A stretch of 44,782 bases of DNA, from the NCBI GenBank assembly GCA_020860755.1, contig JAJBTQ010000017.1:1-44782 (forward strand), written 5' to 3'. The position numbers and the translations under genes were made by a program. Below the pieces are notes generated by a model that did no database searches, was not told where the DNA came from, and saw nothing but the letters and a program-made list of their open reading frames with translations. Source of the stretch: Lachnospiraceae bacterium (GTDB taxonomy: Bacteria; Bacillota; Clostridia; Lachnospirales; Lachnospiraceae). Positions 1-44,782 of the stretch are shown piece by piece; position 1 is the stretch's first letter, and every line of letters starts with the position of its first letter.

Positions 1-527
1 ATCTTACTGCTGTCTCGGATCTTTGCGAGGAGTTTCAGATTCCGCACACGATCGTACGTTCGGATATCGGAAAGATCGTTTTTGAGGACCGCGGAGAGAA
101 AAATCCCTGTGCCCTGTGTGCGAAAATGCGAAAAGGAGCCTTAAATCAGGCCGTAAAGGACATGGGCTTTACGAAGGTGGCCTACGCGCACAACAAGGAT
201 GATATCGTACAGACTATGCTCCTTTCACTCATATATGAGGGCAGATTTTACTGTTTTCCGCCGAAAACTTACTTAGACCGCATGGATCTGACCGTTATCA
301 GGCCGCTTATTTACGTCGATGAGGCTGATATCATCGGATTTCGGAACAAATACGACCTTCCTGTGGTAAAAAACCCCTGTCCCGCAGACGGATATACCAA
401 GCGGGAATATGCAAAAAGTTTGATAAAAGATATCGAAAAAGCCAGCCCTGGCGCTAAAAATCGTATGTTTACAGCGATCGTAAACAGCCATATTCCGGGC
501 TGGCGCATTAATAAGGATTGCTTATAA
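1..527 (+). CDS. TtcA-like tRNA 2-thiocytidine synthetase, 5'-truncated by window edge
   Basis: The reading frame is open from base 3 to the TAA at 525-527, so the gene begins outside the window. The visible part contains NPCALCAKMRKGAL, which matches the second cysteine pair (PCxLC) of TtcA/TtuA-type ATP pyrophosphatases. These enzymes bind an iron-sulfur cluster and thiolate a base in tRNA. It continues with AYAHNKDDIVQTMLLSL, the usual helix after the cysteines (normally GHHxDD). The N-terminal PP-loop (SGGxDS) lies off the window. A methionine at 126 exists in frame, but starting there would delete the CxxC motif, so it is not the true start. The exact tRNA substrate (C32 or another position) cannot be told from this fragment. 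Another TtcA/TilS-family sulfurtransferase is possible. Confidence 0.85.
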   Translation, partial: LTAVSDLCEEFQIPHTIVRSDIGKIVFEDRGEKNPCALCAKMRKGALNQAVKDMGFTKVAYAHNKDDIVQTMLLSLIYEGRFYCFPPKTYLDRMDLTVIRPLIYVDEADIIGFRNKYDLPVVKNPCPADGYTKREYAKSLIKDIEKASPGAKNRMFTAIVNSHIPGWRINKDCL

Positions 528-574
528 GAAAAAGTTGTCTGCCATACAAGGATTATTATTTATAAGGAGAACTT

Positions 575-1657
575 ATGAAAGAACGTCCCTACCACGAACA
601 GGTAAACATTGACAATGAGGTGAAACTTCGGGAACTGATGAAGGAACTCCCCCGCTTTTGTAAAGAATTTTTTATCGGGATCACTCCTTCTACATCCTCT
701 CGTACCAGGATCGCCTATGCTTACGATCTCGGCGTATTTTTTAATTTCTTGCACGAGAATAACCCTGCCCTCTCGAAAATGGATATTACGGACTTTCCCC
801 TTGAGATTTTAGATGAGATCACTCCGATCGATATCGAGGAGTATCTTCAGTATCTGAAATATTATACGAGCAACGGGATTGAGTATACAAATGATGAACG
901 CGGACAGATGCGAAAGTTATCCACACTCCGCAGCTTTTACAACTATTTTTTCCGCAAAGAGATGATTGAGAAGAATCCCGCCTCTCTCGTACAGATGCCA
1001 AAACGGCACGAGAAGGAGATCGTCCGCCTTGATGTGGATGAAGTGGCGATCCTTTTAGATGAGGCAGAATCCGGCGAAAAACTGACCGAGCGTCAGAAAA
1101 TATACCATGAAAAGACAAAAACGCGCGATGTAGCGATCCTTACGCTTCTTTTGGGCACGGGGATCCGTGTCTCGGAATGTGTCGGTCTTGATATCAATGA
1201 TATTGACGCAAAAAACAACGGGATCAAGATTCACCGCAAAGGCGGCAAGGAAATGATGGTTTATTTCGGGGATGAAGTCGCGGACGCGCTGGATAACTAT
1301 CTGGACGAGCGTCTTTTGTTGGAGCCGGCAGAGGACAGCCGGGATGCTCTCTTCCTCTCCCTTCAGAACAGAAGGATCAGTGTCCGTTCTGTGGAAAATC
1401 TCGTAAAAAAATACTCCCAGCTGGTAACTACAGTGAAAAACATCACACCGCATAAGCTTAGGAGCACCTACGGCACGAACCTTTACCGCGAGACCGGTGA
1501 TATCTATCTCGTCGCGGATGTTTTGGGACACTCTGACGTCAATACTACGCGCAGACACTATGCGGCTCAGGAGGATGACCGCCGCCGCATGGCCGCCAAA
1601 GCCGTAAAGTTAAGAGAAGATAAACCAGACAAAGAAAAAGAAAATGGAGAGGATTAA
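575..1657 (+). CDS. Xer-type tyrosine recombinase (XerC/XerD-like)
   Basis: This 360-residue site-specific recombinase has a SAM-like N-terminal domain (about 25-135) and a catalytic domain (about 150-335). The full catalytic set is visible: Arg198 in GTGIRVSE, Lys222 in HRKGGK, His293 and Arg296 in PHKLRSTYG, His319 in LGHS, and nucleophile Tyr329 in RRHYA. The family resolves chromosome dimers at dif or acts as phage or transposon integrase. The protein is longer than E. coli XerC/D (about 298 residues) because of an N-terminal extension, an insert near 165-180 (GEKLTERQKIYHEK) and a charged tail. The ATG has an AAGGAG ribosome-binding site. Neighbours are housekeeping genes and no attachment site is seen, so a chromosomal Xer role is more likely than a mobile-element integrase. 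No dif sequence was identified here. Confidence 0.9.
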   Translation: MKERPYHEQVNIDNEVKLRELMKELPRFCKEFFIGITPSTSSRTRIAYAYDLGVFFNFLHENNPALSKMDITDFPLEILDEITPIDIEEYLQYLKYYTSNGIEYTNDERGQMRKLSTLRSFYNYFFRKEMIEKNPASLVQMPKRHEKEIVRLDVDEVAILLDEAESGEKLTERQKIYHEKTKTRDVAILTLLLGTGIRVSECVGLDINDIDAKNNGIKIHRKGGKEMMVYFGDEVADALDNYLDERLLLEPAEDSRDALFLSLQNRRISVRSVENLVKKYSQLVTTVKNITPHKLRSTYGTNLYRETGDIYLVADVLGHSDVNTTRRHYAAQEDDRRRMAAKAVKLREDKPDKEKENGED

Positions 1658-1675
1658 ACCTCTCCATTCTTTTTA
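1643..1675. terminator. Bidirectional terminator between the convergent xer and zinc-ribbon genes
   Basis: A perfect 10-bp stem, AATGGAGAGG (1643-1652) with CCTCTCCATT (1659-1668), encloses a 6-nt loop. It is followed by CTTTTT on the plus strand. On the minus strand the same hairpin is followed by a T-rich run. It overlaps the stop codon of the recombinase. Confidence 0.88.
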
Positions 1676-2347
1676 CTGTTTTGCTTTATTTACTTGATCT
1701 GTTAGTACATCCCTAAACTCGGCTGGCTTATAAATTTGATGGTAAAAGTATGTTTGGCCGTTTGCGGTGATATTCAGGTCCCCATATTCATTTCGGTAAA
1801 AAGGAACGATATTCATATTAATCTCATCAATTTCTGCAAGCGGGATGGTCAGTTTCTGAGATGGCAGCCATGTACATATATGCAGCTCCTTGTCGGTAAC
1901 GGCAAATACGGCCCGCCTGCCACGCATAGTACAAATAATGAAATAGATGATGGCTGCAATGAAAAGGATCCAGCTGATCACATATAACGCCCTATGCGGT
2001 CTATAGGATACCAAAACAATAAAGCTCATTACGATAACAAATACAGCCGTGATAATCACTAAGATCGATGCGGGAAATCTCATCGCACCGTGAAAACTTG
2101 TCGCCATTATGACTCCTCTATTGGAGTCGGTATTGAAATTTTGCGCAAGCACTTTATCCCATTGAGCATTTTGCGATTGCCGCATCCTTTCATAATTCCG
2201 CTGCTGATAAGTGGTTCCGGTATTCCCGGTATTACTCCCGGCATTACTCCGATTTTCATTAGTGGAATCATTCGTCAGACTTTTTCCGCAATATTTACAG
2301 AAAACGGCATCGTTATCAATTTCTTTTCCACAATATCTGCAAAACAT
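1673..2347 (-). CDS. Zinc-ribbon membrane protein with C-terminal PH-like domain
   Basis: The 224-residue protein begins with a double zinc ribbon, CRYCGKEI...CKYCGKSL (residues about 3-22). A low-complexity Asn/Ser/Thr/Gly linker follows, then two hydrophobic segments (about residues 92-115 and 122-142), and finally a soluble domain beginning near RRAVFAVTDKELHI. This layout, and the 'turn on a switch for a local potential' style of strand-rich tail with LAEIDEINM, resembles bacterial PH-like (YdbS/YdbT-type) membrane proteins. The function is unknown. The N-terminal zinc ribbon is presumably cytoplasmic. An AGGAG site precedes the ATG. It lies 142 bp downstream of lexA on the same strand and could be cotranscribed or have its own promoter. 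Confidence 0.7.
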   Translation of the reverse strand: MFCRYCGKEIDNDAVFCKYCGKSLTNDSTNENRSNAGSNTGNTGTTYQQRNYERMRQSQNAQWDKVLAQNFNTDSNRGVIMATSFHGAMRFPASILVIITAVFVIVMSFIVLVSYRPHRALYVISWILFIAAIIYFIICTMRGRRAVFAVTDKELHICTWLPSQKLTIPLAEIDEINMNIVPFYRNEYGDLNITANGQTYFYHQIYKPAEFRDVLTDQVNKAKQ

Positions 2348-2489
2348 ATGTACCTCTCCTTTTTCATTTTATCCGTATTCAAAAGATTAAGTTCTTAAGG
2401 TCTGAGTATATTGTATCAGAATAAACGAGAAAATTGTAGACTATTTTTTACAACGTGATAGATGCTTAGAAAGAAGAAGGAAAATCTCC

Positions 2490-3107
2490 TTAATTAAAAA
2501 ATCGAAATACACCGATGACCTTGCCGAGAATTGACAGGTCTGTGGCATAGATCGGATCCATCGTATCGTTCTCGGGTTGGAGCCGTACTCTGTCGGACTC
2601 TTTATAGAATGTCTTGACTGTCGCGGAATCGTCGATCAAAGCGACAACAATATCACCGTCGGAAGCAGTACTCTGCTGTTTTACAAGGACCATATCTCCG
2701 TCGTAAATACCTACATTGATCATACTGTCACCCTTAACCTGCAGCATAAAAGTCTGTGCGTTCGGCATAAACTCGGCTGGGATCGGGAAATAATTGCTGA
2801 TGTTTTCGGATGCCAGGATCGGCTCTCCGGCGGCAACCTGCCCGACAACCGGGACATTGACCAGCTCACGTCGGGTCAGATTGAACGTGTCATCGACGAT
2901 CTCGATGGTTCTGGGCTTTGTAGGATCACGGCGGATGTACCCGTTCTTTTCAAGTGTCTCCAGATGCGCGTGGACAGAGGATGTCGACTTTAAGTGGACG
3001 GCCTCGCAGATCTCACGAACCGCCGGTGGATATCCCTTTGCCAGAATCTCTGATTTGATGTATTCTAATATCTCCTGTTGCTTTGCACTGATCTTTCCCG
3101 TTGCCAT
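2490..3107 (-). CDS. lexA: LexA SOS repressor / self-cleaving protease
   Basis: LexA represses DNA-damage genes until RecA filaments trigger self-cleavage. The 205-residue protein has an N-terminal winged helix ([14 protein letters not shown]...[26 protein letters not shown]). It then has the cleavage region with Ala-Gly (VAAGEP), the catalytic Ser in QVKGDSM and the catalytic Lys in ATVKTF. The start at 3107 ([11 protein letters not shown]) is chosen because it gives the standard LexA N-terminus. It also has a GAGGGAG ribosome-binding site. An in-frame upstream extension to 3206 would run through the promoter and operators. Tandem LexA boxes overlap the promoter, so autoregulation is expected. 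The neighbour upstream is rsfS. Confidence 0.96.
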
Positions 3108-3138
3108 TTTCTCTCCCTCTCTTCTACTCTTTTCAAAC

Positions 3139-3167
3139 ATTCTATCACAGGGAGATAAAAAAAGCAA
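3139..3167 (-). promoter_or_regulatory. lexA promoter
   Basis: On the minus strand TTGCTT (3167-3162), a 17-bp spacer and TAGAAT (3144-3139) form a sigma-A-type promoter. It lies about 30 bp upstream of the lexA start. The -35 box overlaps the proximal LexA box. Confidence 0.7.
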
Positions 3168-3190
3168 ACATATATTCGGAATGTATGTTC
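3166..3190. promoter_or_regulatory. Two tandem LexA (SOS) boxes
   Basis: Two 12-bp sites resemble the Gram-positive SOS box core GAAC-N4-GTTC. They are AAACATATATTC (3166-3177) and GAATGTATGTTC (3179-3190), whose centres are 13 bp apart. Each departs from the core at one or two positions on one side. The pair together forms a larger near-palindrome. The first overlaps the -35 element of lexA, which fits repression by LexA itself. Confidence 0.8.
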
Positions 3191-3223
3191 GCTTTTTTGT
3201 ATACACTATATTATATGAAAATC

Positions 3224-3577
3224 TTACAGATCTTCCGGTTCGATAAAGGTTCCGTCCTGCCAGATCCGCTCCAGATCATAAAACAAACGGTCTTCCCTTG
3301 AAAACAGATGGACAATGAGATCTTTATAGTCCATCAAAATCCAACTGGAGCGGCGGTTTCCCTCAAGTTTATCGAGGGTATACCCAAGCTTATAAAGCTC
3401 CTCTTCCACTTCGTCGATCAAAGCCTGCAGCTGATTGGAATTGGCTGCGCTGGCAATGACAAAATAGTCTGCGATCACTGAAATTTCGTGAATATCTATG
3501 ACTTTGATATCTTCTGCCTTTTTTTCACTCAGAGCATGGCAGGCGGCCCTTGCCATCTCTTTTGATGTGTCCTGCAT
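3224..3577 (-). CDS. rsfS: Ribosomal silencing factor RsfS
   Basis: This 117-residue protein of the RsfS/Iojap family binds ribosomal protein L14 and blocks joining of the 30S and 50S subunits when nutrients are scarce. Family signatures are [25 protein letters not shown] near residues 19-43 and [36 protein letters not shown] in the C-terminal half. The length is typical. The ATG at 3577 has an AAAGGAAAA ribosome-binding site. It follows yqeK in the conserved obgE-yhbY-nadD-yqeK-rsfS order of Clostridia and Bacilli, and probably shares that transcript. Confidence 0.95.
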
Positions 3578-3640
3578 CCGGTTTTCCTTTCTTTTGCGAC
3601 AAATTGTTTGATTACATCTTATTTTTCAGCTTAAGCGGAA

Positions 3641-4225
3641 TCAGTTACTGATATCTTTCACTTTATCTTTATAGTATTGATATGCCTTTAATGTGGTCGG
3701 ATCCATACACTGGTCTCTTCTATTATTAAGATAAGATACCGTATCACTTAAGATCCGGTACGTGGTTTCGTCAAGATCCGTTTTTGCAAGCTGGCGCAGC
3801 GTGTAAAGATTTGGCGCCGTCTCTCTTCCGGGTTCGATATAGTCCGAGACAAAGATGATCTTGTCAAGCAGATTCATATCCGGCTCACCTGTCGTGTGCA
3901 CTGCGATCGCGTGCAGGATATCTTCATCTTCGATCCCGTAGTGATATTTTGCCAGGATCGCACCACACTTTGCGTGGAGCAGCGAAGGGTTCGCAAGCTC
4001 TGCGTCATTGATAGGAACGTCATATTTTCGGCATAAATCGATTTTCTCCTCGTTAGACATATATTTGGCGCAGTCATGCAAAAGAGCCGCGTATCGGGCT
4101 TTATTCGCGTCACAGTCATATATTTCTGCAAGATGGCGCGCTGTTTCCACCACTCCAAGTGTGTGTCCGTAACGGGATGGCTTTAACAATTGTTTCAGTT
4201 CCTTTTGGATTTGTTTGTATGTCAT
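3641..4225 (-). CDS. yqeK: YqeK-type HD-domain hydrolase (diadenosine tetraphosphatase)
   Basis: The 194-residue HD-superfamily protein has the metal-binding pattern H...HDCAKYM, with RYGHTLGVVETA (about residue 18-29), YAALLHDCAKYMS (about 46-58) and a later AVHTTGE segment. YqeK proteins hydrolyse Ap4A symmetrically to ADP with an iron centre. It lies 12 bp downstream of nadD, the usual arrangement. The two enzymes are often linked or fused in Firmicutes. The ATG at 4225 starts directly at the conserved N-terminus. Confidence 0.92.
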   Translation of the reverse strand: MTYKQIQKELKQLLKPSRYGHTLGVVETARHLAEIYDCDANKARYAALLHDCAKYMSNEEKIDLCRKYDVPINDAELANPSLLHAKCGAILAKYHYGIEDEDILHAIAVHTTGEPDMNLLDKIIFVSDYIEPGRETAPNLYTLRQLAKTDLDETTYRILSDTVSYLNNRRDQCMDPTTLKAYQYYKDKVKDISN

Positions 4226-4237
4226 AGTATATTCCGG

Positions 4238-4852
4238 TTACCGATAAAGTCCGTTTTCGAGGATATAGGCTTCTACAGCCGGCGGCACCATATCACAGAT
4301 CGGATCGCCGTTTTGGACACGTCTTCGAATGTCCTGGCTCGAGATATCCATGACAGGTAAGTCGAGCGGGCGTATGTCAGCTTGATAGCGCTTGGACAGT
4401 TCATTGATCTGCCGATTCAGCTCAACGCTGTTCATATCTTCGCGGGGAGCGGCCAGAATCACGGCAAGATCACAGATCTTCTGCGGCTCTCTCCAGGTCT
4501 CCAGATCCCGGAGTGAATCGCCGCCCATGATAAAATAAAGCGTGGCATCCGGAAGCTGGCGTTCAACTTTTTTTAGCGTATGATATGTATAGTTTACCGT
4601 ATTGTTTTCAAGCTCTACAAAAGAGATCTGAAATCGGGAGTCACTCTCGATCGCCAGTGTTACCATGCGGCTTCGGTGCACGGCCATCTCCTTCCCGGAA
4701 TATTCTTTGTAGGCGGTATGTCCGGTCGGGATAAAAAAGATCCGCTGCAGACCGTATTGTTCACAGGCACAACGCGCAAGCGCAAGATGTCCGTTGTGGA
4801 TCGGATTGAAGGTCCCGCCGAGAATTCCGATTTGGTTGACTTGTTTGCGCAA
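4238..4852 (-). CDS. nadD: Nicotinate-nucleotide adenylyltransferase
   Basis: NadD joins nicotinate mononucleotide and ATP to make deamido-NAD in NAD biosynthesis. The nucleotidyltransferase motif IGILGGTFNPIHNGHLALA (with the HNGH signature) is at the N-terminus. The second motif, ISSQDIRRRV (ISSTxIR-type), is near the C-terminus. The length of about 204 residues is typical. The start is uncertain: a GTG at 4861 overlaps the AGAGG sequence. A TTG at 4852 has GAGAGGTG at proper distance, so 4852 is preferred. It sits between yhbY and yqeK on one likely transcript. Confidence 0.94.
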   Translation of the reverse strand: MRKQVNQIGILGGTFNPIHNGHLALARCACEQYGLQRIFFIPTGHTAYKEYSGKEMAVHRSRMVTLAIESDSRFQISFVELENNTVNYTYHTLKKVERQLPDATLYFIMGGDSLRDLETWREPQKICDLAVILAAPREDMNSVELNRQINELSKRYQADIRPLDLPVMDISSQDIRRRVQNGDPICDMVPPAVEAYILENGLYR

Positions 4853-4888
4853 AGGTATCACCTCTCATTATAAATCAGTGTGTATCCT

Positions 4889-5179
4889 TTACCGGGGAAG
4901 CACGATCTTTGGGTTCTCCCGGTCGGCACGGTACAGTACGATCTTTTTACCTATGACCTGAACCACCTCGGAATGTGTGCGCTCCGCGATCATATCGGCG
5001 ATCGCGTTCGGATCATCCGTGCAGTTTTTTAAAACGGCCAGCTTAAAAAGCTCGTGGGTGTTAAATGCCTCTTCCGCAGCGGCCACAACTTCGGGTGTGA
5101 CACTGCCCTTTCCTATCTGTACGATGGGATCCAGTTCGTTAGCAAGACCCCGTAAATAAGCTCTTTGTTTGCTCGTCAT
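4889..5179 (-). CDS. yhbY: YhbY family ribosome-assembly RNA-binding protein
   Basis: The 96-residue CRM-domain protein opens with MTSKQRAYLRGLANELDPIVQIGKGSVTPEV, the standard YhbY start. A GxxG-type RNA-binding loop is formed by IGKGS. YhbY associates with pre-50S ribosomal subunits. Its place between obgE and nadD agrees with a 50S assembly role. A small hairpin repeat lies in the 88-bp gap between it and obgE. Confidence 0.94.
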   Translation of the reverse strand: MTSKQRAYLRGLANELDPIVQIGKGSVTPEVVAAAEEAFNTHELFKLAVLKNCTDDPNAIADMIAERTHSEVVQVIGKKIVLYRADRENPKIVLPR

Positions 5180-5212
5180 AAATAAAAGATCCTTTCTTTA
5201 GGATGATACTAC

Positions 5213-5262
5213 GGATTGTTCCGTGCTACGCACTCTCACAATCCTACAACCATTCGCAATCA
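5213..5262. repeat. Small hairpin repeat (family member 1)
   Basis: The outer stem GGATTGT (5213-5219) pairs with ACAATCC (5238-5244). The inner stem GTGC (5223-5226) pairs with GCAC (5230-5233). A tail ACAACCATTCGCAATC follows. The same architecture and much of the sequence recurs at 29834, 29949 and 30018. The stem here differs from those by paired substitutions. It sits between obgE and yhbY on the same transcript. Confidence 0.75.
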
Positions 5263-5267
5263 CTGTA

Positions 5268-6554
5268 TCATTCATAATACTCGAATGTTAACCCGCATAC
5301 ATTGACGGTATCTCCCTCCACCATGCCGAGTCCTTTCAACTCATCTAAGATGCCCTGATCTTCAAGAAAATGCTGAAAGAATAAAAAGCCTTTCTCGGAC
5401 TCGAGATTCGTATAGCCCAACATCCTCTCGATCCGGGGCCCCTCGACCAGGTATTCCTTCTCCGCTTCATCATAGGAAACGGTGTAGGGTTCGTCTTTAA
5501 AGACTTCCGTTTCCGGGAAAAACTCCTGTTCAAAAACGATCGGATCATCTTCGATGGACGAAAGCAGATTCCACACGGCGTTTAACAATTTTTTGACACC
5601 CTTTCCGGTCACTGCGGAGATCGGATATACCAAAACGCCCTGCGGTTCAAACTCTTCCCTGATCCGTTTGACGGGGTCTGCGTCACCCGCATAGATCAGA
5701 TCGGTCTTGTTTGCCGCGATGATCTGCGGCTTTTTGGATAGATCCGAGCCGTATGCTGCAAGCTCCTTATTGATCGCGTAGATATCTTCGATCGGATCTC
5801 TTCCCTCCGAAGAAGCGGCATCTACAAGATGGACGATCACCTTGGTGCGCTCGATGTGGCGCAGAAATTCATGACCGAGGCCGACGCCTTCGGATGCACC
5901 TTCTATGAGGCCCGGGATATCTGCCATGACAAATCCCCTTCCCTCGTCCAGATCGACAACGCCCAGATTAGGATTGAGAGTTGTAAAGTGATAGTTTGCG
6001 ATCTTTGGCTGTGCATTTGTGACACGTGCAAGCAGCGTGGACTTTCCGACATTGGGAAAGCCGACCAGGCCGACATCGGCGATCACTTTAAGCTCCAGGA
6101 TCACATCGACCTCTATGGGGTCTCCTCCGGGCTGGGCATATTTAGGCGCCTGCATGGTCGGGGTGGCATAGTGCTGATTTCCTTTTCCCCCTCTTCCGCC
6201 GTGCAGGATCACCTCTCTTGTTTTTTCACCGGACATGTCCGCGGTCACTTTGTCGGATTCGGCCTCACGGATCACGGTTCCGGGCGGTACCTGAAGCACG
6301 AGAGCCGCTCCGTTTTTGCCGTGACAGTTATTTTTCCCTCCGGGCTCTCCGGGCTCAGCAGCAAACTTTCTCCTGTGGCGGAAATCGGTAAGCGTATTTA
6401 ACCCTTCGTTTATCTCAAAGATCACATCGCCGCCTTTTCCGCCGTCTCCGCCGTCCGGACCTCCTGCCGGGACATATTTTTCCCGGTGGAAGCTGACATG
6501 CCCGTCTCCGCCTTTGCCGGACTTAATAATAATTCTCGCTCTGTCTGCAAACAT
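5268..6554 (-). CDS. obgE: Obg GTPase involved in 50S subunit assembly
   Basis: The 428-residue protein has the three Obg domains. The first is the glycine-rich Obg fold (1-158, with GGPDGGDGGKGGDV and RGGKGN). The second is a G domain: G1 GFPNVGKS at 165-172, G3 DIPG near 212, and the NKTD guanine-specificity motif. The third is a C-terminal OCT domain (about 345-428). Obg GTPases help late 50S maturation and respond to ppGpp. It follows rpmA. Its ATG has an AGGTG ribosome-binding site. Confidence 0.97.
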   Translation of the reverse strand: MFADRARIIIKSGKGGDGHVSFHREKYVPAGGPDGGDGGKGGDVIFEINEGLNTLTDFRHRRKFAAEPGEPGGKNNCHGKNGAALVLQVPPGTVIREAESDKVTADMSGEKTREVILHGGRGGKGNQHYATPTMQAPKYAQPGGDPIEVDVILELKVIADVGLVGFPNVGKSTLLARVTNAQPKIANYHFTTLNPNLGVVDLDEGRGFVMADIPGLIEGASEGVGLGHEFLRHIERTKVIVHLVDAASSEGRDPIEDIYAINKELAAYGSDLSKKPQIIAANKTDLIYAGDADPVKRIREEFEPQGVLVYPISAVTGKGVKKLLNAVWNLLSSIEDDPIVFEQEFFPETEVFKDEPYTVSYDEAEKEYLVEGPRIERMLGYTNLESEKGFLFFQHFLEDQGILDELKGLGMVEGDTVNVCGLTFEYYE

Positions 6555-6659
6555 GGATTTTCACCTGCCTTGCATAATAGGGAAGATTTTTCTTCCCTGC
6601 CAAGACTCAGTCTTAAAAAAAATAGACCCGGCCTTTCAGTCGGGTCTGTCTTATCGTGC

Positions 6660-6950
6660 TTATTTGTCAGAAGAAACCGGATAGACGGAAGCTACTTTTC
6701 TGTCTCTCCCCTTCCGCTCGTATCTCAAGATGCCGTCTGTCTTTGCATAGAGCGTGTCATCGTGACCCCGGCCTACATTCAACCCGGCATGAATCCTTGT
6801 CCCGCGCTGTCTGTATAAGATGTTTCCGGCTCTCACAAACTGACCGTCCGCCCGCTTTGCTCCCAATCTTTTAGAATGGGAATCACGGCCGTTTTTACTG
6901 GAACCCATTCCTTTTTTATGAGAAAAAAACTGAAGATCCATTTTCATCAT
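6660..6950 (-). CDS. rpmA: Ribosomal protein L27 precursor
   Basis: The 96-residue L27 has [36 protein letters not shown], the conserved core. It starts with [14 protein letters not shown]. The N-terminal peptide ending LQFF is the extension that Firmicutes remove with the cysteine protease Prp, leaving a terminus SHKKG that reaches the peptidyl-transferase centre. The protease gene lies immediately upstream (stop at 6956). An AGGAGGTG site precedes the ATG. Confidence 0.97.
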
Positions 6951-6955
6951 GTCTT

Positions 6956-7279
6956 CTACACCTCCTCAAAGATTAAGTCGATATTTCCCTCGTAATCACG
7001 TTCCATATTCTGTAAACCAAGTGCCAGAGACCGGAGTAAAAGCTGTGACTTCTCGCTGAAGCCTTCCGCCAGTCGAAACTGGATATTGCCGCCATTCTTT
7101 TTTCTGTCACAGAAGAAAACATCCTCTGTCAAAAGCTCGATCGAGTTGATACAGTTGATGACAAGAGCGGAGATCCCTGCACAGACAATATCCTGGCTCT
7201 CTGCGAAATCCGCATGCCCCGCACAATCGAATCCGGTCAGCTTATTCTTTTGGTTTAGATAAAATGTCACGTTCACCAT
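6956..7279 (-). CDS. prp: Ribosomal-processing cysteine protease Prp
   Basis: The 107-residue Prp removes the N-terminal peptide of L27. The catalytic pair is visible: His in [13 protein letters not shown] (about residue 22) and Cys in [14 protein letters not shown] (about residue 33). Its size and position between rplU and rpmA are those of the Firmicutes family. The L27 encoded next door carries the matching cleavable LQFF sequence. Confidence 0.95.
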
Positions 7280-7294
7280 AGCTGAATAACGTTG

Positions 7295-7603
7295 TCAGGG
7301 ATTGATCTTGTCAATCCGCACTTTGGTATAACACTGTCTGTGACCCTGTTTTTTGTGATAACCTTCTTTTCTCTTGTACTTATAGACGATTACCTTTTTA
7401 CCGCGTCCATTCTCAACAACTGTTCCGTCCACGGTAACATTTTTCAGATAAGGGCTTCCGACCCGGAGCTTCCGGTTGCATACGCCCAGGACCTGATCAA
7501 ATACTACGGGTTCACCAGCTTCATTATCAAGCTTTTCAATGGTAATGATATCGCCTTCAGATACTCTGTACTGCTTACCACCTGTTGCTATAATCGCGTA
7601 CAT
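7295..7603 (-). CDS. rplU: Ribosomal protein L21
   Basis: The 102-residue L21 begins MYAIIATGGKQYRVSEGD, the classical N-terminus. It includes YKRKEGYHKKQGHRQ near its end. The start is 7603, with AGGAGGAG directly upstream; in-frame codons further upstream belong to the untranslated leader. It is the first gene of the rplU-prp-rpmA-obgE transcript and has its own promoter and structured leader. Confidence 0.96.
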   Translation of the reverse strand: MYAIIATGGKQYRVSEGDIITIEKLDNEAGEPVVFDQVLGVCNRKLRVGSPYLKNVTVDGTVVENGRGKKVIVYKYKRKEGYHKKQGHRQCYTKVRIDKINP

Positions 7604-7680
7604 ATGGCTCCTCCTATTATCATTACTCGCCAGCTTCGGTGCTGCAAAAAGCAGACTTAAACCTCGCTGTGCGGCATCCA
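7604..7680 (-). promoter_or_regulatory. rplU 5' leader, probable L21 autoregulatory structure
   Basis: The roughly 77-nt leader can fold into three nested helices: CAGC (7669-7666) with GCTG (7634-7631), GGT (7663-7661) with ACC (7640-7638), and CTGC (7654-7651) with GCAG (7645-7642). Firmicutes rplU genes commonly have an L21 leader through which L21 limits its own synthesis. Position and size agree with that. The match to the known family is not verified. Confidence 0.5.
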
Positions 7681-7686
7681 TGCTAT

Positions 7687-7714
7687 ATTATCACAGCGGC
7701 GCATTTATTGTCAA
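7687..7714 (-). promoter_or_regulatory. rplU operon promoter
   Basis: TTGACA (7714-7709), a 16-bp spacer and GATAAT (7692-7687) preceded by TGT form an extended -10 promoter on the minus strand. It overlaps the end of the RNase G gene. It would uncouple L21-Prp-L27-Obg from the upstream radical SAM and RNase G genes. Confidence 0.75.
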
Positions 7715-8941
7715 CTGTTTTATCTGCTCAGACAGCGATTTTTCAGCCTTTTTGCGCGTGATCTCGACTAAGTTGAGCGCCGTGATATCATGCACCTGTA
7801 CCGGGATCGGATCCGACTTTGCGAGGTGCCTTATATATTCCAGAAGTTCACGCCTGTCTTTCGGATCATCCAGGTCTATAAAATCCACGACAATGATGCC
7901 GGAAATGTTTCGGAGTCTGAGCTGCAGGATGATCTCGCGGGATGCTTCGTGGTTTATCTTTACAAAGTGCTCCTGCTTGTCCTTCCCGGATGTGCTCTTT
8001 CCGGTATTCACATCGATAACAGTCATGGCTTCTGTCGGCTCGATCACAAGAAAACCGCCCGATTTTAATCGGACCTCTCTTTGCGTGGCCCGTACCATCT
8101 CCCGGTTTAAGTTGTACAGGCTGACGAGAGGAAAACTGTCATCCTCATACAATCGGAGAGGGATCTCAGAGAGATCGCGGTAATCCTCCCTGCAGCAAGA
8201 CAGCGCTTCATACACGAGAGGAATGTCTGTCACGACCTCTTCCAGATCGTCCAAATAAGCACCCTGCAGATAAGTGAGAAAAACGGGTTTTGGCGAACTA
8301 AGGCACGAATAGCAGGACCTGTTGGCCGCATGGGACAACACCTGATCCATCTGATTTGTAAGTGAGCGGATCTCTTTAAGGATTTCCTCATCAGTTACAT
8401 GCTTTGCGTTTGTACGGACGATCAGGCCGCAGTTTTCAGGGAGGGACCCGGATAAAAGCTTCTTAAAGCGGGAGCGGGTTGCGGAATCAAACTTTGAGGA
8501 AAGACCCAGAACACGTTTTTCAGTCGAAAGGATCGCGTATCTTCCGGTAAAATTGAGATTTGTCGATACGGCCGGTGCTTTTCCCCGCGCAGCATCCCTG
8601 ATCACCTGGACTAAGAGTTCATCGTCCTGTACGATCCGGCCGGGTGAATGGCTGGTGACCATGACCGGGTCACTTACACGTTCCAGAGTAAGATAACAGG
8701 ATACGCCAGGAGCGATCTCAACAAAGGCAGCATTCAGGTTTTTGACGATGCGCTCCACTTTTCCGATAAATATGCCGCCAAATAGGCGGTCGGAGTCAAA
8801 TGAACAGGCGCCCTCTTTCTCATTTTGAGCGGGAAGACGATCTAACCGGGCTTCGATCAGGCGGTTATCATCCATAAGGCCGCAAAGAAGCAGATCTGTA
8901 CGATTCAGATTGATTTTTGTGATCACGATCTTTCTGCTCAA
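7691..8941 (-). CDS. rng: Ribonuclease G/E family endoribonuclease
   Basis: The 416-residue RNase E/G-type enzyme cuts single-stranded RNA, typically in rRNA maturation and mRNA decay. It has an S1-like RNA-binding segment (FIGKVERIVKNLNAAFVEI, about residues 56-74). It also has the catalytic metal-binding region AMTVIDVNTGKSTSG and the second aspartate in GIIVVDFIDLDDPKDR. It is shorter than E. coli RNase G (489). The start is TTG at 8941, with AAGGAG nine bases upstream. Its first bases overlap the stop codon of the TIGR03936 gene (TTGA), so translation is probably coupled. Confidence 0.92.
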   Translation of the reverse strand: MSRKIVITKINLNRTDLLLCGLMDDNRLIEARLDRLPAQNEKEGACSFDSDRLFGGIFIGKVERIVKNLNAAFVEIAPGVSCYLTLERVSDPVMVTSHSPGRIVQDDELLVQVIRDAARGKAPAVSTNLNFTGRYAILSTEKRVLGLSSKFDSATRSRFKKLLSGSLPENCGLIVRTNAKHVTDEEILKEIRSLTNQMDQVLSHAANRSCYSCLSSPKPVFLTYLQGAYLDDLEEVVTDIPLVYEALSCCREDYRDLSEIPLRLYEDDSFPLVSLYNLNREMVRATQREVRLKSGGFLVIEPTEAMTVIDVNTGKSTSGKDKQEHFVKINHEASREIILQLRLRNISGIIVVDFIDLDDPKDRRELLEYIRHLAKSDPIPVQVHDITALNLVEITRKKAEKSLSEQIKQLTINAPL

Positions 8942-9723
8942 GGCCGGATCTCCTTTCCCGCATAAGAAAGCGGCATCAGTTCATCACCGGAACGCTCATA
9001 GAGTTCCAGCCGATGGATCTGCATATTGTTGGGATCATATGCTGCACCCAAAAATGAATAAAGATCAGTAAGCATCAGCTCCGGGCGAATATTGTCCGTA
9101 CTGCCGGCTCCGAGACGAAGGATAAACCCGTTACGAATGCCCAGATCGGAGAGGATCTCCGTCGGATCAGGCTTTAATATCAACGGAAAAATAGTGTCGG
9201 AGAAGTCCCGGTTATCGGTATAGGGCTCGGCTTGATAGAGTAATGGTCTTATATCTACTACTCTCTCGCCCTTTTTTGTTGTTTTTGTCACCTCGATCGA
9301 ATCACGATCTTCCAGATATCTGTGGAGTCCCTCTTCTATCTCCTGTTGTGAGAAATCCTCATTGTGCTTAAAGTAAACGATGTAGTCTGCAGCTGCAAGC
9401 GATGCCATCGCGCTTTTGCTCTCATCCGGTAACAGGACATACTCTGTTATTTGCATACCCTCAGCCATTGTATTGTTTATGGCGTCAATTGCGTCACGGG
9501 AGTTAAGGCTTGTATTTACTACGATATCCATATACTCCCCATCGCTGGTGAGTCCGATCCCCAAAGGAGCCGCAAACGATATGATCGGATGGGGATGATA
9601 GCCCTCGGAATATGCGAGATCGATTCCCGCCCGACGCATCGCCTTCTGAAAATACCGCATGAGATCGAGATGCCCCACAAAGCGCATCACACCGTTTTTG
9701 CGGAATTTAATGCGAATCTTCAT
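8938..9723 (-). CDS. TIGR03936/DUF2344 radical SAM-associated protein
   Basis: The 261-residue protein begins MKIRIKFRKNGVMRFVGHLDLMRYFQKAMRRAGI, the family signature, followed by YSEGYHPHP. Members always accompany, or are fused to, the TIGR03960 radical SAM protein encoded just upstream. Their biochemical role is unknown, and a part in RNA modification is only a guess. The start at 9723 is chosen because it gives the conserved N-terminus. It overlaps the upstream gene by 17 bp, and a longer in-frame extension to 9843 lies inside that gene. Confidence 0.88.
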   Translation of the reverse strand: MKIRIKFRKNGVMRFVGHLDLMRYFQKAMRRAGIDLAYSEGYHPHPIISFAAPLGIGLTSDGEYMDIVVNTSLNSRDAIDAINNTMAEGMQITEYVLLPDESKSAMASLAAADYIVYFKHNEDFSQQEIEEGLHRYLEDRDSIEVTKTTKKGERVVDIRPLLYQAEPYTDNRDFSDTIFPLILKPDPTEILSDLGIRNGFILRLGAGSTDNIRPELMLTDLYSFLGAAYDPNNMQIHRLELYERSGDELMPLSYAGKEIRP

Positions 9724-11575
9724 AGCAGACACCTCCCATAAATCTGTTTGCGCCGCAGCCGGAACACTGCATGCGGCAATTCGGCGTCGTCTCGCCTTTT
9801 TGCGCTCTCTCCCACTCACGCCAGAGGAATTCTTTCGTGACACCGGAATCTATAAAATCCCAGGGGAAGATCTCTTCCTTACCCCGCTCTCTCGTGGTAT
9901 AAAACTGCACGTCGACTCCGCTCTCTTTAAATGCTTCGCTCCAAACGGCATCGTCGTAGTATTCCGTCCAGGCCGGGAAGATGCCGCCCTTTTCGTACAC
10001 ACGGATCAGTACGTCACTTAAGCGGCGGTCTCCTCTTGCCAGGATACCCTCGATCATCGTGACATCTGCATGATGCCAGTTGTAGCGGATCCTCTTATGC
10101 CTCGGCTGGGATTTGATCGCCTCGTTTACAATATGTGCCCGGTCCAGGAAATCCTTTTTATCACAGATCGGACACCACTGAAACGGCGTGAATGGCTTTG
10201 GCACAAAAAAGGATGTGCTGACCGTGATTTGACATTTTCCCATCCGGTTTTCTTTTGGAATCTCATCGTAACATTCGGCGATATCCTCTGCCAGCTGAGC
10301 GATTGAGTGCATATCCTCTTCTGTCTCGGTCGGAAGACCCAGCATAAAGTAAAGCTTGACTTTGTTCCATCCACCCCAAAAGGCTTGCTGTGCACCGGCA
10401 AGTATCTCTCTGGCGGTCAACCCCTTGTTTATTACATCTCTGAGTCTTTGTGACCCGGCTTCCGGGGCAAAGGTCAGACTGCTTTTTTTTACATCCTGTA
10501 CCTTTTGCATCACATCGAGAGAAAAATTATCGATACGCAGAGACGGCAGCGAAATATTGACATGATCGTCCTGTAAGCGTCCGATCAGGTCGCTTATCAG
10601 TTCCTCAATATGTGTATAATCACTGGAACTTAAGGAACTTAAAGATATTTCTCCATATCCGGTATTTTCGAGCATGGCATAAGCTTTTTCCTCCAGATAC
10701 TCTAAGCTCCTCTCACGCAGCGGGCGATAGATCATACCGGCCTGGCAGAACCTGCAGCCACGGATACATCCCCGCTGAATCTCAAGCGTAACCCTATCCT
10801 GGACGATCTGCAGAAACGGGATGACGGGCTTATCCGGATAGAGCACTTCGGATAGATCCTCTACTACCTGCCGGACGACTTTTAAAGGAACGTCCGGTTC
10901 TTTCGGCGCAAAGGAGGCGATTGTTCCGTCCTTATGATATGCAACATTGTAGAGTGAAGGGACGTAGATGCCGTCTATGTGGGCAGCTTCCCTTAAAAAC
11001 TCCTCTCTCCGGTAAGATCCGCTGTTTTTATGCTTCTTATAAAGGTCTAAGAGTTGATCGTAAACCGTCTCTCCTTCGCCGATGTAGAAGAGATCAAAAA
11101 ACTCAGCGATCGGTTCCGGATTGCAGGCACACGGGCCTCCCCCGATCACAATGGGATCGTGCTCTGTTCTGTCCTCACTCTTTAGCGGAATGTGAGACAG
11201 GTCCAGAATCTGCAGAATATTCGGATAGCACATTTCATACTGCAGGGTCATAAGAAGCCAGTCAAACTCTTTTACCGGGTCCTGGCTCTCCAATGCGAAA
11301 AGTGGGATGTTTTTCTCTTTTAAGATCTGATGCAGATCCGGCCAGGGCGAAAAAACGCGCTCGCAATAAACATCCTCTCTCTCGTTGAACATATGGCTAA
11401 GGATCTGCATGCCGAGGTGAGACATTCCGATCTCATAGACATCCGGAAACGCAAAAACAGCCCGGATATCCACGTTATCCGGGTCTTTTTTGACCATATT
11501 TACTTCATTGCCGATATAGCGCGCCGGCTTTTCGACAGAGAGGAGAATCTCGTCAGATAATGCCAATCTGCTCAT
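9707..11575 (-). CDS. TIGR03960 B12-binding-type radical SAM protein
   Basis: The 622-residue protein has an N-terminal Rossmann-like domain (PDVYEIGMSHLGMQIL; IVIGGGPCACNPEP). A radical SAM domain follows with CIRGCRFCQAG, the CxxxCxxC ligands of the 4Fe-4S cluster at about residues 270, 274 and 277. A second cysteine cluster, CRMQCSGCG, lies at the very C-terminus. The reaction is unknown. The conserved link with TIGR03936, RNase G and L21 suggests work on RNA or the ribosome, but this is inference. The ATG at 11575 (MSRLALSDEILLSVEKPARYIGNE) matches the family start. A TTG at 11605 is also possible. No strong ribosome-binding site is seen for either. Confidence 0.88.
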   Translation of the reverse strand: MSRLALSDEILLSVEKPARYIGNEVNMVKKDPDNVDIRAVFAFPDVYEIGMSHLGMQILSHMFNEREDVYCERVFSPWPDLHQILKEKNIPLFALESQDPVKEFDWLLMTLQYEMCYPNILQILDLSHIPLKSEDRTEHDPIVIGGGPCACNPEPIAEFFDLFYIGEGETVYDQLLDLYKKHKNSGSYRREEFLREAAHIDGIYVPSLYNVAYHKDGTIASFAPKEPDVPLKVVRQVVEDLSEVLYPDKPVIPFLQIVQDRVTLEIQRGCIRGCRFCQAGMIYRPLRERSLEYLEEKAYAMLENTGYGEISLSSLSSSDYTHIEELISDLIGRLQDDHVNISLPSLRIDNFSLDVMQKVQDVKKSSLTFAPEAGSQRLRDVINKGLTAREILAGAQQAFWGGWNKVKLYFMLGLPTETEEDMHSIAQLAEDIAECYDEIPKENRMGKCQITVSTSFFVPKPFTPFQWCPICDKKDFLDRAHIVNEAIKSQPRHKRIRYNWHHADVTMIEGILARGDRRLSDVLIRVYEKGGIFPAWTEYYDDAVWSEAFKESGVDVQFYTTRERGKEEIFPWDFIDSGVTKEFLWREWERAQKGETTPNCRMQCSGCGANRFMGGVCYEDSH

Positions 11576-11636
11576 AATATTATTTTTCAAAATATGTTTT
11601 TTCAATTCGTACTGAATAAAGCTGCCTGTTGGAATT

Positions 11637-13745
11637 TTATCGTAAATTTACCTCAATCCCGACCGGTCTGGTACCGGTCAGCCCCATGCTCCTCCTGTCG
11701 GGTTGAGAGATGCCGGCATAGAGAATAAAATGATCCCCGTCATGTAATCGCCTGCCTTCCTCATCTACAACTGTCATAGCCTGATTTGAGATGACGATAT
11801 CAATGGTTCTGCTCTCTCCCGCCTCAAGAAAAATTCTTTTAAATCCGCAGAGACTGTAATTGTCCACGGCAAGCGGACTGTCCAAATTCCGGATATACAC
11901 TTCCACTACCTCGTCTGTATCTGTATCCCCGAAGTTTTTAACGGTAACGGAGAGACTCAGGTCGGAATCCACGGCAGGATCATTTTGAAGGGCTGCATCA
12001 GTGACTTCGCATTTTCCGTAGGTCAGCCCGTAACCGAAAGGATAGAGGGCATCTTCTGTCATATAACGATAAGTGCGGCCTTTCATTGAATAATCGGTAA
12101 ATTCCGGAAGAGAATCAATATTGCGGTAAAACGTTACAGGAAGCTTTCCGGCGGGGGAAATATGGCCAAACAAAACGTCCGCAACTGCTCTTCCTCCGCG
12201 GGCACCGGGGTACCAGGATAAAAGGATAGCGTCCGCATGATCTTCGGCTTGTGACAGATCGATCGCGCTGCCTGCCATCAGGACGATGACAAGCGGCTTT
12301 CCCGTACCGATCAGAGTCTGTAAAAGGATACGCTGCGGCTCCGGGAGCAGCAGATCCGCCTTGTCCCCGCTGCCAACGCCGTTGCTTAGACCCATCTCCT
12401 CTCCCTCGAGCGTTTCATCGAGGCCGAGTACAAGGATCGTGATATCGCTGTGAGTGGCAACTGTTATTGCTTCCGAGAGCCGGTCACATTCACAGGCAAG
12501 ACCTTCACTCCGGTCTTTATACAGATGACAGCCCTCGGAATAAAGGATGCGTACATCCTCTCCTGCAGCATCATGAATGCCTTCCAGAACAGTGATGTAG
12601 CGGGAGGATGTTCCGTAATAATTGCCTTGCAACGGGATCCGGCTATTTGCATTGGGGCCGATCACACCGATGGTTTTCAACTCTTTTTTATTCAGTGGAA
12701 GGATGCCATTGTTTTTAAGAAGAACCTGACTTTTCCTGGCCGCATTGATCGCCAGGTCCACATGTTCTTTACACTCCACAGTCTCGTAGGGGATCTCGTC
12801 ATATTCGCAGGGATCGAACATACCGAGAAGAAAACGGGTTGTAAAGAGCCTTTCGCAGGATTCCTTCACAAAGGATGCATCGATTAATTTCTTTTGTATT
12901 CCTTCCATGATGCTTTGATAGGTGCAGCCGCAATTACAGTCACAGCCTGCCTCGAGTGCCATCTTAGCCGATTCCTGCGGGCCGTTTGTCACCATGTGGT
13001 GCTCATGAAAGTCTCGGATTGCCCAGCAGTCCGAGACGACATGGCCTTTAAAGCCCCATTCTCCGCGCAGGATATCACGCAGGAGTGTGTTGCTTCCGCA
13101 GCACGGCTCTCCGTTCACACGATTGTAGGCTCCCATTACAGCCTCAACATCTGCCTCCTTCACCAATGCTTCAAAAGCTGGAAGATAGGTCTCATAGAGA
13201 TCCTTTTTTGAAACGACCGCATCAAATTCGTGGCGGAGCGCTTCGGGTCCGCTGTGGACTGCAAAGTGCTTGGCGCATGCGGCAACCCGCAGATGATCAC
13301 CTTTTCCCTGAAGGCCCTTTACAAAACGAACGCCCAGTCTGGCTGTCAGATATGGGTCTTCGCCGTAAGTCTCCTGCCCTCTCCCCCAGCGGGGATCGCG
13401 GAAGATATTGATATTGGGGGACCAAAAAGTCAAGCCCTTGTATATATCTCTGTCATCCAGGGCTGAGCTGGCATTATATTTCGCTCTGGCCTCTATGGAG
13501 ATCGCTTCGCCGATCTGCTCCATCGCATCCTCATCAAACATCGCAGCCATGGCGATCGCCTGAGGAAATACGGTTGCAGTGCCTGCGCGAGCAACTCCGT
13601 GCAGTGCTTCGTTCCACCAGGTATATGCCGGAATATTCAGCCTCGGGATAGCCGGCGCGTCAAAGCGCAGTTGAGAAGCCTGTTCGGCGGTTGTCATTTG
13701 TTCCACAAGAGCGTGAGCTTTGTTGCTTGCTTCCTGTCTGGTCAT
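11637..13745 (-). CDS. Glycoside hydrolase family 3 (probable beta-xylosidase or beta-glucosidase)
   Basis: The 702-residue GH3 enzyme has the (beta/alpha)8 domain with NEALHGVARAG, FWSPNINIFRDPRWGRGQETYGEDP and KHFAVHSGPE. The nucleophile Asp239 is in VVSDCWA. An alpha/beta sandwich domain (ITILVLGLDETLEGEEMGLS) and a C-terminal fibronectin-III-like domain (VEVYIRNLDSPLAVDNYSLCGFKRI) follow. There is no signal peptide, so it acts on imported oligosaccharides. The close resemblance to xylosidase-type GH3 motifs (WNEALHG) and the neighbouring xylulokinase favour xylo-oligosaccharides as substrate. This remains inference. It is the last gene of the pentose operon, 3 bp after the dehydrogenase. 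Confidence 0.9.
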   Translation of the reverse strand: MTRQEASNKAHALVEQMTTAEQASQLRFDAPAIPRLNIPAYTWWNEALHGVARAGTATVFPQAIAMAAMFDEDAMEQIGEAISIEARAKYNASSALDDRDIYKGLTFWSPNINIFRDPRWGRGQETYGEDPYLTARLGVRFVKGLQGKGDHLRVAACAKHFAVHSGPEALRHEFDAVVSKKDLYETYLPAFEALVKEADVEAVMGAYNRVNGEPCCGSNTLLRDILRGEWGFKGHVVSDCWAIRDFHEHHMVTNGPQESAKMALEAGCDCNCGCTYQSIMEGIQKKLIDASFVKESCERLFTTRFLLGMFDPCEYDEIPYETVECKEHVDLAINAARKSQVLLKNNGILPLNKKELKTIGVIGPNANSRIPLQGNYYGTSSRYITVLEGIHDAAGEDVRILYSEGCHLYKDRSEGLACECDRLSEAITVATHSDITILVLGLDETLEGEEMGLSNGVGSGDKADLLLPEPQRILLQTLIGTGKPLVIVLMAGSAIDLSQAEDHADAILLSWYPGARGGRAVADVLFGHISPAGKLPVTFYRNIDSLPEFTDYSMKGRTYRYMTEDALYPFGYGLTYGKCEVTDAALQNDPAVDSDLSLSVTVKNFGDTDTDEVVEVYIRNLDSPLAVDNYSLCGFKRIFLEAGESRTIDIVISNQAMTVVDEEGRRLHDGDHFILYAGISQPDRRSMGLTGTRPVGIEVNLR

Positions 13746-13748
13746 AAT

Positions 13749-14792
13749 CTATATCCTTACAACACTTTTCACGATATTGGATTTATCCTCCAGCGACATC
13801 TCGAGCGCGTTTTTCAGATCATCAAAGTCAAATACATTTGTGACGACACCCTTCACATTGGCGCGTCCCGATGCAACGGCCTCGATAGCCATGGGATAGA
13901 TATGCCGGTAACGGAAGACAGTCTTAATATCCAGTTCCTTATTTAAAGCAACACTGACCGGAAATGAGATCTCTCCTTCCGGCGGATAGCCGACCAGCAC
14001 AATGGTCGCACCCGGTTTACAGATGGTAATGCTTTGTTTTGTAGTAATTTCGGAACCGGCCGTTTCGATTACAAGATCAACGCCATGCCCCTCGGTCAGA
14101 CGTTCTATCTCCTCCACAGTGTCCTGTTTTGAACCGTTGATCACAGCTGATGCTCCGAGTTCCATAGCCTTGTCAAGGCGCTTTGGCATTACATCCACGA
14201 CGTACACTTCCGAGAGACCCATAGACTTAAGCGCCAGAAGACTCATCAGACCAATACATCCGGAACCCATGACAACTGCCGTCTGCCCTATGTGCGCATT
14301 CCCCTGTCGGGCTGCGTGGAAACCTACAGCTAGCGGCTCGATAAGCGCTGCTTCCATGGTATCCATGTTGTCAGGGATTTTGAAACAAAGGGCCGCTTCG
14401 TGTGCAACATATTCCTGAAAAACGCCGTCTACCGGCGGAGTCGCGAAGAATACGACCTCCGGGCAAAGATTGTATCGGCCACTCCTGCAGAACTCGCATG
14501 TTCCGCAAGTCTTTCCCGGTTCTAAGGCAACCCGGTCTCCCACTTTCAAATGCGTTACATCCGCACCGACCTCTACAACCGTCCCACCGGCCTCATGGCC
14601 GAGGACCAGGGGAGATTCCACGACAAAATCTCCGATTCTTCCGCTCTCATAGTAATGCAGGTCAGATCCGCAGATGCCGACATACTCCAGTTTTACGAGC
14701 ACCTCATCTTTCCCTGGCTTTGGAATCGGACGTTCGGTAAACTCAATTTTACGCATTTCCGGCATTACGGCAACTTTCATATTTCCTTCCAT
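13749..14792 (-). CDS. Zinc-dependent polyol/sugar dehydrogenase (MDR family)
   Basis: The 347-residue medium-chain dehydrogenase has the catalytic zinc site GICGSDLHYY and GHEAGGTV. It also has the structural-zinc cysteines of KTCGTCEFCRSGRYNLC and a Rossmann fold with VMGSGCIGLMSL. The HYYESG after the first Cys is typical of sorbitol, xylitol and L-arabinitol dehydrogenases that interconvert polyols and ketoses with NAD. Next to a xylulokinase it would plausibly yield D-xylulose from xylitol or D-arabitol, but the substrate is not proven. The ATG at 14792 has GGAGGAG upstream, and a second ATG four codons later is also possible. Confidence 0.87.
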   Translation of the reverse strand: MEGNMKVAVMPEMRKIEFTERPIPKPGKDEVLVKLEYVGICGSDLHYYESGRIGDFVVESPLVLGHEAGGTVVEVGADVTHLKVGDRVALEPGKTCGTCEFCRSGRYNLCPEVVFFATPPVDGVFQEYVAHEAALCFKIPDNMDTMEAALIEPLAVGFHAARQGNAHIGQTAVVMGSGCIGLMSLLALKSMGLSEVYVVDVMPKRLDKAMELGASAVINGSKQDTVEEIERLTEGHGVDLVIETAGSEITTKQSITICKPGATIVLVGYPPEGEISFPVSVALNKELDIKTVFRYRHIYPMAIEAVASGRANVKGVVTNVFDFDDLKNALEMSLEDKSNIVKSVVRI

Positions 14793-14811
14793 AATATCTC
14801 CTCCTGATAAA

Positions 14812-16281
14812 TTAAAGAAGTTCTGAAAACAGATCCTTAACGGTGGGATAGATTTTTACAAACTTATGATATTTTTCCTCATATTTTGCGGCAGTATCCG
14901 GATTCGGTTCTACCGTATCGACGACCTTCACAATCTTTGCACAGGCATCTTCCACAGTGGGATATTCTCCGCACGCGACGGCGGCGAGAATCGCTCCACC
15001 CATGCCCGGGCCCTCTTCCGATTCGAGGATATCAACTTTGATGTTCAGAACATTTGCTATGATTTCACGCCACAGGGGACTTTTGGCGCCTCCACCGCAG
15101 ATCTTGGTGCGATCGATCTGATTTCCCAGGGACTTGGCCACCTCAAAGGAATCCCGGATAGCAAAGGCGACACCCTCCAAAACAGCCTGTGTCATGTCTT
15201 CGCGCGTTGTATCCATAGTCAGACCGATAAAGGTGCCCCGGGCATCCGGATTGTTGTGAGGAGAGCGCTCTCCCATCAGATACGGGAGGAAAAACACATG
15301 ATTATCTCCAAGATCTTTAATCTTAGACTGTTCTTTTTCATACTCCTGTGTGCCGAGAATATCATCCATCCACCATTTATTGCAGGAGGCAGCGCTTAAC
15401 ATACAGCCCATTAAGTGATAATGACCGTCCGCGTGGGCAAATGCGTGGAGAGCATTGTTGGGATCAACGCCAAATTCACTGCTGGAGACAAAGATCGTGC
15501 CGCTTGTTCCGAGGGAAATATTGCACTGTCCCTCTCCCACTGTTCCGGTGCCGACAGCGGCTGCCGCGTTATCTCCTGCACCGGCGGCAATGACACAGCT
15601 TAAAGGAATGCCGAAACGCTTTGCAAGTTCCGGTTTAATCTTACCGGTAACCTCATAACTCTCATAAAGAGTGGGGAGCATCTCTTTTTTGATCCCACAG
15701 ATGCGGATCATCTCATCGGACCAGCATTTGTTTTTGACATCCAAAAGAAGCATGCCGGATGCGTCTGAGTAATCACAGGAAAACACTCCGGTAAGCATGT
15801 ATGCGATGTAATCCTTCGGGAGCATGATCTTTTGGATCCGATCAAAATTCTCCGGTTCATTCTCTTTTACCCAGAGGATCTTGGGGGCCGTAAATCCGGC
15901 AAATGCGATATTTGCGGTGTACTCGGAAAGAGCGGCTTTTCCAATATCACAATTTAGATAATCTGTCTGCTTTCCGGTCCGCCCGTCGTTCCAGAGGATG
16001 GCAGGTCGGATCACGTTATCCTCGTCGTCTAAGATCACAAGCCCGTGCATCTGTCCGCCAAAACTGATCCCGGCAACCTCTTCGCGATTAAAGCCGTCAA
16101 GCAGTTCCGGAAGACCGCTGCAGACGGCATCCCACCAGTCTTCCGGCTGCTGTTCTGACCAGCCAGAATGTGGAAAATACAGCGGATACTCTTTGGTCAC
16201 GGTGTTTTCAATTGTCCCGTCTCCGCTCATAAGCAGAAGCTTGACTGCGGATGTGCCGAGATCGATGCCTATATAATACAT
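14812..16281 (-). CDS. xylB: Xylulokinase (FGGY carbohydrate kinase)
   Basis: The 489-residue FGGY kinase has the N-terminal phosphate-binding motif YIGIDLGTSAVK. It also has SFGGQMHGLVILD, ILWNDGRT, catalytic Asp in AAGAGDNAAAAVGTG, and KICGGGAKSPLWREI. These match XylB, which phosphorylates D-xylulose to feed the pentose phosphate pathway. The start at 16281 (MYYIGIDLG) with AGGGAG upstream is preferred over an in-frame extension to 16353 that enters the preceding gene. It lies 16 bp after the isomerase gene. Confidence 0.92.
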   Translation of the reverse strand: MYYIGIDLGTSAVKLLLMSGDGTIENTVTKEYPLYFPHSGWSEQQPEDWWDAVCSGLPELLDGFNREEVAGISFGGQMHGLVILDDEDNVIRPAILWNDGRTGKQTDYLNCDIGKAALSEYTANIAFAGFTAPKILWVKENEPENFDRIQKIMLPKDYIAYMLTGVFSCDYSDASGMLLLDVKNKCWSDEMIRICGIKKEMLPTLYESYEVTGKIKPELAKRFGIPLSCVIAAGAGDNAAAAVGTGTVGEGQCNISLGTSGTIFVSSSEFGVDPNNALHAFAHADGHYHLMGCMLSAASCNKWWMDDILGTQEYEKEQSKIKDLGDNHVFFLPYLMGERSPHNNPDARGTFIGLTMDTTREDMTQAVLEGVAFAIRDSFEVAKSLGNQIDRTKICGGGAKSPLWREIIANVLNIKVDILESEEGPGMGGAILAAVACGEYPTVEDACAKIVKVVDTVEPNPDTAAKYEEKYHKFVKIYPTVKDLFSELL

Positions 16282-16297
16282 GATGTATCTCCCTAAA

Positions 16298-17776
16298 TTA
16301 AGCAAACGGATTTTCCGTCGGGTATAAGTTTCCTGCCGGATGGTTGAATCCAATCTGTGTCGGATCCACCCCGATCAATTTAAATACGTCATAAAGCTCT
16401 TTCCCGAAGTGACCGAACGCCACGGCTCCGTGGTGCGGAAAATGGCCTTCTATCAGCACATGGCGGTAGAAACGGTCCATCTCAGGGATGGCAAATACGC
16501 CGGCGCTGCCAAAGGAACGGGTCGCGGCCGGCAGGACCTCACCTTGCGCTACGTAAGCCCTAAGCGTGCCTTGTGCAGTGCTCTGGAGACGATAAAACGT
16601 TATGTCTCCGGGAATGATATCTCCCTCGAGAGTTCCGTTGGTCACCTCGACCGGCAGGCTTCTGGCCATGATCCTCTGGTAATTCATCCGGTGTGATACG
16701 AGTTTTTGCGAACAGGTATTCCCGCAGTGGAAGCCCATAAATACCTCGTTTTGTCTGTAGTCATACGTTCCAAGGATATCTTCGCGGTAAAGCGAGTCAG
16801 GTATGGTATTGTTAATATCGAGCAGTGTTACGATGTCGTCGCTTATGCACTGCCCGATATATTCACTTAAAGCTCCGTATAAATCCACCTCACAGGAGAC
16901 CGGAATACCTCTCCCGGTAAGACGGCTGTTGACATAACAGGGAACAAATTCAAACTGGGTCTGAAATGCGGGCCAGCATTTTCCTGAAAGTACCACGTAG
17001 TCGCAGGAGCCTTTGTGCTCTCCGATCCAGTCGAGAAGAGTAATCTCATATTGTGCAAGGCGGGGAAGCATATTCGGCATAGTATTTCCCTCGCCGAGCT
17101 CTGCGGCCATATCAGCTGCTATATCTTGGATCCGGGAGTCATTCTCGTGATTTTTAAATGCCTCAAACAGGTCAAGCTCCGAATTTTCTTCCACTTCGAC
17201 TCCGAGATCATAAAACGGTTTGACCGGTGCATTGCAAGCAAAAAAGTTGAGCGGTCTTGGACCAAAACTGATTACTTTAAGGCTCTTTAAGCCGAGAATG
17301 GCGCGTGCGATCGGAATAAAATCGTGGAGCATATCGGCGCATTGCCCGGCATTGCCGATGGGCTGTTCCGGGATGTAGGCTCTTACATTACGAAGGGACA
17401 GGTTATAGCTGGCATTCAACATTCCACAAAATGCGTCTCCCCGACCATCGATGAGATCCTCTTCCTCGGCTGCGCCGATGAACATGGCCGGACCGTCAAA
17501 TTTTTGCGCCAGCATCGTCTCAGAGATCTCCGGGCCGAAGTTGCCGAGATACACACAGAGTGCATTGCAGCCTTCCTTTTTTATATCATCCAAAGCCTGC
17601 ATCATGTGGATCTCACTCTCGAGAATACAGATCGGGCATTCATACACGGCTCCATCTCTGTATTTTTCATTGTATGCGGATATCAGTCGCTCCCGCCTGC
17701 CGGCGGAAAGGCTTTCCGGAAAACAGTCACGGCTCACCGCGACAACCCCTATTTTCACTTCCGGAACATTGATCAT
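16298..17776 (-). CDS. L-fucose/L-arabinose isomerase-family sugar isomerase
   Basis: The 492-residue protein has the FucI/AraA architecture: an N-terminal Rossmann-like region (KIGVVAVSRDCFPE, ALCVYLGNFGPE) and a metal-binding C-terminal half. Candidate Mn ligands are Glu296 in VSCEVDLYGALSEY, Asp320 in LLDINN, His350 in GFHCGN and a His of HFPHHGAVAFGH near 445-456. The family interconverts aldoses and ketoses. Being first in an operon with xylulokinase, it probably supplies a ketopentose, but whether from xylose, arabinose or another sugar is open. No XylA-type xylose isomerase is present in the window. The ATG at 17776 starts the operon. Confidence 0.82.
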   Translation of the reverse strand: MINVPEVKIGVVAVSRDCFPESLSAGRRERLISAYNEKYRDGAVYECPICILESEIHMMQALDDIKKEGCNALCVYLGNFGPEISETMLAQKFDGPAMFIGAAEEEDLIDGRGDAFCGMLNASYNLSLRNVRAYIPEQPIGNAGQCADMLHDFIPIARAILGLKSLKVISFGPRPLNFFACNAPVKPFYDLGVEVEENSELDLFEAFKNHENDSRIQDIAADMAAELGEGNTMPNMLPRLAQYEITLLDWIGEHKGSCDYVVLSGKCWPAFQTQFEFVPCYVNSRLTGRGIPVSCEVDLYGALSEYIGQCISDDIVTLLDINNTIPDSLYREDILGTYDYRQNEVFMGFHCGNTCSQKLVSHRMNYQRIMARSLPVEVTNGTLEGDIIPGDITFYRLQSTAQGTLRAYVAQGEVLPAATRSFGSAGVFAIPEMDRFYRHVLIEGHFPHHGAVAFGHFGKELYDVFKLIGVDPTQIGFNHPAGNLYPTENPFA

Positions 17777-17788
17777 TTGTTTTGCCTC

Positions 17789-17836
17789 CCAATTATTCAG
17801 ATTGTAAGTAAATCATTAGAATCATAACATAATTGG
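17789..17836. promoter_or_regulatory. Inverted repeat upstream of the pentose operon
   Basis: CCAATTAT (17789-17796) and ATAATTGG (17829-17836) form an 8-bp inverted repeat with 32 bp between. It lies just ahead of the isomerase start. A TATGAT -10-like box on the minus strand lies between the arms. It could be an operator or a leader hairpin. No regulator gene is nearby. Confidence 0.35.
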
Positions 17837-17912
17837 CTTAAAATTTCTATTCTTTTTGCTTACTGTCTTTAAGGGGAGCATACTGATACGAAAGAGATAT
17901 GAGCTTTACCGC

Positions 17913-17944
17913 AAAAAACCGGTATGCCATCCTTGGCATACCGG
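17913..17944 (-). terminator. Terminator of the rpsB-tsf operon
   Basis: On the minus strand a perfect 11-bp stem pairs CCGGTATGCCA (17944-17934) with TGGCATACCGG (17929-17919). The 4-nt loop is followed by six T (17918-17913). It follows tsf by 27 bp. Confidence 0.92.
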
Positions 17945-17971
17945 CTGTAAGTTGAATCAATTTTATAAAAA

Positions 17972-18913
17972 TTAGTTTCCGGCCATCTGAGCGGCAACCT
18001 CCGCAGCAAAGTCTTCCTGCTTTTTCTCAATGCCTTCACCGGTCTCAAAGCGAATGAAACCTTTCACCATGATATCGGCTCCGGTATCTTTCGCAACCTG
18101 ATCGACATACTGGGAAACGGTCTGCTTGCCGTCCTCTGCCTTCACATAGATCTGATCCATGAGACAGATCTCTTTTAACTCTTTGTTTACACGGCCCTTG
18201 ATGATCCCTTCGATCACTTTCTCGGGCTTCTGGGACTCTTTCGGATCGTTCATGATCTGAGCCCGGAGGATCTCCTCCTCATGCGCGATAAACTCTTCGC
18301 TGATCTCAGAGCGGTCAGTGTACTGCGGACGAAGGGCCGCAACCTGCATAGCAAGATTCTTGGCCATCTCTTTGATTTCATCATTGATGACATCTGTCTT
18401 AACATCGACAAGAACGCCGATCTTTCCGCCCATATGAGTGTATGGCGCGATAAAACCTTCCGGCTCTTCCAACCTGTCTACGCGACGATTCTTTATATTC
18501 TCGCCTATCAAAGCGATCTGAACGGCAAGTTCTGCGGTGACCGTCTTTTCCGGTGCTGCCTGCCAGGGCTCTTCAAGGAACGCCTCCACATCCATAGCGG
18601 GTGTGTCGAGGGCCTGATCCGCAACCATCGATACATAGGTCCGGAATTTCTCATTCTTTGCTACAAAGTCTGTCTCGGAATTGACCTCTACGGCAACCGC
18701 CTTATCCCCGGCGTCCGAAACCTTCAAAGAAACAAGTCCCTCAGCAGCGATCCTGCCGGACTTTTTTACGGCTTTTGCGAGCCCCTTCTCACGGAGCACC
18801 TCGCCCGCCTTATCCATATCGCCGTCGGCTTCCATCAGGGCATTTTTGCAGTCCATCATGCCGGCGCCGCTCATCTCTCTCAATTCTTTTACCATTGCCG
18901 CTGTAATCGTCAT
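17972..18913 (-). CDS. tsf: Translation elongation factor Ts
   Basis: EF-Ts recharges EF-Tu with GTP. The 313-residue protein starts MTITAAMVKELREMSGAGMMDCKNALMEADGDMDKA, the conserved N-terminal module that contacts EF-Tu. VAVEVNSETDFVAKNEKF follows. The start at 18913 has GGAGGAG upstream. An in-frame TTG five codons earlier merely overlaps that ribosome-binding site. It lies 36 bp after rpsB and shares its promoter and terminator. Confidence 0.97.
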   Translation of the reverse strand: MTITAAMVKELREMSGAGMMDCKNALMEADGDMDKAGEVLREKGLAKAVKKSGRIAAEGLVSLKVSDAGDKAVAVEVNSETDFVAKNEKFRTYVSMVADQALDTPAMDVEAFLEEPWQAAPEKTVTAELAVQIALIGENIKNRRVDRLEEPEGFIAPYTHMGGKIGVLVDVKTDVINDEIKEMAKNLAMQVAALRPQYTDRSEISEEFIAHEEEILRAQIMNDPKESQKPEKVIEGIIKGRVNKELKEICLMDQIYVKAEDGKQTVSQYVDQVAKDTGADIMVKGFIRFETGEGIEKKQEDFAAEVAAQMAGN

Positions 18914-18949
18914 ATCTGTCTCCTCCAAATGAAATCTATACTGTCCGAA

Positions 18950-19768
18950 CTACTCTTCTGCCGGTTCTTGGGCAACTGCCTCTTCCTGCATGCCCTCTTC
19001 CGGGTAAGTCTCATCATCAAACTCGTCCGGTACGGCGTAGTTGCCAAGCTCATCGTAGTTGTCCTGCTCGGAATCCTCTTCCACAAGTCCCTGTTTTGCC
19101 TCAATGACCGCATCGGCCATAGTGGAAACGATCAGCTTTACCGCGCGAATCGCATCGTCGTTGCCCGGGATCACATAATCGAGCTCTTCGGGGTCACAGT
19201 TGGTATCCGCGATACCAATCAGCGGGATGCCGAGAATATGCGCTTCAAGGACGCAGTTCCGCTCTTTTTTGGGGTCTACGACAAAGATCGCGTCCGGCAG
19301 ACGGTTCATTTCGCGAACGCCTCCGAGATTGCGAAGCAGTTTGTCTTTCTCTTTGCGCAGGGAGATCACTTCTTTTTTGGGAAGCACATCGAACGTGCCG
19401 TCTTCCTCCATCTGTTCCAGCTCTTTTAAGCGGTCCACACGGCTCCGGATAGTCTTGAAATTCGTCAGCATGCCGCCGAGCCATCTCTCGTTCACGTAGT
19501 ACATTCCGCAGCGCTCCGCCTCGGTTTGGACAGAATCCTGCGCCTGTTTCTTGGTTCCGACAAAAAGAATGGTACCACCTTCAGATACGATCTGAGAGAC
19601 CGCATCGTAGGCCTCATCGATCTTCACGACCGATTTCTGCAGGTCGATGATGTAGATCCCGTTCCGCTCCGTGTAGATATAGGGAGCCATTTTCGGGTTC
19701 CATCTTCTCGTCTGATGCCCAAAATGGACGCCTGCCTCCAACAGTTGTTTCATTGAAATTACACTCAT
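18950..19768 (-). CDS. rpsB: Ribosomal protein S2
   Basis: The 272-residue S2 carries [27 protein letters not shown] and FVGTKKQAQ, both hallmarks. The last about 45 residues are an acidic tail ([21 protein letters not shown] and on to EPAEE) beyond the usual S2 end. The start at 19768 has GGAGGA upstream. An ATG at 19783 lies inside that site and is not used. A strong promoter and a structured leader precede it. Confidence 0.97.
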
Positions 19769-19797
19769 ATCAGTTTCCTCCATGGTTAAATTCTTCC

Positions 19798-19856
19798 ATG
19801 CGCATCAAGCTGCCGTTTCACCCGGGATCGGGCACCATGCCGGTCAGTCCTCGCAT
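19798..19856 (-). promoter_or_regulatory. Structured leader of rpsB, candidate S2 autoregulation site
   Basis: The untranslated region can form three nested helices: ATGCG (19856-19852) with CGCAT (19802-19798), CTG-a-CCG (19847-19841) with CGGCAG (19815-19810), and a CCCG-ATCC-CGGG tip (19832-19821). It lies between the promoter and the ribosome-binding site. Autoregulation by S2 is known in other bacteria. A specific family match is not established here. Confidence 0.45.
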
Positions 19857-19914
19857 GTGATTGATATTTTGCTGTCCGGAAAAGAAAAAAACCTCTAATT
19901 TCCCAGACTTAGGT

Positions 19915-19943
19915 AGTATATCATACCAATATACGGGATTCAA
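19915..19943 (-). promoter_or_regulatory. rpsB-tsf promoter
   Basis: TTGAAT (19943-19938), a 17-bp spacer and TATACT (19920-19915), preceded by TGA, form a strong extended -10 promoter. It lies about 145 bp upstream of rpsB and just downstream of codY. Flanking arms AAGAAAAAACC and GGTTTTTTTCTT (about 19955-19941 and 19894-19880 on the minus strand) could pair as a long-looped terminator for codY. Confidence 0.8.
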
Positions 19944-19987
19944 GGTTTTTTCTTAAAAATATAGGATAATATAGACAATACTGCCTG

Positions 19988-20749
19988 TCAGTCGAGTTCA
20001 TCAAAGACGGCATCGTTTAAAACTTTGATATAGGTCCCCTTCATCCCGGAGGATCTGGACTCGATCACGCCGGCGCTTTCAAACTTGCGAAGAGCGTTTA
20101 CGATCACGGAGCGGGTGATCCCATATCAGTCGGCGATCTTGCTGGCGACAAGGATTCCTTCGTTTCCATCCAGCTCATCAAATATATGGCGGATCGCATC
20201 TGTCTCGGAATAGGAAAGTGTCCCGAACGCTGATTTGACAACCTGTATCTTGCGGGACTCCTCCTGGTTCTCTTCATTGACGGAGCGCATCATTTCCAGG
20301 CCGACAACGGTTGAACCATATTCACAGAGAATGATGTCATCGATATCATAGGCGTCATCCTGTCGATAGACAAATAGTGTGCCCAGTCTTTCACCGGCTA
20401 TGTCGATCGGTGCGATCGTCACATGATAGCTGTGTGAATCGTTCCTCTCAAAACCAAGCGTCTCAAGATTTACATTTTCTTTCGTAGAGAGGATGCTTAA
20501 AAGTCTCTCATTTAAATTGTTATCTATGAAACCGCCGACCTGTTCGATCAGAAGTTCATCGATGACGTCAATATCCTTTGCATCGGAAACTCCGAGCACC
20601 TTTCCCTTTTTGCTGAGTACCAGAACATTTGAACAGAGGATCTCCGTCATAACGGCACAGATATCATTAAAGACAACCTTTGATGAATTGTTGTTGTGCA
20701 GTAATTTTCCGATTTTTCTGGTCTTGTCTAATAACTGAACGCTGCTCAT
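19988..20749 (-). pseudogene. codY: codY, interrupted by an in-frame TGA in the DNA-binding helix
   Basis: CodY is the global nutrient repressor that senses branched-chain amino acids and GTP. The first 207 codons encode the GAF domain and linker (MSSVQLLDKTRKIGKLL, then GILVASKIAD). Codon 208 is TGA (20128-20126). The same frame then continues with [38 protein letters not shown] to a stop at 19988-19990. Those 45 codons are the recognition helix and wing of CodY, perfectly conserved. The TGA replaces the arginine normally found in KIADR-GITRS. A truncated product would keep the sensor but lose DNA binding. The gene starts at 20749 with GGAGGG, immediately after topA. A sequencing error, a real nonsense mutation or readthrough cannot be told apart here. 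Confidence 0.9.
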
Positions 20750-20750
20750 A

Positions 20751-22841
20751 TCATCCCTCCGATGCATCTTTTATGCGTTCCGCAGCTATTTCCTCCACAT
20801 GGCCGCAGTTCGGATCTGCGCAAACCAGCTTATTTCCTCTTTCGACCATATATCCTCCACATTCAGGGCAGGGTTTGGAGGAAGGTTTTTGCCATGACAT
20901 AAAGTCACAGTTTGGATTGTCCTCACAGCCGTAATATTTTCTGCCTTTCCGCGTCTTTTTGAGCACGATATCTTTTCCACACTTGGGACAGGACACGCCG
21001 ATCTTTTCTAAGAGCGGCTTTGTGTTTCTGCACTCCGGGAAGCCGGGACAGGCAAGGAACCGGCCGTGCGGGCCGTATTTCACGACCATATTGCGTCCGC
21101 AAAGCTCACAGATCTCGTCTGAAACTTCATCGCGGATCTCAACCTTTTCAAGATTCTGTTCCGCAGCTTTTACCGCTTCATCCAGATCGGGATAGAAGTT
21201 TCGGACAACCATTTTCCAGTCGATCGTCCCATCTTCCACATCGTCAAGCAGGGATTCCATATTTGCCGTAAACTGTTCGTCTACAATCTCGGAAAACTCT
21301 TCTTTCATGATCCGGTTTACGACCTCTCCAAGCTCAGAGACATAGAGGTTTTTGTTCTCTTTGATCACATATCTCCGGCTGATCAGCGTCGTAATGGTCG
21401 GCGCGTATGTGCTGGGACGTCCGATCCCGAGCTCTTCCATCGTTTTTACCAGGGTCGCCTCCGTAAAATGCGGCGGAGGCTGGGTAAAGTGCTGGTCTGC
21501 CGTGAGATCCTGTTTCTCAAGGACGGCACCTTTCTCAAGATTTTTTGAAAGAGCCTTGTCTGATTTTTTCTCATCTAAGGAATATACGGACATGAATCCG
21601 TCAAAGACCACTCTGGATGAAGACAGATTGAAGCGATATTTCCCGGCGCTGATCTTAACGGAAGTCGTCTCATAGACTGCCGCCGTCATGCGGCTCGCCA
21701 CAAAGCGGTTCCAGATTATTTGATATAGCCGGTACTGATCACGTGTCAGAGAATCCTTCACCTTTGCCGGCGTATAGCGGATGTCTGTCGGACGGATCGC
21801 TTCGTGTGCATCCTGGATCCTTGCGTCGGAACTTCCGGCTGCAGTCTGATGAGCGGTATAGGCTTCTCCGTATACCTCTTCGATATACGCTGTGGCTGCA
21901 GTGACGGCCTCTTCGGAGACTCTCGTAGAATCCGTACGAAGATAAGTGATGAGGCCTACCGATCCGCTCCCTTTGATGTTGACGCCTTCATAGAGCTGCT
22001 GCGCCAAGCGCATTGTCTTTTGTGTTGAAAAATTAAGATGACGACTGGCTTCCTGTTGAAGTGTGCTCGTACTGAACGGAAGCGGCGGTTTTTTCGTGCG
22101 CTCGTTCTTTTTTATGTCGAGTACCTTATATTCTGCCCCCTCAAGAGCAGCCAGGATCTCGTCCAACTGATCTTTGTTTGTGATCTGGATTTTGCCCTTG
22201 CTGTCACCGCAAAACGATGCAATGATCGGTTTTTTTGCTCCTTCAGGCAGAAGATGTGCGTCAAGAGTCCAGTATTCTTCCGGAATAAATGCCGCGATCT
22301 CATCCTCACGGTCACAGATAATGCGAAGAGCCGCGGACTGCACACGACCGGCGCTTAAGCCTCTCTTTACCTTGGCCCAGAGCAGCGGACTGATCCGGTA
22401 TCCGACCATACGGTCTAAGATCCTCCTGGTCTGCTGGGCGTCGACGAGATCCATGTTGATCTCTCGCGGGTGCTTTAAAGATTCCTTCACTGCACTCTTT
22501 GTGATCTCATTGAACGTGATGCGCTTAACATTCTTTTCGTCCAGATTGAGAGCCTGGGAAAGATGCCACGAGATCGCCTCTCCCTCGCGGTCCGGATCGG
22601 TCGCGAGATAGATTTTATCCGCTTTTTTTACTTCTTTTCTGAGATTGGCAAGAATGTCGCCTTTGCCGCGAATGGTAATGTATTTCGGCTCGAAATCGTT
22701 CTCTACATCGATGCCCAATGTGCTCTTCGGAAGATCCCTTACGTGACCGTTTGAGGCAGTCACTTCATAGTTTTTACCAAGAAATTTTTTGATGGTCTTG
22801 ACCTTTGCCGGAGACTCAACGATCACTAAATTCTTTGCCAT
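20751..22841 (-). CDS. topA: DNA topoisomerase I
   Basis: The 696-residue type IA enzyme relaxes negative supercoils. It has a Toprim domain with TDPDREGE at 81-88 and the active-site Tyr300 in GLITYLRTDSTRVS. Three C-terminal zinc-ribbon cysteine sets follow (CELCGRN...CPGFPEC, CPKCGKD...CEDNPNC, CPECGGY...CADPNC). The length is typical of Firmicutes TopA. The ATG at 22841 has AAAGGAT upstream. codY starts immediately after its stop. Confidence 0.97.
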   Translation of the reverse strand: MAKNLVIVESPAKVKTIKKFLGKNYEVTASNGHVRDLPKSTLGIDVENDFEPKYITIRGKGDILANLRKEVKKADKIYLATDPDREGEAISWHLSQALNLDEKNVKRITFNEITKSAVKESLKHPREINMDLVDAQQTRRILDRMVGYRISPLLWAKVKRGLSAGRVQSAALRIICDREDEIAAFIPEEYWTLDAHLLPEGAKKPIIASFCGDSKGKIQITNKDQLDEILAALEGAEYKVLDIKKNERTKKPPLPFSTSTLQQEASRHLNFSTQKTMRLAQQLYEGVNIKGSGSVGLITYLRTDSTRVSEEAVTAATAYIEEVYGEAYTAHQTAAGSSDARIQDAHEAIRPTDIRYTPAKVKDSLTRDQYRLYQIIWNRFVASRMTAAVYETTSVKISAGKYRFNLSSSRVVFDGFMSVYSLDEKKSDKALSKNLEKGAVLEKQDLTADQHFTQPPPHFTEATLVKTMEELGIGRPSTYAPTITTLISRRYVIKENKNLYVSELGEVVNRIMKEEFSEIVDEQFTANMESLLDDVEDGTIDWKMVVRNFYPDLDEAVKAAEQNLEKVEIRDEVSDEICELCGRNMVVKYGPHGRFLACPGFPECRNTKPLLEKIGVSCPKCGKDIVLKKTRKGRKYYGCEDNPNCDFMSWQKPSSKPCPECGGYMVERGNKLVCADPNCGHVEEIAAERIKDASEG

Positions 22842-23031
22842 AATCTATCCTTTTCAAAGTGTATTATTATAATATGGTTTGCACTCATTACGGGCTCAAA
22901 CAAGACACACTATACACTATCACTCTCTCTTTTTCAAGAGCTAATTTCTCTATTTTTTTCACGTTTTTTCATTTTTAAGGAACAATACGTGCTTTTTTCA
23001 GATAATTATAAAAGTAAAATTTTCGCTGTTT

Positions 23032-24114
23032 TTATAATTTTCTGCAAAAGTAGTTTTGAAAGGTTTCCTGTACCAGCTTATATTTTTTTAATGTACCGAG
23101 AGCGTCCAGCACCGTCAAAAGATCCAGTCCGCTCTCATGCGTAATGACATCAAGATGTTTTACATCCAGATCTATGCAGTTATATACACAGGCAGCTTCT
23201 CTGGATAGAGAAATTTCTCCTATAGGATTCTTTTTCTTTTTCGCCGTATTGACAATGCCGGTATTTTTAAGAAAACTGTTCATATCGACAAAGATGCCTG
23301 CCCCCTGCTCGATCAGGCGGTTGCAGCCGACGCTTAATGGATCCAGATATCGTCCCGGAACCGCATAGACATCCTTCCCCTGGTCGAGCGCACAGTCAGC
23401 GGTGATCAGGGAACCGCTCCTCTCTCTCGCCTCTACGACGATCAGGATGTCTGCAAGAGCGCTGATGATCCGGTTTCGCATCGGGAAAAATTTTGGCTGC
23501 GGTTGTGTTCCGGGCAGAAACTCAGATAAAACTCCTCCGTTGCCGGAGAGGATATTGTTATAGATATTTATGGACGTCCTTGGATAACAGACATCACAGC
23601 CGCCTCCCAGAATGGCGAATGTGTCTCCCCCTGCTTCCAAAGCTCCTGCGTGGGAGGCAGAGTCAATGCCGAGCGCCATGCCGCTTATCACTTGTATGTC
23701 ATACTCTGCCATTGTCTTGCCGATCATACGTGAAATGCTTCTGCCGTATTCGGAACAGTCGCGCGCTCCGACAATCGCTACGCTTCTTTTTTGTTCCAAT
23801 GGCAGATTCCCTTTCACGAAGAGTGCATAAGGGGCATCGCTTATCTCAAGCAAGCGTTCCGGATAGGAATCGCTTTTCCAGGGAATGAATTGAATATCAC
23901 CTTTTAGAAACTTCTTCCACTCTCCTTCTATATCAAATGCCTCCCTGCTTTTTTCAATGTATGAGATCTCTTCTTTTGTAAACAGGCACAGATTAATAAG
24001 CTGTCTGCCGGATAAGTGATAAAACTCTTTCGCGCCTCCTGTCATCTCGGAGACATGACGGCGCTTTTCATTTCCCAGTCTGTATAGCGTGGCCATCCAA
24101 AATTCATATTTCAT
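23032..24114 (-). CDS. dprA: DNA processing protein DprA/Smf
   Basis: The 360-residue DprA protects incoming single-stranded DNA and loads RecA during transformation. The extended Rossmann fold is clear: VAIVGARDCSEYGR, VISGMALGIDSASHAGALEAGG, FPMRNRIISALAD and GSLITADCALDQGKDVYAVPG. A C-terminal winged-helix-like DprA domain follows (DVITHESGLDLLTVLDALGTL). The ATG at 24114 has GGAGGTAGGAG upstream. It follows comM by 5 bp and precedes topA, a common order in Clostridia. Confidence 0.95.
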   Translation of the reverse strand: MKYEFWMATLYRLGNEKRRHVSEMTGGAKEFYHLSGRQLINLCLFTKEEISYIEKSREAFDIEGEWKKFLKGDIQFIPWKSDSYPERLLEISDAPYALFVKGNLPLEQKRSVAIVGARDCSEYGRSISRMIGKTMAEYDIQVISGMALGIDSASHAGALEAGGDTFAILGGGCDVCYPRTSINIYNNILSGNGGVLSEFLPGTQPQPKFFPMRNRIISALADILIVVEARERSGSLITADCALDQGKDVYAVPGRYLDPLSVGCNRLIEQGAGIFVDMNSFLKNTGIVNTAKKKKNPIGEISLSREAACVYNCIDLDVKHLDVITHESGLDLLTVLDALGTLKKYKLVQETFQNYFCRKL

Positions 24115-24119
24115 CTCTC

Positions 24120-25643
24120 CTACCTCCAGTATTTTTTATTCGGACTGCGGTAACAAAAGGCCTCTTCCAGATGTTTTAGTTTCATATTCTCTGATCCTTC
24201 CATATCGGCGATCGTACGAGCAACTTTTAAGATCTGGTTATAGGTGCGGGCAGAAAGCTGATACTCTTTAAACTTGTCCTGCATACTGTCGCGACTCTCC
24301 CGATCAAGGATGCAAAAACGTTCCAGATCCGAGTTTGGAATCTGGGCATTAAAGGAATACGACTTATCGCGAAACCGCTCTCTTTGGATTGCATGGGTGT
24401 GCTCAACCCGTTTACGAATGACAGCAGACGACTCAGGTCTTCCTTTTTTCTGCATTTCCGCAAAAGAGATCTCCTTTGTCTCCACACACAGGTCGATCCG
24501 GTCCAAGAGAGCCTGAGAGACACGGTTGATATATTGATGGATCATATAGGACGTGCAGCTGCATCGGTTGCGGTCCGGGTAATATCCGCAGGGACAGGGA
24601 TTCATAGAAGCAACAAGAATAAAGTCTGCCGGATAAGTGATGTTGGCATCAAGACGGGATAAGTGGATCTTCTTCTCCTCTAAAGGTTCCCGAAGCACCT
24701 CCAGAGTCCTCGGGGAAAATTCCGGCAGTTCGTCCAAGAACAGCACACCGTGATGCGCCAGGGAGATCTCTCCCGGCTTTGGAAACTTTCCACCGCCCGC
24801 GATCGCGACAGGGGTAGACGTGTGGTGCGGACTTCGAAACGGCCGTTCGTTTCGAACGATCCGTTTTTCATCGAGAAGGTTGTCGATGCTGTAAATCTGA
24901 GAGAGCTCCAGCTTCTCCTCTTTCGTCAGGTCGGGAAGGATCGTGGGGATCCGCCGGGCTGTCATCGTCTTCCCGGATCCCGGAGGACCGAGCATTAAGA
25001 GGTTGTGCATTCCGCTGACTGCTATCTCACAGGCGCGTCGAAGCATGGCCTGACCGTAGATCTCGGAAAAATCGACCGAATATCCCGTATCCCACATGCC
25101 TTCCTCATCCTGAATTTTATAAGGTGCCGAAAATCCTTCCCTGCAATATTTGATAAATGTCGAAATGTCTGGAGCCGGGATCACTTGGATATCTGTGATG
25201 ATGGCGGCTTCCCGCGCGTTTTGTTCCGGGACAAGTATCCCTTCGTAACCGCTTTCCTTTGCCATGATCGCGGCCGAGAGCACTCCGGTGACCGGAAGCA
25301 GCGCTCCGTTTAAACCGATCTCTCCGAGAAGGATATAGTCAGACAAAACCTCGCCGTCTATGATGCCGAGAGCCGACAGGACGGCCGCCGCGACCGGCAG
25401 ATCACAGCCGGTTCCGGATTTTCGAATATTTGCGGGGGTGAGATTGATCGTGATGTGTTTTGGAGGAAGAGAATATCCGCTGTTTTTAAGAGCCGTTCGG
25501 ACACGTTCTCTCGCTTCCCTGACTTCGGACGCAAGAAATCCAACCATCTCAAAGCAGGGCAGACCGTCACCGACATCCGCCTCCACTTTGACCGGCATGG
25601 CGCTAAGGCCATAGTGCATGGCCGTCGTGATCACACTGTACAT
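24120..25643 (-). CDS. comM: ComM/YifB family Mg-chelatase-like AAA ATPase
   Basis: The 507-residue protein has an N-terminal Lon-protease-like domain (about 1-180). The AAA ATPase module follows with Walker A LGPPGSGKTMTARRIP and Walker B GVLFLDELPEF. A C-terminal Mg-chelatase domain ends in CYRSPNKKYW. ComM is a branch-migration helicase that helps integrate transformed DNA, which suits the following dprA. The zinc-like CPCGYYPDRNRCSC stretch is typical. No obvious ribosome-binding site precedes the ATG. Confidence 0.93.
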   Translation of the reverse strand: MYSVITTAMHYGLSAMPVKVEADVGDGLPCFEMVGFLASEVREARERVRTALKNSGYSLPPKHITINLTPANIRKSGTGCDLPVAAAVLSALGIIDGEVLSDYILLGEIGLNGALLPVTGVLSAAIMAKESGYEGILVPEQNAREAAIITDIQVIPAPDISTFIKYCREGFSAPYKIQDEEGMWDTGYSVDFSEIYGQAMLRRACEIAVSGMHNLLMLGPPGSGKTMTARRIPTILPDLTKEEKLELSQIYSIDNLLDEKRIVRNERPFRSPHHTSTPVAIAGGGKFPKPGEISLAHHGVLFLDELPEFSPRTLEVLREPLEEKKIHLSRLDANITYPADFILVASMNPCPCGYYPDRNRCSCTSYMIHQYINRVSQALLDRIDLCVETKEISFAEMQKKGRPESSAVIRKRVEHTHAIQRERFRDKSYSFNAQIPNSDLERFCILDRESRDSMQDKFKEYQLSARTYNQILKVARTIADMEGSENMKLKHLEEAFCYRSPNKKYWR

Positions 25644-25678
25644 ATAAAATACCGTGGGTAAATTTCGAAACGAAAAAG

Positions 25679-25714
25679 AAAAGATCCGTGCCTAAAATAT
25701 AGCACGGATCTTTT
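25679..25714. terminator. Terminator after trpS
   Basis: A perfect 13-bp stem, AAAAGATCCGTGC (25679-25691) with GCACGGATCTTTT (25702-25714), encloses a 10-nt loop. On the minus strand it continues into a T-rich run. It separates trpS from comM. Confidence 0.9.
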
Positions 25715-25732
25715 AAAAATGCACGTATTATT

Positions 25733-26737
25733 TTATCTTATCTTTTCGGGAAAGCCGACTTTTTTCTGTGCTTTTCTAAGCGTCTTTGTCGCGTAATAAT
25801 TCGCCTTTTCCGCATTCTCTTTTATCACTTTATCAATGTATGCCTTGTCGGCGGACAGGCGCTTTACTTCCTCCTGTAAGGGCTTAAGGACGCTGATAAC
25901 GGCTTCGGAGACACCGCTTTTAAGTTCCCCATACCCTTTGCCGGAAAACTCAGCCACAGCCTCATCCGGTGTCTTTTCGGTACAGGCACAGTAAATGTTG
26001 ATCAGATTCTTGACGCCGGGCTGTTCGTCTCGGTAGCAGATACAGGCCTCGGAATCGGTCACGGCGCGTTTAAACTTCCGTGCGATCGTATCCGGATCGT
26101 CCATCAGATAGATGCTGGCATTCGGATTCTCGTCCGACTTCGACATCTTTTTCTCAGGTTCCTGAAGACTGTTGATCTTCGCTCCCACCTTTCCGATGTA
26201 GGGCTCCGGGACCGTAAATACATCTCCGTAGAGAGCGTTAAAGCGTTGCGCGATATCCCTTGTCAGCTCGAGGTGCTGCATCTGGTCGATGCCGACCGGC
26301 ACCACATCCGACTGATAGAGCAGGATATCGGCAGCCATCAGCACCGGGTAGGTAAACAGGCCGGCATTGATGTTGTTGGCGTGCTTGGATGCCTTGTCCT
26401 TAAACTGCGTCATTCGGTTAAGCTCACCCATATAGGTATAGCAGTTTAAGATCCAGGCAAGCTCAGCATGAGCGGATACATGGGACTGGTAATAGATACA
26501 GTTTTTCTCCGGATCGAGACCGGCTGCGATATATAAGATAAGGAGTGATCTGGCATGCTTTCGAAGCTCTGCGGGCTCCTGCCGTACTGTGATGGAGTGC
26601 ATATCCACGACACCGTAAAAGCACTGGTACTCATCACTTAACGTAACCCAGTTTTTCAGTGCGCCCAGATAGTTTCCCAGAGTCAGGTCTCCGGTCGCCT
26701 GCATGCCGCTGAACAATACTTTTTTCCCGTCTAACAT
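25733..26737 (-). CDS. trpS: Tryptophanyl-tRNA synthetase
   Basis: The 334-residue class I synthetase charges tRNA-Trp. It has the HIGH-equivalent TGDLTLGNYLGALKNW at the N-terminus and the KMSKS loop in EKKMSKSDENPN. The specificity region includes GIDQMQHLELTRDIAQRFN. The ATG at 26737 has GGAGGG at good distance; an in-frame GTG at 26743 lies inside that site. It follows the DUF5662 gene by about 15 bp, with no room for its own promoter or a T-box leader, so it is expressed from upstream. Confidence 0.96.
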   Translation of the reverse strand: MLDGKKVLFSGMQATGDLTLGNYLGALKNWVTLSDEYQCFYGVVDMHSITVRQEPAELRKHARSLLILYIAAGLDPEKNCIYYQSHVSAHAELAWILNCYTYMGELNRMTQFKDKASKHANNINAGLFTYPVLMAADILLYQSDVVPVGIDQMQHLELTRDIAQRFNALYGDVFTVPEPYIGKVGAKINSLQEPEKKMSKSDENPNASIYLMDDPDTIARKFKRAVTDSEACICYRDEQPGVKNLINIYCACTEKTPDEAVAEFSGKGYGELKSGVSEAVISVLKPLQEEVKRLSADKAYIDKVIKENAEKANYYATKTLRKAQKKVGFPEKIR

Positions 26738-26752
26738 AATCACCCTCCCAGT

Positions 26753-27289
26753 TTACTTGTTTTTCAATACTTCACGGCGGATATAATCATATGTGTAGTC
26801 CTCTCCGTGCTCGGCAAGCATGGTGAGAAGCTGCTCTAACAGATCTGCGACTTCCGGGTGCATCATCAGCCTCGACTTGCCCTTTAAGTAGTAGTCAAGA
26901 GCACTGCGGTCCGTGTATGCATCCCCCTGATAGTTTTTGCAGGCCGACACCCGGTCGATGAACATCTCGACCACATACTTATCCGGCATGCGCATTCCTG
27001 CCACGGGATAGGGGTCTCCTTTTCTTCCGTAATCGATCCAATACTCCAGGTGGTGCTTGTTCCGTCCCTTGTGGTGAAGCCAGGCTGAGGTGTATCCTTT
27101 GTCCTCCCGTTCCAGATTGTTGGGGCTGATATCCCCGCGATAGTACTTTACTCCTACCCAGAATTCTGCGGGAGAATATTTTGAGAGGTCGTGCATGAGA
27201 CCCTGACGATACAAGCCGACTTTAAAACACCCCTTGCGGACCAAACGCTTGTGATGATTGATCGTTTTTAAATGCCCCCAGAAATCCAA
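26753..27289 (-). CDS. DUF5662 family protein
   Basis: The 178-residue protein is rich in His, Tyr and Trp. It matches the uncharacterised DUF5662 family seen in Clostridia: GLYRQGLMHDLSKYSPAEFW, WLHHKGRNKHHLEYWIDY and MPDKYVVEMFIDRVSACKNY. The conserved His/Asp residues (MHDLSK, HHKGRNKHH) suggest a metal-dependent hydrolase of the HD type, but this is only a guess. The start is TTG at 27289 with GGAGGA seven bases upstream. It lies between traX-like and trpS genes. Confidence 0.75.
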   Translation of the reverse strand: MDFWGHLKTINHHKRLVRKGCFKVGLYRQGLMHDLSKYSPAEFWVGVKYYRGDISPNNLEREDKGYTSAWLHHKGRNKHHLEYWIDYGRKGDPYPVAGMRMPDKYVVEMFIDRVSACKNYQGDAYTDRSALDYYLKGKSRLMMHPEVADLLEQLLTMLAEHGEDYTYDYIRREVLKNK

Positions 27290-27307
27290 ACGAATATCCT
27301 CCGTCTC

Positions 27308-28057
27308 TTAACGGATCGCCAGGAAGATAAAATATATGATAAGCAGATGAGCCGGATAAAAGATATAAAACAGATATTGAAGCAGCCTTGCCGAAACACC
27401 GCTGCGGGCTCCGCTGTATATGCCGTCCTGACGAAAACCTCTTTCCCCATTATACAAAAGAAGCAGAATGACTGCAAGCATAGCGAACATTTCCAAATTG
27501 ACATAAAACAGGTAAGTGATCGCGGCCATCAAGACATATTTCACTATATGAAAGTCCCGGAACCGATAGAAGCAATAGATCAAAAGTATGCCCCCGCCGG
27601 AATAATCGGTTTTCATAAGGAAGGCAATCGCCACAAACGCGACCACGATAACAAGTTCTATGAAGATGTCGTATGCCGCGGTGTCGCCCGAGCGTTCCCT
27701 CACTGTAGTGATAATATCCAGCATGATAACGCCAAGCAGCAGCGTAAAGAAAACATTCTGATACTGGAAATCAAACGGGATGCCTGAAAAGGCAAGATCG
27801 AACGGGATCTCGGAAATGAGCGCAAAGACAAGAAGCCGGATCTCAAATCTCCGAACATTCTTTGTGTAGATAAAACCCTCAACGATCAGAAATACAAAAA
27901 TCGGAAACGCAAGGCGTCCGATATCACGAAAAACCATCTGTCCCGGGAACAGAACGGCTCCTATATGATCGATCAGCATAGAGACCATCGCGATCACTTT
28001 TAAGACCAGCCCGTTAACACATGCGATCGGTTGGATAGATGGGTATTCTTTGCTCAT
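27308..28057 (-). CDS. TraX family integral membrane protein
   Basis: The 249-residue protein has about seven hydrophobic segments and the TraX motifs LKVIAMVSMLIDHIGAV, DIGRLAFPIFVFLIVEGF and RLLVFALISEIPFD. TraX was first described as the acetylase of F-pilin. The many chromosomal Firmicutes members are unassigned and probably acyltransferase-like membrane enzymes. Nothing mobile surrounds it here. It follows fabZ by 43 bp and precedes DUF5662. Confidence 0.8.
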   Translation of the reverse strand: MSKEYPSIQPIACVNGLVLKVIAMVSMLIDHIGAVLFPGQMVFRDIGRLAFPIFVFLIVEGFIYTKNVRRFEIRLLVFALISEIPFDLAFSGIPFDFQYQNVFFTLLLGVIMLDIITTVRERSGDTAAYDIFIELVIVVAFVAIAFLMKTDYSGGGILLIYCFYRFRDFHIVKYVLMAAITYLFYVNLEMFAMLAVILLLLYNGERGFRQDGIYSGARSGVSARLLQYLFYIFYPAHLLIIYFIFLAIR

Positions 28058-28100
28058 ATTATAACTCCGGTTTTACTAAGACAGACCAGCAAGGCTTGTC

Positions 28101-28529
28101 TCATCCGATCGCAAAAGTCAGCTCGGCATTTACTGCGACCTCACCGTCGACAGTTGCGGTAGCCTTCGCGATTCCGACCGGTCCCTTTTGCTTGATCATT
28201 TCGACTTCTAAGAGAAGCACATCGCCGGGAAGCACTTTCTTCCGAAACCGAGCGGAACGGATCGATCCGAGATATGCAGTCTTTCCCTTATATTCGTCAC
28301 AGCAAAGAACGGCAACTGCTCCGACCTGTGCCAGAGCTTCTACAATCAGAACGCCGGGCATAACCGGTTCACCCGGAAAATGCCCTGCGAAGTATGGTTC
28401 ATTAAAGGAGACGCATTTCTTCCCGACTGCTCTGACGCCGGGCTCCATCTCTTCTATCGTATCGATCAACAGCATCGGCTGACGGTGCGGGATGATCTCC
28501 ATAATCTCTTTCGTTGTTAAGACTGACAT
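28101..28529 (-). CDS. fabZ: 3-hydroxyacyl-ACP dehydratase FabZ
   Basis: The 142-residue hot-dog-fold enzyme removes water from 3-hydroxyacyl-ACP in fatty acid elongation. The active-site His and Glu are in AGHFPGEPVMPGVLIVEALAQ. The N-terminal IPHRQPMLLIDTI is typical. It follows fabF by 1 bp. The acetyl-CoA carboxylase genes that commonly follow in Clostridia are not here. Confidence 0.96.
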   Translation of the reverse strand: MSVLTTKEIMEIIPHRQPMLLIDTIEEMEPGVRAVGKKCVSFNEPYFAGHFPGEPVMPGVLIVEALAQVGAVAVLCCDEYKGKTAYLGSIRSARFRKKVLPGDVLLLEVEMIKQKGPVGIAKATATVDGEVAVNAELTFAIG

Positions 28530-28530
28530 A

Positions 28531-29769
28531 TTATTCCCCTCCGTATTTTTTGATGAGAATACTGGCGTTTAATCCTCCGAACGCAAAGGAATTGGAAAGC
28601 GCATACTCAATATCCATATCCACTCCGCTTCCCATGACATAGTCAAGATCAAGCTCCTCGTCCGGGTGTTCCAGACCAACGGTCTGGTGAATATACCCGT
28701 TGTTCATCTGCAGCACACAAGTGATAAACTCCACGGCTCCGGCTCCTCCGAGCAGATGGCCGATCATGGACTTTGTGGAGTTGACCTTCATCTCGTAGGC
28801 ATGTTCACCGAACAAGGCCTTGATCGCGCGGGTCTCAAACAGATCGTTGTGGTGCGTGCTCGTACCGTGAGCGTTGATATAAAAGACATTCTCCGGAGAT
28901 ACACCCGCATCCTCCAAAGCAAATTTCATGGAGTGGATCGCGCCCTCTCCGTCCTCAGCCGGAGAGGTGATATGGTAGGCATCGCTTGTTGCGCCGTATC
29001 CGACGACCTCGGCTAAGATATTCGCTCCACGCGCCTTCGCATGTTCCAGCTCTTCCAAGATCACGATCCCTGCACCCGCACCGAGCACAAATCCGCTGCG
29101 GTCTTTGTCAAACGGGATCGAGCACTTCTTGGGGTCCGTGCTGGTAGACAGCGCGTTAAGAGAAGAAAATCCGGCTACGCTGATCGGACAGATGGCGTTT
29201 TCCGAACCGCCCGATACCATGACATCACAGTCTCCGCACTGAATGGAGCGGAATGCCTCTCCGATGTTGTGTGTGCCGGTCGCACATGCTGAGACCTCAC
29301 AGATCGTCTTTCCCTTGATCCCAAACTGTATCGAAATGTTGCCTGCCGCCATATTTGTGATGATCGTGGGGACAAGCAAAAGATTGACACGGGAAGGGCC
29401 GCGCTCAAGCAGTTTTTGGTGCTCGCGCTCGATAGCCTGCAGGGATCCGATGCCGGAGCCGACTGCAATGCCGACGCGATAGGGATCTTCCTGTTCCAGA
29501 TCAAGGCCAGACTGATCCAAAGCCTCGCGGGTCGCCGCGACGGCGTACTGCGAAAAGTCTTCCATCCGCTTGGCCGCTTTGCGGTCCATAAACTGCTGGG
29601 GATCAAAGCCCTTGACTTCAGCCGCGAGCTTTACTTTGTAATCCGTGGTGTCGAAGGAAGTGATCTCACCGAAGCCGATACGGCCTTCCTTGATACTATC
29701 CCAGTAGTCTAACACGTTTAATCCAATGGGCGTGATCGCACCCATGCCTGTCACTACGACTCTTCTCAT
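28531..29769 (-). CDS. fabF: 3-oxoacyl-ACP synthase II FabF
   Basis: The 412-residue condensing enzyme elongates acyl-ACP with malonyl-ACP. The catalytic triad is visible: Cys in EVSACATGTHNI, His in NAHGTSTHHND and His in MIGHLLGGAG. The N-terminus MRRVVVTGMGAITPIG is typical. An AAGGAG site precedes the ATG. A 395-bp repeat-filled gap separates it from fabG, unusual within this otherwise tight operon. Confidence 0.97.
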   Translation of the reverse strand: MRRVVVTGMGAITPIGLNVLDYWDSIKEGRIGFGEITSFDTTDYKVKLAAEVKGFDPQQFMDRKAAKRMEDFSQYAVAATREALDQSGLDLEQEDPYRVGIAVGSGIGSLQAIEREHQKLLERGPSRVNLLLVPTIITNMAAGNISIQFGIKGKTICEVSACATGTHNIGEAFRSIQCGDCDVMVSGGSENAICPISVAGFSSLNALSTSTDPKKCSIPFDKDRSGFVLGAGAGIVILEELEHAKARGANILAEVVGYGATSDAYHITSPAEDGEGAIHSMKFALEDAGVSPENVFYINAHGTSTHHNDLFETRAIKALFGEHAYEMKVNSTKSMIGHLLGGAGAVEFITCVLQMNNGYIHQTVGLEHPDEELDLDYVMGSGVDMDIEYALSNSFAFGGLNASILIKKYGGE

Positions 29770-29820
29770 CTTGATTCTCCTTATGAAAAATAATAGATTT
29801 ATTAAATAATAGATTTATTT

Positions 29821-29936
29821 AATGCAATAAGCCCGATTGCTACGTGCTTCGCACTCCCGCAATCGCCACAACCATTCGCAATCCGCGCTGCCGCGCTACT
29901 TGCTCATGTTTGTTTGGTCTCAAAATCGTCTGCCAT
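29821..29936. repeat. 116-bp direct repeat, copy 1 (contains hairpin repeat member 2)
   Basis: The sequence is identical to 30005-30120 as read by eye. It includes the hairpin with outer stem CGATTGC (29834-29840)/GCAATCG (29859-29865) and inner GTGC/GCAC. An ACAACCATTCGCAATC tail is shared with the element at 5213. Confidence 0.9.
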
Positions 29937-29940
29937 AACG

Positions 29941-29998
29941 TAATAAGCCAATTGCTCCGTGCTGCGCACTCCCGCAATTGACCCCGGCATTCGCAGAT
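29941..29998. repeat. Diverged hairpin repeat (family member 3)
   Basis: Outer stem CAATTGC (29949-29955) pairs with GCAATTG (29974-29980). Inner GTGC/GCAC is retained. Compared with member 2, a G-C pair has become A-T, with pairing kept. The tail ends in ATTCGCAG rather than ATTCGCAATC. Confidence 0.75.
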
Positions 29999-30004
29999 AT
30001 ACAC

Positions 30005-30120
30005 AATGCAATAAGCCCGATTGCTACGTGCTTCGCACTCCCGCAATCGCCACAACCATTCGCAATCCGCGCTGCCGCGCTACTTGCTCATGTTTGTTTG
30101 GTCTCAAAATCGTCTGCCAT
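30005..30120. repeat. 116-bp direct repeat, copy 2 (contains hairpin repeat member 4)
   Basis: An exact copy of 29821-29936 at an offset of 184 bp. Its hairpin spans 30018-30049. Confidence 0.9.
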
Positions 30121-30164
30121 GCGGAAATGCAAGCATTTCCGTCTGGCTTCCGCTTTTTCGACGC

Positions 30165-30917
30165 TTATTGCATGCACATCCCACCATCTACGCACAGGAC
30201 CTGTCCTGTGATGTAGGATGCCTGATCCGATGCGAGGAATGCCACTGCGTTTGCGATGTCCTGCGGCTGTCCCATTCTACCGAGAGGGATCTGCGCTTTT
30301 AAGGAATCTTTCGCGGAATCACTTAACGCCTTTGTCATATCGGTGTCAACCATACCGGGCGCAACGGCATTGACGCGGATATTCCGGCTGGCGAGTTCGC
30401 GAGCCATAGATTTTGTAAGTCCAAGGATACCTGCCTTGGAGGCAGAATAATTTATCTGTCCGGCATTTCCGAGAATACCGGATACAGATGAGATATTGAT
30501 GATGCAGCCGCCTCTCTGCTTTACCATAGGGCGGGCCACATGACGCATCGTATTGAATGCGCCTTTTAAATTTGTGTCGATCACGGCGTCAAATTCGGAC
30601 TCTTTCATCCCCATCAAAAGATTATCTTTTGTGATGCCCGCATTGTTGACAAGGATATCGATCCTCCCCAGCTTTTCGACCACGTCCTTGATCATCTTCT
30701 CTACGGATGAAAAATCATTGACCCAGCACTCATACATCTCTGCCTGGCCGCCGTTTCCCTGGATTGTCGCAACAACTTCCTCGGCATACTCGACAGGCTC
30801 AATATAATTGACTACAACGTATGCGCCCTCTCCGGCGAGTGTCAGGGCGATCTGTCTGCCGATCCCCGTACTTGCGCCGGTCACAAGCGCAATTTTATTC
30901 TCCAATGAATTTCCCAT
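30165..30917 (-). CDS. fabG: 3-oxoacyl-ACP reductase FabG
   Basis: The 250-residue short-chain dehydrogenase reduces 3-oxoacyl-ACP with NADPH. It has the cofactor motif GASTGIG (15-21), [10 protein letters not shown], catalytic Ser in INISSVSGI, and Tyr/Lys in NYSASKAGI. The C-terminus [12 protein letters not shown] is typical. It follows fabD by 32 bp. Confidence 0.96.
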
Positions 30918-30949
30918 AACTTAAATCCTCCAATTTTCAGAGCAAATAT

Positions 30950-31882
30950 CTATAACATCTCCTCGTCAAGTGATCCGCACAATTCATCCAGATCGGAGAC
31001 AGTATCTACGTGGTAGGAAGGAATCTCGCGATCGATCTTCTTTAAAAAGCCGGTAAGGGATTTTTTCGGGCCGATCTCAACGAAGACTTCCACTCCGTCT
31101 GCGATCATGCGATTTACACTCTGCTCCCAGCGTACAGGAGATGAGATCTGTTTTACGAGCAGATCTTTTACCTGATCCTTATCCCTTACATAATCTGCCG
31201 TGACGTTCGCTATATAGGGTATTTCAAAGTCATAAAGTTCTACATCCTTTAAGACATCCGCCAGCTGCTCCCCGGCACCGGTAAGCAGCTGTGAGTGAAA
31301 CGGTCCGCTGACGTTTAAGGGCATGCATCTCTTTGCTCCTGCAGCTTTTAAAGATTCGGCTGCTTTGTCTACCGCCTCTTTCTCGCCGGTTATGACAGTC
31401 TGTCCTGGGCAGTTATAGTTTGCGACGGACACGATGCCTTCTGTCTCGGCACAGATTCCCTCGATCGTTGTGTTGTCAAGGCCCATGACGGCAGTCATGG
31501 CTCCGCCCGTCGGAACCGCATCCTGCATAAACGCGGCACGCTTTACAATGACTTTAAACGCATCCTCCATCAGCATTACCTCCGATGCGACCAGAGCAGC
31601 GTACTCGCCAAGACTTAAGCCGGCATTGACGACAGACTGGAATCCGCGTTCTCTCACAACAGACCAGATCGCCAACTCGTCTGCGAGCATCGCGATCTGT
31701 GTATATTTTGTAATGTTGATCTGATCATTTTCTTCAAACAAAAGCGCCTTCATATCAAAGCCGCTCATTTCCGAAGCCAGATCGATGACTTCTTTTGATG
31801 TGGGAAACTGATCATAGAAATCCTTGCCCATGCCAATGTATTGAGAACCCTGGCCGGGAAAAACAAACGCTATCTTTTTCAT
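30950..31882 (-). CDS. fabD: Malonyl-CoA:ACP transacylase FabD
   Basis: The 310-residue enzyme loads malonate onto ACP. It has FVFPGQGSQYIGMG, catalytic Ser in AGLSLGEYAAL and His in VSGPFHSQLL. Its ATG overlaps the fabK stop by 4 bp, indicating coupled translation. Confidence 0.96.
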   Translation of the reverse strand: MKKIAFVFPGQGSQYIGMGKDFYDQFPTSKEVIDLASEMSGFDMKALLFEENDQINITKYTQIAMLADELAIWSVVRERGFQSVVNAGLSLGEYAALVASEVMLMEDAFKVIVKRAAFMQDAVPTGGAMTAVMGLDNTTIEGICAETEGIVSVANYNCPGQTVITGEKEAVDKAAESLKAAGAKRCMPLNVSGPFHSQLLTGAGEQLADVLKDVELYDFEIPYIANVTADYVRDKDQVKDLLVKQISSPVRWEQSVNRMIADGVEVFVEIGPKKSLTGFLKKIDREIPSYHVDTVSDLDELCGSLDEEML

Positions 31883-32814
31883 TTTAAATAATCTCCTCCC
31901 ACAGTTTCGGCAAACTGCTCCATGATCTCATTCACGATCTCCTGACAGGACTGCTGTTTGCTTACAAGGCCGGCGATCTGCCCGGCCATAACAGTTCCGT
32001 TTTTCACATCGCCGTCTATGACAGCATTGCGAAGGGAGCCGAGCGTTAAAACTTCCAGCTCCTCAAAGGAAGCGCCTTCCTTCTCCATTTTAAGATATTC
32101 CTTTGTCATGGAATTGCGAAGGCAGCGGATCGGATGACCATGCGTCATTCCGGTAACTTCAGAATCAATATCCTTCGCGCGGATGATCTTCTCTTTATAA
32201 TTTTGATGCGTGATACATTCATCTGCCACACAGAAACGGGTGCCGATCTGCACACCCTCAGCGCCGAGCATAAAAGCGGCTGCCATGCCCCTGCCGTCTC
32301 CGATTCCTCCTGCAGCGACAACCGGTATCTCAACCGCGTCGACAACCTGTGGAACAAGAGCCATCGTAGTGGTCGATCCGATGTGTCCGCCGGACTCCAT
32401 ACCCTCGGCGATGACGGCATCCACACCCGCACGCTCCATCAGGCGTGCCAGTGCGACACTTGCAACGACAGGGATGACTTTGATCCCGGCTTCCTGCCAG
32501 GCTTTCAGATATTTTCCCGGATTGCCGGCACCGGTCGTGACAACGGGGACTCCCTCTTCCACGACCACTCTGGCCACATCATCCGCATACGGACTCATCA
32601 GCATGACATTGACACCGAAGGGCTTATCCGTCATCTCTTTCGCCTCACGGATCTGCTGTCGAATCACATCTTCCGGAGCGCTGGCGGCACCGATCAGGCC
32701 CAATCCGCCCGCTTCTGAGACAGCCGCGGCCAGATGCTGGTCCGCAGCCCAGGCCATGCCTCCCTGAAAGATCGGATATTCAATTTTGCAAAGTTCCGTG
32801 ATCCGTGTCTTCAT
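31879..32814 (-). CDS. fabK: Enoyl-ACP reductase II FabK (FMN-dependent)
   Basis: The 311-residue flavoprotein of the nitronate-monooxygenase-like family reduces enoyl-ACP. Motifs are YPIFQGGMAWAAD, VVTTGAGNPGKYL, EGMESGGHIGS and VVAAGGIGDGRGMAAAFMLGAEGVQIGTRF. It lies directly after acpP (start and stop overlap by 1 bp). This, and the absence of fabI here, supports FabK rather than a nitronate monooxygenase. Confidence 0.94.
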   Translation of the reverse strand: MKTRITELCKIEYPIFQGGMAWAADQHLAAAVSEAGGLGLIGAASAPEDVIRQQIREAKEMTDKPFGVNVMLMSPYADDVARVVVEEGVPVVTTGAGNPGKYLKAWQEAGIKVIPVVASVALARLMERAGVDAVIAEGMESGGHIGSTTTMALVPQVVDAVEIPVVAAGGIGDGRGMAAAFMLGAEGVQIGTRFCVADECITHQNYKEKIIRAKDIDSEVTGMTHGHPIRCLRNSMTKEYLKMEKEGASFEELEVLTLGSLRNAVIDGDVKNGTVMAGQIAGLVSKQQSCQEIVNEIMEQFAETVGGDYLK

Positions 32815-33044
32815 TACTCGATTCCGTGATCCTTTAAGTAGTTAATGAAAGCTCCGACTGTTGTGAGCTGTTCAAGATCATCGGTAGGGATCTCGATTCC
32901 ATACTCATCTTCCAGAGCCATCACCAGATCAAAAAGGTCGAGGGAATCTGCGTCAAGGTCCTCGTTAAACCTTGCTTCCATGGTGATCTTGTCCTCATCG
33001 ATGGATAAACGGTCAGCAATCATTTCTTTCATTTTTTCGTACAT
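32814..33044 (-). CDS. acpP: Acyl carrier protein
   Basis: The 76-residue acidic protein has the phosphopantetheine attachment Ser in DLDADSLDLFDLVMALED. It carries growing acyl chains. It is the first gene of the fatty acid operon. Its promoter overlaps a palindrome of the FabT operator type. Confidence 0.97.
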   Translation of the reverse strand: MYEKMKEMIADRLSIDEDKITMEARFNEDLDADSLDLFDLVMALEDEYGIEIPTDDLEQLTTVGAFINYLKDHGIE

Positions 33045-33088
33045 AGTGCTTCTCCTTGTCTTTTACTTTTTTTCTTGCAATTTGCAAT

Positions 33089-33107
33089 TACTTTGACATT
33101 CAAAGTA
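33089..33107. promoter_or_regulatory. FabT-like operator at the fab operon promoter
   Basis: A perfect palindrome TACTTTGA-CAT-TCAAAGTA overlaps the acpP -10 box. It matches the TTTGA-N3-TCAAA pattern bound by the MarR-type repressor FabT of Gram-positive bacteria. No fabT gene lies in the window. Confidence 0.72.
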
Positions 33108-33132
33108 TATAGTATTTCATACCCTCCGTCAA
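33104..33132 (-). promoter_or_regulatory. acpP-fab operon promoter
   Basis: TTGACG (33132-33127), a 17-bp spacer and TATACT (33109-33104) lie on the minus strand, about 60 bp upstream of acpP. The -10 is embedded in the operator palindrome. Confidence 0.8.
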
Positions 33133-33153
33133 TAGGAAAAGGCGGAAAAATAA

Positions 33154-33182
33154 TTGACATTTTACAGGCCGCTTTTTATACT
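33154..33182 (+). promoter_or_regulatory. Promoter of the DUF1292-helicase pair
   Basis: Consensus TTGACA (33154-33159), a 17-bp spacer and TATACT (33177-33182) lie on the plus strand, 30 bp upstream of the DUF1292 start. It is divergent from the acpP promoter with about 20 bp between the two -35 boxes. Confidence 0.85.
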
Positions 33183-33212
33183 GATTCTGATAAGAAAAAT
33201 GGAGGTAATTCT

Positions 33213-33521
33213 ATGAGTCAGGATAAAAAACCCATGGTGGATGATGATATCATCGATCCCGAGGACATGTTTCTCACAGTTGAGCTGGAAGAAGGCGGCG
33301 AAGAAACATTTCAAATCCTTCAGATCTTTGAGGTAAACGGGCAGGATTATATCGCCGTGTGTCCGCTTGAGGACGACGAAGTGGTTTACTTTTATCGGCA
33401 TTATGAGGATGAAGAGGGCAACCCCTACATCGACAACATTGAGACCGACGAGGAGTTTGATATGGTCACAGATATGTTTGACCAGATTTTGGATGAACAG
33501 GAATTTGAGGAGATGCAGTAA
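33213..33521 (+). CDS. DUF1292 domain protein (YrzB-like)
   Basis: The 102-residue, strongly acidic protein has the DUF1292 core: ELEEGGEETFQILQIFEVNGQDYIAVCPLEDDEVVYFYRH, then the tail ETDEEFDMVTDMFDQIL. Function is unknown; members are widespread small cytoplasmic proteins in Firmicutes. The start at 33213 has GGAGG at good distance. An in-frame extension upstream crosses the promoter and is rejected. It precedes the helicase by 9 bp and probably shares its transcript. Confidence 0.9.
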   Translation: MSQDKKPMVDDDIIDPEDMFLTVELEEGGEETFQILQIFEVNGQDYIAVCPLEDDEVVYFYRHYEDEEGNPYIDNIETDEEFDMVTDMFDQILDEQEFEEMQ

Positions 33522-33530
33522 GATACAAAC

Positions 33531-35369
33531 ATGAAATTTAATCCCTCCCAATCAGAGGCGATCTGTCATCGGGACGGGCCGGCTATGATCATTGCAGGTC
33601 CCGGTTCCGGCAAGACAACCGTGATCACTCATCGTTTAGAGCATATGATCCGTGTTCTTAACATCGACCCATCTTCTATTCTTGTGATCACGTTCTCACG
33701 GGCTGCCGCGAAGGAAATGCGGGAACGTTTCTTTCTCCTCATGGGCAGCCAGCCGCACTCTGTCACATTCGGCACATTTCACGCCATATTTTTTCACATT
33801 TTAAAATGCTCATATGGATACACTGCAAAACAAGTCGCGGGCGCCGGCAGACAGGCTCAGTTTGTCCGTGAATACATCCACCGTCTTCGAGTCGAATGTA
33901 CGGATGAGGCAGACTTGATTCGGGAGATCCTGCGGGAGATAAGTCTGGTAAAAAACGGGTGCCTGGATTTAAGGAACTATCGGCCTGTCTCCTGTGAGGA
34001 GGAAGTGTTTTGGACGATCTGCTCAGCATATCGTGAGTTCCTTCGTCAAAACCGACTGCTGGATTTTGACGACATGCTTATACTGACGAGAGATCTCTTT
34101 ATGCAGCGAAAAGACATCCTGGAGGGGTGGCAAAAAAAGTTTCGATATATCCTGATCGATGAGTTTCAGGACATCAATCTCCTTCAATATCAGATCATCC
34201 GTATGCTGGCATTACCGGAAAACAACTTTTTCATTGTCGGGGATGACGACCAGTCTATTTATCGATTCCGGGGAGCCAGACCCGAGATCATGCTGCAGTT
34301 TAAGCAGGACTACCCGAACACGAAACAGATCCTGCTTGGTACAAACTACCGATCCGGTCCTGAGATCGTAAATGCCGCCGGCAATCTGATCTCTTTTAAC
34401 TCTAAGCGATTCCCAAAGAAGATACTCGCTGCCCCGGCATCTGTAAGAGCGCCTGTAACTGAGCTCTTTTCCACTCAGGTTCTGCAGAATCAATACGTCA
34501 TACAAACGATCCGGAGCCTGCACGATATATCCGGAATTCCTTATGATGAGATGGCTGTTTTATTTCGGACCAACGATCAACCCGCATTGCTGATCCATCA
34601 ATTATTCGAGGCAAACATACCCTTTATCTCAAGAGTGCATCTTCCCTGTGTTTTTGATCACTGGATAGCCGAAGACATATGCACATATCTCCGCCTTGGC
34701 ACTGGTAAGCGGGACCGTGCCGCTTTTCTTCGGATCATGAACCGTCCGAACCGTTTTCTTTCCAGGGAAAGTCTTCCCTACGAGAGCGTTTCCTTCGAGC
34801 TTTGGGCAGAATATTATGATGGTCAAGAAGAAGCACTTATGCAGATAAAAAAATTGGAGCGGGATATTCACATGCTCAAAAACCTAAGCCCCTATTCCGC
34901 TGCCACCTACGTCCGAAAAGCGATAGGCTATGACGATTTTTTAAAGGCTTATGCCAACGCGCATCAAATAAAAGCTGAAGACCTCTTAGGCGTGGCAGAT
35001 GAAATTCAGGAAGACGCAAGAGGCTTTGAGACATTCGAGGGATGGTCTGCCCACATGGAAAAGATCCGAAAAGAATGGGCCAAACGCCATGCCGAGGGAA
35101 GTCTCCCTTCCAACTCTGTTTCCCTTAGCACTTTCCACGCTGCAAAAGGACTGGAATTTGACACGGTCTTTATCGTAGATGTCAATGAGGGCGTGATTCC
35201 TTATAAAAAGGCGATCCTTCCTGGCGACTTAGAGGAGGAGCGCCGCCTGTTCTATGTAGGGATGACACGGGCAAAGAGACGTCTTTTTCTCCTGCATTCC
35301 GCCAAGATACGCAATAAGACTCAGGCACCTTCCCGGTTTTTAAATGAATGCGCTAAAAAACAGCCCTGA
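33531..35369 (+). CDS. UvrD/Rep-family ATP-dependent DNA helicase
   Basis: The 612-residue superfamily 1 helicase has Q-motif FNPSQSEAI and Walker A AGPGSGKTTVITHRL. It also has motif II LIDEFQDINLLQYQII, motif III DDDQSIYRFRGA, motif IV-like LGTNYRSG, motif V STFHAAKGLEFDTVFI and motif VI EERRLFYVGMTRAKRRL. It is about 100 residues shorter than PcrA (about 720-740), lacking the C-terminal tail. It may be an accessory paralogue rather than PcrA itself. A terminator overlaps its stop codon. Confidence 0.92.
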   Translation: MKFNPSQSEAICHRDGPAMIIAGPGSGKTTVITHRLEHMIRVLNIDPSSILVITFSRAAAKEMRERFFLLMGSQPHSVTFGTFHAIFFHILKCSYGYTAKQVAGAGRQAQFVREYIHRLRVECTDEADLIREILREISLVKNGCLDLRNYRPVSCEEEVFWTICSAYREFLRQNRLLDFDDMLILTRDLFMQRKDILEGWQKKFRYILIDEFQDINLLQYQIIRMLALPENNFFIVGDDDQSIYRFRGARPEIMLQFKQDYPNTKQILLGTNYRSGPEIVNAAGNLISFNSKRFPKKILAAPASVRAPVTELFSTQVLQNQYVIQTIRSLHDISGIPYDEMAVLFRTNDQPALLIHQLFEANIPFISRVHLPCVFDHWIAEDICTYLRLGTGKRDRAAFLRIMNRPNRFLSRESLPYESVSFELWAEYYDGQEEALMQIKKLERDIHMLKNLSPYSAATYVRKAIGYDDFLKAYANAHQIKAEDLLGVADEIQEDARGFETFEGWSAHMEKIRKEWAKRHAEGSLPSNSVSLSTFHAAKGLEFDTVFIVDVNEGVIPYKKAILPGDLEEERRLFYVGMTRAKRRLFLLHSAKIRNKTQAPSRFLNECAKKQP

Positions 35370-35390
35370 ACATGAACATCCGGGCTGTTT
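35358..35390. terminator. Bidirectional terminator between helicase and PHP genes
   Basis: AAACAGCCC (35358-35366) pairs perfectly with GGGCTGTTT (35382-35390). It lies between convergent genes and overlaps the helicase stop. The minus-strand side ends in a run of T. Confidence 0.75.
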
Positions 35391-35401
35391 CATTTAGCAG
35401 A

Positions 35402-36298
35402 TTATTTTGATTGATTTTTCTTAGTCAGATACTCCTTCATCGTATCCAGCAGTTCATAGGGAACATGCAGGTTCCCTTTTCCTGTTCCGATGTGGATATC
35501 CGGTTTTGAGGCTCCGTGAAAATCGGATCCTCCGGAAATAAGCAGATCAAACTCTCTTGCGATACGGCAGTAGTCCTCGTCATCGGAACCCTCATTGCAG
35601 GAATAAAGCGCTTCGATTCCGTCCAGGCCTTTTTCTTTCATTTCGCGGATTAAGATGAGCAGGGTTTCTCTGGAGATCTTATACAAGCAGGGATGTGCGA
35701 GGATGGCCAGACCTTCTGCCTCATGGATCAGAGCCACCGCTTCGATCGGTGTGATCTTGTATCTCTCGACATAACAGGGGCGGCCGGCTCCGATATAGCG
35801 GTCAAATACAGTCTGCACATCCGGCACCTGACCGGTTTCGACCAGATAACGCGCAATGTGCGGTCTTGCAACAACCGAATCCGGATTACGCGCATAGATC
35901 TCTTCCGCGGAAATATCAAATCCTTCATCATGAAGCCGCTCAATGATCTTCAGGTTTCTGCCGTCCCGGCTGTCGACAAACTTCTGAAGCTGATTTTTTA
36001 GAGTCTCATTTCTGTGATCGATGAAAAGTCCCACCACATGGATCTCCTCATCCAGATATTCTGTGGAGAGTTCCACACCGGGAACGATCTCCATCCCGCA
36101 CTTCTCTCCCGCTGCTGTTATCTCATCTATACCGTTTACGGAATCGTGATCCGTAAGTGCGATCGCGGACACTCCCGCTTTCTTGGCCTCATATGCCAGA
36201 TCCGTCGGCGTAAAGCTTCCATCGGAGGCGGTGGAATGTGTGTGCAGATCGATCGTTTTTCCCTGCGTGCTGCTTGTTAGGTCGTTTTGTAATGACAT
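35402..36298 (-). CDS. PHP-domain phosphoesterase (YciV/RNase AM-like)
   Basis: The 298-residue PHP protein has the metal-binding motifs DLHTHSTASDGSFTP, ALTDHDSVNG, GVELSTEY, ILAHPCLYK and GGSDFHG. This family hydrolyses 3',5'-nucleoside bisphosphates or 5'-trims RNA. The exact substrate is not set by the sequence. The residue run SSTQGKTIDLHTHS shows a short N-terminal extension before the first motif. It has a consensus promoter. Confidence 0.88.
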   Translation of the reverse strand: MSLQNDLTSSTQGKTIDLHTHSTASDGSFTPTDLAYEAKKAGVSAIALTDHDSVNGIDEITAAGEKCGMEIVPGVELSTEYLDEEIHVVGLFIDHRNETLKNQLQKFVDSRDGRNLKIIERLHDEGFDISAEEIYARNPDSVVARPHIARYLVETGQVPDVQTVFDRYIGAGRPCYVERYKITPIEAVALIHEAEGLAILAHPCLYKISRETLLILIREMKEKGLDGIEALYSCNEGSDDEDYCRIAREFDLLISGGSDFHGASKPDIHIGTGKGNLHVPYELLDTMKEYLTKKNQSK

Positions 36299-36322
36299 GA
36301 TATATTCCTTCCGGTTTGTTTT

Positions 36323-36350
36323 TTGCTAAGCGTAATCAGTATAATATAGT
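36323..36350 (+). promoter_or_regulatory. Possible promoter of the 36399 gene
   Basis: TTGCTA (36323-36328), a 16-bp spacer and TATAGT (36345-36350) lie about 50 bp upstream of the plus-strand gene. It overlaps the divergent PHP promoter face to face. Confidence 0.4.
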
Positions 36351-36366
36351 TGCGGGAGTAAGTCAA
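36338..36366 (-). promoter_or_regulatory. PHP gene promoter
   Basis: TTGACT (36366-36361), a 17-bp spacer and TATACT (36343-36338) lie on the minus strand, 40 bp upstream of the start codon. Confidence 0.8.
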
Positions 36367-36398
36367 AAGTGATACGATAAACCACGGGCGGAAGGGAG

Positions 36399-36956
36399 AT
36401 GATCGATACGGATGATACATACCTCGAACTGATCGAAAATGGCGATTTCTTTGAAGCCAGCAGCTATCGCATCGGCCTTTGTGGCGACGATGCTGATCTC
36501 CTGTCTTTGTTTCAGAAAGTCTGGCAGTTTAAGGACAGGGAAAACTGGAGTCAGATCGATCACTACATGGGCCGCGAGTTTCTCTGTGACTGGCTTGAAT
36601 TTAAAGCCTCCCTCGGAGAGCTCACGGATCGGACTTTAGTCTTTCGAAGCGACACAGACACAGATCTGGACTCAAAAGATACCTCACCGGATCCGATCAT
36701 TCGTGATAAGGTACAAGCATTTTTCACAGAGCACAGGCTCTGTGATCTGTATGACATCCTGTATCTTTGCACACATCGTTCACAGGAGTTTGGTCCCGAT
36801 ATCAAAGGACTGCTCAGTACATTTTTTGATTACTGTGATGGGCGACACATCGACTATGTCCTTGCCACGCAGTACGAACCCGACCTTACAGATAATGAAG
36901 TGCGGGACATGTATCACAGATCCTGCGACATTCTTGGAGTGAAGGAATCCAAATAA
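36399..36956 (+). CDS. Hypothetical acidic protein
   Basis: This 185-residue protein is not recognised. It is acidic (many Asp/Glu), with no signal peptide or membrane segment, and has Cys residues scattered (CGDD, LCDW, LCDLYD, LYLCTH, DYCDG). The reading frame is preceded by GAAGGGAG directly against the ATG, closer than usual, so the start is uncertain. A TAA in frame lies shortly upstream. It has its own possible promoter and a bidirectional terminator downstream. Codon usage resembles the neighbours. It is convergent with the nitroreductase gene. Confidence 0.65.
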   Translation: MIDTDDTYLELIENGDFFEASSYRIGLCGDDADLLSLFQKVWQFKDRENWSQIDHYMGREFLCDWLEFKASLGELTDRTLVFRSDTDTDLDSKDTSPDPIIRDKVQAFFTEHRLCDLYDILYLCTHRSQEFGPDIKGLLSTFFDYCDGRHIDYVLATQYEPDLTDNEVRDMYHRSCDILGVKESK

Positions 36957-36991
36957 CTGCTCTCTACGAAGTGAATCATTTTTAAAAAATA

Positions 36992-37028
36992 TAAGTCAGG
37001 GCTTTTCATACCCTGACTTATCTCTTTT
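36992..37028. terminator. Bidirectional terminator
   Basis: TAAGTCAGGG (36992-37001) pairs perfectly with CCCTGACTTA (37011-37020) around a 9-nt loop. TCTTTTTT follows on the plus strand, and a T-rich run follows on the minus strand. It serves the hypothetical gene and the nitroreductase. Confidence 0.9.
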
Positions 37029-37050
37029 TTATATGATGCCGTTCTTTCTA

Positions 37051-37581
37051 TCAGACGCGGATCACATAGTTGTCTTTCCTCGGAGCCGCATCCGGATAAT
37101 CACAATCACGATATCCGAGGATGCAGTTTGCAACTCCTATATAGTTTTCATCTAAACCCCACTCTTTAATGATAGCAAGGCCCTCATCCGAAGAAAACAC
37201 TTCCTTGGCACGGTAAATATAGCAGGAATCCACACCAACTGAGTGCGCAGCATTTAAAATATTCCCAGCAACCAGTGCTCCATCTTCCATCCAGCTGGGA
37301 GCCGCCGTCTTGTCTGCTAATACGAACGCAACGGTCGGAGCGCCGTAGAACGGGTCCATCCCTTCCGGCACTCCTGCCACGGCAGCGTTCATTTTAGAGA
37401 TCTTTTTAAGCAGTTCCTGATCCTGAACAACTACGATAACCGGAGCCTGTCTGCCGGCACCGGTCGGGGCATAGGTGCCCGCCTTAAGGATTGCCTGCAA
37501 TGCCTCCTCATCCACCTGCTTTGACTGATATTTGCGGATGCTGCGTCTGGTCTCTAAGCATTCTAATGTCTCATTTGTCAT
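37051..37581 (-). CDS. Nitroreductase family FMN oxidoreductase
   Basis: The 176-residue nitroreductase-fold protein has the N-terminal FMN phosphate-binding ETRRSIRKYQSKQV. It also has AGTYAPTGAGRQAPVIVVV, and the C-terminal segment GVANCILGYRDCDYPDAAPRK. Substrate unknown. The ATG has GGAGGT upstream. It has an extended -10 promoter and a leader with two small hairpins. Confidence 0.9.
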   Translation of the reverse strand: MTNETLECLETRRSIRKYQSKQVDEEALQAILKAGTYAPTGAGRQAPVIVVVQDQELLKKISKMNAAVAGVPEGMDPFYGAPTVAFVLADKTAAPSWMEDGALVAGNILNAAHSVGVDSCYIYRAKEVFSSDEGLAIIKEWGLDENYIGVANCILGYRDCDYPDAAPRKDNYVIRV

Positions 37582-37649
37582 CTTTACATACCTCCTTCAA
37601 AATGGTTTTCCTCATGGAAATTGTTCTGTCTGTTCATAGACCTGTTTTT

Positions 37650-37658
37650 ATTATAACA
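37650..37658 (-). promoter_or_regulatory. Extended -10 promoter of the nitroreductase gene
   Basis: A perfect TATAAT (37655-37650) is preceded by TGT on the minus strand. No good -35 is visible. It lies about 70 bp upstream of the start. Confidence 0.6.
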
Positions 37659-37784
37659 TATTAAATCAACTTATCTTAAAGTGAGAAATAAATAATAAAT
37701 AAATAATAAAAAAGAATATTTAGGGAACTAAATAGTCCAAGACATCGCTGTACACGAAATAATCCGAGACATCATCGTAAAGTA

Positions 37785-37814
37785 TAGTCATATCCCCTGT
37801 TTTTGTGTTATGAT
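37785..37814 (+). promoter_or_regulatory. Possible EamA gene promoter
   Basis: TAGTCA (37785-37790), an 18-bp spacer and TATGAT (37809-37814), preceded by TGT, lie about 75 bp upstream of the start. Confidence 0.4.
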
Positions 37815-37888
37815 AAGACCTGTGTAAAGCAAATCATATCTGCGATACATATTTTAATAAATACCCTTCCAAAAGGAATCAATGAAAA

Positions 37889-38797
37889 ATGGCTTCAAAA
37901 AATACTGCAACGAGGGCCGGCGTTGCCATGGTCGTATTCGCTGCTATGGGCTGGGGCGTGATCGGTCTGTTTACCAGATACTTAAACTCAGTCGGATTAA
38001 ACTCCATCCAGATCACATTTATACGGAGCTTTCTGTCCGCGATCGGCATCGCCATCATAATCCTCGTAACCGATAAATCACACTTTCGCATAAAGATCAA
38101 AGACCTTTGGATGTTTCTCGTGACAGGGATCTGTTCGATCGCTCTTTTTAACGTCTGCTATTTCATGGCGATCGAACGAATGGCTTTATCGACGGCCTCT
38201 GTTTTGTTATATACCTCACCGTGCATGGTGCTTATCATGTCCCGCATCTTCTTCAAGGAAAAGATCACCGGAAACAAGGCCGTGGCGCTGATCCTGGCTT
38301 TTGCGGGCTGCGTTATGACTGCCGGTCTCGGGAGCGGAAACAACACTCTCACTGCGATCGGGCTGCTGTTGGGACTGATCGCCGCATTCGGCTATTCTCT
38401 CTACACCATCATGGGTAGTGTTGCCCTGAAAAAATATCATATGCTGACCGTGACCTTCTATACTTTTGTATTTGCTGCGCTCGCGCTGGTCTGGTTTTCT
38501 GCGCCGGCAAAAATCCCGGCTGTCGTGATAGCGGACTGGAAAAATGTCCTGTATATCGTACTGCTCACCCTGATCTCCACGCTGACACCGTTTTTACTCT
38601 ACTCACAGGGTCTAAAAGTACTGGAACCCGGGAGGGCTTCCATTATCGCATTTGTCGAGCCGCTTACCGCGACTGTGATGGGATTGATCGTCTTCCATGA
38701 GCCTCTCACCGTTTTTAGCGTAATCGGCATTGCGCTTATGTTCGGATCAGTGATCCTGCTGAATATAAAATTTAAAAACCAGCAGATGGAAACATAA
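37889..38797 (+). CDS. EamA/DMT-family membrane transporter
   Basis: The 302-residue protein has ten hydrophobic segments arranged as two EamA repeats (about 10-140 and 155-295). Each ends with family motifs such as FFKEKITGNKAVALILAFAGC and VFHEPLTVFSVIGIALMFGSV. LFTRYLNSVG and FIRSFLSA are typical of the first repeat. Members export amino acids or other metabolites; the substrate cannot be called. An AAGGA lies 12 bp upstream of the ATG. Confidence 0.9.
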   Translation: MASKNTATRAGVAMVVFAAMGWGVIGLFTRYLNSVGLNSIQITFIRSFLSAIGIAIIILVTDKSHFRIKIKDLWMFLVTGICSIALFNVCYFMAIERMALSTASVLLYTSPCMVLIMSRIFFKEKITGNKAVALILAFAGCVMTAGLGSGNNTLTAIGLLLGLIAAFGYSLYTIMGSVALKKYHMLTVTFYTFVFAALALVWFSAPAKIPAVVIADWKNVLYIVLLTLISTLTPFLLYSQGLKVLEPGRASIIAFVEPLTATVMGLIVFHEPLTVFSVIGIALMFGSVILLNIKFKNQQMET

Positions 38798-38800
38798 AAA

Positions 38801-38826
38801 ACGAGCCAGAGAATACTCTGGCCCGT
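38801..38826. terminator. Terminator between EamA and OYE genes
   Basis: ACGaGCCAGAG (38801-38811) pairs with CTCTGGCcCGT (38816-38826) with one mismatch. On the minus strand it is followed by TTTTTT, so it terminates the oxidoreductase gene. On the plus strand the tail is weaker. Confidence 0.82.
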
Positions 38827-38864
38827 TATATAACCAATATATACTGTGCATATTACATGAGGGC

Positions 38865-39866
38865 TTATACCGAGGCAAGTGCATTTTTTGCCCATGCCGA
38901 GTCATTGAGGATAGCATGACCCACACCGATCAGATCAGCCTTGCCCTCCTCAAGAAAGCGCTCTGCCGTTTTCGCCTCGCGGATTCCGCCGGATAAAACT
39001 ACCGGAACGGAAACCTTTTCTTTGACCGCTTCGGTCACCTCGCTGAAATATCCCTCTTCTTTTCTGGTGGGATGCTCTTTTTCATGAAGGCCACTTGATA
39101 TATCAATCATATCTACTCCGGCCTGCTCAAAGCAAACCGAAGCCTCTGCCGCATCCTCAATGTTGATGCCGCCCTTTGTATAGTCCCAGACCCCAAGGCG
39201 TAATGCAACCGGGAAATCAGCTCCGACTGCCGCGCGAATAGCCTCAATGACTTCCAGATGAATGCGGATCCGGCTGTTTAAGTTCTGAGGTCCGTATTCG
39301 TCCGAGCGCTGGTTGGTCACGGGCGAATAAAACTGATTTAACAGATAACCATGAGCCGAATGGATCTCTACTCCATCGAAACCAGCTTCTTTTGCCCGGG
39401 CAGCCGCGCTTGCAAAATCAGCGACAACCTGCTTGATGTCGTCTTTGGTCATCTCCTTCGTCTCGTCGTCGAGCTCGATCTCATGGCCGGGCTTAACAGT
39501 GCTGACACGCAGAGCTTTATGACCCGTAAATTCTTTTTTTGCCGCTCCCCCGGCATGACTAATCTGCGCAAAAATCGGACATCCATTCGAATGTACAAGC
39601 TGCGTGATCTTCTTTAAGCCTTCCACATCCTCATCACGAGCAATTGAGATCTGGTTCTTTTCAGCCTTTCCATCCTGACTGATATAACAGTGCTCGGATA
39701 TAATAAGGCCGAGGTAACCCCCTTCCGATTTTTCCGCATAGTAGTCACAAACCTGCAATGTAACTTCCCCGTCATCTCCCGCTTTGGATGTTGCCATCGG
39801 TGGCAGGACGATTCGGTTCTTCAATGTCAGTTTGTTGACATTGATCTCCGTGTTTAAAATACTCAT
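38865..39866 (-). CDS. Old Yellow Enzyme-type NADH:flavin oxidoreductase
   Basis: The 333-residue flavin-dependent (beta/alpha)8 protein has NRIVLPPMATSKAGDDG and AQISHAGGAA. It also has FDGVEIHSAHGYLLNQFYSPVTNQRSDEYG, and VVLSGGIREAKTAERFLEEGKADLIGVGHAIL. These match the OYE family, which reduces alkenes in alpha,beta-unsaturated carbonyls or related substrates. It stops after the barrel and lacks the C-terminal iron-sulfur and NAD domains of 2,4-dienoyl-CoA reductase. Substrate unknown. Confidence 0.9.
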   Translation of the reverse strand: MSILNTEINVNKLTLKNRIVLPPMATSKAGDDGEVTLQVCDYYAEKSEGGYLGLIISEHCYISQDGKAEKNQISIARDEDVEGLKKITQLVHSNGCPIFAQISHAGGAAKKEFTGHKALRVSTVKPGHEIELDDETKEMTKDDIKQVVADFASAAARAKEAGFDGVEIHSAHGYLLNQFYSPVTNQRSDEYGPQNLNSRIRIHLEVIEAIRAAVGADFPVALRLGVWDYTKGGINIEDAAEASVCFEQAGVDMIDISSGLHEKEHPTRKEEGYFSEVTEAVKEKVSVPVVLSGGIREAKTAERFLEEGKADLIGVGHAILNDSAWAKNALASV

Positions 39867-39909
39867 TATCTCTTCCCTCCTTTATTTTGGAATGTTTAAT
39901 AACATAGAC

Positions 39910-39938
39910 ATTTTAGCATAGAATACATCTACATACAA
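39910..39938 (-). promoter_or_regulatory. OYE gene promoter
   Basis: TTGTAT (39938-39933), a 17-bp spacer and TAAAAT (39915-39910) lie on the minus strand, about 43 bp upstream of the start. Confidence 0.65.
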
Positions 39939-39987
39939 TTTTTTATTTCTTAGGATCTGCCAGCCATGATGCTCGGATTAATTGCCC

Positions 39988-41271
39988 CTAGAGATTGTGA
40001 TATCCACCATTGGCGAGGATCTGCTCCTTCATTTCCTGTGTGCCGGAAACGCCTTCCTCTTTCAAACGGTTCGCGGCATCGGAAAGTGACGCTTCAAAGT
40101 TGTCGGCCAGGGCATCAAAATGATCCATGGCCATTTTTAAGCCAAGCCCGACTCTGCCAGCCTCTTCCTCAAAAGATGCTCTTGTGATCTCATCTAAGCT
40201 GTAACGTCCGGCAACGGCCATCGCCATATCCCTGGTAGAGCTTTCATATACGGCTGTGCTGATCACATCGTAGGCCGGTGCCAAGCGTATGCTGTCAAGA
40301 TTTTTTCCGTAAAGAAGCGAAATATTTTTCAAGTGATTGTCTGTGTTTCCGACCAGATAGTCAAAGATCACAAGATCCCAGAGTGCTGTCTGGTCAGCGA
40401 TCGGATCCGAGGAATACTGCATCAAAATGCGGAAGGAATCCCTTAAAAAGTTTTGATCTTCCGTTTCGTACTTTTCGCTTGAAGAAAGCCCCATTGCCAT
40501 GGCAAAATCTTCCTGATGAAGACGAAGCGGTCTTATCTTGCCGCTGATCTCACCGCCTTCGGGATCCACAAATCGGTCATAACGTTTCGTGGCAAACAGT
40601 GCATCTCTGTTGTCTTCACCGAGCCTTACAATAAAACTGTCCGGCACATTGATCCCAAGGATTCCTGCTGTCGTCTGGCACAGCTGCTCGTTCATAACGA
40701 TCTCGTCTAAACGCAGGTGGCACTGCTTCACGATGTGTGTGCTTGGTGCTTCCCCGTACGGGAAGTACCACTGGCCGATCTCCTCATCATAATAAAGTCC
40801 TGTTTTTCCGGAGGCACCGGCCAGGGACAGATGAGTGCGGGTCAGGATCTCAGCAGATTTAACAGAGCCTTCTCTCGCAAGTTCCAACATCTGATCCGAG
40901 GACATAGGCACGTAAGAGGCCTCTTCCGATTGGGTTTCCGGTTGAATTACTCTAAGAGCGCCCAGGCATTCATCTCCGAGACCGGAAAGAAGGGACAGAT
41001 AGTCCTCTTCCCTGACACGCATCCACTGTGCGACTGATCTGCGGTGAAAGCCTTCCGGCAACAGCCCCTCAAAAAAGCACCTGGTTTCCTGTGGAGAAAA
41101 AGGTTCTTCTCTTATGGGAAGTCCAATGGAGATGGCTCTGGGATTCTCCATTGCCAGGTAGGATGGGTCATATTGAAACTGCGCATCCGAGATGTCATGG
41201 TAGCGGATCTCTCCCACTTTAATCTGAGTTCCGTTGATCTCGATCAGAATTTCCAGTACATTCATGGGCAT
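39988..41271 (-). CDS. hipA: HipA-type serine/threonine kinase toxin
   Basis: The 427-residue HipA protein has an N-terminal couple domain (IDEINGTQ-like MNVLEILIEINGTQIKVGE; SIGLPIREEPFS). The kinase has a P-loop-like SLAGASGKTGLYYD and the metal- and catalytic-residue segment FDYLVGNTDNHLKNISLLY. The DFG-like stretch is APAYDVISTAVY. Some HipA kinases phosphorylate glutamyl-tRNA synthetase and cause growth arrest; the target here is unknown. Its ATG overlaps the last base of the hipB stop (TAATG), as in operonic toxin-antitoxin pairs. All key kinase residues look intact. Confidence 0.9.
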   Translation of the reverse strand: MPMNVLEILIEINGTQIKVGEIRYHDISDAQFQYDPSYLAMENPRAISIGLPIREEPFSPQETRCFFEGLLPEGFHRRSVAQWMRVREEDYLSLLSGLGDECLGALRVIQPETQSEEASYVPMSSDQMLELAREGSVKSAEILTRTHLSLAGASGKTGLYYDEEIGQWYFPYGEAPSTHIVKQCHLRLDEIVMNEQLCQTTAGILGINVPDSFIVRLGEDNRDALFATKRYDRFVDPEGGEISGKIRPLRLHQEDFAMAMGLSSSEKYETEDQNFLRDSFRILMQYSSDPIADQTALWDLVIFDYLVGNTDNHLKNISLLYGKNLDSIRLAPAYDVISTAVYESSTRDMAMAVAGRYSLDEITRASFEEEAGRVGLGLKMAMDHFDALADNFEASLSDAANRLKEEGVSGTQEMKEQILANGGYHNL

Positions 41272-41483
41272 TATCCTCTTTTCTCCAGCACAAAGTCCAT
41301 ACCAAGAGCCTGTATGACATAGATGGCCTTTGCGATCTCACACGTTGGTTTTCCGTTTTCCAGGTTTGAGATAAAGCTTACACTGAGTCCGCTAAACGAA
41401 GCAAGATCACTCTGTGTATAGCGAAGCTCTTTCCGACGCTTCCGGATCGCCTCCCCCAGTGCACGCGAATCTGTGATTTTCAT
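41271..41483 (-). CDS. hipB: HipB-like XRE-family antitoxin/repressor
   Basis: The 70-residue protein is a single XRE helix-turn-helix: LGEAIRKRRKELRYTQSDLASFSGLSVSFISNLENGKPT. HipB binds HipA and its own promoter. The ATG at 41483 has AGGAGGAG upstream. The promoter is flanked by two inverted 15-bp palindromic operators plus a third partial site. Confidence 0.9.
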   Translation of the reverse strand: MKITDSRALGEAIRKRRKELRYTQSDLASFSGLSVSFISNLENGKPTCEIAKAIYVIQALGMDFVLEKRG

Positions 41484-41503
41484 TGTCTTCTCTCCTCCTG
41501 TTT

Positions 41504-41595
41504 AGCCGTACGTACAAAAAATAAAAACAACAAAACAAATTTCGCCGTACGACTATATTACTGCTCTTCCAGTATAATATTAGTCGTACGGCGAA
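41504..41595. promoter_or_regulatory. hipBA promoter with palindromic operators
   Basis: TTCGCCGTACGACTA (41541-41555) and its exact inverse TAGTCGTACGGCGAA (41581-41595) sit 25 bp apart. A third partial site, AGCCGTACGTAC, is at 41504-41515. On the minus strand, TTGACT (41600-41595) and TATACT (41576-41571) with an 18-bp spacer form the promoter. One operator fills the spacer and the other lies downstream of the -10. All sites share the core CCGTACG. Confidence 0.85.
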
Positions 41596-41611
41596 GTCAA
41601 GAGAATTTTTC

Positions 41612-41637
41612 TAAAAAATTGCTGCGTTGCCGAACGC
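41612..41637 (-). terminator. Weak terminator after the CPBP gene
   Basis: On the minus strand GCGTT (41637-41633) and AACGC (41628-41624) form a 5-bp stem, followed by AGCAATTTTTT. It lies just downstream of the stop. Confidence 0.45.
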
Positions 41638-41642
41638 TCACC

Positions 41643-42470
41643 TCAGGAACTTCGTTCCTTTTTGACTTTTGTGGCCGAATAAAGCAGCCATACGCCAAGG
41701 AACGTCCCACCAAATGCAACTACGTACAAAAAGACTTCATAAAAAAGCGGACTTATTGCACCCAAACCATTATTTATATAAGTTAAGAGCACATTACTGG
41801 TGAAATTGATCGTCATATGACATGGGATGGAATAGCGGATCCCGGGCCCTTTTAGACAGAGATAGCCGAGGAAAAGTCCAATTACGAAAGCATAAATTCC
41901 CTGAGTCAGATTCCAGTGGTATATTCCGAATAAGGCAGCCTGGAAAATGAGGGCAAGCCAGACAGGAAATACTTTGCGCGCATATCCAAAGACAAGGCCG
42001 CGGAAGATGATTTCCTCAATCACAGGTCCCAGGATCACTGCATATAACATTGTCAGCCATACGATGCCGGACAGTGCTTCATTTAAGTTAGAGTTATTAG
42101 AAACAAACTGATTTGGCATGATACGATACAAAACAATCATAACCACATCAGAGAGATATATCAGTGAGAACGCAAGGACAAATATAGAAATGATCTTGCG
42201 GGGCGTCCTCTTCGGAAGACTGCTGTCCGTCTCGGCGTTTTTCGGCGGAAATACAACGGATCTTCGAAACCAGATGAGACCGAAGAGAATGGCAAGCACA
42301 CCCAAAACAATAACATGTATCCATATATTCAAATTGGTAGAGTCCATGGTTCCCGGCAGAACTCCCCTTGATCTGAGAGATGATATGACGAGACCAATTA
42401 ATCGTACTGAAACCATTTCAATCGCAACTGGAATAATACTGAACAGAAAATATTTCCATTTTTGTTTCAT
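41643..42470 (-). CDS. CPBP-family intramembrane metalloprotease (Abi)
   Basis: The 275-residue membrane protein has about eight hydrophobic segments. The CPBP catalytic motifs are VIEEIIFRGLVFGY (EExxxR) with FGIYHWN (HxxxN/B) and later SIPCHMTINFTSN. These are Rce1-like glutamate proteases of the membrane. In bacteria they are linked to bacteriocin immunity or to protein processing, and the job here is unknown. The ATG has AAGGAGG upstream, 38 bp after the BspA-like gene. Its 3' end forms an AGGAAC/GTTCCT hairpin across the stop. Confidence 0.85.
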   Translation of the reverse strand: MKQKWKYFLFSIIPVAIEMVSVRLIGLVISSLRSRGVLPGTMDSTNLNIWIHVIVLGVLAILFGLIWFRRSVVFPPKNAETDSSLPKRTPRKIISIFVLAFSLIYLSDVVMIVLYRIMPNQFVSNNSNLNEALSGIVWLTMLYAVILGPVIEEIIFRGLVFGYARKVFPVWLALIFQAALFGIYHWNLTQGIYAFVIGLFLGYLCLKGPGIRYSIPCHMTINFTSNVLLTYINNGLGAISPLFYEVFLYVVAFGGTFLGVWLLYSATKVKKERSS

Positions 42471-42509
42471 AATCTAACCCTCCTTTTAAATTCTGCAGTG
42501 TTTCATTCC

Positions 42510-44666
42510 TTATTTCCGAACAGTACGTCTGCGAACGCCAAGGCTTACAACCACAGCCCCGGCCGCAATGATCACGAGAAGATACCACACCCCCGCATTG
42601 GTGTCTCCCGTCTTCGTAGATCCCGTGCCGCTTGTGCCTCCCGTGCCGCTGATACCGCTGCCGCCTTTATCGCCGGTGCTGCCCGGGCTTTCGGTATTGC
42701 CCGAATTGCCGCCTGTCCCCGTGCCGCTTGTACCGGAATCGGTTTTGTCCTTGATCGTGACCGTGATCTCGTCACTGTCTTCTGCAGTAAACGAACCATA
42801 TGTCGCGGTTACAACGCATTTGTAGGTTCCGGAATCGGATACCTCGCTTCCGGTAGTAAACTGGCTGGATGTCGCTCCTTCGATCATAGTATCTCTGCCA
42901 TCCTCTACTTTGTACCACTGATAGGAAATCTCCGCCGTGTCAGGCGTGACGTTTGCGGTCACGGTCAGGGTGATCCCGGAACCGTCATAGGTCTTGGTTT
43001 CAGCGGAAGCTGTGATCTTTACATCGCTGACTGTAGGAAGCACCTCCTGCGTATAAGTCCAGTACTGCCCGGACTCGGTCACATCCTGCAGATAATCTTC
43101 CGATACGACGCTCCCGTTTTCCGGGCTGTCATACCAGATCTGCTGATCCACTACCTGCGCTTTTGTAAAAATGTCGGTTTCCTCACCGATCCCAACCCAT
43201 TCGAGGGCCGTACAACCGTTCGCAAAATCCTGGTAAGATCTTAAATTGCGGGTATCCCAGCCGCTTAAGTCGAGAGAGGTAAGTTGTTCACAATCCAAAA
43301 ACATTTCCTTCATCCACTGCACGTTTGAAGTGTCCCAGTCTGATACGTTGACGCTTTCCAGACTTATGCAGCTTTCAAACATTCTCTCCATGTCATTCCC
43401 ATTTGAAACGTCCCAGTTCGATAAGTCCAGGCTTTTTAAGCTTTCACAGTATTCAAACACGCCACACATCCCTGTTACATTCGAAGTGTCCCAGCCTGAC
43501 ACGTCCAGGCTTTCCAGACTGATACAATCACAAAACAGGAAGTCCATAGTTTTCACGTTGGAAGTATCCCAGCCCGAAACATTCACGCTTTCCAATCCTT
43601 CACATGAATTAAACATATTATCTATTTCAAGCAGGTTGGAGGTATCCCAGTTCGACAGATCCATACTTGTAAGACTTATACAAGCTGCAAACATGTTGCT
43701 CATACTTGTAACGCCTGAAACATCCCAGTCTGATATGTCTAAGTTGGTCAAGCTGAGACAATAATAAAACATATATCCCATCAATGTAACGTTTGAGGTA
43801 TTCCAGTTTGAGACATCTATGCTTTCCAGATCCATACAATAGTTAAATAAGTCCCTCATATATACAACGGACGAGGTATCCCAGGAGGACACATCCAGAT
43901 CTGTCAGGCTGTAACAATCAGAAAACATATAACCCATATCTGTAACGTTTGAAGTATCCCAATCTGACACGTCCACGCTCGTAATCTCGGTACATTCTGC
44001 AAACATGTAACTCATATCCGTAACGGCAGAAGTATCCATATTTTCAAACCCGTAAAATGCATCTCCGGAAAAGCCGTAAAACCAATTAGCCAGGCTTATG
44101 GGCTGTGCCTCATGAAATGAGGGATCGATCACCACGTCGGGCACGTTCGCTCTAACATTGCGCCACGGCACGTCTGTGTATGACACGGCAAGGCTGTCCA
44201 CATCCTCGTACACATACGTTACAGCTTTATCGTTATATTCACTCCCCTCTTCCGGGGCAGTTTGATCCGTATAAAATGTCAGACTATTGTCCGTATCGCT
44301 GTAGACGGCAAACGCTTCCAGCCCATCGGCCAAGAGCATGATCTCGTCCTCATCCGTTTCGGAAATCTCCGCGTCGTCCAGATCAGAGACCTCTTCGTCG
44401 CCCGTTTCGGGATCTTCGGCGTCGTCCGATGCAGGGATTTCTGAGTCCTTCACGGGACTCTCGGCGTTGTCTGATACCGGGATTTCTGAGACGTCCGTTT
44501 CGGAAAACTCCGCGTCGTCTAAATCGGAGATCTCTTCGTCGCTTGTTTCAGAGATCTCCGCGTTATTATCTATTTCTGCTGCCAGTGCAGTTACTCCGCC
44601 AAGGCTCATCACCATTCCTGCCGACAGGACACAGGTAAGCACTCTTCTCAAAATGTTTTTATGCAT
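42510..44666 (-). CDS. BspA-like leucine-rich repeat surface protein with C-terminal anchor
   Basis: The 718-residue protein starts with a signal peptide (MHKNILRRVLTCVLSAGMVMSL, cleavage about TALAA). An acidic Asp/Glu/Ser linker follows, with a duplicated SDLDDAEFSETD/SDLDDAEISETD unit. About ten 25-residue BspA-type repeats (DUF285; e.g. MFSDCYSLTDLDVSSWDTSSV) cover roughly residues 195-470. An Ig-like domain (VSDVKITASAETKTYDGSG) and a Gly/Ser/Thr-rich stalk come next. The protein ends KTGDTN, a hydrophobic helix and RRRTVRK. This resembles LPxTG anchoring but lacks LP before KTG. It is exported and probably exposed on the cell wall for adhesion. It lies upstream of the CPBP gene, probably cotranscribed. 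Confidence 0.9.
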   Translation of the reverse strand: MHKNILRRVLTCVLSAGMVMSLGGVTALAAEIDNNAEISETSDEEISDLDDAEFSETDVSEIPVSDNAESPVKDSEIPASDDAEDPETGDEEVSDLDDAEISETDEDEIMLLADGLEAFAVYSDTDNSLTFYTDQTAPEEGSEYNDKAVTYVYEDVDSLAVSYTDVPWRNVRANVPDVVIDPSFHEAQPISLANWFYGFSGDAFYGFENMDTSAVTDMSYMFAECTEITSVDVSDWDTSNVTDMGYMFSDCYSLTDLDVSSWDTSSVVYMRDLFNYCMDLESIDVSNWNTSNVTLMGYMFYYCLSLTNLDISDWDVSGVTSMSNMFAACISLTSMDLSNWDTSNLLEIDNMFNSCEGLESVNVSGWDTSNVKTMDFLFCDCISLESLDVSGWDTSNVTGMCGVFEYCESLKSLDLSNWDVSNGNDMERMFESCISLESVNVSDWDTSNVQWMKEMFLDCEQLTSLDLSGWDTRNLRSYQDFANGCTALEWVGIGEETDIFTKAQVVDQQIWYDSPENGSVVSEDYLQDVTESGQYWTYTQEVLPTVSDVKITASAETKTYDGSGITLTVTANVTPDTAEISYQWYKVEDGRDTMIEGATSSQFTTGSEVSDSGTYKCVVTATYGSFTAEDSDEITVTIKDKTDSGTSGTGTGGNSGNTESPGSTGDKGGSGISGTGGTSGTGSTKTGDTNAGVWYLLVIIAAGAVVVSLGVRRRTVRK

Positions 44667-44782
44667 AATTTCTGTCCCCTCTTTAAAATACCCGTTTGAT
44701 ATATTTAAATACGATAATTCAGCGTGAAACGTCTATATTTTGCCGCGAATTTTAATAATAATCTATCATGGATGTTTATGGT
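44667..44782. other. Upstream region of the surface-protein gene
   Basis: This 116-bp AT-rich stretch contains a GAGGGG ribosome-binding site for the gene at 44666. I find no clear promoter and no other feature. Confidence 0.5.

Follow-up and report, generated by a model that had tools for sequence, protein, structure and literature searches.

An in-frame stop codon ahead of the recognition helix of CodY in a Lachnospiraceae draft genome: assembly error or recent gene breakage

In the draft genome of a Lachnospiraceae-type bacterium, the assembled codY gene contains an in-frame TGA ahead of the part that encodes the recognition helix and wing of its DNA-binding domain. The stop is really present in the assembled sequence. 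Judged by comparison with relatives, the gene shows no decay, and only two neighbouring codons are anomalous, the stop itself and the codon that follows it. We conclude that the stop is either an assembly error or a recent and ordinary breakage of the gene, with no new reading of the genetic code. Both explanations are ordinary, and we give a consensus error a slight edge over a real, recent loss-of-function allele.

The source genome comprises 1,722,061 bases in 36 contigs and is 79% complete, with a contamination of 0.01. The window, by which we mean the whole stretch of 44,782 nucleotides that was analysed, is contig C4 (1-44782) of this assembly (G000). By CodY, the nearest named relatives are assemblies that bear the label Clostridiales or Lachnospiraceae. 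The gene is an ordinary codY, the only one detected in the whole draft genome at its 79% completeness, in a Lachnospiraceae-type species known from a draft genome. It is flanked by topA and rpsB, names that we gave to the neighbouring open reading frames from their sequences, and which we take to encode DNA topoisomerase I and ribosomal protein S2, respectively (Table 1). Elsewhere in the window we observed two tandem Clostridiales-1 RNAs (RF01699; 29823-29956 and 30007-30172, minus strand) between a fabG-like gene and fabF, as well as a surface protein with PARCEL repeats (42510-44666, minus strand; ten repeat matches to TIGR02167).

Table 1 Features of the codY region (window coordinates) and the other genes of this assembly judged to be interrupted
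Feature	Position	Strand	Basis
codY 5' part, 207 codons: GAF sensor, linker helix, winged-helix start to KIAD	20129..20749	-	PF06018 and phmmer
In-frame TGA in codY, at the Arg position of relatives	20126..20128	-	Sequence, alignment; screen for interrupted genes with by-eye judgement
TAT (Tyr) codon, where Val predominates in relatives	20123..20125	-	Alignment; part of the local anomaly
codY tail, 45 codons, undegraded: recognition helix and wing	19991..20125	-	Match to solved CodY
codY terminal stop, also TGA	19988..19990	-	Sequence
topA (presumed DNA topoisomerase I), upstream of codY, intact, TGA-ended	20751..22841	-	Sequence
rpsB (presumed ribosomal protein S2), downstream neighbour of codY, intact	18950..19783	-	Sequence
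MBOAT acyltransferase, in-frame TGA	G000:C8 about 257-259 (L148)		Both halves match MBOAT, 22.7 and 16 bits, below the cut-off of 27
Nitrogenase-component-like oxidoreductase, in-frame TGA	G000:C11 about 13163-13165 (L151)		Pfam family match in first half only
TetR-type regulator, in-frame TAA	G000:C17 about 11761-11763 (L166)		Halves match TetR_N and, weakly, TetR_C_41

Read on the minus strand, the site runs ...ATC GCC GAC TGA TAT GGG ATC ACC CGC TCC GTG..., with the TGA at 20128-20126, and this direct reading confirms the position and frame given in the initial annotation. The most probable start codon is the ATG at 20749-20747, which has GGAGG just upstream and leaves 207 codons before the stop; the listed open reading frame (213 aa) begins 18 bases earlier, within the end of topA. 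Past the internal TGA the frame remains open for 45 codons (20125-19991) and closes at the TGA at 19990-19988, so that the earlier description of 207 codons, a TGA and then 45 in-frame codons to a normal stop holds. When the 213-aa frame was compared with Pfam at E 0.001, the sole match was the CodY GAF domain (PF06018, E 8.6e-36, residues 11-182), and a phmmer comparison of the 5' part with solved CodY chains reached E 2.2e-38 to 5lnh. HTH_CodY (PF08222) was not found by Pfam at E 0.001 in the product up to the stop; it matched only when the search read through the stop, with "1 TGA" inside the match (E 1.1e-30). The tail alone matched eight distinct solved CodY sequences (E 7.1e-17 to 5ey2, residues 2-44). 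Its identity to relatives was 88.6-100% over 43-44 residues in every row with a tail match (L051 and L069 had none), in line with the earlier remark that the flanking sequence is undegraded.

The TGA had been said to replace the arginine of KIADR, and relatives agree: among 106 distinct sequences that fit the motif used for counting (G018, L051 and L069 did not fit it and were excluded), 100 have Arg where the stop falls, three have Ser and three have Lys. The next residue is Val in 103 of the 106, Ile in two and Gln in one, and in the window it is Tyr (TAT). In the 14 genus relatives compared, the pair is either Arg-Val or Arg-Ile; here it is stop-Tyr. At least five of the six bases of the codon pair differ from each of these 14 members, with the stop differing by at least two bases, and the codon after it by at least three, from every codon found in the genus. 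Differences from genus members at the flanking codons of the same 72-codon stretch are mostly synonymous. Even with a free choice among all Arg codons for the first position and all Val and Ile codons for the second, a minimum of three base changes is needed. The proposal that a single base change (CGA or AGA to TGA) explains the site therefore fails, because the neighbouring codon is abnormal too.

The rest of the protein looks normal. We aligned 98 CodY sequences (six loci were skipped by the pattern, and loci from L113 on were omitted except L123) and found that the window CodY deviates at one of the 134 sites whose conservation in the other 97 is 95% or more, namely the Tyr after the stop; the stop site itself falls below this threshold and so lies outside the 134. 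Within the genus, it deviates at two of 135 otherwise invariant sites, compared with 0 to 3 in other members and 27 in G018. The codY of G018 (L123) is strongly diverged, with its 27 deviations counted over 160 sites that are invariant in the other aligned genus sequences. Divergent relatives can be altered at both of the positions that are odd here, with Ala-Ala in G018, a fifteenth genus relative, and Ser-Gln in L019, which means that the Tyr could predate the stop, as an older tolerated change followed by a later single event. We also considered whether the odd six bases had been copied from another place in the window. Matches that contain them reach 10 bases at most, and 33 of 100 shuffled windows did as well or better, so we rejected a templated origin.

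The gene is widely kept among relatives. HTH_CodY was found in 15 of the 19 other genus genomes, and comparison of codY in these relatives gave 15 of 15 without a stop; the TGA is not one that all relatives share. In the family, HTH_CodY was present in 355 of 397 genomes, with no stops among the matches listed; a TAG that had been flagged as internal in the CodY of G033 is its terminal stop. Four genus genomes (G002, G012, G013 and G015) yielded no codY. In the last three, the TopA query gave weak matches only (24-26% identity in the best rows), to topoisomerase paralogues, and in G002 the topA match stops where the fetched DNA ends. Since the topA neighbourhood is lacking or truncated as well, the four absences look like assembly gaps, and repeated loss of codY in the genus is not supported.

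We wondered how common interrupted genes are in this and related assemblies, and screened for consecutive same-frame coding segments split by one stop, a design that covers in-frame stops and leaves frameshifts aside. In 596 kb of this genome the screen returned 83 candidates, most of them neighbouring genes when inspected by eye. Four were judged to be interrupted: codY and the three further genes in Table 1. A fifth, LysR-like, was ambiguous. None of the four stops judged real in these 596 kb lies in a housekeeping gene. In 227 kb of genus relatives the same screen gave 45 candidates and one clear case, the accD of G007 (L133, about 6197-6199), which carries an in-frame TAG with both halves matching accD. 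The topA of G002 (L118) likewise has an in-frame TAG, at a position where all other topA sequences printed there have Tyr; nine codons before it, a Thr present in every other printed topA has become Pro. Topoisomerase I and acetyl-CoA carboxylase are generally required for growth. The stops in G002 topA and G007 accD therefore look like consensus errors, which they probably are. Consensus errors of this class appear to exist in sister assemblies, which are more fragmented than the present one: the two sisters with broken housekeeping genes have about 430 and 160 contigs, compared with 36 here.

These observations bear directly on codY. The likeliest origin of its stop, at about an even chance, is a local error in the assembly consensus, with full-length CodY in the living strain. 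A wrong or minor-variant patch of reads could have produced both the stop and the odd codon next to it, as one small anomaly. In favour of a consensus error, the two odd codons lie side by side, constraint elsewhere in the gene is unrelaxed, codY is widely retained, and housekeeping genes are broken in the sisters. Here we infer two things, that the topA and accD stops of the sisters are errors and that the codY site is of the same sort. Published work on RefSeq assemblies and their reads reports that many putative pseudogenes in genome assemblies stem from assembly errors (PMC11017572). The spurious internal-stop pseudogenes of that report resemble our case in having a single stop in an otherwise intact gene, as do the sisters with housekeeping stops; they differ from it in having been studied together with their reads, and in that the odd patch here spans two codons (PMC11017572). 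Against a consensus error we count that this assembly is cleaner than those of G002 and G007, that its four interrupted genes are of losable kinds, as real pseudogenization would give, and that the Tyr could be the older of the two changes. The initial annotation had listed a base-call error as one option among several; that option stands, and the sister topA and accD stops make consensus error at least as likely as the others.

What would be lost if the stop were real can be read from solved structures. CodY of B. subtilis (5loj) and of S. aureus (5ey0; both species as given in PMC10415144) share with our sequence the GAF sensor, the linker, the start of the winged helix and the tail past the stop. 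In contrast to both, the predicted product here stops short of the recognition helix and wing. The residues described as contacting DNA in S. aureus CodY include Ala203 and Ser204, where helix H7 begins, Thr213, Ser215, Val216, Val218 and Arg222 of the recognition helix, and Leu235-Met237 of the wing (PMC10415144). By alignment, the stop is equivalent to S. aureus residue 209, in a numbering that we deduced from the residues named in that report, and the last residue of the product corresponds to Asp208. The product would thus retain the GAF sensor together with the linker helix and the Ala-Ser contact and would be without the recognition helix and wing. The earlier statement that a real stop removes the DNA-binding element is upheld to this extent.

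Such a product would fit a real, recent loss-of-function allele, with no binding to CodY boxes and with derepression of amino acid and nutrient genes, as would follow from established CodY biology; we place this reading a little short of even. The stop in frame with a clean tail is what a recent mutation should look like, and most of the contacts to DNA that are described in S. aureus CodY lie in the part removed (PMC10415144). Evolution of S. aureus under pyocyanin is reported to yield loss-of-function mutations in codY, some of which also occur in the genomes of clinical isolates (PMC11918324). In the account given there, those genes were likewise inactivated by small mutations, including some in the DNA-binding domain, but they come from sequenced and phenotyped isolates, whereas we have one draft assembly of a Lachnospiraceae-type bacterium (PMC11918324). 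A real allele is further favoured by the clean assembly (36 contigs, contamination 0.01) and by the dispensable kinds of genes that are interrupted in it. It is disfavoured by the wide retention of single-copy codY, by the absence of relaxed constraint elsewhere in the gene and by the two-codon patch, which is unusual for a point mutation.

Worn operators might also betray a real loss. The CodY family binds operators of the AATTTTCWGAAAATT type in response to branched-chain amino acids and GTP; what we have on this trait is counts of box-like sites, compared with 104 letter-permuted controls, and the signal is mixed. At three or fewer mismatches, 596 kb of this genome held 47 box-like sites, a count reached by none of the 104 controls, and 227 kb of genus relatives held 28, reached by six. 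At two or fewer mismatches, there were three sites here (reached by 19 of 104 controls) and 10 in the relatives (reached by one of 104), in a sample that repeats the codY region from several genomes. Twenty-four of the 47 sites lie outside long open reading frames. One site with two mismatches is located 155 bases upstream of a putative glutamate synthase gene, a name that we assigned from its sequence. The 47 sites at up to three mismatches count for a consensus error, as they exceed all permuted controls. At face value, the three sites at up to two mismatches, not above controls here, against the relatives' 10, above controls, fit worn-down operators and real loss. With the two thresholds pointing in different directions (47 and three sites), the survival of CodY boxes does not decide as a clock of loss.

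We next turn to the genetic code. Readthrough or recoding of the codY UGA would yield full-length CodY from the sequence as assembled, and in its favour the tail is conserved and in frame, and two other genes of the genome also have an in-frame TGA in our screen. We consider it highly improbable, and recoding of UGA at codY is very unlikely. The 446 long open reading frames in the 596 kb sampled end in TAA (203), TGA (153) or TAG (80), or run off an end (10). UGA thus terminates 153 of the 436 with a stop, and also codY itself and topA, in agreement with the earlier argument that a recoded UGA is unlikely where other genes stop with TGA. The genome has prfB, the gene for RF2. A search of the whole draft genome gave no tRNA-Sec at or above the family cut-off, and the seven sub-threshold places hold ordinary tRNAs according to ARAGORN. 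Across the window and 32 sampled stretches, ARAGORN listed no UCA anticodon, and it assigned CCA to the Trp tRNA. We therefore rejected UGA recoding, selenocysteine and a suppressor tRNA. The three TGA sites also differ in the residue found in relatives, which is Arg for codY, Gly for the nitrogenase-like gene (nine of nine genus relatives) and Phe for the MBOAT gene (in the three distant MBOATs, out of nine loci, that fit the pattern), and the fourth interrupted gene carries TAA. Finally, the base after the codY UGA is U, which has been associated with less readthrough in the data reported in PMC5289835.

While locating prfB (L161, G000:C36 about 42257-43297; genus prfB loci lie among L203-L222), we observed that its programmed-frameshift site (AGGGATTCACTT-stop-C) has UAA in place of the usual UGA in seven of 19 genus genomes (G000, G004, G005, G013, G015, G017 and G018) and UGA in the other 12, with G019 left out of the count. 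Since RF1 also reads UAA, the autoregulation of RF2 may be altered at the UAA-type sites.

A truncated CodY could in principle have a role of its own. The sensor-only fragment might be a maintained product that, for example, pairs with or titrates proteins or ligands. Its GAF part has no excess of unusual changes, and the GAF lobe is described as forming about 67% of the interface in the DNA-bound CodY dimer (PMC10415144). With one codY found in an assembly that is 79% complete, however, there is no full-length partner for it to pair with, and all 15 other genus members with HTH_CodY lack the truncation; we regard this role as scarcely credible. The broader case, in which the stop is real and fixed in the species, so that a conserved CodY fragment that senses ligands and dimerizes works without DNA in a lineage lacking the usual nutrient repressor, is hardly more than a long shot.

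Taken together, the observation made in the initial annotation stands and its interpretation stands in part, with the single-base-change account set aside. An error at the codY stop would serve as a warning against reading lone in-frame stops in draft genomes as biology without reads, even where the regulator is well conserved. A real stop would provide a natural codY null in an uncultured member of the Lachnospiraceae, useful for asking what role CodY plays there, but loss of codY is already known from other Firmicutes.
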